Positions 1-64,000 of a stretch of 64,000 nucleotides of DNA are shown piece after piece. Every line of letters begins with the position of its first letter. Position 1 is the first letter of the stretch. The notes beneath the pieces are model-generated. The model was not told the origin of the DNA. It made no database searches and was given only the letters and a program-made list of their open reading frames with translations. The stretch is taken from positions 124,001 to 188,000 of the forward strand of contig NZ_JAWXYB010000018.1 in the NCBI RefSeq assembly GCF_033842475.1, read 5' to 3'. Both the position numbers and the translations under genes were made by a program. This DNA is from Acidiphilium acidophilum (GTDB taxonomy: Bacteria > Pseudomonadota > Alphaproteobacteria > Acetobacterales > Acetobacteraceae).

Positions 1-1876
1 TTTTGCGATTCCGGGGCGACCGGTCATCGTCGATGCCGTATCGGTTGAGGCGATCGCGCCGGGCGAGAGCGTTCATGAACAGACCCCACCGAGACGGGAA
101 ACGGCTCTGACCCCGGTCGATACAGGGTCGATCTGGAGCCGGGGCGAGGCGCGTCATGCCAGCATATTCGACCGGCTCGACCTGCGTCCCGGTGATGAAA
201 TTTCCGGTCCGGCAATCATCTGCGATGCCAATGCAACCACGATCGTCGAGCCGGGCTGGATCGCTCAGATCGCCGCGCCCGACAATCTGATCCTGCGCCG
301 CCAGGGCGAGGCGCGCGGCAGGGTGCCGGATCCGGATGCGCCACCTGACCCGGTTCTTCTCGAACTCTTCAACAACCTGTTCATGAGTGTCGCCGAACAG
401 GCGGGCGCGGTTTTGCAGAACACGGCACAGAGCGTGAATATTCGCGAAAGGCTCGACTTCTCCTGCGCCGTGTTTGATGCTGCAGGACGCCTGGTTGCAA
501 ATGCGCCGCACGTGCCGGTCCATCTTGGATCGATGAGCGAAAGTGTACGCCATATCATCAAGACTCGCGGGGGCACTCTCCGTCCCGGCGACGTGATCGC
601 CCTGAACAATCCGAGCGCGGGCGGTACCCATCTGCCCGATATCACGGTCATCACCGCGGTCTTCGACCCCGAAAGTACCGAAATCCGCTTCTTTACCGGT
701 GCGCGCGGGCATCATGCGGATATCGGCGGCATCACGCCGGGATCGACCCCGCCAAATGCGACAACCCTTGTCGAGGAAGGCGTGCTTATCGACGATTTTC
801 TGCTCGTCGATAAGGGCAGGTTCCGCGAGGTCGAATTGCGCGATCTCCTGCTTTCCGCTCGTTTCCCGGCACGCAATCCAGAGCAGAACATTGCCGACAT
901 CAAGGCCCAGATAGCGTCCAATCACGCGGCGGCAGCGGGTTTGGATGCCATCGTCGCCCGGCACGGCTGGAAGCTGACTTCGGCTTATCTGCGCCATGTG
1001 ATGGACAATGCCGCCGAGCATGTTCGCCGGGTGATCGACCGGATCGGCGAGGGGCGCTTTACCTATCGCATGGATGATACGAGCGTCATCGCGGTGCGCG
1101 TCGCTATCGATCGGGCGGCACGTCGCGCGACGGTGGACTTCACGGGCACCAGCGCACAGCACAGTGGTAATTTCAACGCCCCGCGCGCGATCACACAGGC
1201 CGCTGTGCTGTATGTCTTTCGCTGCCTGGTCGGCGAAGACATCCCGCTCAACGAAGGCTGTCTGGATCCGATCGAGCTCATCATCCCGGAAGGATCGTTC
1301 CTCGCCCCCGCCGCCGGCGCCGCCGTTGTCGCCGGGAATACCGAGGTCAGCCAAGCCGTGTGCAACGCTCTGTTCGGCGCACTCGGCGCGGTTGCGTGCA
1401 GCCAGGCGACGATGAACAATTTCCTGTTCGGAGATGCGACGCGACAATATTACGAAACCATCTGCGGAGGAGCTGGTGCGGGCCCAGGTTTCGCGGGCGC
1501 CTCTGCCGTCCAAACCCATATGACCAATACACGGATGACCGACCCTGAGGTTCTGGAACTGAATTATCCGGTCACTGTCGAGGAGTTCTCGATCCGGCGC
1601 GGCTCAGGTGGTGCGGGAGCCTGGAGCGGCGGCGACGGCGCAATCCGCCGTCTGCGCTTTCATGCCCCGATGACGGCGATGATCGTTGCCTCCCGCCGCG
1701 AGGTGGCCCCGTTCGGTCTCGATGGCGGAGATGACGGTGCGGTCGGCCGGCAATGGATCGAACGTGCCGATGGAACCCGTGAAATCCTCCCCGGCAGAGC
1801 GGAGACTTCCATCGCTCCGGGGGACATATTCGGCATCGCAACTCCGGGCGGCGGAGGCTACGGCCGTCGCAGCTGA
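1..1876 (+). CDS. 5-oxoprolinase (ATP-hydrolysing), C-terminal part
   Basis: The reading frame is open from base 2 and enters the window without a start. It begins with the end of a hydantoinase A-like domain (FAIPGRPVIVDAV, then GPAIICDANATTIVEPGW) and runs without a break into a full hydantoinase B domain (about 520 residues, LFNNLFMSVAEQAGAVLQNT, GGGGYGRRS at the C terminus). This single-chain A-B arrangement is typical of OplA, the cytosolic enzyme that opens 5-oxo-L-proline to glutamate using ATP. An internal ATG at 323 would give only the B domain; since the upstream frame stays open with matching homology I treat it as one gene. A split hydantoinase pair with fused reading frames is the alternative. 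Confidence 0.85.
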   Translation, partial: FAIPGRPVIVDAVSVEAIAPGESVHEQTPPRRETALTPVDTGSIWSRGEARHASIFDRLDLRPGDEISGPAIICDANATTIVEPGWIAQIAAPDNLILRRQGEARGRVPDPDAPPDPVLLELFNNLFMSVAEQAGAVLQNTAQSVNIRERLDFSCAVFDAAGRLVANAPHVPVHLGSMSESVRHIIKTRGGTLRPGDVIALNNPSAGGTHLPDITVITAVFDPESTEIRFFTGARGHHADIGGITPGSTPPNATTLVEEGVLIDDFLLVDKGRFREVELRDLLLSARFPARNPEQNIADIKAQIASNHAAAAGLDAIVARHGWKLTSAYLRHVMDNAAEHVRRVIDRIGEGRFTYRMDDTSVIAVRVAIDRAARRATVDFTGTSAQHSGNFNAPRAITQAAVLYVFRCLVGEDIPLNEGCLDPIELIIPEGSFLAPAAGAAVVAGNTEVSQAVCNALFGALGAVACSQATMNNFLFGDATRQYYETICGGAGAGPGFAGASAVQTHMTNTRMTDPEVLELNYPVTVEEFSIRRGSGGAGAWSGGDGAIRRLRFHAPMTAMIVASRREVAPFGLDGGDDGAVGRQWIERADGTREILPGRAETSIAPGDIFGIATPGGGGYGRRS

Positions 1877-2497
1877 ACAACAAAATCCGGCATCGACGCA
1901 TTGCAAGGTTTTGCGAAACGCCCAGGCGCGACAGGGACGCGGAACTCGATCGCGCCCTGAAGGGCCGATTTGATCAGTTTCATGGGATTTTCCTTTCATC
2001 TTCTCTCCGAAGATGTCCGGTCAGCGGCCGCGGCGGTTCCGGCCGGTGAAAGGCCGCGCGGGGCGCCTGCGCCCCTCGCGCGGGACCGGAGCCACGCGCC
2101 GCCTGCCGCTGGGCAGGCAAGCATGGCGAGGACCCACGACTTGCAGCGGACGAACCGACCGTGGCAGCACGGTGCTACCGCGGGTGTGAGTTTTCCTTAT
2201 AGACCGAACAGAGAGCCGTTGATTTTCCTTAGTTTTTTCACCATCATTTTCTTTGAATACCGGAATTTGTTCCGATAAGGCTGGATTCATTCCGGTATCG
2301 TTGTGTTCATGCCCAATGCTCGAGAGCTTCCTGAGCATGACGAGGACGAAGGGTGGTAGGGGTAAAGCATTTGCGAACTGTGAAGAATGCGCTGAGTGAA
2401 AGGCGGGGGTCGTACATTAAAAACAGATGGACCTGGGTTCGGAAACCGCCTCTTAGTTATCTGACAAGTGGCCAATAGACGACAATTTTCCGGAATT
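1877..2497. other. Intergenic stretch left of the first IS1634-type element
   Basis: I see no convincing gene. The left half is GC-rich and contains a strong hairpin around 2052-2084 (arms CCGCGC and GCGCGG around a GGGCG/CGCCC core) without a T run. From about 2190 the sequence becomes AT-rich and noncoding. Short open frames here lack recognisable similarity or good codon use. Confidence 0.4.
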
Positions 2498-4556
2498 TAA
2501 CCCATCTTTAGCACTAAAACGATCATAATTTGCAACCAAAGCGCATAACATATTGATATTGTATACTTTATGTTTTGCTTTTATTTGTAGTGCCATAATA
2601 TTATTGATGATCCCTTGACCCCCCACGGCACCAGCCTCATGTCTCGGCAATGTTTATCCGCAAAACAAAAACCCGGAATAAGTCCGATAACGAAACATAC
2701 TTCACCTATCGCCTCGTCGCCTCCGAGCGCATCGGTAAGCAGGTCCGCCAGATCACCCTGCTCAACCTTGGCCGCCAGTTCGACCTGCCACAGAGCGACT
2801 GGCAGGCCCTGTGCGCCAGGATAGACGCCTTGCTTGCCGGACAGGTCGGTATGCTCGCAGAACCCGAGATCATCGAGACCTTGGCTCAACGATATGCCGC
2901 CCGTCTTATTGCGGCCCAGCCAGGGGCAGCCCGATCGGATGCTGGACACCAAGCTCCACCGACCCCGTCGACCGCCGTTCAGGCATCCTTATTCCCATCA
3001 CCTGCCGCGCCATCTGCAGTTTACGCCGAGGTCGACATCGCCTCGCTGCAACTCATCCGGCCCCGGTCGGTCGGGGTCGAAGCGGTCGGCCTTGCAGCGA
3101 TGAACTGGTTGGGAATCGATCAGATTCTCCGCGATCTCGATTTCAATGGTGTCCAGCGAGCCGCGGTGGTCGGCAGCCTCATAGGTCGCATGGCAGCGCC
3201 GGGCAGCGAACTCGCAACCTGGCGCTGGCTGCGCGAGCGCAGTGCCCTCGGCGAACTGCTGGACGTGGACTTCGAAGCCATGCCGTTGATCCGTCTGTAT
3301 CGGACCTCCGACCTTCTTGTGCGACACCGTGACAAGATCGAGACCGCACTGTTCAGCCGGATCCAGGATTTGTTTGGACTGCCGGTTACCGTCACCCTCT
3401 ACGATCTGACCAACACGTATTTCGAAGGTACCGCCAGCGGTAACGCCAAGGCTGCTCGCGGTCGATCAAAGGAGAAGCGAACCGACTGCCCTCTGGTTAC
3501 CCTCGGCCTGGTCCTCGATGGCAGCGGCTTCGTGCGCCGCTCAAAGATGTTCGCCGGCAATGTCGGTGAAGCCACGACCCTTGAGGAGATGCTCGACGGC
3601 CTCACCGCTCCCAAGGGGGCGCTGGTCATCATGGATGCCGGCATCGCGACCGCAGCCAACGTCGCTTGGCTCATAAAACACGGATACCGTTACCTGGTGG
3701 TCAGCCGCGAACGCACCCGCCAGTTCGATCCGGATCAGGCGATCAGCACGCTGACCGCGTCGAACGAGACGGTCCAATTGCAACGTGTGCTGAGCGAGGA
3801 TGGCACGGAGGTTCGGCTCTATTGCCATTCCGAGGGGCGCAAGACCAAGGAGACCGCAATCACTGATCGGTTCATCACCCGGTTCGAGGCCGGTCTCACC
3901 ACGCTCGTCGACGGACTGGCAAAACCCCACGGACAGAAAAACCTGGCTGATATCCAGCGACGCATCGGCCGATTGATAGAGAAGAGCAGCGGCATCGGGC
4001 AACACTACGAGATCATCGTGACTCCCGATGAGACCGGAACCAAGGCCGCGTCGATCACCTGGGTCAAGGTTCCACTCGAGGGTTCAATGCTGACACATCC
4101 CGGGGTCTATTGTCTGCGCAGCAATGAAACCACCTGGGACGCCGCCACCTTGTGGCACACCTACACCATGTTGACCGATCTGGAGGCGGTGTTCCGCGGT
4201 CTCAAATCGGAACTCGGCCTCCGACCGGTGTTCCATCACAAAGCGGACCGCACCGAAGGGCATCTGTTCATCACCGTGCTGGCCTATCAACTGGTCCAGG
4301 CAATCCGGCATAAACTGAAAGCGGCAGGGGAGCCCCTGTCATGGACCCGATTGCGCGAAATCATCTCGGTGCAGCAACGGATCACCGCAACCTTCCAGCA
4401 GCGCGACGGTCGCACCCTGCATGTCCGCAAGGCCACAGTCGCCGAACCAGCCTTGCGCCGGATTTATGATGCGTTGGCACTCAATGCCTCGCCAAGAGGG
4501 ATCCAGAAACTCACCGTCTGATCCCCTTTGGATATGTTTGTAGTGCCACTCGGATT
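2498..4556 (+). mobile_element. IS1634-type insertion sequence, copy 1
   Basis: The limits are set by comparison with the second copy at 16216-18274: identity starts at TAACCCATC and stops after CCACTCGGATT, giving 2,059 bp in both. The ends are imperfect inverted repeats (left GCACTAAAAC, right end reverse complement GCACTACAAAC). I found three base differences between the copies, one of them changing an amino acid, so the duplication is recent. The left 150 bp are noncoding and AT-rich. The right end touches an IS256-type element directly. No target duplication is visible. Confidence 0.85.
2650..4521 (+). CDS. IS1634 family transposase, copy 1
   Basis: A 623-residue DDE transposase of the IS1634 branch of the IS4-like group. 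Visible family features are the N-terminal FTYRLVASERIGKQVRQITL, the core segment VTLYDLTNTYFEGTASGNAK with the first catalytic Asp, LVIMDAGIATAANVAWL with the second Asp, and the C-terminal segment DLEAVFRGLKSELGLRPVFH with the glutamate and the helical EGHLFITVLAYQLVQ. Full length and intact, so probably active. Differs from copy 2 at one residue near the C terminus (SPRGIQ here, SPGGIQ there). Confidence 0.93.
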   Translation: MFIRKTKTRNKSDNETYFTYRLVASERIGKQVRQITLLNLGRQFDLPQSDWQALCARIDALLAGQVGMLAEPEIIETLAQRYAARLIAAQPGAARSDAGHQAPPTPSTAVQASLFPSPAAPSAVYAEVDIASLQLIRPRSVGVEAVGLAAMNWLGIDQILRDLDFNGVQRAAVVGSLIGRMAAPGSELATWRWLRERSALGELLDVDFEAMPLIRLYRTSDLLVRHRDKIETALFSRIQDLFGLPVTVTLYDLTNTYFEGTASGNAKAARGRSKEKRTDCPLVTLGLVLDGSGFVRRSKMFAGNVGEATTLEEMLDGLTAPKGALVIMDAGIATAANVAWLIKHGYRYLVVSRERTRQFDPDQAISTLTASNETVQLQRVLSEDGTEVRLYCHSEGRKTKETAITDRFITRFEAGLTTLVDGLAKPHGQKNLADIQRRIGRLIEKSSGIGQHYEIIVTPDETGTKAASITWVKVPLEGSMLTHPGVYCLRSNETTWDAATLWHTYTMLTDLEAVFRGLKSELGLRPVFHHKADRTEGHLFITVLAYQLVQAIRHKLKAAGEPLSWTRLREIISVQQRITATFQQRDGRTLHVRKATVAEPALRRIYDALALNASPRGIQKLTV

Positions 4557-5909
4557 GATTGAGCAACCTGATGTCTGGAAAATAGGGCGAGCGGGGGTCA
4601 GGCATCCTGGTAGTCCCACTTGATGTAGCCCTTGGTGTCGGCGGCCCATTTTTCATCGATTTCGACGAGGACGGCGCTGACGAGGCGTTCGAGGGAGGCT
4701 TCGTTGGGGAAGACCCTGATTTTGGTGGTGCGGCGTTTGAGTTCCTGCTGGATGCCGCGTTCCATGGGGTTGGAAGTGCGAAGCCGGCGCTGGTGGGGTT
4801 CTGGCAGTGTGAAGACGGTGAGGCCTTCGGGGATATTTCGTTCGAGCCAATCGGCGAGCTTTGGTGCGGTGTCGCGATAGGCATTGACGAGGGTTGTGAG
4901 AGCGATCTGGGCAGCGGCGAGGGAATTTGCGTTCCAGACGGTCCGGAGTTCTGCGCCGATGCGTTTGCGGATGGCGTGGTTGGGGGCGTGGTGGATGGCG
5001 TTTTGGGCGAGGTGGAACTGGCATCGTTGCCAGTGTGCGGCGCCGAAGACGGCGCGGCGTGCGGCGTGCAATCCGGCATGGTCATCGGAGACGATGAATT
5101 CGACGCCTCGCAGGCCACGCTGATGGAGGCTTTCGAGGAAGGCACGCCAATGGACTTCGGCCTCGGAAAGGGCGACCGAGACGCCGAGGACACGGCGGCG
5201 TTCATCGGGTCCGATGCCGATGGCCGAGAGCACGGCGGCATCGCGGACGACGCCATTATCGCGCATTTTTTCATATCTGGCGTCGAGGATGAGGTAGCGG
5301 ATCTCGGCGAGGGGTCGGGTGCGCCAGGCGGCGAGTTCGTCATCGAGCAGCTTGCTGGCGCGGCTGACCTGAGCGGAGGAGAGGCTTTCGATGCCGAATT
5401 CGCGCATGACGGCCTCGACGTCGCGGGTGGAGACGCCTTTGATGTACATTTCGGCGACGGCGACCATGACGGCGCGGACCGAGCGTCGGCCGCGTTCGAG
5501 GGACTGTGGGTAGAAGGGTTCGCCCACGTGACCGGCGGTTTTGGGGACATCGACGGTGATCGACCCGGCCGGGGTATCGATCCGCTTGGGCTTGTAGCCA
5601 TTGGCGTAACCCTGACGATCGGGGTTGCGCTCGTAGTGACTGGCGTGGAGGAAGCGTTCGCGCTCGATCTGCATGGCGAGTTCGAAGGTCCTGGCAAATA
5701 CCGTGGCGATATCGCCTGCGCCGTTTTCGATCAGATGTTCCAAAAGTGCCTCGATAATCGTATCCTTTTTGGCGTCCATTCATCGGTCTCCATGTTGGTG
5801 TGAACAACTGCATGGAATACCAGAATGAACAGCCCTTGCCGGGGCATGCCCCGGCAAGGGCACCAACTCCCAACCCAAAATGAATTTCCAGACGTCAGGT
5901 TACACCACC
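4557..5909 (-). mobile_element. IS256-type insertion sequence, tandem copy 1
   Basis: A 1,353-bp element with 25-bp imperfect terminal inverted repeats (left GATTGAGCAACCTGATG, right end reverse complement GGTGGTGTAACCTGACG, both followed by TCTGGAAA; 20 of 25 match). The right limit is supported independently: in the second copy the sequence after ...TTACACCACC continues exactly into the passenger element whose intact version lies elsewhere. The left limit coincides with the IS1634 end. Followed after 6 bp by an identical second copy. Confidence 0.88.
4598..5779 (-). CDS. IS256 family transposase, tandem copy 1
   Basis: A 393-residue mutator-type DDE transposase. It shows the usual N-terminal DIATVFARTFELAMQIERE, the RNGY-like GYANGYKPKRIDTPAG, the first catalytic Asp in LILDARYEKMRDNG, the second in EFIVSDDHAGLHAA, the CQFHLAQNAI segment with the conserved C-x2-H, and the glutamate in RTSNPMERGIQQELKRRT. 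Length is normal for the family. Start chosen at the ATG giving MDAKKDTIIEALLEHL. A 336-residue open frame on the plus strand across the same bases is a shadow. Confidence 0.95.
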   Translation of the reverse strand: MDAKKDTIIEALLEHLIENGAGDIATVFARTFELAMQIERERFLHASHYERNPDRQGYANGYKPKRIDTPAGSITVDVPKTAGHVGEPFYPQSLERGRRSVRAVMVAVAEMYIKGVSTRDVEAVMREFGIESLSSAQVSRASKLLDDELAAWRTRPLAEIRYLILDARYEKMRDNGVVRDAAVLSAIGIGPDERRRVLGVSVALSEAEVHWRAFLESLHQRGLRGVEFIVSDDHAGLHAARRAVFGAAHWQRCQFHLAQNAIHHAPNHAIRKRIGAELRTVWNANSLAAAQIALTTLVNAYRDTAPKLADWLERNIPEGLTVFTLPEPHQRRLRTSNPMERGIQQELKRRTTKIRVFPNEASLERLVSAVLVEIDEKWAADTKGYIKWDYQDA

Positions 5910-5915
5910 GCGCAT

Positions 5916-7268
5916 GATTGAGCAACCTGATGTCTGGAAAATAGGGCGAGCGGGGGTCAGGCATCCTGGTAGTCCCACTTGATGTAGCCCTTGGTGTCGG
6001 CGGCCCATTTTTCATCGATTTCGACGAGGACGGCGCTGACGAGGCGTTCGAGGGAGGCTTCGTTGGGGAAGACCCTGATTTTGGTGGTGCGGCGTTTGAG
6101 TTCCTGCTGGATGCCGCGTTCCATGGGGTTGGAAGTGCGAAGCCGGCGCTGGTGGGGTTCTGGCAGTGTGAAGACGGTGAGGCCTTCGGGGATATTTCGT
6201 TCGAGCCAATCGGCGAGCTTTGGTGCGGTGTCGCGATAGGCATTGACGAGGGTTGTGAGAGCGATCTGGGCAGCGGCGAGGGAATTTGCGTTCCAGACGG
6301 TCCGGAGTTCTGCGCCGATGCGTTTGCGGATGGCGTGGTTGGGGGCGTGGTGGATGGCGTTTTGGGCGAGGTGGAACTGGCATCGTTGCCAGTGTGCGGC
6401 GCCGAAGACGGCGCGGCGTGCGGCGTGCAATCCGGCATGGTCATCGGAGACGATGAATTCGACGCCTCGCAGGCCACGCTGATGGAGGCTTTCGAGGAAG
6501 GCACGCCAATGGACTTCGGCCTCGGAAAGGGCGACCGAGACGCCGAGGACACGGCGGCGTTCATCGGGTCCGATGCCGATGGCCGAGAGCACGGCGGCAT
6601 CGCGGACGACGCCATTATCGCGCATTTTTTCATATCTGGCGTCGAGGATGAGGTAGCGGATCTCGGCGAGGGGTCGGGTGCGCCAGGCGGCGAGTTCGTC
6701 ATCGAGCAGCTTGCTGGCGCGGCTGACCTGAGCGGAGGAGAGGCTTTCGATGCCGAATTCGCGCATGACGGCCTCGACGTCGCGGGTGGAGACGCCTTTG
6801 ATGTACATTTCGGCGACGGCGACCATGACGGCGCGGACCGAGCGTCGGCCGCGTTCGAGGGACTGTGGGTAGAAGGGTTCGCCCACGTGACCGGCGGTTT
6901 TGGGGACATCGACGGTGATCGACCCGGCCGGGGTATCGATCCGCTTGGGCTTGTAGCCATTGGCGTAACCCTGACGATCGGGGTTGCGCTCGTAGTGACT
7001 GGCGTGGAGGAAGCGTTCGCGCTCGATCTGCATGGCGAGTTCGAAGGTCCTGGCAAATACCGTGGCGATATCGCCTGCGCCGTTTTCGATCAGATGTTCC
7101 AAAAGTGCCTCGATAATCGTATCCTTTTTGGCGTCCATTCATCGGTCTCCATGTTGGTGTGAACAACTGCATGGAATACCAGAATGAACAGCCCTTGCCG
7201 GGGCATGCCCCGGCAAGGGCACCAACTCCCAACCCAAAATGAATTTCCAGACGTCAGGTTACACCACC
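5916..7268 (-). mobile_element. IS256-type insertion sequence, tandem copy 2
   Basis: Offset from copy 1 by exactly 1,359 bp with no base differences noticed. The spacer between the two copies is 6 bp (GCGCAT, 5910-5915). The right end at 7268 cuts the passenger element that continues from 7269, so this insertion (or a deletion next to it) removed about 220 bp of that element. Confidence 0.88.
5957..7138 (-). CDS. IS256 family transposase, tandem copy 2
   Basis: Same 393-residue protein as the first tandem copy, residue for residue, with the complete D-D-E set (LILDARYEK, VSDDHAGL, NPMER). Because the two elements point the same way, the right terminal repeat of one faces the left repeat of the other. 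In the IS256 family such abutted ends occur in circular transposition intermediates. Confidence 0.95.
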   Translation of the reverse strand: MDAKKDTIIEALLEHLIENGAGDIATVFARTFELAMQIERERFLHASHYERNPDRQGYANGYKPKRIDTPAGSITVDVPKTAGHVGEPFYPQSLERGRRSVRAVMVAVAEMYIKGVSTRDVEAVMREFGIESLSSAQVSRASKLLDDELAAWRTRPLAEIRYLILDARYEKMRDNGVVRDAAVLSAIGIGPDERRRVLGVSVALSEAEVHWRAFLESLHQRGLRGVEFIVSDDHAGLHAARRAVFGAAHWQRCQFHLAQNAIHHAPNHAIRKRIGAELRTVWNANSLAAAQIALTTLVNAYRDTAPKLADWLERNIPEGLTVFTLPEPHQRRLRTSNPMERGIQQELKRRTTKIRVFPNEASLERLVSAVLVEIDEKWAADTKGYIKWDYQDA

Positions 7269-7323
7269 GAATTGCGTCAGCAGGTCATGCTCGGCCGCAG
7301 GCGTTGATGGAATAATCTGCAGA

Positions 7324-7761
7324 ATGTTCGTTTGCAGTCGCTGTCTGTGCCAAGTGCTTGTCTGCCCACAGTGCGACCGAGGTCAGATCTACTGCATGCG
7401 AACTTGCGCCCGGGAAGCTCGTCGTGAACGGCAAAGAGAAGCTCGCCGACGTTATCAGGCAACCCCGCGAGGACGTGTCATGCATGCGGCGAGAAATCGC
7501 CATTACCGCGCTCGGGCGGTCCGCGTGACGGATCATGGTCCTGCTAAGCAACCGGAAACCGCGCTTTCGCGTGGATTGGCAATCGCCGGGGCTTCGCGAA
7601 AGCCCTGGACCAGCAGTACTCCCCCAGGACATCACCTCTGTCATCGTTGCGGTCGCTCCGTTTCACCTTTCGTGCGCTTGACAGGTCTCCGGCCTCAACG
7701 TCGCCCGAGCCGGATTGCCAGGATTGATCAAAACGACACCGGCGCGCGACGCCCACCCTGA
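7324..7761 (+). CDS. Cys-rich passenger protein of the small mobile element, copy A
   Basis: A 145-residue basic protein with a dense N-terminal cysteine cluster (C4, C7, C9, C14, C17, C24, C28 in MFVCSRCLCQVLVCPQCDRG and following residues), then an Arg-rich helix-forming stretch (REARRERQREARRRYQATPRG) and a C-terminal CHRCGRSVSPFVRL with a further CxxC. This suggests a zinc-ribbon nucleic-acid-binding protein. From memory, proteins with the CDRGQ-YC motif sit in or beside transposable elements in many proteobacteria; I cannot confirm a function. Identical to the copy at 14741-15178. Its original upstream region is gone here, replaced by IS256. Confidence 0.6.
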   Translation: MFVCSRCLCQVLVCPQCDRGQIYCMRTCAREARRERQREARRRYQATPRGRVMHAARNRHYRARAVRVTDHGPAKQPETALSRGLAIAGASRKPWTSSTPPGHHLCHRCGRSVSPFVRLTGLRPQRRPSRIARIDQNDTGARRPP

Positions 7762-7863
7762 AAGCGCCAGCGCCACTGATACAACACCAATCCTGTAGTT
7801 CGATCAGCACGGCCATCCTGTCGTCCCGACCTGCGAATTCCGACGCTGTCGCGCGCAGCGGCG

Positions 7864-7917
7864 GTCAAGGATGGCCGAAGGCCACCGCGCTCTTGCGCGG
7901 CGCGAAGCGTCCTTGAC
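7864..7917 (+). other. Predicted three-way-junction structure, copy A
   Basis: Downstream of the passenger gene. Outer stem GTCAAGGA/TCCTTGAC encloses two hairpins, TGGCC-gaa-GGCCA and CCGCGC-tctt-GCGCGG on this strand. The same 54 bases occur in inverted orientation in copy B at 14585-14638. Role unknown: terminator, RNA or transposition site are all possible. Confidence 0.45.
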
Positions 7918-8098
7918 GGCTGCGAGCACGGCAGCAGCCTCAGAGCAGAGGGACAGCTACCCACTGCCACTGCCTCCTCCGCCAACTCTCCCACACCGTG
8001 TCAAACTGCCCCGCACTCATTAAGTCAATTCACTATGGTAACTATCCCGCGCCGTTTATGCGCGGATTCTCACCGCCGCCAACAGAAAACTTCAGTTT

Positions 8099-8112
8099 AA
8101 GGGAAACTGACA
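8099..8112 (-). repeat. 14-bp terminal-repeat remnant, site 1
   Basis: AAGGGAAACTGACA, the reverse complement of the sequence at 11800-11813 and of the left half of the palindrome at 9850-9878. The TGTCAGTTTCCCTT form starts with TG, like many insertion-sequence ends. The element it would belong to is not present. It sits just outside passenger element copy A. The bases up to 8279 after it hold no gene. Confidence 0.5.
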
Positions 8113-8279
8113 GCCGTAGACATGACTGCATGCGATGATCGCCTCGTTCCACTTTTACCCTTGCGCGACGGGGGCGTTCCAGACATGACGCAGAGCCGAT
8201 TTAAGGAAAACTCACAAACGAGGTTGTAGATGTTAAGGACGGGTGGTTTTATTGAGGATGGCTTTTGGATCCGCGTGTT

Positions 8280-8870
8280 TCAGCCAGCCTTGCTCATCAT
8301 ACCGCGCATCATTGCCGGCATCCCATCCTTCGCGAAGCGGTCGAGCTCACGAGCATGGGCGTAGATCACCTTTACCATTTCTGGATCGTCCGAGGTCTCG
8401 GTAACCTGAATGCCGGTTGGTAAGAGTTTATAGGATCGTTCATACTTTGTACTGTTGGCAAACATGGCCGGCACACTGTTGCTCATAGGGTACGGAAACG
8501 GTCGATCCTCAGCGAGGCGATTATACATTTCGATCACGTGAGCCTGGATGAGGTGAGCGGTTGTCGGATTACTCGAGACAGTAGTGTCGATTATGCCATT
8601 GGGCATGTAGTCTGTAGCGCGCGTGATCTCCGTATGCCGCTCGAACAGTTTCATGCCGAGCTTCATCGGCCCCATCATGTTGCTGCGGGACATCATCCCC
8701 TGCATGTCCGTGGGGGACATATTTGATCCCATGATTCCGCCCATCATACCTCCCGATGAACCAACATCACTTGGCGTCTGGGCGGCGGCTTGTCGGGATC
8801 CGAAGCCGAGAAGGGTGAGAAGGCCAGATAATGTGCTGCCAAGGATAGCGGAGACGGTACGACGCTTCAT
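8280..8870 (-). CDS. Exported Met-rich protein of unknown function
   Basis: 196 residues. A signal peptide is visible (MKRRTVSAILGSTLSGLLTLLGFGSRQAAAQ, cleavage probably after AAA). The mature N terminus is very rich in Met and Gly (GGMMGGIMGSNMSPTDMQGM, then MMSRSNMMGPMKLGMKLFERH) and the C terminus again has MPAMMRGMMSKAG. Such clusters often bind copper or silver in the periplasm, but I do not recognise the family, so metal binding is inference. The neighbouring ferritin-like, VIT and P-type ATPase genes support a metal-handling context. The gene stands alone on the minus strand with a weak ribosome binding site. Confidence 0.7.
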   Translation of the reverse strand: MKRRTVSAILGSTLSGLLTLLGFGSRQAAAQTPSDVGSSGGMMGGIMGSNMSPTDMQGMMSRSNMMGPMKLGMKLFERHTEITRATDYMPNGIIDTTVSSNPTTAHLIQAHVIEMYNRLAEDRPFPYPMSNSVPAMFANSTKYERSYKLLPTGIQVTETSDDPEMVKVIYAHARELDRFAKDGMPAMMRGMMSKAG

Positions 8871-9100
8871 GGGATTTTCACGTTTCTCGATAAGAGGGAG
8901 AGATTAGTGTAAATATTAAATTCTAGGAATGTAACTCCAGCGACAAGGCACCGATACGGGGTGACAAGCAGGGTCAGGCGGTCGATGTTGGGTGGGGTTT
9001 GTCCATCTGTCCCGCCTAATTCAATGGCAGGATTCGTGGGGAGCGTTGGCAATGGCTGCGAACATGCCAGCGATCAGATGAACCGGAGTGTAGTGCGTGC

Positions 9101-9640
9101 CTAGCCGGTGCATCCACGGTAAAATGCGCGGAGATGATTGCGCGAGCCGCGCTCGAGATCGGCGTAGACTGCCAGGATTTCCGGCTTTTCGGTGCGTGAT
9201 GCCGCAACCTGCAGGTCGAAAATGTCGAGTTCCTCGATCAGCAGACCCACCCGCACGGCTTCGGCCTGGCTTTGCAGACCTCTGGAAAGAAGATCGTCAT
9301 GCATGTTCTGCAACACGGGGTCGTTGAAGCGGCCGATCGGCAGACCCTCCGCGGGGTCGGATAATCCATGTCGCTCCAGCAGGAGCAGGATCATGTCCAT
9401 ATGGGCCTGTTCGGAGCCGCTGATGTTGCCGAAGGGACGCAGGCCCCAGCTATCATGGAGTTGCAGATAGACATCCCGGGCGATCTTTTCTTCTTCGCGC
9501 ATTAGGAGCAGGTCGGCCCGCTCGTGCGCGGTCAAGGCGACGACGTCGATGGCGGAGGCGAGTGCCGCGCGCGTGGTCTCGACATGGGCCAGCCTATGAG
9601 CGCGTTGTGGCGTGATCCGCTCGTTGGGTTGATAGTTCAT
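9101..9640 (-). CDS. DUF2202 domain protein (ferritin-like fold)
   Basis: 179 residues. The segment LTAHERADLLLMREEEKIAR followed by DVYLQLHDSWGLRPFGNISGSEQAHMDMILLLLERHGL is characteristic of DUF2202, a ferritin-like four-helix family with EExxxR and ExxH motifs that could form a di-metal site. The C-terminal helices (IFDLQVAASRTEKPEILAVY, RGSRNHLRAFYRG) fit. No signal peptide is seen at the chosen start, so it may be cytoplasmic. Function in this family is unproven; redox or metal stress protection is plausible beside the VIT transporter. An AT-rich dyad lies about 105 bp upstream. Confidence 0.8.
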   Translation of the reverse strand: MNYQPNERITPQRAHRLAHVETTRAALASAIDVVALTAHERADLLLMREEEKIARDVYLQLHDSWGLRPFGNISGSEQAHMDMILLLLERHGLSDPAEGLPIGRFNDPVLQNMHDDLLSRGLQSQAEAVRVGLLIEELDIFDLQVAASRTEKPEILAVYADLERGSRNHLRAFYRGCTG

Positions 9641-9744
9641 GGTTATGGTATCTTTCGGTTTCAGGCACTGTTGGATTGCGACCCATTGTCGCGGAATTTT
9701 TCGTTATTCCGGACTGTGTCCGGGTGCCGGTTCGGTCCTTAAAT

Positions 9745-9766
9745 AAGATATATCTAAATACATCTG
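9745..9766. promoter_or_regulatory. AT-rich dyad resembling an Rrf2/NsrR-type operator
   Basis: AAGATATATCT followed directly by AAATACATCTG. Most of the 22 positions match between the arms. The half-sites resemble the AAGATG-ATTT pattern bound by NsrR, but without the usual central base. It lies about 105 bp upstream of the DUF2202 gene. Assignment to any regulator is inference. Confidence 0.3.
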
Positions 9767-9849
9767 TTCCGTCAAGAACGTGTCGCAAATTTCATGGCAA
9801 TGGGCGGTGCCACACGAACGCCCGATCATCAGCATTAATCGCCCCTGAT

Positions 9850-9878
9850 GTCAGTTTCCCTTAAAGGGAAACTGACAG
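9850..9878. repeat. 29-bp perfect palindrome made of two 14-bp terminal repeats, site 2
   Basis: TGTCAGTTTCCCTT, one A, then the exact reverse complement. It equals the 14-bp sequences at 8099-8112 and 11800-11813 placed end to end. It may be what remains after internal deletion of an insertion sequence, or a regulatory palindrome. No target duplication is seen around it. Confidence 0.55.
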
Positions 9879-10118
9879 AAGATCTCATTGATGCTATCCG
9901 CCTTTTCATAGCCTCATCCGCCCGTGCCGCACACTCCTGCAACGCCCCAGCAGATAACTCCAAACGCGTGATAGCTACCGTCCTCGCGGTCCTCCTTCAC
10001 AGGACATCAGCGAATCACACGCGACGAATCCGAAACAATTCACATTCGAGTCAACGAACAATCAGGCTGATATTATAGAGGCCATTGGTCACGGGCCGAA
10101 ACCATAACGGAGATCACG

Positions 10119-10814
10119 ATGCGGCAAACTCACCGGGAAACTCACTTGATCGCGCGGATCGGCTGGCTGCGGGCAGCGGTGCTGGGCGCGAACGATGGCA
10201 TCATATCGACATCGAGCCTGGTTCTGGGTGTGGCCTCCGCGGGCGGCAACGCGCACGGCGTATTGGTGGCGGGTGTGGCGGGGTTGGTCGCGGGTGCCAT
10301 GTCGATGGCAGCGGGCGAGTATGTGTCGGTCAGTTCGCAATCCGATACGGAGCGGGCCGATCTGGCGCGCGAAGGCCGCGAGTTGGCCGGCAATCCCGGA
10401 GCCGAGACCGAAGAGCTTGCCCAAATCTACGTCGACCGTGGTTTGGAGGCCGGACTCGCCGATGAGGTTGCGCGGCAACTCATGGAAAAGGACGCGCTGG
10501 GTGCCCACGCCCGCGATGAACTCGGTATTTCGGAGGCGACGACGGCGCGACCGGTGCAGGCGGCGATGGCCTCAGCCGCCACGTTCTCGGTTGGCGCCGT
10601 AGCACCGCTGATCCTGGTCCTGGTAGCCCCGGCGAGCGCGCTGCTGGCGGTGGTCGGGGTGGGGTCGCTGCTGTTCCTTGCCGGGCTGGGCATGATCGGT
10701 GCGAAAGCGGGTGGGGCAGGCTTGCTGAGGCCGACCCTGCGGGTGACGTTCTGGGGCGCGCTTGCTATGGGCATCACCACCGGCATCGGCGCCTTGATCG
10801 GCTCGGCTGTATGA
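10119..10814 (+). CDS. VIT1/CCC1 family Fe/Mn transporter
   Basis: 231 residues. The N-terminal HLIARIGWLRAAVLGANDGI motif and the following ISTSSLVLGVASAG, then LVAGAMSMAAGEYVSVSSQSD, are hallmarks of the VIT/CCC1 family, which exports Fe2+ or Mn2+ across the inner membrane. The middle hydrophilic part (ELAQIYVDRGLEAGLADEVARQLM) matches the family metal-binding domain, and three hydrophobic segments follow (about 145-165, 168-188, 205-228), five in total. A GGAG ribosome binding site lies 6 bases before the ATG. The ATPase reading frame begins 38 bp downstream, suggesting a two-gene metal export unit now broken. Confidence 0.92.
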   Translation: MRQTHRETHLIARIGWLRAAVLGANDGIISTSSLVLGVASAGGNAHGVLVAGVAGLVAGAMSMAAGEYVSVSSQSDTERADLAREGRELAGNPGAETEELAQIYVDRGLEAGLADEVARQLMEKDALGAHARDELGISEATTARPVQAAMASAATFSVGAVAPLILVLVAPASALLAVVGVGSLLFLAGLGMIGAKAGGAGLLRPTLRVTFWGALAMGITTGIGALIGSAV

Positions 10815-10851
10815 GCGGCGTCATCACCGCGTTCATCGACGGCGGGTTTGG

Positions 10852-11799
10852 ATGATGCTTGCGCATGCCCGGTTGCGCGCGGTGATTCTCGGGCTTCTCG
10901 TGGTCGGTTTGGCCGTGGGGCTGATGGCCGATGCGCTGGGATATCGGCAGCTAACGATCGTCGCCTGGGACGCTCCAGCCACGATCGTGGCACTGGTGGT
11001 GGCGATCGATTTCATCGCCGGACTGTGGCGGGGCACACTTGGGGTCGATCTGATTGCGTTGCTGGCGATCGCGGCCTCGATCGCGCTGGGGCAGCATTTG
11101 GCGGGCGTGATCGTCGCTGCGATGGTCGCCGGCGGTGCGGCACTCGAGGAATATGCCGGGGCGCGGGCGCGTCGGGAGTTGGCGGCGCTGGTTTCGCGCA
11201 CGCCGGTGATCGCGCATCGCACCCGCGATGGCGTGATCGTCGATATCGCGATCGCGGCGGTGGCGATCGGTGATGAGTTGATCATCAAGCCTGGCGAGGT
11301 GGTGCCGGTCGACGGCGCGGTGGTGCAAGGTCCGGCGATTCTGGATGAATCCCCCCTGACCGGTGAGCCGTTGCCGGTGACGCGGGCGGTCGATCAAACG
11401 GTGCGCAGCGGCGTGTTGAACGCGGGCGGCCCGTTCGTCCTGCGCGGCACCGCGACGGCGGCGCACAGCACATTCGAGGCGATCGTGCGGCTGGTCCGAT
11501 CTGCCGAGCGCGAGCGGCCGCCGATGGCGCGGCTCGCCGATCGCTGGGCGGTCGCGTTTCTGGCGATAACCCTGGCGTCGTGTGGCGCGGTCTGGCTCTG
11601 GACCGGTGAGGCGATGCGCGCGCTTGCCATCCTGGTGGTGGCCACGCCGTGCCCGCTCATCCTGGCGACGCCGGTGGCGTTGATCTGCGGCATTTCGCGG
11701 GCGGCCAAGCGCGGCGTCATTATCAAGGGCGGCGGCGCGCTCGAGCGGTTATCCCGCGCCAACGTCGCCCTGTTCGACAAGACCGGCACGCTGACCACG
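10852..11799 (+). pseudogene. Heavy-metal P-type ATPase, truncated after the phosphorylation motif
   Basis: About 316 residues remain of a protein normally twice as long. Visible are the actuator-domain ILDESPLTGEPLPV (TGE loop), the membrane motif ATPCPLILATPVALICGISR (CPL instead of the CPC of copper pumps), and the phosphorylation site ALFDKTGTLT. Right after this motif homology ends at TGTCAGTTTCCCTT, and the frame runs 18 codons into foreign sequence. The ATP-binding domain and last membrane helices are missing, so the pump cannot work. No N-terminal metal-binding domain is present. Placed just after the VIT gene, it probably exported a divalent metal. Confidence 0.88.
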
Positions 11800-11813
11800 T
11801 GTCAGTTTCCCTT
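11800..11813 (+). repeat. 14-bp terminal-repeat remnant, site 3
   Basis: TGTCAGTTTCCCTT exactly at the break of the P-type ATPase gene, followed by 5 bp and then the left end of the ISL3-type element. This indicates that an unknown element entered the ATPase gene first and ISL3 landed or deleted next to its end. Confidence 0.55.
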
Positions 11814-11818
11814 AAAGA

Positions 11819-13564
11819 GGCTCTTCCTCAATTCGTGTGATCGTAGTGCTGCTTGACGGCTGGAACGGAGACTGGGCTGATGTGGCATGATCAAAAATGC
11901 AAAATGGGCGCTTGGATCTGGCCTCGAGCTCTTGGGGTCGGAGTGCCGCGACGGGCGCTGGACGGTCTCGGCCGTGGGACGGGGGAGCGCTCGTTGTCCC
12001 GGATGTGATATGCGATCTAGCCGGCGTCACGGTTGGCAGGTTCGCCTTCTGCAGGACCTGCCGGCTCAGGGGACGCCAGTCACGCTGCGCGTCTGCCTTT
12101 CACGATGCCGATGTCAGAACCAAGGGTGCGCGCGCAAGACGTTCAGCGATCGGCTTCCCAAAATCGCCCCACCGTTTGCTCGAAGGACCTGCCGGGTGGC
12201 CGATTGACCAGGCTCTTCGGCCATGCCGCCGGGTCGTCCGGCAGAGCGCCTGATGGCTAGCCTGGGGCTGCCACAGAGTGATGACACGATTTTGCGTCAT
12301 CTCAAGCGCCATGCTGGCGCGCCTGCCGAGGCAGCAACGGTGCGGGTGGTTGGGGTAGATGACTGGGCTTGGCAGAGGGGGTTCCGCTACGGGACGATCA
12401 TGGTCGACCTTGAACGGCGCGAGGTGGTTGACGTGCTGCCTGACCGTTTGGCCGAGGCCACCGGCCATTGGCTGGCGCAGCATCCCGGTATTGAGATCGT
12501 CAGCCGAGATCGCGCTGGTCTCTACGCGGAAGGCGCGCGCCAGGGCGCGCCGCAGGCGAAGCAGGTGGCCGATCGCTTCCACTTGCTGCAGAACTTCCAG
12601 AAGACGATCGAGCAGCAATTGAGCCGCGCGCCTCGGCCCAACAGGCAACCCTCGCCGTCGCTTACCGAGGCCGAGCCCGTGATCCGCGCTGAATGGATTG
12701 GTCACGGGCGGCAGCCAGCGTTGGTAGAACATCGGCAACTGGGTTCAATAGGCCGCAGGGCCGTCAATACGGACAAGTTCAACCAGGTCAAAGCTTTGCA
12801 ACTTTCCGGTCACCGCATCACCGCGATTGTCCGCCAGACGAAGTTCAGTCGGCGCACCGTTACGAAATGGGTGCAACTCGATGCGCTGCCAGAGCGCAAC
12901 GTGATGGCGCCGAAGCCGAACACACCAAGCGGTTTTCACGACCATCTTGCTCGACGTTGGGCCGAGGGTTGCTCGTCCGGGCGGGTCTTGCTGCTGGAGA
13001 TCAGAGACCTTGGCTACACCGGCAGCCTATCTCATCTGGGTCGGCTTCTGGCGGGTTGGCACCGTGCCGGGCGCCCTGTCACTGTCGATGCCGCCACGGC
13101 TGCCACGCCCAATTTGATCGATCCATTGACCGGACATCTGGTCTCGCCGATCGTGGCCGCTGCATTGTGTGTCAAGCCGCGCGGCTTGCTGACGGACGCC
13201 CAGGCGGCAAAAGTGGATGCGTTCAAGACAATATCTCCCGCATTCGCCACGATGCGAGCATTGGCAATGCGCTTCCGGGGCATTCTGCGCGGCGGCGATG
13301 TCGAAAAGCTCACCGTCTGGCTGCATGACGCCGATCTCTCAACACTTTATGGTATTCGCCGCTTCGTCCATGCGCTGCGCCAAGATTTGGCGGCGGTTTG
13401 CAACGCAATAACCGAAACCTGGAGCAACGGTCAGACTGAAGGTCAAATCAACCGACTGAAGACGCTGAAACGGGCGATGTACGGCCGTGCGGGCGTCGAT
13501 TTGCTCCGCGCGCGAATGATGCCCTTCAGAGTCGACCCGAAATCACACGAATTGAGGCAGAGCC
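11819..13564 (+). mobile_element. ISL3-type insertion sequence
   Basis: 1,746 bp between inverted repeats that match the ISL3 family ends: left GGCTCTTCCTCAATTCGTGT, right end reverse complement GGCTCTGCCTCAATTCGTGT, one mismatch in the first 20 bases. The 8-bp flanks differ (CTTAAAGA left, CCAAAATG right), so the expected 8-bp target duplication is missing and one side was probably rearranged after insertion. Confidence 0.88.
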
Positions 13565-13629
13565 CCAAAATGCTGCTCTGGAACAGCACCAGCCCGAGGC
13601 GCTCAAAGCATGCCAAACACCACCTATGA
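11887..13629 (+). pseudogene. ISL3 family transposase with compensating frameshifts
   Basis: The N-terminal part (zinc-finger-like CPGCDMRSSRRHGW and the later RCRCQNQGCARKTF) is in one frame up to a stop at 12205-12207 (CRVAD). The expected continuation RLTRLFGHAAG is in another frame, and the original frame resumes at RPAERLMASLGLPQSDDTIL. The rest is intact, with VGVDDWAWQRGFRYGTIMVD (first Asp), IVSRDRAGLYAEGA (second Asp) and TETWSNGQTEGQINRLKTLK (Glu). The frame then reads through the right terminal repeat and stops at 13629, overlapping the next gene. Two opposite frameshifts within about 50 bp imply inactivation; sequencing error should be excluded. Confidence 0.82.
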
Positions 13630-14044
13630 CGGGCGCGAGATTTCACCTGACCCGCCCTTCGGCGCGTCGATCGTCGCGTACCGTCGACGCACCGATCTGA
13701 TCGAGTTTCTCATCCTCCACCGGGCGGAACGCGGCTCCTCGTACGAAGGCGACTGGGCGTGGACACCACCCGCCGGCGCCCGTTGGCCCGGCGAACATCC
13801 AGATCAATGCGCCCAACGCGAACTCAGAGAAGAAACCGGCCTCACAACGCCGGTGCAACACACCGACCATGGCACCGCCGATTGGCTGGTTTACCGCACC
13901 GAAATACCACTCGGAACAAGCATCACCCTCGACGCAGAGCACGATCGCTACGCCTGGTTGAACGTCCAACAAGCCTGCGCCCGCTGCGCCCCCGTACAGG
14001 TCGCCGCCCAAATCCGAGCCATAGCCCGCGAACTCGACCTATGA
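13610..14044 (+). CDS. NUDIX hydrolase
   Basis: 144 residues with a perfect NUDIX box, G-ARWPG-E-HPDQCAQ-REL-R-EE-T-GL (residues about 56-78), which binds Mg2+ and cleaves nucleoside diphosphate-X compounds. The substrate cannot be read from sequence; the N-terminal SIVAYRRRTDLIEFLILHRA is similar to small NUDIX proteins acting on nucleotides. Its start lies inside the read-through tail of the ISL3 transposase frame, so its own promoter may have been lost or replaced by the element. Followed by 166 bp without a gene. Confidence 0.88.
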   Translation: MPNTTYDGREISPDPPFGASIVAYRRRTDLIEFLILHRAERGSSYEGDWAWTPPAGARWPGEHPDQCAQRELREETGLTTPVQHTDHGTADWLVYRTEIPLGTSITLDAEHDRYAWLNVQQACARCAPVQVAAQIRAIARELDL

Positions 14045-14584
14045 TCGGTCCACACCATGCAACGCTACGGGTATCCCCTCACCGATCCGACCGCACCCCC
14101 TCGCCCACGCTCCCACCAAGCCCAAACCCCGAAACACCCCACTATCAAACACCCACTATCGTTTTCATGAAAGCGAACCGCAGATGAGGCTGCCTAACAA
14201 TCTTAGTACCATGACCATCCACACACCCCGCCTTTGCCTCCGGCCCTGGCTCGATCGCGACCGGGAAGCCTTTGCCACGATGCACGCGGACCCAGACGTC
14301 ATGGTCGATGCCCCAAAGCCCCTCGGCCGAGAGGAGAGCGATTGGAAGTTCGATCGCTACAACGTCTGCTTCGAACAACACGGATTTTGCCGCTGGTGCG
14401 TCGAAACTTTGGACGGGTGTTGGCGGCGGTGAGAATCCGCGCATAAACGGCGCGGGATAGTTACCATAGTGAATTGACTTAATGAGTGCGGGGCAGTTTG
14501 ACACGGTGTGGGAGAGTTGGCGGAGGAGGCAGTGGCAGTGGGTAGCTGTCCCTCTGCTCTGAGGCTGCTGCCGTGCTCGCAGCC

Positions 14585-14638
14585 GTCAAGGACGCTTCGC
14601 GCCGCGCAAGAGCGCGGTGGCCTTCGGCCATCCTTGAC
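14585..14638 (-). other. Predicted three-way-junction structure, copy B
   Basis: Outer 8-bp stem 14585-14592 with 14631-14638, hairpin A 14602-14607 with 14612-14617, and hairpin B 14618-14622 with 14626-14630; B abuts both A and the closing strand. It lies about 100 bases downstream of the passenger gene, in its transcription direction. Confidence 0.45.
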
Positions 14639-14740
14639 CGCCGCTGCGCGCGACAGCGTCGGAATTCGCAGGTCGGGACGACAGGATGGCCGTGCTGATC
14701 GAACTACAGGATTGGTGTTGTATCAGTGGCGCTGGCGCTT

Positions 14741-15178
14741 TCAGGGTGGGCGTCGCGCGCCGGTGTCGTTTTGATCAATCCTGGCAATCCGGCTCGGGCG
14801 ACGTTGAGGCCGGAGACCTGTCAAGCGCACGAAAGGTGAAACGGAGCGACCGCAACGATGACAGAGGTGATGTCCTGGGGGAGTACTGCTGGTCCAGGGC
14901 TTTCGCGAAGCCCCGGCGATTGCCAATCCACGCGAAAGCGCGGTTTCCGGTTGCTTAGCAGGACCATGATCCGTCACGCGGACCGCCCGAGCGCGGTAAT
15001 GGCGATTTCTCGCCGCATGCATGACACGTCCTCGCGGGGTTGCCTGATAACGTCGGCGAGCTTCTCTTTGCCGTTCACGACGAGCTTCCCGGGCGCAAGT
15101 TCGCATGCAGTAGATCTGACCTCGGTCGCACTGTGGGCAGACAAGCACTTGGCACAGACAGCGACTGCAAACGAACAT
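14741..15178 (-). CDS. Cys-rich passenger protein of the small mobile element, copy B
   Basis: Identical 145-residue protein to the one at 7324-7761. The frame can be extended upstream to 15262, but the extra residues look noncoding and copy A lacks their upstream bases, so the ATG giving MFVCSRC is preferred. Here the native upstream region is kept, including the palindrome at 15393-15408. It is the only gene in the element, so it may help mobility or be a selfish accessory. Zinc-ribbon character is inferred from the clustered CxxC motifs. Confidence 0.6.
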   Translation of the reverse strand: MFVCSRCLCQVLVCPQCDRGQIYCMRTCAREARRERQREARRRYQATPRGRVMHAARNRHYRARAVRVTDHGPAKQPETALSRGLAIAGASRKPWTSSTPPGHHLCHRCGRSVSPFVRLTGLRPQRRPSRIARIDQNDTGARRPP

Positions 15179-15392
15179 TCTGCAGATTATTCCATCAACG
15201 CCTGCGGCCGAGCATGACCTGCTGACGCAATTCACACTGTCTTTGGTCATCTGGTCCAACAACTGCTCACTTCCCCAGCTGATTCAAATCCTCGAACGTT
15301 CTGCGTTTCCTGACGGACCTCGTACCCGGCCGATCTGGTTCTCGTGTGATTTAGGCGCCGGGTCCAGGTTGCCGTAAAGGCCGGTCAGTGCC

Positions 15393-15408
15393 GTCCATTT
15401 AAATGGAC
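15393..15408. promoter_or_regulatory. 16-bp palindrome upstream of the passenger gene
   Basis: GTCCATTTAAATGGAC is a perfect palindrome, flanked by TGCC on the left and its complement GGCA on the right with small gaps. It lies about 215 bp upstream of the passenger start and close to the element end, so it may be an operator or a transposase-binding site. Confidence 0.35.
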
Positions 15409-15782
15409 TCGGCAGCTACGCGCCGTTTATGCGCGGATTCTCACCGCCGCCAACAGACGGGCAATTCATCGGCTACACCGGCATCATGCGAGCGTCCGCT
15501 CGTCATCCGCTCGGTCCGCACGATGAGATCGGATGGCGCTTGATCCGCCCCGCCTGGGGCTTCGGCTACGCGACCGAAGCCGCACAGGCCTCGCTGGACG
15601 ACGCATTCCTGCGCGTCGGTTTGACGGAAGTGCTGGCCTACACTGCGCCGGACAACGTCCGATCCCAGGCGGTCATGACCCGGCTAGGCCTCCGACGCGA
15701 CCCAGCCCGAGACTTTGCCGCTGCATTCGATGGCACCAACAAGTGGCAGGGCTTGGTCTGGGTAAGCCGCCACACCGTGTAA

Positions 15783-16215
15783 CCTCTCACCAACACCAGA
15801 CTGTAGGGCGGAAAAGCGACGCGTAATCCGCCTCCTTGCACCCCACCCCCTTTTCGCCGACGCCCCCACCAAGCCAAAACCTCGACCCCTCCCTATATTT
15901 AAAATACAGCATTTGAAGTGCTCACAATAGAGAAGACGTAACGGAATCGACTCGGAATATCGGTTACAATCCATTAGATTACATAATTTTTATGAAATGT
16001 ATGAATCCCGTAGCCTGCCAACGGGGGGTGGGTAATTACCAGTAGAAAAGCCTCTGCGCGCCAATTCCAACAACAAATTCGATTTTCCCCCGCCTGAGCA
16101 GCCTGACAAAACCACGTGCTGGCTTTGGGTGACATCGTTTCTCATGAATGTTCAGTTGATACCCCCCAATCCTCGAAAGCGTAGCGGGTGGCGATTTCGG
16201 ATGTCGCATAACTCC
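15783..16215. other. Intergenic stretch left of the second IS1634-type element
   Basis: 433 bp between the GNAT remnant and the IS. I see no gene or strong structure. An AT-rich patch lies around 15900-16010. A phrase near 15860 (CCCACCAAGCC) also occurs after the NUDIX gene near 14113. Confidence 0.35.
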
Positions 16216-18274
16216 TAACCCATCTTTAGCACTAAAACGATCATAATTTGCAACCAAAGCGCATAACATATTGATATTGTATACTTTATGTTTTGCTTTT
16301 ATTTGTAGTGCCATAATATTATTGATGATCCCTTGACCCCCCACGGCACCAGCCTCATGTCTCGGCAATGTTTATCCGCAAAACAAAAACCCGGAATAAG
16401 TCCGATAACGAAACATACTTCACCTATCGCCTCGTCGCCTCCGAGCGCATCGGTAAGCAGGTCCGCCAGATCACCCTGCTCAACCTTGGCCGCCAGTTCG
16501 ACCTGCCACAGAGCGACTGGCAGGCCCTGTGCGCCAGGATAGACGCCTTGCTTGCCGGACAGGTCGGTATGCTCGCAGAACCCGAGATCATCGAGACCTT
16601 GGCTCAACGATATGCCGCCCGTCTTATTGCGGCCCAGCCAGGGGCAGCCCGATCGGATGCTGGACACCAAGCTCCACCGACCCCGTCGACCGCCGTTCAG
16701 GCATCCTTATTCCCATCACCTGCCGCGCCATCTGCAGTTTACGCCGAGGTCGACATCGCCTCGCTGCAACTCATCCGGCCCCGGTCGGTCGGGGTCGAAG
16801 CGGTCGGCCTTGCAGCGATGAACTGGTTGGGAATCGATCAGATTCTCCGCGATCTCGATTTCAATGGTGTCCAGCGAGCCGCGGTGGTCGGCAGCCTCAT
16901 AGGTCGCATGGCAGCGCCGGGCAGCGAACTCGCAACCTGGCGCTGGCTGCGCGAGCGCAGTGCCCTCGGCGAACTGCTGGACGTGGACTTCGAAGCCATG
17001 CCGTTGATCCGTCTGTATCGGACCTCCGACCTTCTTGTGCGACACCGTGACAAGATCGAGACCGCACTGTTCAGCCGGATCCAGGATTTGTTTGGACTGC
17101 CGGTTACCGTCACCCTCTACGATCTGACCAACACGTATTTCGAAGGTACCGCCAGCGGTAACGCCAAGGCTGCTCGCGGTCGATCAAAGGAGAAGCGAAC
17201 CGACTGCCCTCTGGTTACCCTCGGCCTGGTCCTCGATGGCAGCGGCTTCGTGCGCCGCTCAAAGATGTTCGCCGGCAATGTCGGTGAAGCCACGACCCTT
17301 GAGGAGATGCTCGACGGCCTCACCGCTCCCAAGGGGGCGCTGGTCATCATGGATGCCGGCATCGCGACCGCAGCCAACGTCGCCTGGCTCATAAAACACG
17401 GATACCGTTACTTGGTGGTCAGCCGCGAACGCACCCGCCAGTTCGATCCGGATCAGGCGATCAGCACGCTGACCGCGTCGAACGAGACGGTCCAATTGCA
17501 ACGTGTGCTGAGCGAGGATGGCACGGAGGTTCGGCTCTATTGCCATTCCGAGGGGCGCAAGACCAAGGAGACCGCAATCACTGATCGGTTCATCACCCGG
17601 TTCGAGGCCGGTCTCACCACGCTCGTCGACGGACTGGCAAAACCCCACGGACAGAAAAACCTGGCTGATATCCAGCGACGCATCGGCCGATTGATAGAGA
17701 AGAGCAGCGGCATCGGGCAACACTACGAGATCATCGTGACTCCCGATGAGACCGGAACCAAGGCCGCGTCGATCACCTGGGTCAAGGTTCCACTCGAGGG
17801 TTCAATGCTGACACATCCCGGGGTCTATTGTCTGCGCAGCAATGAAACCACCTGGGACGCCGCCACCTTGTGGCACACCTACACCATGTTGACCGATCTG
17901 GAGGCGGTGTTCCGCGGTCTCAAATCGGAACTCGGCCTCCGACCGGTGTTCCATCACAAAGCGGACCGCACCGAAGGGCATCTGTTCATCACCGTGCTGG
18001 CCTATCAACTGGTCCAGGCAATCCGGCATAAACTGAAAGCGGCAGGGGAGCCCCTGTCATGGACCCGATTGCGCGAAATCATCTCGGTGCAGCAACGGAT
18101 CACCGCAACCTTCCAGCAGCGCGACGGTCGCACCCTGCATGTCCGCAAGGCCACAGTCGCCGAACCAGCCTTGCGCCGGATTTATGATGCGTTGGCACTC
18201 AATGCCTCGCCAGGAGGGATCCAGAAACTCACCGTCTGATCCCCTTTGGATATGTTTGTAGTGCCACTCGGATT
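16216..18274 (+). mobile_element. IS1634-type insertion sequence, copy 2
   Basis: Same 2,059 bp as 2498-4556 and in the same direction, with three base differences noticed. Left flank CATAACTCC and right flank TTTTTAAGAG show no clear target duplication with each other or with copy 1. The two copies bracket 11.7 kb. Confidence 0.87.
16368..18239 (+). CDS. IS1634 family transposase, copy 2
   Basis: Intact 623-residue transposase with the same D-D-E regions as copy 1 (YDLTNTYFEG, IMDAGIATAAN, DLEAVFRGLKSELGL). It differs only in G for R in the C-terminal SPGGIQKLTV. Both copies are potentially active, so either alone or the whole block could move. Confidence 0.93.
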   Translation: MFIRKTKTRNKSDNETYFTYRLVASERIGKQVRQITLLNLGRQFDLPQSDWQALCARIDALLAGQVGMLAEPEIIETLAQRYAARLIAAQPGAARSDAGHQAPPTPSTAVQASLFPSPAAPSAVYAEVDIASLQLIRPRSVGVEAVGLAAMNWLGIDQILRDLDFNGVQRAAVVGSLIGRMAAPGSELATWRWLRERSALGELLDVDFEAMPLIRLYRTSDLLVRHRDKIETALFSRIQDLFGLPVTVTLYDLTNTYFEGTASGNAKAARGRSKEKRTDCPLVTLGLVLDGSGFVRRSKMFAGNVGEATTLEEMLDGLTAPKGALVIMDAGIATAANVAWLIKHGYRYLVVSRERTRQFDPDQAISTLTASNETVQLQRVLSEDGTEVRLYCHSEGRKTKETAITDRFITRFEAGLTTLVDGLAKPHGQKNLADIQRRIGRLIEKSSGIGQHYEIIVTPDETGTKAASITWVKVPLEGSMLTHPGVYCLRSNETTWDAATLWHTYTMLTDLEAVFRGLKSELGLRPVFHHKADRTEGHLFITVLAYQLVQAIRHKLKAAGEPLSWTRLREIISVQQRITATFQQRDGRTLHVRKATVAEPALRRIYDALALNASPGGIQKLTV

Positions 18275-18414
18275 TTTTTAAGAGTGTAAGATGCTGATAT
18301 TATGCGGTTTATTCGAGGCACTGCTAAATATGGGCTAAAATGCGCGACACTTGAAATCGACCCCGAGAGGTTCGGATTGTTCATCGAATCAGCTTGGTTC
18401 ATTCTGACCCGATC

Positions 18415-18972
18415 ATGCAGATTGTCATCGTACCTCCCCAGGCCAGTTGGACGGCCGATTTCACTTCCCTGAAGCCGGGCCTGCTGCGAGCAGCGCCGGT
18501 CGCTTCCTATATTCACCACATCGGATCAACGGCGGTGTTAGGGTTGCCTGCAAAGGATGTGATAGACATCCAGGTGACGGTGGAGGATCTCGACCAGGTC
18601 GAGGACGCCGCCTTCGAGCGGGAAGGCTTTCAAAGCACAAGCATTCTGAAAGACCATTGCCCGCCCGGCCTCGAACTTTCTGAGCGTGATTTGAGGAAGC
18701 GGTTTTATCGGGGACGCGGTCGTGCAGCGAATATCCACGTCCGAGAGAAAGGTTGCTTCAACCAACGGTTTGCTCTCGTCTGTCGAGATTTTTTGCGCGC
18801 TCGGCCTGTGGCAGCCGCCGCATACGGGCTGATAAAGCAGCGTCTTGCCGAACGCTTCCCAGTTGACGTTGACGCCTACTACGACATCAAAGACCCGGTT
18901 TTCGACATTATCGTCGAGGGGGCTAATGCTTGGGCACAGGTCACAGGATGGTCTGAGCCGACCGCCGATTGA
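18415..18972 (+). CDS. GrpB family protein (UPF0157)
   Basis: 185 residues of the GrpB family, a nucleotidyltransferase-like fold. Recognisable are VPPQASWTADFTSLKPGL near the start, YIHHIGSTAVLGLPAKDVID (family motif IGST-V-GL-AK--ID), and RAANIHVREKGCFNQRFAL. Start set at the ATG giving MQIVIVPP because family members begin right before this segment; an ATG 21 bp upstream is also in frame. Some relatives are fused to coenzyme A biosynthesis enzymes, but the activity of free GrpB proteins is not established. Base composition is lower in GC than the chromosomal genes to the right, in keeping with the accessory setting. Confidence 0.82.
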   Translation: MQIVIVPPQASWTADFTSLKPGLLRAAPVASYIHHIGSTAVLGLPAKDVIDIQVTVEDLDQVEDAAFEREGFQSTSILKDHCPPGLELSERDLRKRFYRGRGRAANIHVREKGCFNQRFALVCRDFLRARPVAAAAYGLIKQRLAERFPVDVDAYYDIKDPVFDIIVEGANAWAQVTGWSEPTAD

Positions 18973-19617
18973 TTGCCCGCCACCCAACAACGTGCGACAT
19001 ACTGTGTCGCATAACTTGTAGAACACGCAACATCACGTCATTCGAGGGACCACAAGGCATTTTGCCGTCGCGCGTATTTGTCGCACATGGGAAACCACTC
19101 CCAGCATAAACTGCGACAAAGGCGATCCCCTTCAGATCGTGACCAACAGTGTGCCGGGACCCGCGCACAATCGTACGTGTTCAGACATCCGGAAAATACC
19201 TACCCAAAACATAGGGCTGACACAGTTCTGCGCATATCGGAGTAGTGAGCGTCGCTTTTGGACATCTGGATAGCTTTATGGCGTCTGCTTTCCGCTATTC
19301 TTGTGTTTGTGATACAGGCGCCAAGTCCTAATGCCGATATTTGCGAGGCCGGAACCGCCGGGTTTAAGGGAGTGCGGTGGCTTCTCATATGGCATAAACA
19401 CGGCATGAAGACCGCCGGTCATCGGTCGGGCCGCGATATTTTCTTTTTTGAGCAGCTGTGAAGGGACCTCCCTTTCCGGCGGTAGCTGCCCGAGCGATTG
19501 GGGGCACCATTGTTTCGACGGGTGCCTGACGTGCCGCGCAATCTGCGCCCTTTGCCGGACTGGTCGAGTTCTGCTCAATTAGGCGATCATAGTCCCGATG
19601 CACCGAGAGGCTGCAAA
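18973..19617. other. Intergenic stretch between GrpB and the GNAT gene
   Basis: 645 bp of mixed composition. Several short open frames exist on both strands, none with recognisable similarity or a good start signal. I see no RNA gene or element end. Confidence 0.35.
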
Positions 19618-20175
19618 ATGAGTGCATACAACAGCTCGAGCCCCGCTTTTTGCCCACCATTGCTTTTACCATTTTGCTTGCTGAACAGGACCGATCGGCT
19701 CGTAGTGCGGAGGTCCGAGGCTCGAGATCGACCGACATTCATTGACCTATTCGCCTCGCCTGAGGTTGGTGCCAACATCGGTGGGGCACAGAAGCGCGAT
19801 GACCTCGACCGCACGATGCCCGAGTTACCTGGGCAGCGCCCCGGCCTGTTCGTGGTCGAACTCGACAGTGTCATGATCGGGATGATTACGTTGGAACCAC
19901 GCGACGATAAGCGTTCCGGTCCCTATCTGTCCGGTGCCTTCGAACTAGGCTACCTATTTCTGCCGTCGGCATGGGGACACGGGCACGCCGCCAAGACATG
20001 CGCAGCGCTGCTCGCGCGGTTCGCCGAAGCGCAGCGGACGACACCCGTGGTGCTATACACCCAAAGTGCCAACGAGCGCTCGATGCGGCTAGCCGTCAAA
20101 CTGGGTTTCACTGAGATTGAACGGTTTGAGGCTTATGGTGCCGAACAGTGGTTCGGCAGGTGGACTTTATTATGA
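19618..20175 (+). CDS. GNAT family N-acetyltransferase
   Basis: 185 residues. After a divergent N terminus come RTDRLVVRRSEARDRPTFID, the beta-strand VVELDSVMIGMITLEP, and the acetyl-CoA-binding region FELGYLFLPSAWGHGHAAKT, followed by VLYTQSANERSMRLAVKLGF. This is the RimJ/RimL-like branch that acetylates protein N termini or small amines; the substrate is unknown. The start is uncertain because homology begins only around residue 24; the ATG giving MSAYNSSS is the last one before it. Confidence 0.82.
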   Translation: MSAYNSSSPAFCPPLLLPFCLLNRTDRLVVRRSEARDRPTFIDLFASPEVGANIGGAQKRDDLDRTMPELPGQRPGLFVVELDSVMIGMITLEPRDDKRSGPYLSGAFELGYLFLPSAWGHGHAAKTCAALLARFAEAQRTTPVVLYTQSANERSMRLAVKLGFTEIERFEAYGAEQWFGRWTLL

Positions 20176-20203
20176 GACGCGCTCGAGCTGACGGGACGTG
20201 ATT

Positions 20204-20738
20204 ATGACCTAGCAAAAGACAGCTCTGGTTCTCGGCGAAATCGGCGGGGAAGTCGCGAGATCGCTCAAAGCCCTCGGTTGGTGGAACCCACCGCTCGTGC
20301 AGTTTCAGGCCGCGGCAGCAAACCTTCCCCGCGCGATCCAGGCCGAACGGCCCGTCCTTCAGCGGATTTGCCAGGATGTTTTCCGCAAGGCACTGCTGCG
20401 CTATCGGGGCGGGCGGTGTACGCCGGAATCGCTGAACCGGTGCTGCTCCACGCCACCCACATCGTGCCTTGGGCCGAATGCGCGACCGACGCCGAGCGGA
20501 TGGACGTGCACAACGGGCTGCTGCCGTCGGCGCTGTCGGACGCCGCCTTCGATGCCGGCCTAGTCAGCTTCGCCGATGACGGTGCTGTGCTCGTTTGCCC
20601 CACTCGTAGGCTGCGAGGCCGGAATGCGTTCGGCGTGGATCCGGGTCGACGCTGGAAGGACTGACCGTCTGGCACCGTGCCAATCTTGCGTGGTACTCCG
20701 CCCAATATGGCTTCGACGCGGAGCAGCAAGGTCACTGA
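20204..20738 (+). pseudogene. Decayed HNH endonuclease
   Basis: Pieces in three frames fit one ancestral protein. The N-terminal part starts ATG ACC then TAG at codon 3, followed by QKTALVLGEIGGEVARSLKA and AERPVLQRICQDVFRKALLR. The HNH core is in another frame (GIAEPVLLHATHIVPWAECA, MDVHNGLLPSALSDAAFDAG), and the end is in a third (GLTVWHRANLAWYSAQYGF). An internal stop and at least two frameshifts make it inactive. Intact relatives have SHIVPWAE and DVHNGLLL as their metal-binding HNH motif. It ends inside the converging acetyltransferase gene. Confidence 0.72.
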
Positions 20739-21265
20739 TCCTCGGCCTGAGGATCTACTGCCTTCAGCGAGGCGGCGATGTCGGCGATGGACCGGAACAG
20801 CATCAGTGCGTCGTCTCTTGACGGCAGGAACCCGCGGCGGCGCCAGAATGTTGCCGCCCCGTCATCGACGGCATTGACGATGAGGGCGCGGCCGCCGATC
20901 AGCGCGGCGCCGCTGATACTGCGGGCGAGCGCGTGGTTGAACAGCCCGGTGCCGATCCCCCGCCCGACCCAGGCCAGATCGGTGGCAAGCTGGCCGAGCA
21001 GAATGCACGGCACCGGGTTCGGCGGCTGCCCGGTGCGGATCGAGCGCGGCAGGGCGGCGGGAATAATGGCAGTCGGCGCCAAGCCGTAATAGCCGACGAC
21101 ACGGCCTGCCACATGGACGACCATGACCACCGTGAACCCCTTCTGCTGATTGGCCAGCGCCCGGGTCTTCAGCCAATGATCGAGCGAGGTCTTGCCGCAA
21201 GAGAATTGTGTTACGTCGTGGCCGGAATTCAGAAGTTCGGGCGCAGAGAGCGGCGGCTCCGCCAT
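20732..21265 (-). CDS. GNAT toxin of a type II toxin-antitoxin pair (TacT/AtaT-like)
   Basis: 177 residues, GNAT fold. Features are APELLNSGHDVTQFSCGKTS and LDHWLKTRALANQQKGFT, typical of the toxin family that acetylates aminoacyl-tRNA, then LLGQLATDLAWVGRGIGTGL (acetyl-CoA loop) and IVNAVDDGAATFWRRRGFLP. The ATG overlaps the antitoxin stop by one base (TGATG), so translation is coupled. In the known family the toxin blocks translation and is silenced by the partner upstream. The gene appears complete. Confidence 0.88.
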   Translation of the reverse strand: MAEPPLSAPELLNSGHDVTQFSCGKTSLDHWLKTRALANQQKGFTVVMVVHVAGRVVGYYGLAPTAIIPAALPRSIRTGQPPNPVPCILLGQLATDLAWVGRGIGTGLFNHALARSISGAALIGGRALIVNAVDDGAATFWRRRGFLPSRDDALMLFRSIADIAASLKAVDPQAEDQ

Positions 21266-21561
21266 CAGCGGTTTGCCGCGCCCTTCTCCCACGGTGCTTT
21301 GTGGCCGAGGGATGCCACCATCTCCGGCACCGGGGCGGCGGGCGCGGAGATAGCCTGGACAAACGTCTCGAAGCCTTCGGGGGTCATGCGGAGCAGCGTG
21401 CTTTCCATGAGGACCTCTTCGGCGGCTCGTACCGCCGCGTCCCGCACGAAGTCGGTCCGCGACCGGCCGCGCAGGTCAGCGGCACGGTCGATGATGGCGA
21501 TGTCGCCTTCCGGGAGACGCATCGAGAGCGGGTGGTCTTTGCGTTTGGTCGCGCCGGTCAT
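21265..21561 (-). CDS. DUF1778 antitoxin
   Basis: 98 residues. The N-terminal half is a ribbon-helix-helix domain (LSMRLPEGDIAIIDRAADLR, GRSRTDFVRDAAVRAAEEVL), the DNA-binding and autoregulatory part of TacA-type antitoxins. The C-terminal tail (LRMTPEGFETFVQAISAPAA) is the segment that binds and blocks the acetyltransferase. First gene of the pair, directly upstream of and overlapping the toxin. Autoregulation by the complex is expected from the family. Confidence 0.88.
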   Translation of the reverse strand: MTGATKRKDHPLSMRLPEGDIAIIDRAADLRGRSRTDFVRDAAVRAAEEVLMESTLLRMTPEGFETFVQAISAPAAPVPEMVASLGHKAPWEKGAANR

Positions 21562-21624
21562 GCTGGCCCCTTTAGCTATGAGGCGAAGATAGGAGACTGT
21601 AGTTTGTTTTGCAATACAAAATCG

Positions 21625-21900
21625 CTATTGCTCCCGGTCCTTTCTGAAAATAAGGAGATGCCCCCGAACACCACGAATTTGGCGGGGGCGACACCACGAA
21701 TCTCTCGGGTCATCAAGACGCCAGTGGGGCGTCTTGATCGTGGTTGCAGCAAACCGGCCAAAGCGTGGAATCCCATACCACCCCTTGACGGCAACCTCAT
21801 CCTCGATGGTTTCCAGGATCGTATTCAGGGCGAGATGAGCCGGAGCAAAGGTCATGCCACATTCTTTCCGGAGCTTCCGCTCAAGGCCGACACGTGACAT
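21625..21900 (-). CDS. Small HU-like protein, possibly truncated
   Basis: 91 residues. The segment LNTILETIEDEVAVKGWYGIPRFGRFAATTIKTP resembles the helix-turn and beta-arm start of HU/IHF-type nucleoid proteins (compare the G--FG-F--- pattern), and RVRGHLLIFRKDREQ could be the C-terminal end. The canonical RNP tip is not obvious (WRLDDPRD instead). A second overlapping frame (21576-21800) shares this DNA, so a frameshift cannot be excluded. Assignment is tentative. Confidence 0.4.
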   Translation of the reverse strand: MSRVGLERKLRKECGMTFAPAHLALNTILETIEDEVAVKGWYGIPRFGRFAATTIKTPHWRLDDPRDSWCRPRQIRGVRGHLLIFRKDREQ

Positions 21901-21957
21901 TGCTTACTTCCGTTGCCGATCGGGATGATTGCGGCCATGACCCCACCCCGTCAGACA

Positions 21958-22401
21958 TCAGTCCGACACCCTCGGGTCGAATGATGAACGCTTCGCGGCT
22001 CTCTGGGGACGCTTCATGCACGCTCTTAACCGCTTTGCGGTAGTGAGCAGGATTTTGCGATCTTCAGGTGTGCAGGCGCGATAAAGCTGTATCAAATCCA
22101 ACTCATCGCGCTCGTGCGACTCTTCTCTGCCGGAAACCAGATACCCGAAGGACGTACCCAGAACGATTGCGATTCGCTGGATGCTCCCGGGGTCCCATCC
22201 GATCCGGTCGGTTTCCCATTGAAAGATCAATTTGCGCGATACACCGAGCCGATCGGCAAATTCGGCCTCAGTCAGATTGTTCGTCAACCGAAGCTCGCGG
22301 ATCCGCTGACCAACCGATTGTACGCCAGCCCTAGTCCCATTCTGGAGATTCTTTCCGGCATTATCCATCGGCAAGACCTTTATCATCAACTTGGGGGTCA
22401 A
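21958..22401 (-). CDS. XRE family transcriptional regulator
   Basis: 147 residues. A classic HTH_3 domain spans about residues 30-90: VGQRIRELRLTNNLTEAEFA, DRLGVSRKLIFQWETDRIGW, IQRIAIVLGTSFGYLVSG. The C-terminal acidic helix (SHERDELDLIQLYRACTPEDRKILL) is common in phage-like repressors. An internal ATG 33 bp downstream (MDNAGKN) is an alternative start. It sits beside the HU-like gene and a toxin-antitoxin pair and may be a relic of a prophage or island. Its target is unknown. Confidence 0.85.
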   Translation of the reverse strand: MTPKLMIKVLPMDNAGKNLQNGTRAGVQSVGQRIRELRLTNNLTEAEFADRLGVSRKLIFQWETDRIGWDPGSIQRIAIVLGTSFGYLVSGREESHERDELDLIQLYRACTPEDRKILLTTAKRLRACMKRPQRAAKRSSFDPRVSD

Positions 22402-22511
22402 ACTCCATCCGGGCTGACGTGGTTCTCGTGGTATAACCTGACGGCTGGATAGCTTGCCGCATCAACGCTGCGATAAACCACGATCGTTCGGCGACCCTGA
22501 GGATCATATGC

Positions 22512-23320
22512 GGCATTGTCAGGTTGACGACGGCTGCGGGTATCCGTAGCGATTTGGCATGATGGATTTGACGCTGCCTCTGCGTTTGAAGGGATATCGC
22601 TTTCCTCGATCGGTGATCGCCTATGCGGTCTGGAGCTACTACCGGTTCAACCTGAGCCTTCGGGATGTTGAGGATCTGCTCGCTGCACGGGGTGTGACGG
22701 TGAGCTACGAGACGATCCGAGCATGGGTCGATCGTTTCGGGCCGCAGATGGCGTCGCAGATTCGTTGTGATCGGCCGCCGGCAGGCGATAAGTGGCATAT
22801 CGATGAGATGGTGATCACCATCGGCGGTGAGCCACATTGGCTGTGGCGCGCCGTCGATAATCGGGGTGATGTGCTGGAAATCCTGGTCCAGAAACGCCGC
22901 AATGCCGATGCCGCCCGACGATTTCTCCGCAAGCTGATGCGCCGATGGGGTCAGCCGCGCGTCGTGGTGACCGACAAACTCCGGAGCTACAATGTTGCAC
23001 TCCGCACGGATTGCCGCAGTGCCGATCAACGGTCCCACAAGCGGTTGAATAACCGGATCGAAGCGTCACACCGCCATACCAGGCGACGAGAAAAGATCAT
23101 GGGTCGGTTCAAATCCCCGGGTCATGCCCAGAGATTCCTCGCTACCCATGACCAGATCACCTCAGTGTTCCGCCCAAAACGCCACCGCCTCTCCGCCCGA
23201 TCATTCCGCCACGCCAGAGCCGACGCATTTTTGCTCTGGGCCGACTATGCACCCAATCTGGCAGCATGATCAGTCGGGTCTCCGTCAGATCGCACATCTT
23301 CCAATCAACTTGACAATGCC
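22512..23320 (+). mobile_element. IS6-type insertion sequence
   Basis: 809 bp, normal for the IS6/IS26 family. The terminal repeats are left GGCATTGTCAGGTTGA and right end reverse complement GGCATTGTCAAGTTGA, with one mismatch. The flanking 8 bp differ (TCATATGC and CGCGCAGC), consistent with the cointegrate mode of this family or with later rearrangement. Confidence 0.85.
22559..23269 (+). CDS. IS6 family transposase
   Basis: 236 residues. The family pattern is complete: GYRFPRSVIAYAVWSYYRFN, LSLRDVEDLLAARGVTVSYE, the first catalytic Asp in DKWHIDEMVITIGGEPHWLW, the second in RVVVTDKLRSYNVAL, and the Glu in NNRIEASHRHTRRREKIMGR. Two ATG codons are adjacent; either may serve. The protein looks intact and active. 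Copies of this family commonly join regions by replicative fusion. Confidence 0.95.
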   Translation: MMDLTLPLRLKGYRFPRSVIAYAVWSYYRFNLSLRDVEDLLAARGVTVSYETIRAWVDRFGPQMASQIRCDRPPAGDKWHIDEMVITIGGEPHWLWRAVDNRGDVLEILVQKRRNADAARRFLRKLMRRWGQPRVVVTDKLRSYNVALRTDCRSADQRSHKRLNNRIEASHRHTRRREKIMGRFKSPGHAQRFLATHDQITSVFRPKRHRLSARSFRHARADAFLLWADYAPNLAA

Positions 23321-23483
23321 CGCGCAGCACTCGCCGGCGTCCGCCACCTGCTCTCACTCGTCGCTATATCAAAGCGTTGAACAGCCGTGGGTTCCGATTG
23401 GCCCGTGATTTTGTAAATTTAGTACGAGTATATCAATCTAAATATACGGTAATTGCGAATAACGTGGCTTATACGATAGTTTA

Positions 23484-24514
23484 ACCTGCTTACCCATAAG
23501 TCTCAGCCAATTTCAACAAGCGATACGGCATAGGCGGCGCCGTGACGATAGCGTAGCCGAGTCGGGGGATCATGCTGGCGAGGTCGTATCTGCGGTTGAA
23601 GCGGTACTCGAACTCGGCGAGATATCGCGGCACGTGTTTGGTGCTGATTGCCCGGTAGGTACCGTTGATTGCGGATTTGATATTGCCGAGCGCGGTATTG
23701 ACCCATTTGAAGGCGGGGTTGCGAACGGCCGCGGGGCCACTGCCCGTCAGGGTCGGCTGATGCTGGCATCCGGCATCGGTCACGCGATGAAAACAGGCAA
23801 GCCCATCACTGACCACGGTGCAGGACGGATCGAGGCTGTTCAATGCAAATCGTGAAATCGCCTGGCCGGTGAACCCGGCCACGCGGCGCAGTTTCAAGCG
23901 TGCTGGCTTGCCGTCATCGGTGGTTTCGACCGCGGCGACAAACGGCGTCTTGCCCGGTGCCCCGCGTCCACGCTTGCCGCCCGAACGCTCACCGCCCAGG
24001 ACCGCGTCGTCGATTTCAACCCGCCCCTTCAGGCGCTTGCGCCCGTCGCGCTCCATCATCGCCTGCTGGATCTTGTGCTTGAGCATCCACGCCGTGGTCT
24101 GGCGTACACCGAGGCGCCGCCCCAGTTCGATCGAGGATATGCCCTGTTTGCTCTGCGTCAGATGATACATCGCCCGAAACCACGTGCGCAGTGGCAGCTT
24201 GGTCGACGCGAAAATCGTCCCCGCGATCGGTGAGGTCTGGCGACGGCAGGTGCTGCATTGGAACAAGTCGCGCGTCTTGACTTCACTGTAGGTTGTCCCG
24301 CCGCAGATCGGGCAGGAAAACCCATCGCGCCAGCGCAGCTTGATCACGACAGCTCGGCATTGCTCCTCGGTGCCGTACAACCGATCAAATTCGGCCTCGC
24401 TCAGCCCTTTTTGTAACTGCACCGCATTGCGCGCCATCGAAAACCTCCGCTCATGCCTCAATGTTCCTGTTTTGTACATGACGAAATGCGGCTGATCAAG
24501 ATGGTTAAGCAGAT
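23484..24514 (-). mobile_element. IS1595-type insertion sequence
   Basis: About 1,031 bp. The left end (CCTGCTTACCCAT) and the reverse complement of the right end (ATCTGCTTAACCAT) form imperfect inverted repeats; limits are approximate within a few bases. A 3' fragment of a related but clearly different element lies in opposite orientation at 27250-27359. Confidence 0.75.
23490..24437 (-). CDS. IS1595 family transposase
   Basis: 315 residues. An N-terminal zinc ribbon (CPICGGTTYSEVKTRDLFQC, then STCR) is followed by the ISXO2-like DDE domain: LKGRVEIDDAVLGGERSGGK (first Asp), LDPSCTVVSDGLACFHRVTD (second Asp) and the terminal PRYLAEFEYRFNRRYDL with the NRR signature. Start taken at MARNAVQLQKGLS, preceded by a perfect GGAGG 7 bases before the ATG; an upstream in-frame ATG at 24683 lies outside the element. 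Intact. Confidence 0.92.
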   Translation of the reverse strand: MARNAVQLQKGLSEAEFDRLYGTEEQCRAVVIKLRWRDGFSCPICGGTTYSEVKTRDLFQCSTCRRQTSPIAGTIFASTKLPLRTWFRAMYHLTQSKQGISSIELGRRLGVRQTTAWMLKHKIQQAMMERDGRKRLKGRVEIDDAVLGGERSGGKRGRGAPGKTPFVAAVETTDDGKPARLKLRRVAGFTGQAISRFALNSLDPSCTVVSDGLACFHRVTDAGCQHQPTLTGSGPAAVRNPAFKWVNTALGNIKSAINGTYRAISTKHVPRYLAEFEYRFNRRYDLASMIPRLGYAIVTAPPMPYRLLKLAETYG

Positions 24515-24568
24515 GGCATTTTGCACACGCGATCCCGCCGGGAATTCTCCATCGCGGAGGATTTATCG

Positions 24569-24931
24569 ATGGAACAACTGGTGTGGGCGACGGGTGGCAC
24601 GGGTGCGACCGCAGACAGTGGCGCCCCCAGGGCGGGGCGGCCGCCGGCGGTGGACATCCTGACCAATGTGCGTGAGGCGGCACCGACCGCCGCTGCCCTG
24701 GCCCGGATCGTGTGGGCGACGACGCGATAGAGTCGGGGCCCTGGCCGGCTGATGCCGGCCGAGTATTTCCAGCATCGGCTATGGGATCGGAGGCTCATGC
24801 AGGGTGATCCGGCGCGGTTCATCGGTCTGGAAGCGCAAGGGCGGGTTCATCGGCAAAGCTGCGATCCCGGATGCCTGGCGATCGCCGACGACAAACTCCT
24901 GACTGCGAGCGGTGATTGTCGGGAGTCCTGA
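24569..24931 (+). pseudogene. N-terminal remnant of a probable sugar-transferase-associated ATP-grasp protein
   Basis: One frame of 120 codons broken by a TAG at 24728-24730. The second half, RLMPAEYFQHRLWDRRLMQG then RFIGLEAQGRVHRQSCDPGC and LAIADDKLL, resembles the N-terminal part of ATP-grasp proteins linked to sugar transfer (family known to me as ATPgrasp_ST). The catalytic ATP-grasp domain is absent. A GGAGG-like site precedes the ATG. Family assignment is from memory of this motif and is moderate. Confidence 0.45.
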
Positions 24932-25026
24932 TGCTCTTGTCAGTTCTGCTCCTTAGGCTAATTTCTGGGCATCCGGCCGGCATTAACCGGGAAAAATAAC
25001 CGGATTAGAGGAGAAGGTTCGGGAAC

Positions 25027-26583
25027 ATGACAAATTACGTCATCGTTGGCGCTGGTTCGGCCGGCTGCGTGCTTGCCGCTCGTTTGAGCGAAAATTCTAG
25101 CGTAAACGTTGTGTTGATCGAAGCTGGCGGCCCTGACACGGCACAGGAAATCCATATTCCGGCGGCGTTTCCGCAACTCTTCAAGTCAGAGTTTGACTGG
25201 GATTTGACGAGCGAGCCTGAGCCCGGCCTGGCGGGCAAACGCGTCTATTTGCCGCGGGGCAAGATGCTGGGGGGCTCCAGTTCGATGAATGCGATGGTCT
25301 ATATTCGCGGCAACCGGCTGGACTACGATGGCTGGGCCGAGGACGGTGCCGAAGGCTGGAGCTTCAATGATGTGCTGCCCTATTTTCGCCGCTCCGAATG
25401 CAATGAACGCGGTGAGGATCAATATCACGGCAAATTTGGTCCTTTATCAGTCTGCGAGGGCCGCTCACGCAATCCGTTGATGGATGCATTTGTGCAGGCC
25501 GGGGTTGAAGCTGGGTATCGCGCGAATCCCGATTTCAATGGCGAGGCGCAGGACGGTGTCGGGCTGTTCCAGAACACCCAGCGCAACGGTATGCGCTGTA
25601 GCGCTGCGGTTGCGTATTTGCATCCGGCAATGAGCCGACCTAACCTGCGCGTCATTACAGGCGCCCTTGCGACCCGGATTCTTTTCGCAGGCGGCCGCGC
25701 CAGCGGCGTTGAAATTGCCGTGCATGGGGAGCTGCAGCAAATCCATGCCGAGACAGAGGTGATTTTAGCATCCGGTGCCTATAACTCTCCGCAACTTCTT
25801 ATGCTCTCCGGTATCGGCCCGGCGGCAGACCTTGCTGCTTTGCAGATTCCGGTCCGGTTGGATCTTCCGGTGGGCATTGGTCTGCAGGACCATCCCATGA
25901 CATTGATGTCGTGGTACACCGATACTGAAACCCTGATGACGGCCGCAACCGCAGAGAACGTTGCCAAACTGACCACGGAGGGACGAGGGCCGCTGACGTC
26001 GAACATCGGTGAGGCGGGCGGATTTTTCCGGACTCGGGATGGGTTGCCTGCGCCGGATGTACAGTTCCATGCTGCGCCCGTGATGTTCTATGAAGAAGGT
26101 ATGGGCATCCCGACCGCACATGCATTTGGCTTTGGCCCGTGTGTGCTGAAGCCGACCAGCCGTGGTAAACTCTCGCTACGCTCCGCGAAGCCAGGCTCCA
26201 AGCCGCGGATCACGCATAATTATTTTGCGACCGAAGAGGATCGTAACAGCATCATCGAGGGCATCCGCATCGCCCTGAATATCGCTAAACAGCCGGCTCT
26301 GCGGTCACATATCAAGGGCGAGCACCAGGTACCCAAGTCGGACAGCAAGGCGGATATCTGGAATTACGTGCAGCAATACACGCACACGGTGTACCATCCG
26401 ACCAGCACCTGCGCGATTGGCACCGTGGTTGATTCGGAGTTGCGGGTGAAGGGTGTCGACGGCTTGCGTGTGGTTGATGCATCGGTGATGCCAAGCGTCG
26501 TGCGTGGCAACACAAATGCGCCGACCATCATGATTGCCGAACGCGCTTCCGACCTGATTCGCGGAGTCGCTTGCTACGTTTGA
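25027..26583 (+). CDS. GMC family oxidoreductase (choline dehydrogenase-like)
   Basis: 518 residues, complete. The FAD-binding GAGSAGCVLAARLSE is at residues 8-22, GMC signature 1 at about 77-96 (PRGKMLGGSSSMNAMVYIRG), signature 2 near 255-270 (GAYNSPQLLMLSGIG), and the active-site His and Asn in HTVYHPTSTC and RGNTNAPTIM near the C terminus. Oxidises an alcohol with FAD; the substrate cannot be read, and no betaine genes are adjacent. A strong AGGAG lies 14 bases before the ATG. It stands alone between two IS1595-type elements and is followed by a hairpin terminator. Confidence 0.93.
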   Translation: MTNYVIVGAGSAGCVLAARLSENSSVNVVLIEAGGPDTAQEIHIPAAFPQLFKSEFDWDLTSEPEPGLAGKRVYLPRGKMLGGSSSMNAMVYIRGNRLDYDGWAEDGAEGWSFNDVLPYFRRSECNERGEDQYHGKFGPLSVCEGRSRNPLMDAFVQAGVEAGYRANPDFNGEAQDGVGLFQNTQRNGMRCSAAVAYLHPAMSRPNLRVITGALATRILFAGGRASGVEIAVHGELQQIHAETEVILASGAYNSPQLLMLSGIGPAADLAALQIPVRLDLPVGIGLQDHPMTLMSWYTDTETLMTAATAENVAKLTTEGRGPLTSNIGEAGGFFRTRDGLPAPDVQFHAAPVMFYEEGMGIPTAHAFGFGPCVLKPTSRGKLSLRSAKPGSKPRITHNYFATEEDRNSIIEGIRIALNIAKQPALRSHIKGEHQVPKSDSKADIWNYVQQYTHTVYHPTSTCAIGTVVDSELRVKGVDGLRVVDASVMPSVVRGNTNAPTIMIAERASDLIRGVACYV

Positions 26584-26604
26584 GGCAACCTTCGGACTGG
26601 GCAA

Positions 26605-26628
26605 GGCCAGGGACGTTTGTCCCTGGCC
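26605..26628 (+). terminator. Hairpin terminator after the GMC oxidoreductase gene
   Basis: Perfect 10-bp stem GGCCAGGGAC / GTCCCTGGCC with loop GTTT, 21 bp after the stop. No T run follows, so the strength as an intrinsic terminator is uncertain. Confidence 0.65.
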
Positions 26629-27249
26629 CATCACAAAGCTACCGCTCTTGTTTCGGTCAGATGCCACCCGCCAACCGACCGGCAGTATTGCGCTTCATCG
26701 CAGTCGTTGCCGTATCCAAGCCCGTTGCCCACAAGCGGACATTAGCGTAGCCAAGCACGAGCGGCATTCCTTCGAGGGCAGCTTGAGTCCGATGAGAGAC
26801 ACTGCCCGAAAGAGCGATGCTCGACAGCGGTGGTAATAGCGGCGAGGCGTTCCCGTTGCCGTACGGGCCCTATGACGAGGCCAAGCACAGAGGCAGCCCG
26901 GACTGTCGCCGCCTAGAAGAGAACTCACCGGCCTCCACTAGACTAGAGGTAGAAACAACCTGCTCACCGCATTATTCGAGTATCGAATCCCGCCTTAGCG
27001 GCGTCTACCAACTGGAGTTGTACGGAATGTCCGACGAGCGTCGAGCTGTGAACATCAAGCGTGACGATTACGCAGTCCCTGGTCGGGAAGTCCCGGACTT
27101 CATCGCGCGCAACCCAAATATCGTCGGGTGCGCCGATATCTTCAACTTGGACTTCGGTACGCCGATCATCCGTGTCGGCATGCTGGCGTCTGTGCTCACT
27201 GGCTTGTTCGACGAAGAGCGCCGACCCGCAGTACGTCGATGGGTTGTGA
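26629..27249. other. Stretch of about 620 bp with no convincing gene
   Basis: An open frame from 26817 to 27275 on the plus strand (152 codons) includes MSDERRAVNIKRDDYAVPGR and NIVGCADIFNLDFGTPIIRV, but it runs into the IS1595 fragment and has no recognised relative. It could be a gene cut off by that element or chance. The first part looks like degraded sequence. Confidence 0.3.
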
Positions 27250-27359
27250 TCGCCGATACGATCTCGCCAGCATGATCCCACGGCTCGGATACGCCGTCGT
27301 CCACGCCCCGCCACTGCATACAGACTGCTGAAACTGGCGGAGGTTATGGGTAAGCAGGT
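27250..27359 (+). mobile_element. 3' fragment of a second IS1595-type element
   Basis: About 110 bp. Translated, it gives RYDLASMIPRLGYAVVHAPP, matching the C terminus of the transposase at 23490-24437 (RYDLASMIPRLGYAIVTAPP), followed by the same terminal repeat (TATGGGTAAGCAGGT). DNA identity to the full copy is clearly below 100 percent, so it comes from a different insertion. Confidence 0.75.
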
Positions 27360-27388
27360 AGGGCTTTGGTAATTCCGGCCTGCGCCGT

Positions 27389-28111
27389 TTAGCCGCCGGT
27401 GCGTCGGCGGGCCGAGTCCATGATTGCGCGCATCCGCCGGATCGATTCCGCCAGCCCGATGAACACGGCCTCACCCACCAGGAAATGCCCGATATTCAAC
27501 TCCCGCACCTGCGGAATCGCCGCCACCGGCCCGACATTCCCGAAACTCAGCCCATGTCCGGCATGAACCTCCAGCCCCAGCCCATCCGCCAGCCGCGCCG
27601 CCTCGATCAACCGCGCCAGCTCGCCCTCTTTGCCCTCGGCATAGGCCCCGGTATGCAACTCCACCACCGGCGCCCCCAGCGCCACCGCCGCCCGAACCTG
27701 CCGCTCATCCGGGTCGATGAACAGCGAAACCCGGATTCCGGCATCCCGCAACCGCGCAATCCGCGGCCCCAGCACCCCGGCCTTTCCCGCCACATCCAGC
27801 CCGCCCTCGGTCGTGACCTCCTCGCGCCGCTCCGGCACCAGGCACGACGCATGAGGCCGCAACCGCTCGGCAATCCCCACCATCTCCTCGGTCGCCGCCA
27901 TCTCCATGTTCAACGGTACCGGCAAACCCCGCGCCCGCTCGATATCCCCATCCCGCACATGGCGCCGGTCCTCGCGCAGATGCAGCGTGATCCCGTCCGC
28001 CCCCGCCTCGATCGCAAGATGCGCCGCCCGGATCGGGTCGGGATAATCCGCCCCCCGCGCATTGCGCAGCGTCGCCACGTGATCGAGATTGACCCCCAGC
28101 CGCTGACGCAT
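27389..28111 (-). CDS. pdxJ: Pyridoxine 5'-phosphate synthase
   Basis: 240 residues. Condenses 1-deoxy-D-xylulose 5-phosphate with 3-amino-2-oxopropyl phosphate in the DXP-dependent vitamin B6 pathway. Family signatures: [16 protein letters not shown] at the N terminus, [53 protein letters not shown] and the phosphate-binding [20 protein letters not shown]. The ATG at 28111 overlaps the pdxA stop by one base (TGATG); a GTG one codon upstream is also possible. PdxA makes the second substrate, so the pair is functionally coupled. Confidence 0.97.
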
Positions 28112-29088
28112 CACGCCCGCCGCCCCGCAATCGCACTTGCCAGCCGCAACGCCGCCATCAGGCTCGTCGGGCGGGCAATCCCCTGGCCCGCAATATCGAA
28201 CGCGGTGCCGTGGTCGGGTGAAGTCCGAATAATCGGCAGGCCGAGAGTCACGTTCACGCCGGTCTCCATATCGAGGGTCTTGAGCGGGATCAGAGCCTGA
28301 TCATGATACATGCAAATCGCCGCATCGTAACCCTGCCGCGCCGGTGCCGTGAACATGGTATCCGGCGGCAGCGGCCCGAAGGCCGCAATCCCCTCCGCCC
28401 GCAACGCCTCGATCGCGGGAGCAATGATCCGCGTCTCCTCATCGCCCATCGCCCCCGCTTCCCCGGCATGAGGGTTGAGCCCGGCCACCGCCAGCCGCGG
28501 CGCGGCAATCCCGAAATCCTGCATCAACGCCGCATGGGTCACCCTCGCCGCCAGCACGATCGCCTCGGTGGTCAAACTCTCCAGCGCCCGCCGCAAGGAA
28601 ACATGCACCGTCACCGGCACTACCCGCAGGCTCGGCCCCGCCAGCATCATGACCGGATGCGAAACCCCGGTCAGCTCGCCGATGAACTCGGTATGACCCG
28701 GATGCGCGAACCCCGCCTGATACAAAACCGATTTCGCAATCGGATTGGTCACCACCGCCCCCGCCGACCCGTCAAAGGCAAATCGCACCGCCCGTTCGAT
28801 CGAAGCGATCACCGCCCCCGCATTGGCCGGATCGGGCCGCCCCGCCACCGCCGGAATCGCGAGCGCCACCGGCAGCACCGGCAAGCCCCGCCCGAATGCC
28901 GCAACCGCCCCCGAAGGATGCTCGATCGCCTCGACCGGCACACCGAACCCGCCGGCCCAGCGCAGATCCGCGATCAGAAAAAACGGCGCGATCACCTGCC
29001 CCTGCCGCGCCCCCAGCCACGTGGCTGCCGCAATCTCCCCGCCGATCCCGGCAGGGTCGCCCATGGTCAAGGCGAGCGGCAGACTCAT
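28111..29088 (-). CDS. pdxA: 4-hydroxythreonine-4-phosphate dehydrogenase
   Basis: 325 residues. Oxidises 4-phosphohydroxy-L-threonine with NAD(P) to the amino ketone used by PdxJ. Seen motifs: [15 protein letters not shown] at the N terminus, [13 protein letters not shown] (metal-binding His), [33 protein letters not shown] and [14 protein letters not shown]. Start chosen at ATG giving MSLPLALT; a longer frame reaches into the upstream gene but lacks homology. The start overlaps the stop of the DUF3857 gene by 4 bp (ATGA), so three genes form one minus-strand operon. Confidence 0.97.
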
Positions 29089-30983
29089 GCCTGGTGCTTC
29101 GCCCCCTCGCGTTCCAGCACCACCTGCTGCCGATCCAGCCGGTACGCCTTGGTGAACAGCGCCTCCAGCGCGGTGCGGTCCTTCACCGGATACCACACCC
29201 GGTCGAGCGACAGGGTCTGATCCAGATGCAGCGTATGCCCCTTCATCGTCGCGGTCTGCACGAAGCGCCCCGCCGAGGTGGTCACCGTCCCGCTCTCCGG
29301 GGTCGCCAGCACCTTGTACCCGTCGGGCAAGGTCAGGCTGGTCATGAAATGCATCGTCCCGATCTCGCGCTTCACCGGATAGCGCTTGCTCGGCGTCGCA
29401 TTGCTCGCAAGATAATGCCCGACCGTGGTGAAGCCGAATCCCTTGTGAACCCGCAGCACCACGATGTGACCGGCATTGTAATACCCCGGCGCCTGCCACT
29501 GATCGGTCACCTTGAACGGCTGCGCCAGATCGTCCGGATGCGGCGCGCTGAACTGCCCCGACCCCACCAGCCCCTCGCCCGAAAGCACCTGCTTGACCAC
29601 ATGCCCGTCATCCGCCTTCGGCAGCTGATCGAGCAGATCGCGCATCATCCAGTCGGTATAGCCGGTGGCATGGATCGTGCCATGCCCGTGCAGCCCCCCC
29701 TTCGCCCCGATCGTCTCGACGGTATCCTGCACATACGAAGCCGGGCCCGAGGGCGTGCGCGAAACCGTCGAATGGTCCGAGGCCAGGATCACCGGCTTGT
29801 CGACATCCCCGGCCGGCAATTCCCCCGGAGTGGCGAACCCGGAGGTCGGGTCGAGGAACAGATGATATTTCGGCACGTAAACGATCACATGGTCGATGAT
29901 CCCGAGATTGACCCGATGGGTCAGTTGGTAATCCGCACTCCCGCCATCGATCAGCGCCGGCACCGCATGGATGCCCTTGGCCTTGAGCAACGCGACCAGC
30001 AGCGTCTCGGACGCCTTGCAATCGCCATAGCGTCGGGTCAGCGTATGCCCCGCCGAAGCCGGAATCCACCCCGACAATCCCGGCTCGATCCCGACCCAGC
30101 GGATCCGCGTGGTGGTCCAGTCATACAGCGCATCCATCGCCGCCCGCCCGGTCTTGGTCCCGGCGATCTCATCGGCGAGTTTCTTCACATCCGGCGTCAC
30201 CTTGGTCTTGGCCTTGGCCCGCGCCCAATAGGCATCGCCCAGCGCCGGCCAGTCGGGAAACGTCGTGGCCACGAACATCGGCTCGAACTGCCCGGCACTC
30301 ACCGCATCCCCCGGCACCGCATGATAGGGCGGGTCGATCAGCGTCGCGGTGATCACCTGGGTCTTGCCATCGACCGTGCGGGTCATCCTGTAGCCACCCC
30401 GGACCGAGGTGAACAATTTCAGGCTCGCCGGTGCCCGCACCTGCACCTGCTCATGCCCGGTGAGCTGATCCGGCGGCACCGCATCGATCCCCGAAAACTC
30501 GTTGGGAAAATAGGGCTGGAACCGATGCATCGTGTAGGTGATGTCGAGCTTGCTGCCCCGCTCGACATGGGGAAACTCGATACTGACGATCTTGGCGTCG
30601 CTGAAGGTCGGCGCATCCACCGCCGAGGGCGCGGTCTGGGTGTGCACATCCTTTTTGGTGACGGCATAGACCTTGCCATCCGGCGCGATCGTCTTGGCCG
30701 AAACCAGATGGAAATGCTCCATCGCGGTCGCCACCACCTCCTGGATCTGCCCGTCGCTCTGCACCCCGTTCTTGGTCAGCGGCTCGATGATCTTGTGGAC
30801 CGTGCGGGTATAGGTCCCGTTCGCCGCGAGATCGAACGTGTCGCTGTAGGATACCACCTTGAACGGCGCGCCCGCTCCCGGATTACTGGTGGGGGCCGGT
30901 GCGGTGGCGGCGTGGGCCACCCCGGCGGCACAGGCCGCCAGAACCCAGGGTGAAGCGGTGCGGAACAGACGTGAAGATGCCAT
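29085..30983 (-). CDS. DUF3857 / transglutaminase-like exported protein
   Basis: 632 residues with a signal peptide (about 1-26, ending GVAHAA). The N-terminal half is DUF3857 ([20 protein letters not shown] onward). The middle is a transglutaminase-like domain with an apparently complete triad: Cys322 in [13 protein letters not shown], His365 in [11 protein letters not shown] and Asp378 in FLDPTSG. The C-terminal half is DUF3858-like. Probably periplasmic. The family is common in Proteobacteria, but its substrate is unknown; a peptide or glycan amide is a guess. First gene of the operon with pdxA and pdxJ by 4-bp overlap, though no functional link is known. Confidence 0.88.
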
Positions 30984-31069
30984 TATCGACTCCGTGAACG
31001 ATCAGATGCCAACGATCACATGGGGAGGTGCGAGGTTTTGACTGCCCCCGCAAGGCAAACTTACCGTGA

Positions 31070-31699
31070 TCACCCGGTCCGCCAATCCTCCACCGCGATC
31101 CTCTTCATGTCGAACCGCTCGGTCGTGGTCGCGTACCAGCCGCCGCCATGCATCCGGCCGATCAGGTCGAGCTTCGGGGTATCGATATGGCACCGCCCGG
31201 CATCCAGCACCGAATCGTCGCGCACATGCATCGCCAGCACCTCGCCGATCACCATGGCCCGGTCCGGCCCGAACTCCATGACCGAATGGAGCCTGCACTC
31301 CATCGCGACCGGACTTTCGGCGATTCGTGGCGGGCGGATCTTGGTCGAGGGCAGGGTGGTCAGGCCGGCCTCGGCCAACTCATCCACCTCCGGCCCGAAC
31401 TCGATGGCGGTGACATTCATCGCCTCGGCGTTCCGCTGCCCGACCAGATTGACCACGAACTCCCCGGTCGCACGGATATTCTCGCCGGTATCCTTCGCAT
31501 CCCCCGGCTTGCGTGCCCCGATCCCGATGCACAGGATCGGCGGCCCGGCCCCGAACACGTTGAAAAACGAGAACGGCGCGGCATTCAGCCGTCCCGCGGG
31601 GTTGATCGTGACCACCCAGGCGATCGGCCGGGGCACCACGGTCGAGGCGAGCAGCTTGTACTGGTCGAGCGGCGGCAGCGATGTGAAATCGAAAAGCAT
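31070..31699 (-). CDS. Flavin reductase-like protein (DIM6/NTAB)
   Basis: 209 residues. The FMN-binding split-barrel pattern is clear: LASTVVPRPIAWVVTINPAG, LNAAPFSFFNVFGAGPPILC, KDTGENIRATGEFVVNLVGQ and the ECRLHSVMEFGPDRAMVIGEV strand. This group reduces flavin or acts directly as an FMN oxidoreductase. No partner monooxygenase is adjacent. It stands alone, transcribed away from the TPR/ATP-grasp gene with 85 bp between starts. Confidence 0.9.
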   Translation of the reverse strand: MLFDFTSLPPLDQYKLLASTVVPRPIAWVVTINPAGRLNAAPFSFFNVFGAGPPILCIGIGARKPGDAKDTGENIRATGEFVVNLVGQRNAEAMNVTAIEFGPEVDELAEAGLTTLPSTKIRPPRIAESPVAMECRLHSVMEFGPDRAMVIGEVLAMHVRDDSVLDAGRCHIDTPKLDLIGRMHGGGWYATTTERFDMKRIAVEDWRTG

Positions 31700-31784
31700 G
31701 GACCATCATCGCGTCTCGCGCCCCGCCTGTCCATCGTTCGCGTCAATTAACCCGGCGTTCACCGCGTCCCGCTATGCTGCGCCG

Positions 31785-33269
31785 ATGAGCCAGCTCCTCG
31801 CCGCCCCACTCCGACCCGACCCGACCATGGACGCGCTGCGGGCCCAGTCCCTCTTCGAAGCCGGGGATCATCGGGGCGCCATCCGCGCGGCGGATGCCGT
31901 GCTGCGCGCCGACCCCGACGATCTCGTCGCCCGCATGACCCGCGCCGCCGCGCTCAATGCGCTCTGCCGGTTCAGCGAAGCGGCGTCCGACCTTGCTGTG
32001 GTGGTCGCGGCCCGGCCCGGTCGCGCCGGTCTGCTGATCGGCCTCGGCACCGCCCAGGCCGAAGCGGGCAACGCCCGCGACGCCATCGCCACCCTCACCG
32101 CCGCCATCGCCGCCGATCCCGCCAGCGCGGATGCCGCCGCCGCCCTCGGCGCGGTCTGCGCCCGCACCGGCAATACCGCCGCCGCGATCACCGCCTGCCG
32201 CTATGCGCTCTCGCTCGATCCGGGGCAGATCGCGGCGCACCAGAACCTTGCCGCCCTTCTGCCGCCCGACGACCCAGCGACCCTGCGGCACCGCGATGCC
32301 GCCTATCGCCTTCGCCCGATCATCACCATCCCCGGCCCGCCCGCCGCGCCGACGATTCTGGTTATGACCTGCGCCGCTGCCGCCAATATCCCGCTCGATC
32401 ATCTGCTGCCCCGCCGCCACGCCACCCAGATCCGCTGGTTCATCGACTATGCGGCACCGAACCAGATCCCCCCGCCTCACGATTTCATCCTCAACGCGAT
32501 CGGTGATCCCGACCTGATGCCGCCGCTCGCCCCCTCGGTCCGCCACCTGCTCGACACCACCGATCGTCCGGTGCTCAATCACCCGGACCGGATTGGCCTG
32601 ACCGGTCGCGCCAACCTGCCGGCCCTGCTCGCCGGCATCCCGGACATCGTGGTGCCCCCGGTCAGCCGGGTCGCCCGGAAGGCGGAGGGAGAAGATGGCC
32701 ACCGGGAGGGAGGGTGGCGACGCGGCCATCGGCTTCCGGTCATCGTCCGCCCGGCGGGATCGCATGGCGGCACGGATCTGGTCCTCGCCGAAACCGAACC
32801 CGCCGCCGATCGCGCGATCGGCCGCGCGCCGTATTCCTACGTCACCGACTTCATCGACTACCGCTCGCCCGCCGACTGGTTCTACCGGAAATACCGCGCG
32901 ATCTTCGTGGATCGCATCGCCTACCCCTACCATCTCGCCATCGCGCCCCATTGGCTGGTCCATTACTGGACCGCCGGGATGGAACACGATGCAGCACGCC
33001 GCGCCGAGGAAGCGGCCTTCCTGTCCGATCCCGCCGGTGCGCTCGGGTCGCGCGCCATGGCCTGCCTCGGTGAAATCGCGGCACGGCTCGACCTCGATTA
33101 CGGCGGGATCGATTTTTCCATCCTGCCGGACGGGCGGCTGCTGGTGTTCGAGGTCAATGCGACCATGCTTGTCCACCCCGAAACCGATCCGCTCTTCGCC
33201 TATAAAAATCCTGCGGTCGCCGCGATCCAGTCCGCCGTCGCGCGGATGCTGGACCGGTTCAGGGCGTAA
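31785..33269 (+). CDS. TPR and ATP-grasp-like protein
   Basis: 494 residues. Residues about 10-165 form four TPR-like helix pairs rich in Ala (SLFEAGDHRGAIRAADAVLR, LGTAQAEAGNARDAIATLTA, LGAVCARTGNTAAAITACRY). The C-terminal part resembles an ATP-grasp fold: LPVIVRPAGSHGGTDLVLAE, YSYVTDFIDYRSPADWFYRK and the Mg-binding end YGGIDFSILPDGRLLVFEVNATM. A charged stretch before the ATP-grasp strand (VARKAEGEDGHREGGWRRGH) looks inserted. The ATG is the first after the open region and fits the TPR start. Substrate unknown. Ends 11 bp into the convergent pqiC gene. Confidence 0.8.
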   Translation: MSQLLAAPLRPDPTMDALRAQSLFEAGDHRGAIRAADAVLRADPDDLVARMTRAAALNALCRFSEAASDLAVVVAARPGRAGLLIGLGTAQAEAGNARDAIATLTAAIAADPASADAAAALGAVCARTGNTAAAITACRYALSLDPGQIAAHQNLAALLPPDDPATLRHRDAAYRLRPIITIPGPPAAPTILVMTCAAAANIPLDHLLPRRHATQIRWFIDYAAPNQIPPPHDFILNAIGDPDLMPPLAPSVRHLLDTTDRPVLNHPDRIGLTGRANLPALLAGIPDIVVPPVSRVARKAEGEDGHREGGWRRGHRLPVIVRPAGSHGGTDLVLAETEPAADRAIGRAPYSYVTDFIDYRSPADWFYRKYRAIFVDRIAYPYHLAIAPHWLVHYWTAGMEHDAARRAEEAAFLSDPAGALGSRAMACLGEIAARLDLDYGGIDFSILPDGRLLVFEVNATMLVHPETDPLFAYKNPAVAAIQSAVARMLDRFRA

Positions 33270-33816
33270 GGTGGGCCGCGATCCGGTCCGCCAGTTGGCC
33301 GAGCGCCACGCTCATCGCCTGCGCTTCCCCGGCGGGCGTGGCACCGGATGGCACCCTGATCGTCGCGCGCCCCTGGCCGATGCTGCGATGATGGTGCCGC
33401 GACATGATCCGCCACCCGGCATCGAGTTCCACGAGGCCGGAAGCGGGCAGAAACCGCGTCACGTTCACACTCACCATCCGCTCGCCGCCATGGGGCGCAG
33501 GATCGCCGGGGCGCAGCACGGTGGTGTCCGGCAGGCGTTGGGCGAGGTTCGCAGCCAGCACCGATTGAGCTTCGCCGCCGAGTGGGGCGACCCAGCGGGC
33601 ATGATCGGCCACCGCCATGGTCGATGGGCCGGTCGCGCTGGTAAGGTAGAGCCGGTCGATCGCGGCGGGCATCCTCACCCGGGCGATGCCGAGCGGCGGG
33701 CTCACTGTCGCGGCGGTCGGGCCGGGTATCGGGGCGAGCGTGAGGTAGGTGGTTTTCGGTGCCGCGCATCCGGCCAGCAGAGCGAGCAGCACGAAACCGG
33801 CGGCGGCGTGTTTCAT
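33259..33816 (-). CDS. pqiC: PqiC-type transport auxiliary lipoprotein
   Basis: 185 residues. A lipoprotein signal is visible (FVLLALLAGCAAP, lipobox LAGC). The body matches the PqiC/DUF330 family: YLTLAPIPGPTAATVSPPLG, IARVRMPAAIDRLYL, ERMVSVNVTRFLPASGLVELDAGWRI. It sits in the outer membrane and completes the Pqi intermembrane lipid-transport bridge. Third gene after pqiA and pqiB, with only 3 bp between pqiB and pqiC. Confidence 0.9.
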   Translation of the reverse strand: MKHAAAGFVLLALLAGCAAPKTTYLTLAPIPGPTAATVSPPLGIARVRMPAAIDRLYLTSATGPSTMAVADHARWVAPLGGEAQSVLAANLAQRLPDTTVLRPGDPAPHGGERMVSVNVTRFLPASGLVELDAGWRIMSRHHHRSIGQGRATIRVPSGATPAGEAQAMSVALGQLADRIAAHLTP

Positions 33817-33819
33817 CGA

Positions 33820-35454
33820 TCAGCGTCCCTTGCCGAATATGATCGCATTGGGGTGGCCCGACAAATAATCGGTCAGTTCGCGCAGCGAGCGGGCAGCGCG
33901 GGTCAGCTCGTACAGAGCACGCGGCAACGATTCCGATTCCGGTGCGTTGGCCGCCGTGCCCTGCTGCGCGACCAACCCATGGACCGAGCGCAGCGCCGCA
34001 TCCGCGGCATGCATGCTCTGCCGCAGGCTGGCGAGGAGTTGCGGCAGCTGCGCGCTGGTGGTGCGGGTGATCGCATCGACATGGGTGATCGTGCGGTCCA
34101 GCCGCTCCAGCGTCCGCCTCGTGCGTGGCGAACGGCTGACCGCGGCGATCCGGCTGGTCGCGTCATGCACATTCGCCAGAATCTCGCTGACCTGCGCCAT
34201 GATCGCCTTGACCGAGGTTGCGGTGGTCGAGGGGATTTCCGGCACCGTCCCGGTGCCGAGGGTCGCGGCGGGGGCGTGCTTGACCAGATCGAGCGCGATC
34301 GTCTGTGCGCCGATCACCGGCGTGGCACGGTCCATCCGCGCGCGTAGCCCCTGGCCGATCAGCGTGGCGAGCATCGCGTTCATCTGCGGCGCGGGATCGG
34401 CGAGGTGCCAGCGATGCGGCGCGGCGAGCGGCAGGTCATGCGGTTCGAGGGCGAGATCGACCCGGGTGACGAGTTTTCCGGCATCGGGGTCGAAGCGCAT
34501 CGCGACCTTGGTGACCACCCCGGCATCCGCCCCTTCGAGCGTCACCTTTGCGCCGGATTTCAGCCCGTGCGGCCCACCCGCGAGGATCACCCGATACGGC
34601 ACCGCTTGCGGCCCCGGCGCGGACAGTGCCGCCGCGCGGCCCGAATAGAGGTGATAGATCGTGCCTTTGTCCGGATGACCGCCGCCCGGCGGGGTCTCAA
34701 CCCCGATGGCACCCGAGACCAGCGCGGGGATCGACTGCAATTCCAGCTTGGGTCCGGAGCCGCCGGTACTCACGCTCACGCCGCCGGCATTCCAGAACCG
34801 GCTGCGCGTGGAGACCAGATTTTCATGGGCGCGCTGGATGAAGGCCGAAATGTCGAAGTGCCGCCCGTCCGGCCGCATCGCGACATCGACGACCTGACCG
34901 ATCTTGAAATGGTTGAAATAGATCCCGGCCCCGCGCGACAGATTGCCGGGGTGCGCCGCGACGATCCGCAGCATCTCGCCCTTCGCCCCGCTATGCAGCA
35001 CCGGGGCGTGGGTCAGGCCGGTGAAGTGCCGGGCAAGCTTTCCGGCATGGGGTTCGACGCCGATGTAAGGTCCGGCGATGATGGTTTTCAGCGAGGCGAG
35101 ATTACCGAAACTGACCTTGCGCCCCGCGATCCAGAAGCTGGTGCCGCGACCGAGATGGCCCTTCATGTCTCCCATGAAGCGCATCGTGACCTTCATGGTG
35201 TTCAAGGTTTTGGTCAGCCGCACGGCATCCACATGCCCGACCGTGACGCCCCGGTATTTCACCGAGGTCGATCCCGGTTTCAAACCGCCCGAGGTCGGGA
35301 AGTCCACGGTCACTTCCGGCCCGCGCTTGGCCACCGCTTCCAGTCCCAGCCAGATCACGATGCCGGCCGCCGCCACCGGCACCGCCCAGATCATGCCGGG
35401 CCAGCGGGTGCCGCGAAAACGCGCCTTGGGGGGTTCGGGAGATTTATCAGCCAT
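33820..35454 (-). CDS. pqiB: PqiB-type MCE protein
   Basis: 544 residues. One N-terminal membrane helix (about 19-40, MIWAVPVAAAGIVIWLGLEA) is followed by three MCE (MlaD) domains: EVTVDFPTSGGLKPGSTSVK near 47, a second starting around residue 160 (LRIVAAHPGNLSRGAGIYFN) and a third near 290 (VPYRVILAGGPHGLKSGAKV). The C-terminal stretch is helical and polar. Stacked MCE rings form a tube across the periplasm that carries lipids between membranes. Encoded between pqiA and pqiC. Confidence 0.92.
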   Translation of the reverse strand: MADKSPEPPKARFRGTRWPGMIWAVPVAAAGIVIWLGLEAVAKRGPEVTVDFPTSGGLKPGSTSVKYRGVTVGHVDAVRLTKTLNTMKVTMRFMGDMKGHLGRGTSFWIAGRKVSFGNLASLKTIIAGPYIGVEPHAGKLARHFTGLTHAPVLHSGAKGEMLRIVAAHPGNLSRGAGIYFNHFKIGQVVDVAMRPDGRHFDISAFIQRAHENLVSTRSRFWNAGGVSVSTGGSGPKLELQSIPALVSGAIGVETPPGGGHPDKGTIYHLYSGRAAALSAPGPQAVPYRVILAGGPHGLKSGAKVTLEGADAGVVTKVAMRFDPDAGKLVTRVDLALEPHDLPLAAPHRWHLADPAPQMNAMLATLIGQGLRARMDRATPVIGAQTIALDLVKHAPAATLGTGTVPEIPSTTATSVKAIMAQVSEILANVHDATSRIAAVSRSPRTRRTLERLDRTITHVDAITRTTSAQLPQLLASLRQSMHAADAALRSVHGLVAQQGTAANAPESESLPRALYELTRAARSLRELTDYLSGHPNAIIFGKGR

Positions 35455-35463
35455 TTCGCCCCA

Positions 35464-36723
35464 TCATTTATGTCCCTCGTGGGCGGCAATCCAGATATGG
35501 CGTGGATCGAGCACCCGGGCCGCCATCATGGTCAGCACCACCACCCCTAGAAAAGCCGGCATCCCGTCCGCCACCTGCACGCTCAGCAGGCCGGGCAGCC
35601 GCATCAGCGGCAGGAACACGGCGACGGTATAGACATCGATATGCGACCACCGGCCGGCCCCGACGATGATGCGGTAAAGCTTGCCCTTCAGCCGCAACCG
35701 GCTGGTCGAATGCTGGTAGGAGGACAGGATGAGCCAGGAGATGCCGAACAGCTTGAACAGCGGAATCCCGACGCTCGCGATGAAAATCACCAGCGCCAGA
35801 GGCCAGAGATGCGCCTGGAGCAGCTGCATGATGCCCGTGATGATCGAATGGGCATGGGCGTTGCCCGCCTCGATATCGACCTCCATCGGGAACAGATAGG
35901 CGATCGGGTAGAAGATGAACCCGGCCAGAGTGAAGGCGAAGGCGCGCATCGTGGCATAGGGGCGCTGCCGCCACAGATGCGCGTTGCAGCGCGGGCAGTG
36001 GCCGCCTTCATCGGCGAGCGGCGCAATATGATCGCAGGCGCCGCAGGCGACCGAAGGACCGTCCATTTCCGAGGCGTCCGGCCCGATCATCCGCCAGATC
36101 GCGCGGCGTTCCAGCGTGGCGCGGGTGATCATGGTCATGAAGGCGGCGGCGAGCACGCACCAGCCGCCCGGCCCGATATGCACCGGCAGGAACGGCGCGA
36201 CCCGGGAATAGCCGATGACGCAGCCGATCAGGAAGACATCGAGCGTCGCCCATTCATCGAGCCGTTCGGTGATCCGGAACGCGGGGCCGAGCCAGTGCGC
36301 CCGCCGCCCGAGGCGCAGCATCAGCAGCACGGCGGTCAGCAGCCCGAACCGCAGGATCGGCACCGCGATGAGTTCCGCCCCGATCACCATCGCCATCAGC
36401 GGCCAGCCCTGCGACCAGATGCCCGCGACACCATCCCCCACGGTGCTCTGATTGATGGCCCCGAGGATCGAGACCTGCATCAGCGGCAGCACGATCGCCG
36501 GGATCAGCAGCACCATCATGGTGATCGAGCAGGCCAGCGCGGCATCGATGCTGCGGCCGCTGGTCCGTTCCAGCCCGGCATCGCAGCGCCGGCAATGGAT
36601 CACGCCGCGCCCGGACTGCTCCGGCAGGCGCTGCACCAGCCCGCACCACGAGCACCCGATCACCCCGTGCGGCGGGTCGATGACGGCATCCGGCGTGCCG
36701 GTGATCAGCGAGGTCAGGGTCAT
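35464..36723 (-). CDS. pqiA: PqiA-type inner-membrane protein
   Basis: 419 residues with two repeats of the PqiA domain, each a zinc-ribbon followed by four membrane helices. Ribbons: GCSWCGLVQRLP with HCRRCDAGLE, and CGACDHIAPL with HCPRCNAHLW. Hydrophobic blocks include ITMMVLLIPAIVLPLMQVSI and FAFTLAGFIFYPIAYLFPME. Inner-membrane component of the PqiABC lipid-transport system. Start taken at MTLTSLITGTP; the upstream in-frame extension is noncoding-like. Confidence 0.9.
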   Translation of the reverse strand: MTLTSLITGTPDAVIDPPHGVIGCSWCGLVQRLPEQSGRGVIHCRRCDAGLERTSGRSIDAALACSITMMVLLIPAIVLPLMQVSILGAINQSTVGDGVAGIWSQGWPLMAMVIGAELIAVPILRFGLLTAVLLMLRLGRRAHWLGPAFRITERLDEWATLDVFLIGCVIGYSRVAPFLPVHIGPGGWCVLAAAFMTMITRATLERRAIWRMIGPDASEMDGPSVACGACDHIAPLADEGGHCPRCNAHLWRQRPYATMRAFAFTLAGFIFYPIAYLFPMEVDIEAGNAHAHSIITGIMQLLQAHLWPLALVIFIASVGIPLFKLFGISWLILSSYQHSTSRLRLKGKLYRIIVGAGRWSHIDVYTVAVFLPLMRLPGLLSVQVADGMPAFLGVVVLTMMAARVLDPRHIWIAAHEGHK

Positions 36724-36799
36724 CGGCAGCGCGCGCTCATGACCCCCAGATAGGAGCCGGGCAGGCGATCCGGCCATCACGTCATCGTGACGGTCTGCT

Positions 36800-37411
36800 T
36801 CAGCGCCGTACCCGGGCGAGTGCGAGGCCGAGTCCTGCGCCCGCGAGCACGCCGCCGCTGAGCCGGTTGGCCCATCGCCCGGACAGGCGCAGCCGCAACC
36901 GGTGCGCGGCGAGGCACCAGAGCGAGTCAATCACCAGCGCGATCGCCAGAGCGGTGAGCGCGAGCACCAGCATCTGATGCGCGACGCCGCTGCCGGTGAT
37001 GAATTGGGGCAGCAGCGCGCCGTAGAACATCAGGGTTTTCGGATTGGTCAGCGAGACCAGGACGGCCCGCCCGAGAATCGCCCGCGGCGTCGATCGTGTC
37101 GCGGCGGGAGCGCCGGGCGCCAGCGGCGGCGCGAACCAGGCGCGGATGCCGAGATAGATCAGGTAGGCCGCGCCGATCCAGCGGACCCAGGCAAACCATG
37201 CCCCGAGCCCGGCCAGCAGGGTGGACAGGCCGAGGCCGGTGAGGGCGAGTTGCACCGCCATCGCCGCGGTCGTGCCAGCGACGGTAAGCAGGCCGTAGCC
37301 GATGCCGTAGCGGATGCTGTTCGCGACGATCAGCCCGACATTGGGACCGGGAAGCAGCATCAGCACTGTCACGGTCGCCACGAAGCCGAAATACAGATGC
37401 GGATCGGGCAT
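36800..37411 (-). CDS. LysE/RhtB family amino-acid exporter
   Basis: 203 residues, five or six membrane helices. Family pattern: FGFVATVTVLMLLPGPNVGL (LPGPN), YGIGYGLLTVAGTTAAMAVQ, WVRWIGAAYLIYLGIRAWFA and VSLTNPKTLMFYGALLPQFI (NPK). These carriers export amino acids by proton antiport. The exact substrate is not readable. Divergent from the branched-chain-type ABC operon with about 220 bp between starts, which must hold both promoters. Confidence 0.93.
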   Translation of the reverse strand: MPDPHLYFGFVATVTVLMLLPGPNVGLIVANSIRYGIGYGLLTVAGTTAAMAVQLALTGLGLSTLLAGLGAWFAWVRWIGAAYLIYLGIRAWFAPPLAPGAPAATRSTPRAILGRAVLVSLTNPKTLMFYGALLPQFITGSGVAHQMLVLALTALAIALVIDSLWCLAAHRLRLRLSGRWANRLSGGVLAGAGLGLALARVRR

Positions 37412-37634
37412 GAAATCTCCTCATACAGCGGCACGATCCGGTCCGCCGAAACAGCCGGGTCAGGGCTCCGCCGCACTATATTGAGACGGTTCATCCGGCG
37501 TGACCATACGGGGATCACCGTAGCGGAACCGGGCAGGACGCGATCACGAAATCCGGAGAAATTCCGCTTGCGTTCCTATTGCAGCCCGCTACTCTATGCG
37601 TGGCTGACGCACAAAAACAACATGGATGGGGCTC

Positions 37635-38873
37635 ATGATGATTTCTCGACGACTGGCGCTGCGCACCAGTGCCGCCACTGCCGCCCTTGCCGCCGCCGGG
37701 CTCAACGTCGCGTTTGCGGCGGACAAGGTCTACCGGATCGGCATCACCCTGCCACTGACCGGCGCGGATGCCGAAGCGGCGCATCTGATCCTGAACGGGG
37801 CGTTGCTCGCGATCAAACTGGCCAATGCCAGCGGCGAACTCAAGGGCATCACGCTGGAGCCCATGGTGTTGAACAACGCGACCGCGACCGCCGGCCAGTA
37901 CGACCCTGCCCAGGCCGCGACCAATGCGCGCAAGCTGGTGGGCGACAAGAAGGTGCTCGCCAATGTCGGCCCCGAGATGAGCGGATCGGGCAAGGCGATG
38001 GCCCCGATTCTGTCGATGGGCATATTGGCGACGATCACGCCGAGTTCCACCGCGCCCGACATCACCAGCGCCCAATATGCCGGCGAGTTCGATCCCGGCG
38101 GCAAGCCGATCTACTTCCGGACCGTCACGACCGATGCCTATCAGGGTCCGAACATGGCGAATTTCTACGCCGAGACCCTCAAGACCCCGAGTGTGTACGT
38201 TCTCGACGACAGTGGGGCTTACGGCGTCGGGCTCGCCGATGCGTTCGAGGCGCAGGCAAAGAAAAAAGGCATCAAGGTGCTCGGGCGCGACCGGCTCGAC
38301 CCGAAAGCGGCGGATTATTCGGCGGTGCTGACCAAGATCAAGGCGACCGGCACCTCCTCGCTCTATTACGGCGGGACGATGCAGGCGGCGGTGAAGCTGG
38401 TGAAGCAATCCTACCAGATCGTGCCGAAGATCATCAAAGGCGGCGGCGACGGGATTTTGAGTCCCGAAATGATGACCGCCGCCGGGTTTCCCGCCGCCGA
38501 GGGCTGGTACGCGACCAACGCCTCGCCGCATGTGGTCGACGATCCAAAACTGGCGAGCTGGGTCGCGCTCTACAGCAAGACCTATAATCTCCAGCCGGAC
38601 GATTATGCGATCACCTCGTATGATGCCGCTCTGGTGGCGATCGCGGGGATCAAGGCGGTGCAGGCGAGCGGCAAGCCCCTGACCTCCGCCAATGTGCGCG
38701 ACGCGATCCAGACCGTGCATGTCAACGGGCTGCAGGGGCCGATCTCGTTCGACAAATACGGCGATCTCGAAACCCGGGTGGTCGCGGTGTTCCAGTTCAA
38801 GCAGAACAAATCGGCGCCCCTGGCCGATCTGAACAAACAATCGGTCTATATCGGGGTGGCGCCGCAGAGCTAG
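37635..38873 (+). CDS. Branched-chain amino-acid-type ABC transporter, substrate-binding protein
   Basis: 412 residues. N-terminal twin-Arg-containing export signal (MMISRRLALRTSAATAALAA, cleavage likely after VAFAA). The periplasmic-binding fold of the LivJ/LivK group follows: RIGITLPLTGADAEAAHLIL, FRTVTTDAYQGPNMANFYAE, VYVLDDSGAYGVGLADAFEA and TSSLYYGGTMQAAVKLVKQS. Start uncertain among three clustered ATGs (37626, 37635, 37638). First gene of a livKHMGF-type operon, with the permease starting 8 bp later. Relatives in this family also bind urea, amides or aromatic acids. Confidence 0.92.
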   Translation: MMISRRLALRTSAATAALAAAGLNVAFAADKVYRIGITLPLTGADAEAAHLILNGALLAIKLANASGELKGITLEPMVLNNATATAGQYDPAQAATNARKLVGDKKVLANVGPEMSGSGKAMAPILSMGILATITPSSTAPDITSAQYAGEFDPGGKPIYFRTVTTDAYQGPNMANFYAETLKTPSVYVLDDSGAYGVGLADAFEAQAKKKGIKVLGRDRLDPKAADYSAVLTKIKATGTSSLYYGGTMQAAVKLVKQSYQIVPKIIKGGGDGILSPEMMTAAGFPAAEGWYATNASPHVVDDPKLASWVALYSKTYNLQPDDYAITSYDAALVAIAGIKAVQASGKPLTSANVRDAIQTVHVNGLQGPISFDKYGDLETRVVAVFQFKQNKSAPLADLNKQSVYIGVAPQS

Positions 38874-38881
38874 GCCGGATC

Positions 38882-39811
38882 ATGACCGGGGCTGCGATTT
38901 TTTTCCAGCAGATCATCAACGGTGTCAGCCTCGGGGCGGTGTATGCGCTGCTCGCCCTGGGGTTCACCCTGGTGTACGGCATTCTCGAACTGATCAATTT
39001 CGCGCATTTCAGCGTGTTCATGGTCGGCGCGTTCATCGCCCTCGTGGTGCTGCAACTGTTCGGGTTGCAGGGCCAGTCGGTGATCCTGCATGGCGCGGCG
39101 CTGGTGATCACGCTGCTGGTGGCGCTGGCGATCACCATGGTGCTGTTCGGAGCGCTGGGGGTCGCGATCGAGCGATACACGTTGCGGCCGATGCGCAATG
39201 TGAAGGGGCCGATGGCGATGATCACCACCATCGGCGTCTCCTACATCCTGTTCAATCTCGTGCTGCTCGCCACCAACGCGCAGGCGCTGAACTATCCCGA
39301 CCCGATGCCGGAAGTGGCGTACCATGTCGGCGGCGTGGTGATCCGGCTCAAGGAAATCCTGATCTGGATCGTCGCGGCGGTGCTGATGGTCGGGCTCAAC
39401 CTGTTCGTCAAACGCACGAAAATCGGCAAGGCGATGCGCGCGGTGGCGCAGGATGCCGAGGCAGCGCGCATGATGGGGGTGGATGTCGACCGGGTGGTGA
39501 TGATCGCGTTTTTCGCGGGCTCGGCGCTGGCAGGGGCGGCGGGGATGATTTTCGGCCTCTATTACAATTTCACCCAGTACAGCATCGGCTACACCGCCGG
39601 GCTGCGCGCCTTCACCGCCGCCGTGCTGGGGGGCATCGGCAACGTGCCGGGGGCGATGCTCGGCGGCATCGTGATCGGGCTGATCGAGACGCTCGGCAGC
39701 CAGTATATCGCGGCGCGCTGGGCGGATGTCATCATTTTCTCGATCCTGATCGGCACGCTGGTGTTCCGCCCGGCCGGGCTGCTCGGCATGCTGGCGCCGA
39801 ACCGCTCATGA
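38882..39811 (+). CDS. Branched-chain amino-acid-type ABC permease (LivH-like)
   Basis: 309 residues, about eight membrane helices. Characteristic LivH motifs: FFQQIINGVSLGAVYALLAL at the N terminus, LELINFAHFSVFMVGAFIAL, MGVDVDRVVMIAFFAGSALA and FTAAVLGGIGNVPGAMLGGI. Inner-membrane permease pairing with LivM. The stop overlaps the start of the next gene by 4 bp (ATGA). Confidence 0.95.
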   Translation: MTGAAIFFQQIINGVSLGAVYALLALGFTLVYGILELINFAHFSVFMVGAFIALVVLQLFGLQGQSVILHGAALVITLLVALAITMVLFGALGVAIERYTLRPMRNVKGPMAMITTIGVSYILFNLVLLATNAQALNYPDPMPEVAYHVGGVVIRLKEILIWIVAAVLMVGLNLFVKRTKIGKAMRAVAQDAEAARMMGVDVDRVVMIAFFAGSALAGAAGMIFGLYYNFTQYSIGYTAGLRAFTAAVLGGIGNVPGAMLGGIVIGLIETLGSQYIAARWADVIIFSILIGTLVFRPAGLLGMLAPNRS

Positions 39812-41805
39812 AACGCCTCGGGCTCCGGCGGCTGGCCGATCTGCCGCCGCGCGCCCGGCAGGCGCTGTTCGCGGCGTTGCTGATCGTGCTGCTCGCCTTC
39901 CCGTTTCTCGATACCGGGCAGGCGAATATCGATATCGCGGCGAATTGCTGCGCCTATGCCGCGCTCGCTCTGGGGCTGAACATCGTGGTCGGGTTCACCG
40001 GGCTGCTCGATCTCGGCTATGCCGCGTTCTTCGCGATCGGGGCGTATGCCTACGGCATATTGAACTCCTACCAGCTTCATCCGCCCTGGAGTGCCGCGTG
40101 GCAGCAGCTCGCCGCGATCGGGTTCGTGACCAAGCTTGGCGTGGGGGCGGCGGCGACGGTGCATTTCATCGTGCCGTTCTGGGTGATGCTGCCGGTCTCC
40201 GCGGTCATCGCCGCCGGGTTCGGTGTCGCGTTCGGTGCGCCGACGCTGCGGCTGAAGGGCGATTACCTTGCCATCGTCACGCTCGGCTTCGGCGAGATCG
40301 TGCCGATCGTGGCGCGGAACTGGACCTGGCTGACCAATGGCGCGGAAGGACTCAACGGCGTCGGCCCGCCATCGGTGCTCGGCCACAGTTTCGGCATCGA
40401 TTCCACACCCTATTATTATGTCGGTCTCGCGCTGGTGCTGTTCCTGCTGTTCGTCAGCCTGCGGCTGAAACCCTCGCGGATCGGACGGGCATGGATGGCG
40501 GTGCGCGAGGACGAGATCGCGGCCTCCGCGATGGGAATTCACACCACGCGGCTGAAACTGCTCGCTTTCGCGATGGGGGCGGGGTTCGCGGGCATGACTG
40601 GCACATTCTATATCGCGAAACTCCAGACCGCGACGCCGGATATGTTCGATCTGCCGGTGTCGATCATGGTGCTGGTGATGATCGTGCTCGGCGGCCTCGG
40701 CAGCGTGTGGGGGGCGATCATCGGCGCGGTGCTGCTGCAATTGCTGCAGGCGTGGTTTCTGCCGGAACTCAGCGTTGTCGTGCAGTCCCTCGGCACTGCG
40801 CTGCGCTCGCCGTTTCTATCTAATCTGCAGCTCACCTCGGCCTCGGAACTGATATTCGGGATCATTCTGGTCACCATGATGCTCTACCGGCGGGACGGGC
40901 TGGTGCCGGCCACGCGCAACGAGGTGAAACTCTCTTTCGCCCAGCAGGATGCCGCGGTCTCGCGCGGGTCGGCCCCCGCCGTGGCGCGGCTGAGCGCGGC
41001 GGCGGCGAAGGCTGCCATTGCCGGACCGCCGGCGGCACTCGCGGTGCGCGACCTCACGGTGCGGTTCGGCGGGCTGGTCGCGCTCAAATCGGTCTCGCTC
41101 GATGTTCCGGCGGGCGGGGTGGTCGCGGTGATCGGGCCGAACGGGTCGGGTAAATCGACCCTGTTCAACAGCATTACCGGGCTGGTTACGCCGTCGGGCG
41201 GGTCGGTCGAATTTGCCGGTCAGGAACTGCTCGGCCGGCGGCCCGACCAGATTTTGCGATATGGCGTCGCCCGCACCTTCCAGAACATCCGCCTGTTTCC
41301 CAACCTCACGGTGATGGAAAACGTGCTGATCGGCCAGCACAGCCACCTCGCCGCCGGGCCGGCGAGCATCGTGCTCGGCCTGCCGCATGTCCGTGCCGAG
41401 GAGCGCGAGGCCCGCGAATTCGTGCTCGAACTGCTCGGCCTGTTCGGCAACCGGCTGATCCCGCGGATCGATCAGGGGGTGGCGCAATTGTCCTACGCCA
41501 ACCGCCGCCGGGTCGAGATTGCTCGGGCGCTCGCCGCCCGCCCGCGTCTGCTGATGCTCGATGAGCCGACCGCCGGAATGAACCCGGCAGAGAGTCTCGA
41601 ACTCGCCGAACAGATCGCGGGATTTCGCAAACTCGGCCTGACCGTGCTGCTGGTGGAGCACAAGCTCGATGTGGTGACCCGCCTTGCCGATAATGTGGTG
41701 GTGCTCGATTACGGCGAGAAACTCGCCGAAGGGCCCGCCGATGAGGTGCGGCGCAACGAGGCGGTGATCGAAGCGTATATCGGGCGGGGCACGGTCCATG
41801 CGTGA
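39808..41805 (+). CDS. Fused LivM permease and LivG ATPase
   Basis: 665 residues combining two usually separate subunits. Residues about 1-365 are the LivM-like permease (LNIVVGFTGLLDLGYAAFFA, GDYLAIVTLGFGEIVPIVAR, LPVSIMVLVMIVLGGLGSVW). A linker of about 45 residues rich in Ala leads to the LivG ATPase (about 412-665): Walker A GPNGSGKST at 443-451, Q-loop VARTFQNIRLFPNLT, signature LSYANRRRVEIARAL, Walker B LLMLDEPTAGMNP, switch LLVEHKLD. Fixed 1:1 linkage of membrane and ATPase parts is the main oddity. Overlaps both neighbours. Confidence 0.95.
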   Translation: MKRLGLRRLADLPPRARQALFAALLIVLLAFPFLDTGQANIDIAANCCAYAALALGLNIVVGFTGLLDLGYAAFFAIGAYAYGILNSYQLHPPWSAAWQQLAAIGFVTKLGVGAAATVHFIVPFWVMLPVSAVIAAGFGVAFGAPTLRLKGDYLAIVTLGFGEIVPIVARNWTWLTNGAEGLNGVGPPSVLGHSFGIDSTPYYYVGLALVLFLLFVSLRLKPSRIGRAWMAVREDEIAASAMGIHTTRLKLLAFAMGAGFAGMTGTFYIAKLQTATPDMFDLPVSIMVLVMIVLGGLGSVWGAIIGAVLLQLLQAWFLPELSVVVQSLGTALRSPFLSNLQLTSASELIFGIILVTMMLYRRDGLVPATRNEVKLSFAQQDAAVSRGSAPAVARLSAAAAKAAIAGPPAALAVRDLTVRFGGLVALKSVSLDVPAGGVVAVIGPNGSGKSTLFNSITGLVTPSGGSVEFAGQELLGRRPDQILRYGVARTFQNIRLFPNLTVMENVLIGQHSHLAAGPASIVLGLPHVRAEEREAREFVLELLGLFGNRLIPRIDQGVAQLSYANRRRVEIARALAARPRLLMLDEPTAGMNPAESLELAEQIAGFRKLGLTVLLVEHKLDVVTRLADNVVVLDYGEKLAEGPADEVRRNEAVIEAYIGRGTVHA

Positions 41806-42535
41806 CGAGACCCCGCTGCTCGAATTCGACGCGGTGCACACGCATTACGGCGATCTGCACGTGCTCAAGGGTGTGGATTACACGATGGGCCGCAACGATA
41901 TCATCGTGCTGCTCGGCGGCAACGCCTCGGGCAAATCGACCACGATGAAAACGATCATGGGCACGGTGACGCCGACCTCGGGCACGGTGCGGTTTCGCGG
42001 CGAGGTGATCAACCGGCTCAGCACGGCCGAGCGGGTGAAGCGCGGCATCGCCCCGGTGCTCGAAGCGCGGCGGCTGTTTCCGCGCATGACCGTGTTCGAG
42101 AATCTGGAAATGGGTGCCTATACCCGCAAACGCGATGCGAGCTTCAACGACGATCTCGAACGGGTGTATGAGTTGTTCCCCCGGGTAAAGGAACGCCGGA
42201 CCCAGCTTGCCGGCACGCTTTCGGGCGGCGAGCAGCAGATGGTCGCGATCGGCCGGGCGTTGATGGCCCGCCCGGTGCTGATCTGCATGGATGAACCCTC
42301 GATGGGCCTGTCGCCGCGCTTCGTCGAAATCGTGTTCGGCATCATCCAGACGATCAACCGCCAGGGCGTCGCCATTTTCATGGTCGAGCAGAACGCCAAT
42401 ATGGCGCTGCAGATCGCCACGCGGGGTTATGTTTTGCAAACCGGGCAGGTCGTGCTCGCCGGACCGGCAGCGGAACTCGCGGCGAACCCGGCGATCCGCG
42501 AGGCCTATCTCGGCGAATTGCAGGTCGAGGCCTGA
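41798..42535 (+). CDS. Branched-chain amino-acid-type ABC ATPase (LivF-like)
   Basis: 245 residues, complete ABC ATPase: Walker A GGNASGKST (Gly-Asn-Ala rather than the usual Gly-Asn-Gly), Q-loop APVLEARRLFPRMTVFENLE, signature LSGGEQQMVAIGRALMARP, Walker B ICMDEPSMGLSPRFVE, and His-switch MVEQNANMAL. Starts 8 bp before the end of the livMG fusion. Last gene of the operon; 113 bp of noncoding sequence follow. Confidence 0.95.
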   Translation: MRDETPLLEFDAVHTHYGDLHVLKGVDYTMGRNDIIVLLGGNASGKSTTMKTIMGTVTPTSGTVRFRGEVINRLSTAERVKRGIAPVLEARRLFPRMTVFENLEMGAYTRKRDASFNDDLERVYELFPRVKERRTQLAGTLSGGEQQMVAIGRALMARPVLICMDEPSMGLSPRFVEIVFGIIQTINRQGVAIFMVEQNANMALQIATRGYVLQTGQVVLAGPAAELAANPAIREAYLGELQVEA

Positions 42536-42648
42536 GCCGGAGAGATTAACCGCTTTTACATTGCAGAGCACGTCGCGCATCGCCACCTGAGAAGGATGAG
42601 CGCATCCGGTCACCCTGTCGGTCTGTTCGATCCCGGAGTCGACCGGTC

Positions 42649-44772
42649 GTGACCCGGCGGGGCCGGATCAGTCTGATCGCTACGGCGGTGCCGGTCGTCA
42701 TCATCGCGCTGCTCGTAATTTTCTGGAACTGGGACTGGTTCATCCCCATCGTGGACTCCCGAGCCTCCGCCTCGCTCGGACACAAGGTGACGATCAAACA
42801 CCTTCATGTGTCGCTCGGGCGGGTCACGACCGTCCGGGCCGATGATGTCGTGGTGGCCAACCCTGCCCATTTCCCGAAAGCGGCGCCGCTGGCATCGATC
42901 CACCGGCTGACCGTCAGCCTCAACATCATCGACTACATCTTTCACGGTCGCACCGTGATCCCCGCGATCGACCTCGACGGGCCGGTGATCGACGCGGTGG
43001 CGACGCCGCAGAAACAGACGAATTACGCATTCAAACCGACCAGGCCCGCCGCCAAACCCGCGCCGCCGCCCCAGATCGGGGCACTGACCATCGAGGATGG
43101 CAAGGTCCATTTCGTCGATCCGGCGCTCAAGGCCGATGTTCATCTCGCGGTGCATACCGAGGCGGCCACCGGCATCGTCGCCGCGCAGCACCAGCCGAGC
43201 CAGATCGCGGCGACCGCCAAAGGCACCTACAATCACCAGCCGATCACCGGCACACTCACCGCCGGGGCGCTGCTCAATCTGCGCAACACCACCGCGCCCT
43301 ATCCGGTCGATCTCGCGCTGGCCAACGGCGCCACCCATGTCACCCTGGTCGGCACGGTGCAGAACCCGCTGCATTTCGCCGGGGCCAATCTGCGCCTGAC
43401 CCTCGCCGGGGCCAGCATGGCCGATCTTTACGCCCTCACCGGAATTCCGATCCCCGCGACGCCGCAATACCGGATCAGCGGCAACCTCGCCTACGCGAAA
43501 GGCGATATCGACTTCACCGATTTCCATGGCGTGGTTGGCGACAGCGACCTCGAAGGCAACATCCGCGAAAATCCCGGCGCGGTGCTGAGCGATGGCAAGG
43601 CGAAACCGGTCGTCCATATGGATCTCACCTCGCACCACGTCGATCTCAACGATCTCGGCGGCTTCATTGCGACCAAACCGGGTGGGACGCATGAGCCGGG
43701 GATCAGCCCGGCCCAGCGCGCCGCAGTGGCGAAATCGGAGGCGACCCACGCCAATCTGCTGCCCGACAAGCCGTTCAACCTGCCCAAGCTCAACGCCGCC
43801 AATATCTATCTGCACTACAAAGCCGATAGCATCGTCGGCAAATCGATGCCGTTCGACACGCTCACCGCCAACCTGACCATCGTGAACGGCGCGATCAACC
43901 TGCATCCGGTCAGCTTCGGGATCGGCACCGGCCGGGTCTCGGGCGATATCGCCCTGACGCCGCAACCGGACAAGCTGATCCACGCGGTCGCCACGATCGA
44001 TGCGGATAACGTGAACATCTCCAAACTGATGAACGCGACCCACGTGTTCAAAGGCGGCGGGTTGCTGCAAGGCAAGGCGAGCCTGAACGCCACCGGCAAT
44101 TCCATCGCGAGCTGGGCCGGCAACGGCACGGGCGGGCTCGCGCTTTATATGACGGGCGGCAATCTGAGCGACATTCTGGTCTCGCTTTCGGGGCTCGAAT
44201 TCGGCAATGCCCTCGTCGCCGCCCTCGGCCTGCCGCGCCAGACCGACGTGCATTGCTTCGTCGGCGACTTCGCGCTCAATCAGGGGCTCTTTTCGACCCG
44301 GACGCTGCTGCTCGATACCGGCAGCTCGCTGGTTCGCGGCGGCGGCACCGTCAATCTCAAGACCGAGGCGATCAATTACCGCATCGATTCCAAGCCGAAG
44401 CATTTCAGCATCGGTTCGCTCCCCGCGCCGATCAATATCGGCGGGACCATGAAAAAGCCGAGCATCGGCCCGGCGAAGGGACCTCTTATCGAGCGCGGTG
44501 CCGCCGTCGTGGCGCTCGGCATCGTCGCGGCCCCCCTCGCGCTGATCCCGACCATCCAGTTCGGCGCGAAAGACCCGCACGTCTGCCAGGCGCTGGTCTC
44601 GGAGGCGGAAACTCAGTCGCGCGACGGCCGACCCGGACAGGCCCCGCTCGGAACCACGCCCAAGGCGGCACGCGCGCTGAAAGTGCCCGGCGCAAAGCCT
44701 GCGGCCAAACCACATGCGCCCACCCTGACCACCCGCCAACTCAACCAGCAGCAACTCCAGCGGAGTCACTGA
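42649..44772 (+). CDS. AsmA-like protein
   Basis: 707 residues. One N-terminal membrane anchor (RISLIATAVPVVIIALLVIF) is followed by a long beta-rich periplasmic region with the AsmA N-terminal pattern (ASASLGHKVTIKHLHVSLGR, TIEDGKVHFVDPALK) and the AsmA C-terminal region (NLSDILVSLSGLEFGNALVA, FALNQGLFSTRTLLLDTGSS, EAINYRIDSKPKHFSIGSLP). AsmA-like proteins are thought to help move lipids to the outer membrane. GTG start chosen because it keeps the membrane anchor at the N terminus. The tail is Pro/Ala-rich and ends LNQQQLQRSH. Confidence 0.88.
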   Translation: MTRRGRISLIATAVPVVIIALLVIFWNWDWFIPIVDSRASASLGHKVTIKHLHVSLGRVTTVRADDVVVANPAHFPKAAPLASIHRLTVSLNIIDYIFHGRTVIPAIDLDGPVIDAVATPQKQTNYAFKPTRPAAKPAPPPQIGALTIEDGKVHFVDPALKADVHLAVHTEAATGIVAAQHQPSQIAATAKGTYNHQPITGTLTAGALLNLRNTTAPYPVDLALANGATHVTLVGTVQNPLHFAGANLRLTLAGASMADLYALTGIPIPATPQYRISGNLAYAKGDIDFTDFHGVVGDSDLEGNIRENPGAVLSDGKAKPVVHMDLTSHHVDLNDLGGFIATKPGGTHEPGISPAQRAAVAKSEATHANLLPDKPFNLPKLNAANIYLHYKADSIVGKSMPFDTLTANLTIVNGAINLHPVSFGIGTGRVSGDIALTPQPDKLIHAVATIDADNVNISKLMNATHVFKGGGLLQGKASLNATGNSIASWAGNGTGGLALYMTGGNLSDILVSLSGLEFGNALVAALGLPRQTDVHCFVGDFALNQGLFSTRTLLLDTGSSLVRGGGTVNLKTEAINYRIDSKPKHFSIGSLPAPINIGGTMKKPSIGPAKGPLIERGAAVVALGIVAAPLALIPTIQFGAKDPHVCQALVSEAETQSRDGRPGQAPLGTTPKAARALKVPGAKPAAKPHAPTLTTRQLNQQQLQRSH

Positions 44773-44864
44773 CCCCCCTGTTGTCACGCTTCGTTCACTG
44801 ATATGTCATCCCGAGGTCATCAAGCCGCGCTAAGCGGCGTGCTTCGTCACAAGGGGATCTCACC

Positions 44865-46205
44865 ATGAAACGCCGCGTCCTGCTCGCCGCCGCACCCGCC
44901 ACCATGCTGGCCGCCCGCGCCACCACCGCCTCCGCCGGCGCACCGCAAACCCCGATCCCGCTCTGGCACGCCATGGCCGGCGCATTGGGCGACGATCTGC
45001 AGGCGCTGGTCGAATCCTTCAACATCAGCCAGGCGAAATATCTGGTCCAGCCGGTCTACAAAGGCACCTACCCGCAAGTGCTGACCGCGACCATCGCGGC
45101 GTGGCGGGCGGGCAAAGCCCCGGCCATCGCCCAGGTGTTCGATGTCGGCACCGCCGACATGCTCGCCGCCGGGCGCGCGGTGGTCGATGTGTACGAACTC
45201 GCCAAAACCACCGGCGTCGATATCAACCCCGCCGATTACATCCCCGCGGTGCGCGGCTATTACAGCCTGAACGACGGCAAAATGGGCGCGGCACCGTTCA
45301 ATTCCTCGACCGCGACGATGTGGATCAACGAGGATGTGTTCGAAAAAGCCGGGCTCGACCCCAAAACCACCCCGCTCGCCACGTGGGACGACGTGATCAA
45401 GGCGGCCCGCGCGATCAAGGCGAAAGGCGCCGCACCGATCCCGGTGATGACCTCGTGGCCGACCTGGGTACACTTCGAGCAGTTCGCCGCGATCCACAAC
45501 GTCGAATACGCCACCCTCAACGATGGCTTCGGCGGCCCGAAACCCACCCTCAAGCTCGACACCGCCCCGTTCGAGAAAAACCTCGGTACCCTGCTCGCCA
45601 TGCAGAAGGAAGGCCTGTTCAAATACGAAGGCCGCGATGGTGCGCCCAGCCCGATCTTCTACTCCGGCAAAGCCGGCATCACCTTCGATTCATCCTCGAT
45701 CTACGGCCAGCTGAAAAAATCGGCCACGTTCAAATTCAACGATACCTACCTGCCCTACCACCCCTCGATCATTAAATCCCCGATCAACTCGATCATCGGC
45801 GGCGCCGCCTTCTGGGCCATGACCGCGCCGGGACGCACCACATCCGACTATACCGGCGTCGCCGAGTTCTTCCGCTACATCAGCCGCCCGAGAAACGATG
45901 CCGGATGGGCCAAAGCCACCGGCTACGTCGCTGTCACCACCGCCGGTAACGAACGGATCGAAAAACAAGGCTTCTACGCCGCCAACCCCGGCACCGATAT
46001 CGCAGTCAAACAACTCACCCGCAGCCAGCCGACCAAATACTCGCGGGGCATCCGCCTCGGCGGCATGCCGGAAATCCGCGTGATCATCGAAGAAGAATGG
46101 GAACGCGCCATCGCCAACAATACCCCGGCCAAAACCGCACTCGCCCGCGCCCAACACCGCAGCCAGGCCGTGATCGACCGCTTCGCCCGCTCGATCCACG
46201 GCTGA
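44865..46205 (+). CDS. ugpB: UgpB-like extracellular solute-binding protein
   Basis: 446 residues. Signal peptide at the N terminus (MKRRVLLAAAPATMLAARAT, cleavage near TASAG). Family 1 solute-binding fold with the UgpB-specific IPLWHAMAGALGDDLQALVE and NISQAKYLVQPVYKGTYPQV, and the characteristic AAPFNSSTATMWINEDVFEK. Relatives bind sn-glycerol 3-phosphate or related phosphodiesters. AAGGGG lies 9 bases before the ATG. Separated from ugpA by a 200-bp inverted repeat, which may set the high ratio of binding protein to permease. Confidence 0.9.
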   Translation: MKRRVLLAAAPATMLAARATTASAGAPQTPIPLWHAMAGALGDDLQALVESFNISQAKYLVQPVYKGTYPQVLTATIAAWRAGKAPAIAQVFDVGTADMLAAGRAVVDVYELAKTTGVDINPADYIPAVRGYYSLNDGKMGAAPFNSSTATMWINEDVFEKAGLDPKTTPLATWDDVIKAARAIKAKGAAPIPVMTSWPTWVHFEQFAAIHNVEYATLNDGFGGPKPTLKLDTAPFEKNLGTLLAMQKEGLFKYEGRDGAPSPIFYSGKAGITFDSSSIYGQLKKSATFKFNDTYLPYHPSIIKSPINSIIGGAAFWAMTAPGRTTSDYTGVAEFFRYISRPRNDAGWAKATGYVAVTTAGNERIEKQGFYAANPGTDIAVKQLTRSQPTKYSRGIRLGGMPEIRVIIEEEWERAIANNTPAKTALARAQHRSQAVIDRFARSIHG

Positions 46206-46228
46206 TGCACCGGGTTGCGGGTCGGGAC

Positions 46229-46430
46229 GGCCAGCAGGTCAGGGGGCGCTGCCCCCTGAACCCCCGCCAAAGGCGGAGCCTTTGGAATCCACTAGTTTTA
46301 GGGGGAGGAGGGCGATGTCCTGGACTCTCGACGGATCTGGCCTGGACCGCCCTCCTCCCCCTAAAACTCAAGGGTTCTAAGGGCCGCGCCCTTAGCGGGG
46401 TCCAGGGGCAGAGCCCCTGGCCTGCTGGCC
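46229..46430. repeat. Large inverted repeat between ugpB and ugpA
   Basis: Two copies of a roughly 85-bp unit in opposite orientation. The inner arms (46295-46314 and 46348-46367, starting GTTTTAGGGGGAGGAGGGCG) are perfect over 20 bp around a 33-bp loop. The outer arms start GGCCAGCAGG and end CCTGCTGGCC. Each unit also contains its own small hairpins, such as CAGGGGGCGCTGCCCCCTG and CCAGGGGCAGAGCCCCTGG. Probably a REP-like element rather than coding. Confidence 0.8.
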
Positions 46431-46462
46431 TTCCTGACCGAAGCGCCGGAGCATAAGCGGCG

Positions 46463-47341
46463 ATGGAGCGGCGGACGTTGTTTGGGGGGTGGGTGTTGCC
46501 GGCGGTGTTGGTGGCGCCGCAGTTGGCGATCACCGTGTTGTTTTTTCTGTTGCCGGCGTGGCGGGCATTTGCCGAGAGTGTGCGGGCGACCGATGCGTTC
46601 GGGTTGAACACGAGTTTTGTCGGGCTGGCGAATTTCATCGAGTTGTTTCAGTCGGAGACGTATCGGGAGGCGTTGCTGCGGACCGGGGTATTTTGTGTTG
46701 CGGTGACGGTGCTGGCGATGGGGGGTGGTCTGGTATTGGCGGCGTTTGCCAACCGGGCGATCCGGGGGGCGCGGATTTACCGGATTTTGTTGATCTGGCC
46801 GTATGCGATTGCGCCGGCGATTGCCTCGGTGATTTTCGTGTTTCTGATGCAGCCGCAGATTGGCATGGTGACCAATGTGCTGGCGCGGTTCGGGCTTGAT
46901 TTCAATTATGCCACTCATGCCGATCAGGCGTTTCTGCTGGTGGTTCTGATCGCGGCGTGGAAGCAGGTGAGTTATAATTTCATCTTCTATCTGGCGGGGC
47001 TGCAATCGGTGCCGCGTTCGGTGATCGAGGCGGCAACTCTGGATGGCGCGCGGGGGTTTTACCGGTTTCGCACCATGATCTGGCCGTTGCTGGCGCCGAC
47101 GACGTTTTTTCTGATCATCGTGAATGTGGTGTATGCGGCGTTCGACACGTTTGCCCTGATTTTCGCATTGACCGCGGGCGGGCCGGGAACGGCGACCGAG
47201 ACTTTGGTGGTCAAGGTGTATCGCGACGGGATTCTGAACCTCGACATTGGCGGGTCGGCCGCGCAGTCGGTGATTTTGATGGCGATCATCATTGCGCTGA
47301 CATCGGTGCAGTTTCGGTTCACCGGGAAGCGCGCGGCATGA
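46463..47341 (+). CDS. ugpA: UgpA-like ABC permease
   Basis: 292 residues, six membrane helices. Family features: LPAVLVAPQLAITVLFFLLP at the start, SFVGLANFIELFQSETYREA, and the EAA loop VIEAATLDGARGFYRFRTMI that contacts the ATPase. Third codon positions favour G and T (GTG, TTG, TTT) while ugpB before it favours C, a visible change of codon style within one operon. Overlaps ugpE by 4 bp. Confidence 0.92.
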   Translation: MERRTLFGGWVLPAVLVAPQLAITVLFFLLPAWRAFAESVRATDAFGLNTSFVGLANFIELFQSETYREALLRTGVFCVAVTVLAMGGGLVLAAFANRAIRGARIYRILLIWPYAIAPAIASVIFVFLMQPQIGMVTNVLARFGLDFNYATHADQAFLLVVLIAAWKQVSYNFIFYLAGLQSVPRSVIEAATLDGARGFYRFRTMIWPLLAPTTFFLIIVNVVYAAFDTFALIFALTAGGPGTATETLVVKVYRDGILNLDIGGSAAQSVILMAIIIALTSVQFRFTGKRAA

Positions 47342-48174
47342 ACCGCAGGCCGGATTATCTGGCGCATATCGTGCTGTTGATCGGCGTTGCGATTTTCGTC
47401 TTTCCGTTATGGGTGACGTTCGCGGGGGCGACGCAGTCGGCGGGGGCGATCAACCGGGGCGATATTTCGCTGGTGCCGCATCTAGCCGGCCTGGGGATTT
47501 TTTTCAGCGCGCTCGGCTTCGGCAATGCGGCGAAGGGCGGGGTTGCGGTCTGGCACATGCTGATGGTCAGTTTCGGGATGGCGATGGTGATTGCGATCGG
47601 CAAGATCGTGATTTCGGCCCTGTCGGCGTTTGCGATTGCATTCTTCCGGTTTCCGTTCCGGATGGTGGCGTTCTGGCTGATTTTCATCACGCTGATGCTG
47701 CCGGTCGAGGTGCGGATCATTCCGACCTATTCGGTGATGTCGGATTTTCATCTGATCAACACGTTCACCGGGCTGACCATGCCGTTGATCGCTTCGGCGA
47801 CCGCGACATTGCTGTTCCGGCAGGTGTTTCTGGCGATACCGGATGAGCTGGTCGAGGCGGCGAAGCTGGATGGCGCGGGGCCGATGCGGTTCTTTTTCGA
47901 TATCCTGCTGCCGGTTTCGGCGCCGAATCTGGCGGCGCTGTTCGTCATTCTGTTCGTCTATGGCTGGAACCAGTATTTGTGGCCGTTGCTGGTGGCGACC
48001 AATGGCCGGCTCGATCCGATCGTGCTCGGCATCGTGCAGATGATCACGACCGATCAGCTGCCGCAATGGAATCTGGTGATGGCAACCACGATTCTCGCGA
48101 TCATTCCGCCGGTGGTGGTGGTGGTGGCGATGCAGCGCTGGTTCGTCGGCGGGCTGACCGAGGTGGATAAGTAA
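47338..48174 (+). CDS. ugpE: UgpE-like ABC permease
   Basis: 278 residues, six membrane helices. Typical MalG/UgpE features: IVLLIGVAIFVFPLWVTFAG at the N terminus, IFITLMLPVEVRIIPTYSVM, and the EAA loop LVEAAKLDGAGPMRFFFDIL. The C-terminal MQRWFVGGLTEVDK resembles the W-F--G-T-GA-K ending of UgpE. The last base of its stop is the first base of the ugpC ATG. Confidence 0.93.
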   Translation: MNRRPDYLAHIVLLIGVAIFVFPLWVTFAGATQSAGAINRGDISLVPHLAGLGIFFSALGFGNAAKGGVAVWHMLMVSFGMAMVIAIGKIVISALSAFAIAFFRFPFRMVAFWLIFITLMLPVEVRIIPTYSVMSDFHLINTFTGLTMPLIASATATLLFRQVFLAIPDELVEAAKLDGAGPMRFFFDILLPVSAPNLAALFVILFVYGWNQYLWPLLVATNGRLDPIVLGIVQMITTDQLPQWNLVMATTILAIIPPVVVVVAMQRWFVGGLTEVDK

Positions 48175-49253
48175 TGGCGACGCTTCAGCTTGAGGGGCTG
48201 GCCAAATCCTTCGGAAAATCCACGGTCCTGCATGGGATCGACCTGATGTTGGCCGATGGCGAGATGCTGGTGATCGTGGGCGCTTCGGGCTGCGGTAAAT
48301 CGACCTTGCTGCGGCTGGTCGCAGGGCTGGAGGTGCCGAGTGCGGGGCGGATTCTGCTCGATGGGCGGGATATCACCGATGTCGAACCGGCGCGGCGCGA
48401 CATTGCAATGGTGTTTCAGAATTACGCGCTCTATCCGCATATGAGCGTGTTCGACAACATGGCCTATGGGTTGAAGCTCAAGGGCGTCGATCGCGCCACG
48501 ATCAGGACCAAGATCGAGACGGCGGCGGCCACGCTGGGGCTCACAGGTCTTTTGACCCGCAAGCCGCGCGAATTATCCGGCGGGCAGCGCCAGCGCGTTG
48601 CGATGGGGCGGGCGATCGTGCGCGAGCCGAAGCTGTTCCTGTTCGATGAACCGCTCTCGAACCTCGATGCGAAATTGCGGGTGCAGGTGCGGGCAGATAT
48701 CCGCAAGCTGCAGAAATCCCTCGGCATCACCAGCCTGTATGTGACCCATGACCAGATCGAGGCGATGACCTTGGCGGATCGGCTGATCGTGATGCACGAA
48801 GGTCGTGCCGCGCAGATCGCGACGCCGATCGAGGTGTTCGACCGGCCGGCGACGACTTATGTCGCGAGTTTCATCGGCGAGCCGGCGATGAATTTCTGTG
48901 CCGCCACTCTGGCGCAGGGCGGCACGGCGGCGGTGCTGGCGGCGGGTCCGACGCTCGTGTTCGCCGATGGGCGGCGGGATCTGCCGGATGGCAGCAAGCT
49001 GATCATCGGCATCCGCCCCCAGCATGTCACGATCGGCACCGGCCCGCAGAGCACGATGCTGGCGATCGATCTGGTCGAGCCGCTTGGCTCGGAGACTCTG
49101 CTCCATGGCACGACGCCGGATGGCAGCGTGTTTCTCGTCCGGGTGGCCAGCCCGGCAACCGGCGAGGCGGTGGTGCCGGTGGTTCTGCCGCCGTCGCATC
49201 TGCATGTGTTCGACCCGGTAACGACGCATCGGATCGATCCCACAATTTCGTGA
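48174..49253 (+). CDS. ugpC: UgpC-like ABC ATPase
   Basis: 359 residues. ATPase domain with Walker A GASGCGKST (residues 36-44), Q-loop MVFQNYALYPHMSVFDNMAY, signature LSGGQRQRVAMGRAIVREPK, Walker B LFLFDEPLSNLDAKLRV and the His switch YVTHDQIEAMTLADR. A C-terminal OB/TOBE regulatory domain follows (FIGEPAMNFCAATL, IIGIRPQHVTIG, LVEPLGSETLLHG). Drives the ugpAE permease. The order binding protein, permeases, ATPase equals the E. coli ugpBAEC order. Confidence 0.93.
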   Translation: MATLQLEGLAKSFGKSTVLHGIDLMLADGEMLVIVGASGCGKSTLLRLVAGLEVPSAGRILLDGRDITDVEPARRDIAMVFQNYALYPHMSVFDNMAYGLKLKGVDRATIRTKIETAAATLGLTGLLTRKPRELSGGQRQRVAMGRAIVREPKLFLFDEPLSNLDAKLRVQVRADIRKLQKSLGITSLYVTHDQIEAMTLADRLIVMHEGRAAQIATPIEVFDRPATTYVASFIGEPAMNFCAATLAQGGTAAVLAAGPTLVFADGRRDLPDGSKLIIGIRPQHVTIGTGPQSTMLAIDLVEPLGSETLLHGTTPDGSVFLVRVASPATGEAVVPVVLPPSHLHVFDPVTTHRIDPTIS

Positions 49254-49327
49254 AGCCGAAAACCGCGTTTTGAGCCTGTGCCGTGCCCATCTGTGCGCGG
49301 CAACCAGCTTCGCGCGAAAGGATCGGC

Positions 49328-50896
49328 ATGACGCAGGACCATTACGACGTCATCGTTATCGGCTCGGGACCGGGCGGGGCGTCGCTCGCCCAGCGCCTTG
49401 CGCCGACCGGCAAGCGGATTTTGATTCTGGAGCGCGGCGGCTATCTGCCACGCAGCCAGAAGAACTGGGATTCGCAGACCGTCTTCGTCGATGGCGCGTA
49501 TCAGACCAAGGACGTCTGGCATAACCGCAAGGGCGATACCTTCCAGCCCGGGTTGCATTATTATGTCGGGGGCAATTCGAAGGTTTACGGGGCGGCGCTG
49601 TTTCGCCTGCGCGAGCGGGATTTCGAGACCATCGTGCACAAGGATGGCATTTCCCCGGAATGGCCGCTGAAATACGATGTGTTCGAGCCGTATTACGCCG
49701 AGGCCGAGCGGCTGTTCCATGTCCACGGCAAGCGCGGCGAGGACCCGAACGAGCCATGGTCGAGCGGCGATTTCCCTTATCCGGCGGTTACCCACGAGAC
49801 GCGGATCGAGGAGCTTTCGGCGAGTTTCACCCGGGATGGTCTGCATCCGTTCCATCTGCCGCTCGGTATTCTGCTCGATGAGAAAGACGGCAAACCGACG
49901 CCGACCAGCACCTGCATCCGCTGTGATGCGTTCGACGGGTTTCCCTGCCTGCTGAACGGCAAGGCGGATGCGCAGGTCATGTGCATCGACCCGACGCTGG
50001 CGATGCATCCGAACGTGACGCTGCTGACCGATGCCTATGTCGATACGCTGGAGACCGATCCGAAGGGGCGCAGCATCACCGGCGTCAATCTGGTCCATCA
50101 GGGGGTACGCCAACGACTATCCGCCGATATCGTGGTGAGTGCGTGCGGCGCGCTGAGTTCGGCGCTGCTGTTCCTGCGTTCGGCGAACGATGCCCATCCG
50201 ACCGGTCTTGCCAACGGGTCGGATCAGGTCGGGCGCAACTATATGCGGCACAACCAGTCGGTGCTGATGGCGCTGCTGCGCGAACCCAACGACACCGTGT
50301 TCCAGAAGACCCTGGCGGTGAGCGACTATTATTTCGGCGCCGATGACTGGGATTATCCGCTCGGGCTGATCCAGATGTGCGCAACCTCGCATCCTGATCA
50401 GATCAGGGGGGAATCGCTGCCGTCCTGGCTGAGCTTCCTGCCGGAAATGCCGTTCGAGACCATGGCGCGGCATTCGATGGATTTCTGGCTGTCGAGCGAG
50501 GATCTGCCCCGTGGCGAGAACCGCATCACGATCGACCGGGGCGGCAAGGTGTTCCTCGATCTGGTGCCGAACAACATGGAGGCGCATCACCGGCTGAAAA
50601 AGAAGCTGGAGGCGGCGATGGCCAAGGCGGGTCCCAACCTCGCAATGCTCGATCGTTCGCTCTATTTCGGCAAGAATATTCCGGTGGGCGGCACGGCGCA
50701 TCAGGCGGGCACGCTGCGGTTCGGCACCGACCCCGCGCAATCGGTGCTCGACCTCGACTGCAAGACCCATCAGATCGATAATCTCTACGTCGCCGATGCC
50801 GGGTTTTTTCCCTCGATCGGTTCGGTCAACCCGACGCTGACCATCATCGCCAACGCGTTGCGGATGGCTGACCGGATCAAGGAGCGGCTGGGCTGA
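49328..50896 (+). CDS. GMC oxidoreductase with Cys cluster
   Basis: 522 residues. FAD-binding DVIVIGSGPGGASLAQRLAP at the N terminus, GLHYYVGGNSKVYGAALFRL, and the C-terminal GGTAHQAGTLRFGTDPAQSV with the active-site His, then SVNPTLTIIANALRMADRI with the conserved Asn. Residues around 196-225 contain TCIRCDAFDGFPCLLNGKAD and VMCIDP, a four-Cys cluster seen in one GMC subgroup; whether it holds a metal is unknown. Probably oxidises a sugar or polyol. It follows ugpC and converges, with a 20-bp overlap, on a cluster that includes an SMP-30-type lactonase. Confidence 0.9.
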   Translation: MTQDHYDVIVIGSGPGGASLAQRLAPTGKRILILERGGYLPRSQKNWDSQTVFVDGAYQTKDVWHNRKGDTFQPGLHYYVGGNSKVYGAALFRLRERDFETIVHKDGISPEWPLKYDVFEPYYAEAERLFHVHGKRGEDPNEPWSSGDFPYPAVTHETRIEELSASFTRDGLHPFHLPLGILLDEKDGKPTPTSTCIRCDAFDGFPCLLNGKADAQVMCIDPTLAMHPNVTLLTDAYVDTLETDPKGRSITGVNLVHQGVRQRLSADIVVSACGALSSALLFLRSANDAHPTGLANGSDQVGRNYMRHNQSVLMALLREPNDTVFQKTLAVSDYYFGADDWDYPLGLIQMCATSHPDQIRGESLPSWLSFLPEMPFETMARHSMDFWLSSEDLPRGENRITIDRGGKVFLDLVPNNMEAHHRLKKKLEAAMAKAGPNLAMLDRSLYFGKNIPVGGTAHQAGTLRFGTDPAQSVLDLDCKTHQIDNLYVADAGFFPSIGSVNPTLTIIANALRMADRIKERLG

Positions 50897-51632
50897 TGCT
50901 TTCGATGAAATGCCCATCCGGGTCGCGGGTGAGCGATGGCGCCCCGTTCACGACGATGCGGGTTGCCGCAACATCGGCCTCGGTCCAACTGCCGGTTGCG
51001 GCGGCCGGGCTGAAATAATCCAGCAATTCGAGGTGCGGGGCGGCCTGACCCGGAATGCCGATGGCGGTGACCAGCACCTGCGGTGCCGCCAGCCCATCGA
51101 GCGCGGCCTGGGCCGGGCCGTGATTATGGGTCTGCGCGAGCCGCTCGAAGCCCAGTGTGCGGTAGAAGGCCTCGCTTGCAAGCGTGTTGGCAATCACGAT
51201 AGCGGTGTGGTCGATCCCGAGGAACAGGCCGCTGCGGTGTTGCCAGTGGGCTGGCGTGGCATCGGGCGGAAATTGCAGGAATTCAAGCGGATGACCTTCG
51301 GGATCGCGGAATTTCCAGGCCGTCACGCCGCCTGAGGAAGCGGGCAGAAGCTGGGGGCCGACGGTTGAAATCGCGGTTGCGCCGTGGCGCGAGGCACGCT
51401 CGAACGCCGCGCCGATATCGCTGACCACGATGGCGAAGTGCTGAAACCACGGGTCGTTGCTGGCGCGCGGTTGCGGATAATCCGCGCCGTTTGCCACTTC
51501 GAGCCAGATGCGCTGCTCACCGAGGCGGAGCCCGTCCTGATCGGCGGAACAGCCGAGCGCCGTGCAATAGAAGTCGGTGCAGGCGACCCTGTCGCGCGTC
51601 ATCAGCCGCATGCCGTGCAAGACCGGTTTCAT
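50877..51632 (-). CDS. VOC family (glyoxalase-like) protein
   Basis: 251 residues with two vicinal-oxygen-chelate modules: HGMRLMTRDRVACTDFYCTA to KFRDPEGHPLEFLQFP, and GIDHTAIVIANTLASEAFYR to RDPDGHFIESISPA. Such proteins bind a divalent metal and act as isomerases, lyases or dioxygenases. The chosen start (MKPVLHGMRLMTRD) overlaps the stop of the SMP-30 gene by 4 bp, so the two are translationally coupled. Confidence 0.88.
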   Translation of the reverse strand: MKPVLHGMRLMTRDRVACTDFYCTALGCSADQDGLRLGEQRIWLEVANGADYPQPRASNDPWFQHFAIVVSDIGAAFERASRHGATAISTVGPQLLPASSGGVTAWKFRDPEGHPLEFLQFPPDATPAHWQHRSGLFLGIDHTAIVIANTLASEAFYRTLGFERLAQTHNHGPAQAALDGLAAPQVLVTAIGIPGQAAPHLELLDYFSPAAATGSWTEADVAATRIVVNGAPSLTRDPDGHFIESISPAAP

Positions 51633-52534
51633 GGCTGCTGCACCCCGCGCGTGTTGAGAAAAATCGCATGGAGCGTGTGCGACGCGCCGATGAACAGGCG
51701 GTTCTTGTGCAACCCACCGAAGGTGAGGTTCGAGACCCGATGGGGCAGGCGGATCTTGCCGAGCAGCGTGCCGTCCGGCGCGATGCAATGCACCCCATCC
51801 GCCGCGCTGCTCCACAGATTGCCGTCCTCATCGAGGCGGAACCCGTCGGCGTAGCCCGGGGTGACCTGATGAAAGAACCGGCCTTCGCCGAGGGATCGCC
51901 CATCCGGAGCGACATCGAAAGCGCGGATGAACTGTCGGGGCGCCTTCTGGGTCTGATCGCCGGTTTCGGCGATGTAGAGGATGCGCTCGTCAGGCGAAAA
52001 GGCGAGGCCGTTCGGCCCGTCGAAATCATCGGCGACGACGCGGATATCGCCGCGTTCGGGATCGAACCGATAGACCGCCGGGGGTTGTTCCGAGGTCTGG
52101 CGGCCGCCCTCGTAATCGGTGAGCAGGCCATAGAGCGGATCGGTGAACCAGATGCTGCCGTCCGATTTCACGACGACGTCGTTGGGCGCGTTGAGCCGCT
52201 TGCCCGCGTGATGCGCGACCAGTCGGGTCACGCACCCGTCATGCTCGGTCCGGTACAGGCACCGCCCATGATGCGAGCAGGCAACCAATCGCCCCTGCAA
52301 ATCCCGCGTCTGACCGTTGGCGTAATCCGAGGGGGCGCGATAGACTGAAACGCCGTGATCCTCGCTCCAGCGCATCGTGCGGTTGCGCGGCAGGTCCTGG
52401 AACAGCAGGCAATCGGCGTCCCCCATCCAGACCGGCCCTTCGATCCAGCGAAAGCCGGAGGCGAGCACTTCAAGCTCGGCATTATCGAGGATATAGCGGG
52501 AAAAGCGCGGATCGATGATTTCGATGGCGCTCAT
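51629..52534 (-). CDS. SMP-30/gluconolactonase family protein
   Basis: 301 residues, six-bladed propeller. Diagnostic pieces: ASGFRWIEGPVWMGDADCLL (catalytic-site Glu of the EGPVW motif), NAPNDVVVKSDGSIWFTDPL (metal-ligand Asn and FTDP), GPNGLAFSPDERILYIAET and LDEDGNLWSSAADGVHC. Enzymes of this family hydrolyse sugar lactones to acids using Ca2+ or another divalent metal. Between a cupin gene and the VOC gene with 4-bp overlaps on both sides, so one transcription unit. Confidence 0.92.
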   Translation of the reverse strand: MSAIEIIDPRFSRYILDNAELEVLASGFRWIEGPVWMGDADCLLFQDLPRNRTMRWSEDHGVSVYRAPSDYANGQTRDLQGRLVACSHHGRCLYRTEHDGCVTRLVAHHAGKRLNAPNDVVVKSDGSIWFTDPLYGLLTDYEGGRQTSEQPPAVYRFDPERGDIRVVADDFDGPNGLAFSPDERILYIAETGDQTQKAPRQFIRAFDVAPDGRSLGEGRFFHQVTPGYADGFRLDEDGNLWSSAADGVHCIAPDGTLLGKIRLPHRVSNLTFGGLHKNRLFIGASHTLHAIFLNTRGVQQP

Positions 52535-52977
52535 GCGAAGCGGCAGGGTTGCCCGACGGTTGGGGGTGAATCGAACTGCACCACCATCAGCACCGCCGGC
52601 TGATCGCCGATGGTGCCGGATTTATGCCCGGTTCGTCCGTTGGTTCTGGTCGTGTTCTGATCCTCGCCGAACGAGATTTCGCCCGCGCCCATCTCGACCC
52701 TGGTACCGTCCATCGATTCGACGAACCAGCGTCCGGACAGGGGAATGATCCATTGCGGCCGCGGGTTCTCATGCCATTCCCCGACCCAGCCGACAGGCTG
52801 GACGGTGACCATCACGGTCATGCCGTCATGGGTCCGGCTGCCCTGCCATTGCGGCGCGGCACCCGCGCCCATCGCCTTCATCTCGAAATGGGTCAGGGCG
52901 CATTTCGTCTGGTGGCTGACGCCGTCGGCGTCGGTCCAGAGGTGCCAGTAGGGAATGGTGGGGGCGTCATCCGACAT
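52531..52977 (-). CDS. Cupin-like protein
   Basis: 148 residues, single cupin barrel: WVGEWHENPRPQWIIPLSGR carries the first-motif His, Glu/Gln and Gly pattern, and GAGEISFGEDQNTTRTNGRTGHKSG carries the second. Known relatives are annotated only as cupin domain proteins; a metal-dependent isomerase or dioxygenase role is possible. Overlaps the SMP-30 gene by 4 bp; DoxX ends its own gene start 470 bp upstream. Confidence 0.82.
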   Translation of the reverse strand: MSDDAPTIPYWHLWTDADGVSHQTKCALTHFEMKAMGAGAAPQWQGSRTHDGMTVMVTVQPVGWVGEWHENPRPQWIIPLSGRWFVESMDGTRVEMGAGEISFGEDQNTTRTNGRTGHKSGTIGDQPAVLMVVQFDSPPTVGQPCRFA

Positions 52978-52989
52978 GGTCGGCTCCTC

Positions 52990-53448
52990 TCAGGAGCGGC
53001 TGACAGCCGCATAGGGGTGGGTCGAACCGAACGGATGGGCAAGGATCGCGCCGGTGCCGTGCATCGTCGTGCCGAAGGTGATCAGCAGGAACCCGCCGGC
53101 GAGCGAGAAATTCTTGAGAAAATCCCAGAACAGATCGCGCCCCTTGCTCTCGCCGCGATGCCAGAAATCGCCTGGAGCCCAGAACTGCTTGAACAGCACG
53201 GCGGTTGCCATGCAATAGAGGGCCAAAATCAACGCGGCCAGACGATCCGCCACGCCGGTGATCACCCCGAGCGACATCACGATCTCGATGAACAGGCCGA
53301 TCAGGATCGACAGCGTGGCGAGCACATTGCGCCCGAACAACTGCTGCGCCTGACCGACCGCCCCCTTGAAGTTCAGCATCTTGTCGAGTGCGCTGAAGGG
53401 AAAAAACAGCACGACCAACAGAAACCGCACCGCCAGGGTTATCAACAT
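52990..53448 (-). CDS. DoxX family membrane protein
   Basis: 152 residues with four hydrophobic segments (LITLAVRFLLVVLFFPFSAL, VLATLSILIGLFIEIVMSLG, LAALILALYCMATAVLFKQF, NFSLAGGFLLITFG). The DoxX family is named after a thiosulfate:quinone oxidoreductase subunit, but most members are uncharacterised inner-membrane proteins. First gene of the minus-strand DoxX-cupin-SMP-30-VOC set, 12 bp from the cupin gene. Confidence 0.88.
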   Translation of the reverse strand: MLITLAVRFLLVVLFFPFSALDKMLNFKGAVGQAQQLFGRNVLATLSILIGLFIEIVMSLGVITGVADRLAALILALYCMATAVLFKQFWAPGDFWHRGESKGRDLFWDFLKNFSLAGGFLLITFGTTMHGTGAILAHPFGSTHPYAAVSRS

Positions 53449-53519
53449 GATCGTTCATCCTTCACCACTCTTCCGAAGGATATGGCCAGCCGCGCAGTCG
53501 GGGACAAGCGAGGCTGCGA

Positions 53520-54074
53520 TCACGCCGCCTTGCGCACGCCACGATGTTCGAGCAGCTCGATGAACGCCTTGTTGAAGGCGGGCAGATCATCCGGCTTGCG
53601 CGACGAGACCAGATTTTGATCGACCACGACCTCCTGATCGACCCAGCGGGCTCCCGCGTTCAACAGATCGGTCTTGAGCGAGGGCCATGAGGTCATATGA
53701 CGGTCCTTGACCACATCGGCTTCCACCATCGTCCACGATCCGTGGCAGATCACCCCGATCGGTTTGCCGGCATCGGCGAAGTGTTTCACGAACGCGACCG
53801 CGCGCGGCATGGTCCGCAACTCATCGGGGTTGGCGACGCCGCCAGGTAGCATCAGCGCATCGAACTCATCGGGTCTGGTATCGCTCAGGGCACGATCAAC
53901 CTTCACCTTGTTGCCAAGATCATGATGGTTCATGCCCTGAATCTCACCCCCATGCGGTGATACGACCGACACGGTCGCCCCCGCCTGTCTCAACGCTTTC
54001 AGGGGTTGTTCAAGCTCCGCCAGTTCGAACCGGTCGGACGCCAGAATAGCCACTTTGATCGAATCGAGAGACAT
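53520..54074 (-). CDS. DJ-1/PfpI family protein
   Basis: 184 residues. Fold markers: VAILASDRFELAELEQPLKA, FDALMLPGGVANPDELRTMP and the nucleophile elbow PIGVICHGSWTMVEADVVKD with Cys-His as in PfpI/YhbO. The Glu in the first strand region (RFELAELEQP) completes the site. Such proteins act as glyoxalases, deglycases or stress hydrolases. Start at the ATG with GGAGAA 5 bases upstream; the longer frame is noncoding. Confidence 0.93.
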   Translation of the reverse strand: MSLDSIKVAILASDRFELAELEQPLKALRQAGATVSVVSPHGGEIQGMNHHDLGNKVKVDRALSDTRPDEFDALMLPGGVANPDELRTMPRAVAFVKHFADAGKPIGVICHGSWTMVEADVVKDRHMTSWPSLKTDLLNAGARWVDQEVVVDQNLVSSRKPDDLPAFNKAFIELLEHRGVRKAA

Positions 54075-54171
54075 GTGATTCTCCTTTCCAGTTAGTTCGA
54101 TCGAAAGGTCATGCGTTGGTGCGACGTGTGCAACCCGTATCGCCCCGCATGTCTCATTCTTCACCCGCCCG

Positions 54172-54744
54172 ATGGAAACCGGCATGGACCCGACCCCCGC
54201 TGCGGTCCGCGAGATCGCCCTGCTCAATCCGGTCAACCGGACCATTCTCGAACGCCTGCCCGAACTCGCGCTCGATCAGGCCTATCTCGTCGCCGGGTCG
54301 GTGTTTCAGGCGGTCTGGAATCATCGCACCGGTGCCGATCCGGCGCATGCTGTCGCCGATTACGATATCGCCTATTTCGACCCCGACCTGTCATACGAGG
54401 CGGAAGACCGCCTCATCCGCCGCGCCGCTAAACTGTTCGCCGACCTCCCGGCCCGGATCGAACTGCGTAATCAGGCGCGGGTGCATCTGTGGTACCCTTC
54501 CCGGTTCGGCAGCCCCTATCCGATGTTGACCACCGCTGCGGACGGGATCGACCGGTATCTCGTCGCCTGCACCTGTATCGGCATTGCGGCAGCCGATCAC
54601 GCCGTCCATGCCCCGTATGGTCTTGCCGACCTCTGGCGGGGCATCCTGCGCCCCAATCCTCATGCGCCGAGCCTCGATCGGTACATGGTCAAGGCGCAGT
54701 CCTACCAGGCGCGCTGGCCCTGGCTGCATATCGAGTCGCGCTGA
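54172..54744 (+). CDS. Nucleotidyltransferase family protein (DUF925-like)
   Basis: 190 residues. The motif AYLVAGSVFQAVWNHRTGAD followed by VADYDIAYFDPDLSYEAEDR gives a DxD metal-binding pair, typical of the uncharacterised NTP_transf_6 group. VHLWYPSRFGSPYPMLTTAA and DGIDRYLVACTCIGI complete the match. Nucleotide transfer is inferred from the fold; no substrate is known. A second ATG 12 bp downstream could be the start. Lone gene. Confidence 0.85.
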   Translation: METGMDPTPAAVREIALLNPVNRTILERLPELALDQAYLVAGSVFQAVWNHRTGADPAHAVADYDIAYFDPDLSYEAEDRLIRRAAKLFADLPARIELRNQARVHLWYPSRFGSPYPMLTTAADGIDRYLVACTCIGIAAADHAVHAPYGLADLWRGILRPNPHAPSLDRYMVKAQSYQARWPWLHIESR

Positions 54745-54849
54745 CCGATCCGGGCGAGGACCAACAAATCGTGATGCGGATCGGGGGGTGGCCGCCACCA
54801 TGTTCATGAGGAGTCATTTCCCCATCGTCACAACCATCAAGGAGCGTTC

Positions 54850-55359
54850 ATGAGCGATCTGATCGTTATTGCCTTTCCCTCCGAAGCCCAGGCCGAGGAA
54901 ACCCGCCTCAAGGTCATGTCATTGCAGAAGGAATACCTGATCGAACTCGGTGACGCCGTGGTTGCGGTCAAACAGCCGGACGGCCATGTCAAACTGCATC
55001 AGATTTTCCATCCCTCGGCGGTGGGGGCGGCCTCGGGCGGATTCTGGGGCCTGCTGATCGGGCTGCTGTTCCTGATGCCGCTGGTCGGCATGGCGATCGG
55101 GGCGGGTGCCGGCGCGCTCGGCGGCGCGTTGGCCGATTTCGGGATCAACGACCGGTTCATGAAGGATCTGTCCGAGGCGTTGCCGCCGGGCGGGGCCGCG
55201 TTGTTCCTGCTGATCCGCAAGATGACGGCGGACAAGGTGTTCGCCGATCTTCAGGGCGCGGGCGGCACCGTGCTGCGCACCTCGCTCGATCACACCAAGG
55301 AGACCGCGCTGCGCGACGCACTGGCCGGCCACCGCGCGACGATCGACGTCGGCGCCTGA
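54850..55359 (+). CDS. DUF1269 family membrane protein
   Basis: 169 residues. LIVIAFPSEAQAEETRLKVM at the start, a long Gly-rich hydrophobic region at about 57-95 (SGGFWGLLIGLLFLMPLVGM then AIGAGAGALGGALADFGIND) and the ending RKMTADKVFADLQGAGGTVLRTSL are typical of DUF1269. Function unknown; members are often linked to stress. GGAG ribosome binding site 6 bases before the ATG. Confidence 0.88.
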   Translation: MSDLIVIAFPSEAQAEETRLKVMSLQKEYLIELGDAVVAVKQPDGHVKLHQIFHPSAVGAASGGFWGLLIGLLFLMPLVGMAIGAGAGALGGALADFGINDRFMKDLSEALPPGGAALFLLIRKMTADKVFADLQGAGGTVLRTSLDHTKETALRDALAGHRATIDVGA

Positions 55360-55382
55360 TCGAACGACGTGCGACGGGCTGT

Positions 55383-56471
55383 TCAGCCGAGAAGATGCGA
55401 GACGAAGTGGAACAGCCCGACATGGGCCAGATCGTGCCAGGTGACGAACACGATCAGGCTGGCCAAAATCGCGGCTCCGATCTGGAGGCCGATTTCCTGG
55501 GCCTTGCGCGGCAAAGCGCGGCCATACAGCCCTTCGGCGGCGTAGAACAGCAAATGACCGCCATCGAGGATCGGAATCGGGATCAGGTTGATCAGGCCGA
55601 GATTGAGCGAGAGCAGCGCGATGAAGGACACGAAATCGGCGAGGCCGAGCGAAGCCGCCTTGCCTGAAATCTGGGCGATCCGGATCGGGCCGCCGAGATT
55701 TTTTACGCCTTTCTGGTAAGCGACGAGTTTCCACAACCCGTCGAGCGTCGCGGCGGTCGCGGCATAGGTCTCGATCGCCCCGGCGCGCATCGCGGCCGGC
55801 GGGGACAGGCGGCGGAACGCGACATCGGCACCCACGATACCAAGCTCGCCGATCCGCTGGCCATGATCCATCCGCGAGGCGGTGGTCAGGTTCGCACCCT
55901 TGGCCACGCCGTCCCGGGTATAGGTGATCGCGATCCGGTCATCCGGGCGCGGCGCGATCAGCCGCTCGATCTGCTCGAAACTCGAAACCTTCTGCCCGTC
56001 GACGCTGGTGATCCGGTCGCCCTTGACGATGCCGATCGCCGCCGCCGGCGTGTGCGGCATCACCTGACTGACCACCGGCAGAACGGTGGGCGCGCCGGAG
56101 GTTGCGAATATCGCGCTGAACAGCACGAAGGCCAGCACCATGTTCGCCGCCGGCCCGGCGGCGACGATGGCGGCGCGCGAACCGAGGGATTTGGTGCGGA
56201 AACTGTCCGGTGCGACTTCGCCCTTGGTCTCGCCGCCCAGTTCGGCCCAGCCTTTCATGCGGACATAGCCGCCGAGCGGAATGGCCGAGAGCTTCCAGAC
56301 CGTGCCGTGCTTGTCGGTGCGCGAGAGCAGCGCCGGGCCGAACCCGACCGAAAACGTCTCGATCGCGACCCCGCGCCAGCGCGCGACCAGATAATGCCCG
56401 AGTTCGTGAACGGTCACGAGCACCCCGAGCACGACGATGAAGGCGACGACAGCGCGGAAAAATTCGATCAT
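55383..56471 (-). CDS. rseP: Site-2 zinc metalloprotease RseP
   Basis: 362 residues. HELGH (22-26, in LGVLVTVHELGHYLVARWRG) is the zinc site and Glu is catalytic. FSVGFGPALLSRTDKHGTVW, a PDZ domain around 125-200 (GDRITSVDGQKVSSFEQIER) and the third metal ligand in LIPIPILDGGHLLFY follow. Cleaves membrane-embedded anti-sigma factors and remnant signal peptides. Starts 20 bp after dxr in a minus-strand cluster from pyrH to rseP, typical for alphaproteobacteria. Confidence 0.95.
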   Translation of the reverse strand: MIEFFRAVVAFIVVLGVLVTVHELGHYLVARWRGVAIETFSVGFGPALLSRTDKHGTVWKLSAIPLGGYVRMKGWAELGGETKGEVAPDSFRTKSLGSRAAIVAAGPAANMVLAFVLFSAIFATSGAPTVLPVVSQVMPHTPAAAIGIVKGDRITSVDGQKVSSFEQIERLIAPRPDDRIAITYTRDGVAKGANLTTASRMDHGQRIGELGIVGADVAFRRLSPPAAMRAGAIETYAATAATLDGLWKLVAYQKGVKNLGGPIRIAQISGKAASLGLADFVSFIALLSLNLGLINLIPIPILDGGHLLFYAAEGLYGRALPRKAQEIGLQIGAAILASLIVFVTWHDLAHVGLFHFVSHLLG

Positions 56472-56491
56472 TCCTCCGCTATATAGGATGT

Positions 56492-57667
56492 TCAGGCCGC
56501 GCGGGAGGCGAATTTCGTCGTGAGTTCCGATTCCGTGATGGCGCGCGCCTCGGCATCGAGCGCGAGCACCGCCGCAAGGTCGGCCAGAGGCGGCGCGCCG
56601 AGGCGCTGCATCACCCGTTCGACCAAGGTGGCGATGTCGAGAAATCCGATGCGTTTGGCCAGATACGCCGCCACCGCGATTTCATTGGCGGCGTTCAGCA
56701 CGGTCGAGGCACCCTCGCCGCCTTCGAGGGCTTCGCGTGCGAGGCGAAGGGCGGGAAACCGGATCGGGTCCGGCGCGAAAAAACTCAACTGCCCGGCGGC
56801 GGCCAGATCGAGCCGGGGCGAGGTGGTGGCGACCCGCGCGGGCCAGGCGAGGGTGTGGGCGATCGGGATGCGCATGTCCGGCGCGCCCATCTGCGCGAGC
56901 ACGCTGCCATCGCGGTAGCAGACCATGCCGTGGATGATCGATTGCGGATGGACCAGCACCTCGATTTCATCCGGCGCGAGCGCGAAGATCCGCGCCGCCT
57001 CGATCACTTCGAGCCCCTTGTTGAACAGCGTGGCGGAATCGATGGAGATTTTGGCCCCCATCGACCAGACCGGGTGTTTGAGCGCCCGCTCGGGGGGCGC
57101 ATCGCGCATTTCGGCGAGGCTCGCGTCCCGGAACGGTCCGCCCGATGCGGTGAGAATGATCTTTTCGAGCGATGCGCGATTGCCGTCGGCGAGGGACTGG
57201 AAAATCGCGTTATGCTCGGAATCGACCGGCAGCAGCATCGCCCCGGCATCGGCGATGGCGCGCAGGAACACCGCCCCGGCGGAAACCAGCGCTTCCTTGT
57301 TCGCCAGCGCGATCGCCCTGCCATTGCGCGCGGCGGCGAGGGTGGGTTCCAGCCCCGCGGTGCCGGTAATCGCCGCCATGGTCCAGTCGGTCGGCACCGC
57401 CGATACGGCAATCACCGCCTCCCGCCCGGCTTCGGCACGGATGCCGCTGCCAGCGAGAGTATCGCGCAGGGCTGGGTAGCCCGCTTCATCGGCGATCACC
57501 GCGACATCGGGGCGCAGCGCGCGGGCCTGTTCGGCCAGCAGGGTCGCATTACGCCCAGCGATCAGCGCGTTGACCCGGTAAAGGTCCGGCTCGGCCATCA
57601 GCAGGTCGATCGTCTGGGTGCCGACGCTGCCGGTCGAGCCGAGGATGGTCACGGTTTTCACCGCCAT
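56492..57667 (-). CDS. dxr: 1-deoxy-D-xylulose 5-phosphate reductoisomerase
   Basis: 391 residues. NADPH-binding GSTGSVG at residues 10-16, ALANKEALVSAG, LPVDSEHNAIFQSL (metal and substrate site, SEHNAI) and SIDSATLFNKGLEVIEA are diagnostic. Second step of the MEP isoprenoid pathway. Its product line feeds UppS, encoded nearby. The start at MAVKTVTILG overlaps the cdsA end by 10 bp; the larger upstream frame is a shadow of cdsA. Confidence 0.97.
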   Translation of the reverse strand: MAVKTVTILGSTGSVGTQTIDLLMAEPDLYRVNALIAGRNATLLAEQARALRPDVAVIADEAGYPALRDTLAGSGIRAEAGREAVIAVSAVPTDWTMAAITGTAGLEPTLAAARNGRAIALANKEALVSAGAVFLRAIADAGAMLLPVDSEHNAIFQSLADGNRASLEKIILTASGGPFRDASLAEMRDAPPERALKHPVWSMGAKISIDSATLFNKGLEVIEAARIFALAPDEIEVLVHPQSIIHGMVCYRDGSVLAQMGAPDMRIPIAHTLAWPARVATTSPRLDLAAAGQLSFFAPDPIRFPALRLAREALEGGEGASTVLNAANEIAVAAYLAKRIGFLDIATLVERVMQRLGAPPLADLAAVLALDAEARAITESELTTKFASRAA

Positions 57668-58347
57668 AGCGGTAAGCCTCCCTGGGCCAGTGCTGCGAGC
57701 AGGGCGGCAACCGGAGCCGCCGCGAGAACCCCGTCCAGCCGGTCGAACAGACCGCCGTGGCCGGGAATGGTGTTGCCGGAATCCTTGACGCCGAGCCGCC
57801 GCTTCAACGCGCTTTCCGCCAGATCGCCGATCTGCGAGACCACCGACAGAACGGCGGCGGGGAGAATGCCGAGCGGCCCGCCGGCAAAAATCATCCCGGC
57901 GAGGCAGCCGATGACGAGCCCGCCGATCGCGCCGCTGAGGGTTTTGCCCGGCGAGATCGCGGGGGCGAGTTTGCGGCCGCCGACGATGCGCCCCACGATA
58001 TAGGCACCGATATCGGTCAGCCACACCACGAGCAGCAGGAACAGCACATCGTCCAGCCCGGTATCCGGCTGCATCCGCAGCCAGAGCAGCGACAGTGCCG
58101 GCACGATGGCGTAGGGCAGGCCCGCGAGCAGGAACCCCGTGCGCGGCGGCGGCACATGATGGCTCAACGCCCGCCACTCGCGCAGCATGCCCACCACGAA
58201 CACCAGAATCAGCAGCGCCCAGACCCAGCCGCCCATGATCAGCCCGAACAGCGCCACCGGGATCAGCACCGCCGCCGAGGCGGTGCGGATGCCGAGATCC
58301 TGGAACTTCGCCTTGCGGGATACGGGGGCGGTCAGCTGGGCACTCAT
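57658..58347 (-). CDS. cdsA: Phosphatidate cytidylyltransferase
   Basis: 229 residues with six or more membrane helices. The signature near the C terminus, SQIGDLAESALKRRLGVKDSGNTIPGHGGLFDRLDG, matches the CdsA family pattern S--GD--ES--KR---KD-----PGHGG--DR-D. Makes CDP-diacylglycerol from phosphatidate and CTP. Slightly short for the family, which fits many alphaproteobacterial homologues. Overlaps uppS by 4 bp and dxr by 10 bp. Confidence 0.95.
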   Translation of the reverse strand: MSAQLTAPVSRKAKFQDLGIRTASAAVLIPVALFGLIMGGWVWALLILVFVVGMLREWRALSHHVPPPRTGFLLAGLPYAIVPALSLLWLRMQPDTGLDDVLFLLLVVWLTDIGAYIVGRIVGGRKLAPAISPGKTLSGAIGGLVIGCLAGMIFAGGPLGILPAAVLSVVSQIGDLAESALKRRLGVKDSGNTIPGHGGLFDRLDGVLAAAPVAALLAALAQGGLPLWR

Positions 58348-59081
58348 CGCGCCGCGACAGGGGCGGGCCGCGCGCCGAACCGGCGATCGCGCCGGGCGTA
58401 TTCCGCGATCGCGGCGGCGAGATTGGCCGGGCCGAAATCGGGCCAGAGCGTATCGTCGAAAATCAGCTCGGCATAGGCGGCCTGCCAGAGCAGAAAATTC
58501 GACAGGCGCTGCTCCCCGCTGGTGCGGATCACGAGGTCGGGGTCCGGCATGCCGGAGGTCGCGAGATGGGCAGTAAAACCTTCCTCATCGAGGGCGGCGG
58601 GATCGAGCGCGCCGGCACGCGCTTCGAGCGCGATGCGCCGCGCCGCCGCGACGATCTCGGCGCGCGCCCCGTAGGACAGGGCGATCACGAGATTCAACCT
58701 CTCATTGCCCGCGGTCCGCGCCTCGGCATCGGCCAGTTCCTGGTCGAGCGCCGGGCCGAACCGGTCGCGCTCGCCGATCACATGGAGCCGCACCCCGGCC
58801 TCGGCCAGTTCCTTGAGTTCCGAGCGCAGATAATGCCGCAGCAGAAACGTCAGGTCGGTTACCTCATCCACGGGACGCCGCCAGTTTTCCGAGGAAAACG
58901 CGAACAGGGTGAGCCACCGCACGCCGTGATCGATCGAGGCCTCAATGGTCCGCCGCACCGCGCGCACCCCCTCGCGATGGCCGGCGGCGCGGGGCAGGCT
59001 GCGGCGCGCGGCCCAGCGGCCATTGCCATCCATGATGATGGCGATGTGGCGCGGGATCAGCGGCGGCGGCTGGCTCGACAT
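58344..59081 (-). CDS. uppS: Isoprenyl transferase (undecaprenyl diphosphate synthase)
   Basis: 245 residues. HIAIIMDGNGRWAARRSLPR carries the catalytic Asp18; GHREGVRAVRRTIEASIDHG, LTLFAFSSENWRRPVDEVTD and the metal-binding DLVIRTSGEQRLSNFLLWQA are all present. Condenses isopentenyl units into the C55 lipid carrier for wall synthesis. 8 bp between frr and uppS and a 4-bp overlap with cdsA place it in the operon. Confidence 0.97.
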   Translation of the reverse strand: MSSQPPPLIPRHIAIIMDGNGRWAARRSLPRAAGHREGVRAVRRTIEASIDHGVRWLTLFAFSSENWRRPVDEVTDLTFLLRHYLRSELKELAEAGVRLHVIGERDRFGPALDQELADAEARTAGNERLNLVIALSYGARAEIVAAARRIALEARAGALDPAALDEEGFTAHLATSGMPDPDLVIRTSGEQRLSNFLLWQAAYAELIFDDTLWPDFGPANLAAAIAEYARRDRRFGARPAPVAAR

Positions 59082-59089
59082 GTCGGGGA

Positions 59090-59656
59090 TCAGACCTGAC
59101 GGATATCCTTGTCCTTTTCAACCAACAATTCGTCGATTTTCCTGATCATCGCATCGGTGAGTTTCTGCACCGCGTCCGACCAGTCGCGCATCTGGTCCTC
59201 GCCGATCTCGTGCTTCTTTTCGAGCGCCTTGATGGTTTCCATCCCGTCGCGCCGCACGCCGCGCACCGCGATGCGGGCTCCCTCGGCATATTTGCCGGCG
59301 GCCTTGGCAAGTTCGTTGCGGCGTTCCTCGGTGAGAATGGGCAGCGGCACGCGGATCATCTGGCCGTCCGGCTGCGGGTTGAGGCCGAGGCCGCAATCGC
59401 GGATCGCGGCGACGGTCGCGTTCACCATGGAGCGATCCCAGACCTGCACCGTCAGCATCCGCGATTCCGGCACAGCGATGGTCGCGACCTGATTGAGCGG
59501 CATCATGGTGCCGTAGGCTTCCACCTTCACCGGTTCGAGCAAGGCAGGGTTGGCCCGCCCGGTGCGCAGGCCGGAGAATTCGCGCTTGAGCGTGTCCATC
59601 GCGCCGTCCATCCGGCGGGACAGGTCCTGGGTGATACTGTCGAGATCGACGGGCAT
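59090..59656 (-). CDS. frr: Ribosome recycling factor
   Basis: 188 residues. Family markers: LKREFSGLRTGRANPALLEP, VEAYGTMMPLNQVATIAVPE, GQMIRVPLPILTEERRNELA and KALEKKHEIGEDQMRDW. Works with EF-G to split ribosomes after termination. Follows pyrH by 10 bp, the usual order. Confidence 0.98.
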   Translation of the reverse strand: MPVDLDSITQDLSRRMDGAMDTLKREFSGLRTGRANPALLEPVKVEAYGTMMPLNQVATIAVPESRMLTVQVWDRSMVNATVAAIRDCGLGLNPQPDGQMIRVPLPILTEERRNELAKAAGKYAEGARIAVRGVRRDGMETIKALEKKHEIGEDQMRDWSDAVQKLTDAMIRKIDELLVEKDKDIRQV

Positions 59657-59666
59657 GGGCGGCTTC

Positions 59667-60401
59667 CTAGTGCTGTTCGAAGATGCGGGTGAACTTGCCC
59701 TCGCCGCGCATCACGGCGGCGAAGGCGCCCGGGGCGCGGATGTTGAACACGATGATCGGCAGGTCGTTCTCGCGGGCGATGCTGATGGCCGCCGCATCCA
59801 TCACCGAAAGATCGCGGGACAGGACTTCCAGATACGTCAGTTCGTGATAGCGCTCGGCATCCGCGACCTTGCGCGGATCGGCGGAATAGACGCCATCCAC
59901 CTGGGTGCCTTTCAGCAGCACGTCGCACTTCATTTCGGTGGCGCGCAATGCCGCGGCAGTGTCGGTGGTGAAGAACGGATTACCGGTGCCGGCGGCGAAA
60001 ATCACCACGCGGCCCTTTTCCATATGGCGCTCGGCCCGGCGGCGGATATAGGGTTCGCACACCGCCGACATCGGGATCGCCGATTGCACCCGGGTCGGCA
60101 CGCCGCATTTTTCGAGGGCGGATTGCATGGCGAGCGCATTCATCACGGTGGCCAGCATGCCGATATAATCGGCCTGGGCGCGATCCATCCCGCCGGCGGC
60201 CCCGGAAATCCCGCGAAAAATATTGCCCCCGCCGATCACGAGGCAGACCTCCGCCCGCGTCGCCACCACATCGGCCACGTCCTGCGCGATAGCGGCGACG
60301 GTTTCGGTGTCGAGCCCGTAGTCGCGCTTGCCCATCAGGGCCTCGCCGGAGATTTTCAGCAGCGCGCGACGATAGTGCGGTTTGGCTTCATTGGTGATCA
60401 T
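59667..60401 (-). CDS. pyrH: UMP kinase
   Basis: 244 residues. [20 protein letters not shown] (nucleotide-binding start), [35 protein letters not shown], and [20 protein letters not shown] are the UMP kinase signature. Phosphorylates UMP to UDP. First gene of the conserved pyrH-frr-uppS-cdsA-dxr-rseP series here; tsf and rpsB do not precede it, and a class IV aminotransferase lies upstream instead. Confidence 0.98.
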
Positions 60402-60410
60402 GGGGGCGTT

Positions 60411-61355
60411 TCATCCGATTCCGGCCGCCGGCGCAAGCCGGCCAGCGGCATCGGTCGCAAGCCGGCCAGTCGCGTCCGGCGCAAGCCGGTTGGCCGTGTT
60501 ATGCGCGGGGCCATCGGCGTGACGGGCAAACAGCTCGAACAGGCGCGCGGTGACCGGACCCGGTGCGCCATCGGCGACCGGTGCGCCGTCGAGCCTGACG
60601 ATCGGTTTGACGAACGAAGTGGCGCTGGTGAGGAATATCTCGCGCGCCGCGCGGAACTCCGCCTCGGTGAGGCCGCGCTCCTCGAAGCCGATGCCCGCCT
60701 CGTGCAACAATGTGGTAAGGGCGGCGCGGGTGCACCCCGGCAGGATATGGTCGTCGAGATGCCGGGTCCGCAGCACGCCCGCCGCATCCACCGCCCACAC
60801 CGTGGTCGAGGAGCCTTCGGTCACCATGCCGTCGCGATCGATCAGGATCGCCTCGTAGCATCCGGCCTCGCGCGCCTTCTGCTTGGCGAGGCAGTTTGCC
60901 AGCAGGTTGACGGTCTTCACGTCGCAGCGGCCCCAGCGGATGTCGGGCACCGTGATCGCGCTGCCCGCCCAGGACGCCAGATCGCGCGGAAATGCCGCCC
61001 CGTGACGCGCGGTGATCACCAGCGCGGGCCTGACATGGCGCGGAAACGCATGATCGCGCCGGGCCACGCCGCGCGTGATCTGCATATAGACGATCCCCTC
61101 ATGCACCCGGTTGCGCCGGACCACCTCGCGCAGCACCACCAGCAATGCGGCATCGTCCATCGGCGCGGGGATCGCGATTTCGCGCAGGGAGCGCGCCAGC
61201 CGCGCGAGGTGCAGGTCGGTATCGACGAAGCGCCCCTCATGAATATGGATCACTTCATAGATCCCGTCGCCGAACTGATAGCCCCGGTCCTCGATATTCA
61301 CCGACGCCTCGGACTGCGCGCAGTACCGTCCATTGACATAGGCGATCCGGCTCAT
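60411..61355 (-). CDS. Class IV aminotransferase (D-amino-acid transaminase-like)
   Basis: 314 residues. [20 protein letters not shown] is diagnostic of the D-alanine transaminase side of class IV; PLP-binding Lys lies in [18 protein letters not shown] and the [10 protein letters not shown] and [12 protein letters not shown] patterns are complete. Makes D-amino acids such as D-glutamate for the wall, or acts on branched-chain substrates. The C-terminal 35 residues are an imperfect 8-residue repeat (GRLAPDAT-like) encoded by a 24-bp DNA repeat, not found in the typical protein. Start overlaps the next gene stop by 4 bp. Confidence 0.9.
60437..60500. repeat. 24-bp tandem repeat inside the aminotransferase 3' end
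   Basis: Units begin GCCGGCCAGCGGCATCGG at 60437, GCCGGCCAGTCGCGTCCG at 60461 and a partial GCCGGTTGGCCG at 60485. They encode the repeated GRLA(P/T)DA(T/A) tail. Unit length 24 keeps the frame. Confidence 0.75.
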
Positions 61356-61801
61356 GGCTTGGTCGCCTCCGGCGGAACGGCCACCGGGTTCATCGGGCCG
61401 CTGTCGCGAATGCCGAGCACGGCGATGCCGAAAGCCGCGGCGAGGATACCGATCACGATCACCATGAGGCGGATGCGGTAGGACACGAGGTTGCTCGCCT
61501 GCAAGGTCGCGTGGTTCAGCACCACGGCGGCCCGCGCCATGCCGGCTGGGTCGGGGGACAAGGTAGCCAGGGTCTTCTGCCCGTTGATCCCGAGCAGCGG
61601 CTTGGTCGCCACCAGTGCCGCCCGCATCGTGCCCGCATCGCCCGAGGCGGCGGCCTGCGCGAGCTGTGCCTCGACGATCACGCCGCGCATTCCGGGGATC
61701 GGCGACGCATAGGTCGCAAACACCCCGATCAGCGTGATCATCAGAAATCCCGTCAGCATCATGCCGATCCGCTGGCCCGAAATTCGCTCGCGCGCCGCCA
61801 T
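61352..61801 (-). CDS. Membrane protein of unknown function
   Basis: 149 residues with two hydrophobic segments, about 12-32 ([20 protein letters not shown]) and 109-132 ([20 protein letters not shown]), the part between them being Ala-rich and probably periplasmic. No family recognised. It overlaps the aminotransferase gene by 4 bp, so the two are co-expressed; no functional link is known. Confidence 0.7.
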
Positions 61802-61951
61802 TCCATCGCTCCATCGGTAAACGCCATTCCATGCGACCCCGTGCCCGCGCCGTCAATCCGGGGCACCCGGTCCCAGCCCGCCCGGTTGACAGATCGGCCC
61901 CGTCTTTCCATAAGCCGCGCAACCCGAACGCACAGACCCGAGACAGATATC

Positions 61952-62077
61952 ATGAAAATTCGTAACTCCCTCCGTTCCGCCAAGGCCCGCGACAAGAATT
62001 GCCGCGTTGTCCGCCGTCATGGTCGCGTCTACGTGATCAACAAAAAGAACCCCCGGATGAAAGCCCGCCAGGGCTGA
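61952..62077 (+). CDS. rpmJ: Ribosomal protein L36
   Basis: 41 residues: [20 protein letters not shown] then [21 protein letters not shown]. It has one Cys only, so it lacks the zinc-binding CxxC/CxxxH set (C-minus form), as is usual in alphaproteobacteria. Too short for typical gene finders but clearly real. A GC hairpin follows the stop (about 62085-62107, stem GCGGCGT/ACGCCGC). Confidence 0.95.
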
Positions 62078-62203
62078 AGACAGCGCGGCGTTCCCTGCGG
62101 ACGCCGCATCGCGACCGGCTGGACTTATGCGCCGGCCGAAGTTCGGGAATGCTTTGCGTTACACGTTGTGGATGATACAACCCTCGTTTGAAGGGTGGTC
62201 CCA

Positions 62204-63667
62204 ATGATTTCGCTACCAAAACCCAAGGCTGATGTGCTCGCGCGGCGCGATGCCGTGCATCAGGGGCTTCGCGCCATCATGCGCGATCGTGGCGTGATCA
62301 CCGACCCGACCAAGCTGAAACCCTACGAAACCGACGGTCTGTCCGCCTATCGCCAGATGCCGCTCGCCGTGGTGCTGCCCGAAACCACCGAGGATGTCGC
62401 GGCGATCCTCCGCTTCTGCCACGAAAACGGCGTCCGCGTGGTGCCGCGCGGGGCAGGGACCTCGCTCGCCGGCGGGGCGCTGCCGCTGGAGGATGCCGTG
62501 GTGATCGGCATGATGCGGATGAACCGGATCGTCGAGGTCAATTATCGCGACCGCTACGCCGTGGTGCAGGCGGGGGTCACCAACCTCGGCATCACCAAGG
62601 CGGTCGAGGCGGATGGATTTTTCTACGCACCCGACCCGTCGAGCCAACTCGCCTGCATGATCGGCGGCAATATCGGCATGAATTCCGGCGGGGCGCACTG
62701 CCTGAAGTATGGCGTGACCGCGAACAATGTGCTCGGCATCAAGCTGGTCACCATCGAGGGGGAGATCCTCGAACTCGGCGGCACCCATCTCGACACCGCC
62801 GGGTATGACTGGCTCGGCATCGTGATCGGCAGCGAAGGTCAACTCGGCATCGCCACCGAAATCACCGTGCGCATCCTGCGCGCGCCGGAAGGCACCCGTG
62901 CCATGCTCGCGGCGTTCGACGGCAACGAGGTCGCGGGGGCCTGTGTCGATGCGATCATCTCCTCGGGCATCATCCCGGTGGCGCTCGAATTCATGGATCG
63001 CCCGGCAATCCACGCCTGCGAGGCCTTCGCCCATGCCGGATATCCGCTCGATGCCGAGGCGATGCTGATCATCGAGGTCGAGGGCTCGGTCGCCGAGCAG
63101 GACTGGCTGCTGGGCCGGATCAAGGAAATCTGCGCCCGCTTCAACCCGATCAGCCTGAAAGTATCGCAATCGGCCGAGGAATCGGCGGCGATCTGGAAGG
63201 GCCGCAAGGGCGCGTTCGGCGCGGTGGGACGGATTTCGCCCGATTATCTGTGCATGGACGGCACCATCCCGACCAGCACGCTGCCGCTGGTGCTGCGCCG
63301 GATCGGCGAGATGAGCGCGCAATACGGGCTGCAGGTGGCGAACATCTTTCACGCCGGGGATGGCAATCTCCACCCGCTGATCATGTTCGACGCGAACGAT
63401 CCCGCCAGCATGCACAAGGCCGAGGCGTTCGGTGCGGACATATTGTGCCTCTGCGTCGAAGTCGGCGGCTGCCTGACCGGCGAGCATGGCGTGGGTGTCG
63501 AAAAACGCGATCTGATGCGGGTGCAGTTCACCGAAATTGAGCTCGAACAGCAGCGCCGGGTCAAATCGGCGTTCGACCCCGAATGGCTGCTGAACACCGC
63601 GAAGGTCTTTCCCCTGCAGCCCGGCACAGCGTCCGCAGGGCCGGATGCCTTGCCCCAGGCCGCATGA
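62204..63667 (+). CDS. glcD: Glycolate oxidase FAD subunit GlcD-like
   Basis: 487 residues. PCMH-type FAD domain (VVPRGAGTSLAGGALPLEDA, YAPDPSSQLACMIGGNIGMN, GYDWLGIVIGSEGQLGIATE) and a C-terminal FAD-oxidase domain with IFHAGDGNLHPLIMF and CLTGEHGVGVEKRDLM. Oxidises glycolate or D-lactate. A GTG 9 bp upstream is an alternative start. The stop overlaps the glcE start (ATGA), so it opens a glcDEF-type operon. Confidence 0.93.
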   Translation: MISLPKPKADVLARRDAVHQGLRAIMRDRGVITDPTKLKPYETDGLSAYRQMPLAVVLPETTEDVAAILRFCHENGVRVVPRGAGTSLAGGALPLEDAVVIGMMRMNRIVEVNYRDRYAVVQAGVTNLGITKAVEADGFFYAPDPSSQLACMIGGNIGMNSGGAHCLKYGVTANNVLGIKLVTIEGEILELGGTHLDTAGYDWLGIVIGSEGQLGIATEITVRILRAPEGTRAMLAAFDGNEVAGACVDAIISSGIIPVALEFMDRPAIHACEAFAHAGYPLDAEAMLIIEVEGSVAEQDWLLGRIKEICARFNPISLKVSQSAEESAAIWKGRKGAFGAVGRISPDYLCMDGTIPTSTLPLVLRRIGEMSAQYGLQVANIFHAGDGNLHPLIMFDANDPASMHKAEAFGADILCLCVEVGGCLTGEHGVGVEKRDLMRVQFTEIELEQQRRVKSAFDPEWLLNTAKVFPLQPGTASAGPDALPQAA

Positions 63668-64000
63668 TCGCCCCCGGGGACGAGGCGGGTTTCGCCAGCG
63701 CGATCGATGCTGCAGCGGCCGCGCGCACGCCGCTCACGATCGAGGGACTCGGCTCGAAAGGCGGCTTCCTGCGTCCGACCCAGACCGCCGACACGCTCAG
63801 CACGCGCAACTTCGCCGGGATTCCGCTCTACGCGCCGCAGGAACTCATCATCACCGCCCGCGCCGGCACCACGCTCGCGGCGGTCGAGGCGAAACTCGAC
63901 GAGGGCGGCCAGCACCTCATTGCCGAGCCGCCTCAGTACGCGTTTCTCGACGCACCGGACCAGACGATCGGCGGCATCGTCGCAGCCAATCTGTCCGGAC
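63664..64000 (+). CDS. glcE: Glycolate oxidase subunit GlcE-like, 5' part
   Basis: 112 residues visible, cut by the window end. PLTIEGLGSKGGFLRPTQTA and LSTRNFAGIPLYAPQELIIT match the GlcE FAD-binding half, as does the end TIGGIVAANLSG. The partner of GlcD; an Fe-S subunit GlcF is expected beyond the window. Starts by 4-bp overlap with glcD. Confidence 0.9.
   Translation, partial: MIAPGDEAGFASAIDAAAAARTPLTIEGLGSKGGFLRPTQTADTLSTRNFAGIPLYAPQELIITARAGTTLAAVEAKLDEGGQHLIAEPPQYAFLDAPDQTIGGIVAANLSG

Follow-up and report, generated by a model that had tools for sequence, protein, structure and literature searches.

The window, a 64,000-nucleotide stretch of the Acidiphilium acidophilum genome, contains at positions 14418-15455 a complete 1,038-bp element with IS21-type ends, its gene lying on the minus strand. 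The terminal inverted repeats at 14418-14454 (plus strand, downstream of the gene) and 15419-15455 (minus strand, upstream of the gene) pair at 37 of 37 bases and are flanked by the target duplication GACGGG at 14412-14417 and 15456-15461, confirming the perfect repeats and 6-bp duplication described in an earlier sequence-only reading; none of 100 shuffles of the flanks in the window gave similar ends. The insertion interrupts a putative GNAT-like gene (5' part 14184-14417, 3' part 15456-15782, both plus strand). An uninterrupted paralogue in the same genome (L293) has a single GACGGG at the insertion point, matches the joined flanks without gaps at 207 of 237 positions and is, judged by its sequence, the equivalent of the empty site.

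The genome contains eight copies of the full 1,038-bp element, all 100% identical, with target duplications of 5, 5, 5, 6, 8, 6, 5 and 6 bp. The nearby 816-bp copy (7269-8084, plus strand, reverse orientation) is the reverse complement of the first 816 bases of the element at 100% identity; the opposite end and the first part of the Cys-rich gene are missing from it. A further partial copy (628 bp, 91% identity) contains one stop inside its Cys frame. No 1,038-bp copy was found in a draft genome of the same species, which is 83% complete and contains one perfect 39-bp-end match; because of this the copy burst may be recent, with the caveat that the comparison is to a draft, and together with the eight identical copies this supports the recent activity that the sequence-only reading had proposed.

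Several overlapping ORFs lie inside the element. The 173-aa minus-strand ORF at 14741-15262, encoding a Cys-rich protein (the Cys protein), has homologues elsewhere, and the plus-strand ORFs at 14686-14958 and 14858-15217 have no match in Pfam or NCBIfam, the two libraries used. Terminal repeats of the IS21 family start with TGT and end with ACA, and its target duplications span 4-8 bp. The 1,038-bp element has TGT...ACA ends and duplications of 5-8 bp across the eight copies, and contains neither istA nor istB, in agreement with the earlier statement that it carries no transposase. IS21 ends are described as containing multiple repeats, L1/L2 and R1/R2 (PMC10122671); no internal repeats above shuffle level were found in the ends of the 1,038-bp element or of its 3,603-bp partner described below.

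Other transposase genes also occur in the window. Two identical 393-aa Mutator-type transposase ORFs lie side by side on the minus strand (4598-5779 and 5957-7138). A 623-aa transposase ORF, presumably IS1634-like, is present in two copies differing at one residue (2650-4521 and 16368-18239). An active IS1634 element is described in Acidiphilium sp. PM (PMC4549789).

IS21 partners and the Cys-rich operon gene

A genome search with the 37-bp end, suggested in the sequence-only reading as the way to name the family, identified five larger elements bounded by identical 37-bp ends, one of them cut by a contig end. Two are 3,603 bp long (C18:963216-966818 and C1:88267-91869), a third of 3,601 bp has lost its second end to the contig boundary, and the remaining two (L022 and L025; 4,965 and 4,964 bp) each contain an insertion of about 1.36 kb, which in L022 includes a Transposase_mut gene encoding the same 393-aa protein as the two ORFs in the window. 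The target duplication is 5 bp in all four larger elements measured. The coding content of the 3,603-bp element, all on one strand, is a Cys-rich protein of 173 aa, IstA (499 aa; Mu-transpos_C_2, 1.3e-23), IstB (IstB_IS21, 5.4e-56) and an ORF of 79 aa. Since identical 37-bp ends bound an element encoding IstA and IstB, the family of the 1,038-bp element is, on the evidence of these ends, IS21; since it lacks both genes, it is classed as a non-autonomous element with IS21 ends, not as IS21 itself. The co-resident elements with identical ends also lend support to the proposal that it may be mobilized in trans.

Similar arrangements are annotated on plasmids of Paraburkholderia, Cupriavidus and Rhizobium, with a 61-71-aa ORF after istB and with the Cys gene unannotated in the reading frame used here. 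Acidiphilium sp. STC_15 (L149) contains a partner element with 99% identity in the Cys protein and 100% in IstA, and the best end matches in three other genomes (G003, G025 and G038; four candidates scored per genome) were about 89% identical, or 91% for one 33-bp match.

The relationship between the 1,038-bp and 3,603-bp elements is uneven along their length. At the gene-downstream side the identity of the repeat extends to 40 bp of one end of the 3,603-bp element, and at the gene-upstream side it covers 37 bp. Element positions 128-303 are 84% identical in DNA, and the only other similarity consists of two matches, 12 and 17 bases long, at chance level. The two Cys proteins are 41% identical (BLASTP), and the Cys gene in the window is a diverged homologue of the first gene in the partner's IS21 operon.

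This gene recurs in front of istA. Of 121 relatives, 80 were retained in the scan. Among 89 Cys loci (L082-L170, not all independent), 71 are followed by istA on the same strand, 69 of them at a distance of at most 250 bp. In an estimated 57 of the 69 loci the Cys stop overlaps the istA start, mostly by 4 or 17 bases, with the istA starts inferred by alignment to one IstA. Conversely, among IstA matches with E <= 1e-100 in 150 genomes of the family, the Cys gene is upstream in all nine for which the start is present (four genomes). The Cys gene is so consistently upstream of istA that it can be regarded, from gene order, as a regular gene of this IS21 subgroup. Cys relatives were found in 9 of 299 family genomes and 6 of 385 class genomes (A. 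acidophilum itself counted in both), in nine records of a plasmid protein search, and in two viral contigs, both with istA close downstream.

Database searches gave little indication of the function of the Cys protein. No clear Pfam or NCBIfam match was found for 70 homologues at E <= 0.01 (none in NCBIfam, and two Pfam families with one member each at E 0.009), the best PHROGs match was phrog_26310 (E 0.006, function unknown), a PDB sequence search gave one match at E 0.089, neither of these being usable, and two fold libraries gave no match at E <= 0.001. The AlphaFold2 model (mean pLDDT 71, with block means of 85-97 for residues 31-90) consists of a short hairpin bearing CxxC pairs and two long helices, with a later CxxC, suggesting a zinc ribbon through which the protein would bind zinc.

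A covarying segment near one end of the element

The element also contains, at 14554-14709 (plus strand), a conserved segment of about 150 nt with covarying structure, lying within element positions 128-303, which recur widely. In an alignment of 27 copies, from which the structure itself was derived, support was found for 23 base pairs, with 95.3% of cells paired and both sides changing in 14 pairs; both-side changes occur in 51 cells compared to 12.7 in shuffles, none of 500 shuffles scored as high on any measure, and slid versions scored far lower. The alignment includes the window and excludes five partial, overlapping or duplicate stretches (L067, L073, L076, L078 and L129) from a set of 31. 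The plus strand of the window is favoured by two pairs in which G-U predominates (24 of 26 and 23 of 27 cells). Rfam gave two matches for the window stretch, at E 1.1 and 9.8 and far below gathering, and none for six other loci; a phage search with the segment likewise gave no match.

A model of the segment matches 14 of 60 genomes, that of A. acidophilum included, and 9 of 93 stretches, almost all of which surround Cys loci. Four of these nine stretches (L089, L091, L133 and L153) were already in the alignment, L129 and L149 duplicate or nearly duplicate rows of it, and the additions are L110, L090 and L128. The clade of istA-less loci described below accounts for three of the nine, namely L089, L090 and L128. 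The segment is dispersed in Acetobacteraceae, Azospirillum, Sinorhizobium and others, with some copies inside IS21 elements. Its consideration as a feature specific to IS21 was rejected: IstA or IstB was found in 2 of 33 segment-bearing stretches (L054 and L055; stretches of 1.7-10 kb), and no IS21 role is therefore claimed for it. Two weaker copies lie in a repeated region (G000:C1:56719-56857 and G000:C18:3622546-3622684), with no IstA, IstB or Cys protein found within 4.2 kb around either.

A clade of Cys loci without istA

Eighteen of the 89 Cys loci lack an adjacent istA, and several of these are bounded by IS21-like ends. They include elements of 930 bp on a Rhizobium pTi plasmid (L083, duplication TTTGGG), 910 bp in a Hyphomicrobiales MAG (L090, GATAC), 831 bp in an uncultured Rhodopila (L144, CCGAA) and, at a looser threshold, 931 bp in Agrobacterium vitis (L106, 5-bp duplication). 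Rhodopila globiformis (L094) contains a 779-bp element with a 40/40 repeat and no duplication at those ends, while a second Rhodopila copy (L211) is 828 bp long with the duplication GCCAAAG. In Variovorax (L160/L215), a 1,832-bp element with IS21-like ends, a Cys gene and the duplication CTGGC lies at L215:2322-4153; its interior reads like an IS630-type transposase. Among the rest are one with a broken gene (L105), four in which the contig ends within 200 bp (L119, L147, L159 and L162), three from Rhizobium with other insertions nearby, which fall outside the clade described next (L085, L087 and L161), and two at which no element ends were found (L124 and L167). Three later loci (L227, L233 and L247) are also without istA in the available stretch, L227 again outside the clade.

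In a Cys protein tree with 96 rows (83 of them different, identical and near-identical copies included; 146 columns), eight istA-less rows form one clade (the window, L089, L128, L144, L094, L083, L106 and L090; support 98/87, and 97% of 200 bootstrap trees). These rows come from Acidiphilium, Rhodopila, Rhizobium/Agrobacterium, Bradyrhizobium and others, and are well diverged from each other. Repeats with a 5-6-bp duplication are present at five of the eight loci (the window, L083, L090, L144 and, at the looser threshold, L106), compared to none of 64 istA-linked control loci and none of 1,000 shuffles at either threshold; a repeat alone occurred in one control locus, and in 2 and 16 shuffles. 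Among the other clade loci, L128 has a weak repeat without duplication, and in L089 the contig stops 257 bp past the match with no istA.

The clade persists upon removal of 12 rows, including the istA-linked sister rows L151/L152 (SH-aLRT 99), and also when the tree is restricted to 96 core columns that exclude VTD/VTH (SH-aLRT 97). The sister rows, from Granulosicoccus, have a VTD motif in common with the clade, and L136 shares it too. When 15 rows were added in a quick tree, the very long-branched, istA-linked L245 fell inside the clade; a careful 107-row tree without L244-L247 recovered one clade of nine rows, the second Rhodopila copy among them, with support 99/89 and in 99% of bootstrap trees. 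A filter kept L226, L180 and L182 out of the enlarged tree, from which L233 is also absent; the row of L247 is very long. Of 13 new loci from the family and class genomes, 11 were placed on the tree, and none joined the clade except the unsure L245. The clade does not take in all istA-less loci, seven other rows being placed elsewhere. Because Variovorax L160/L215 lies outside the clade, istA appears from the tree to have been lost there separately, and hence more than once.

Within the lineage, dN/dS (pairwise NG86, no test applied, pairs not independent) could be computed for eight pairs, one other being saturated. Six of the eight fall in the range 0.13-0.37, and the two closest pairs reach 0.59 and 0.74; the lowest value, 0.13, has a dS of 2.2 and is near saturation. 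Seven computable IS21-linked pairs gave 0.18-0.50.

The host genomes of the six other istA-less clade loci and of Variovorax, seven in all and likely including drafts, were searched for IstA. None was found at E <= 0.001 in three of the seven (Rhodopila globiformis, the Hyphomicrobiales MAG and a Baikal MAG), the A. vitis genome contains only two distant IstA proteins (26%), and a search of two uncultured Rhodopila stretches for matching autonomous ends yielded nothing above chance level. Incomplete assemblies could account for the hosts without IstA, as could loss of the partner by the elements.

A probable IS21 satellite and its alternatives

The ends, duplications, copies, resident partner, gene homology, clade and dN/dS below 1 are the observations on which we base our reading of the 1,038-bp element as an IS21 satellite, which we consider likely: it would belong to an old lineage with IS21-type ends, moved in trans by resident IstA and IstB, that has kept a diverged operon gene. 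We infer that the IstA transposase and the AAA+ helper IstB of the resident 3,603-bp IS21 act on the element in trans, and that transposition of the carrying element is helped or steered by the Cys protein, which is predicted to have a zinc ribbon and helices and perhaps binds DNA. The satellites would have lost istA-istB long ago, retained the Cys gene and spread as their own lineage. The element is probably a member of an old passenger-only lineage built around the third IS21 gene. A more specific version, which we put forward tentatively and at somewhat less than even odds, is that of a long-lived lineage of stand-alone elements in which a specialized copy of a third, previously undescribed IS21 protein draws resident IstA/IstB to the elements' own ends, with some members carrying the covarying segment near an end.

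The most serious alternative, though an unlikely one, is that the istA-less clade is a sampling effect and that the short elements arose as independent deletions, each from its own autonomous parent. The clade has just 8-9 rows, 80 of the 121 relatives were retained in the scan, contigs can break at repeats, and both the istA-linked, VTD-bearing sister rows (with L136 again sharing the motif) and the repeated loss indicated by Variovorax are in keeping with it; autonomous parents may also lie outside the sample, because no such IstA was found in three of the seven host genomes and the clade is small. However, adjacent istA is missing from all eight well-diverged clade rows, and the 11 tree-placed loci from the search of 299 family and 385 class genomes added no member other than the doubtful L245. 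Somewhat less probable again is an ordinary mobile insertion cassette, with the Cys gene as cargo benefiting the host and the IS21 ends as a mere vehicle. The structure fits the published description of such cassettes (PMC3913671) and dN/dS is below 1, but the cargo is homologous to an operon gene that by our estimate overlaps istA in most istA-linked loci, which favours a function in transposition over a benefit to the host.

It is highly improbable that the element arose recently from the resident 3,603-bp IS21 by internal deletion. Identical ends and the 84% identity over positions 128-303 are what such an event would leave, but the remaining DNA has only the chance-level matches noted above, the Cys proteins are 41% identical, and joining the window protein to the partner's branch (20 rows, many from Acetobacteraceae or Acidiphilium, a group named after the tree was seen) is rejected with an AU p of 6e-5. 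Derivation by internal deletion from a named IS, the finding that the sequence-only reading had specified as counting against a new type, is refuted for this resident. It is equally hard to credit that the small Cys protein is itself an unknown recombinase moving the element: its gene is the only one in the element shown to be conserved, and fold searches returned no known fold, but its homologues lie mostly beside istA, its predicted fold is a short CxxC hairpin with helices, and the ends and duplications fit IS21.

The satellite reading can be placed among known systems. IS21 and IS5376 resemble the elements studied here in their TGT...ACA ends and 5-8 bp duplications, and the partner has IstA and IstB, both with domains of the IS21 type; by contrast, the 1,038-bp element has neither gene, and the partner has one more gene ahead of istA and a short ORF following istB. 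MITEs, which carry no functional gene, are likewise short and non-autonomous with IS-like ends, whereas the 1,038-bp element is about 1 kb long with an intact, conserved ORF and dN/dS below 1. Satellites of phages and conjugative elements are lineages with few genes of their own that borrow mobility machinery from a helper; the likeness, of an own gene kept and helper machinery borrowed, is by analogy only, the helper here being a two-protein transposase. Two essential proteins are described for IS21 transposition (PMC11208146), and ISs are reported to hold extra ORFs of unknown role, a multi-ORF structure being typical of IS21 and IS66 (PMC3281130). Mobile insertion cassettes (MIC231 and mic-qnrD) have inverted repeats and a target duplication around a gene, with no transposase, as does the 1,038-bp element, and MIC231A1 is described as mobilized in trans by IS231A (PMC3913671). 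The suggestion of an undescribed passenger-only type therefore falls as regards the general kind, represented by these cassettes, and stands as regards the passenger: in contrast to the cassettes, the gene here has its homologue in an operon of the helper family, and the majority of the elements identified group in their own clade, a combination that looks new. No description of a third Cys-rich IS21 gene or of passenger-only IS21 elements was recognized among the papers listed in the literature searches, and a named relative may be present in ISfinder or TnPedia.

Non-autonomous bacterial elements are usually regarded as short-lived deletions. A deep clade keeping its own gene would, if true, represent a persistent parasite of a transposon, and the conservation of a small zinc-finger-like gene across stripped-down elements suggests such a long-lived parasite. 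Structures of IstA and the IstA-IstB complex have been solved for another IS21 member (PMC10122671, PMC11208146), and, if the satellite reading is true, the role of the extra protein in this IS21 subgroup would become testable.
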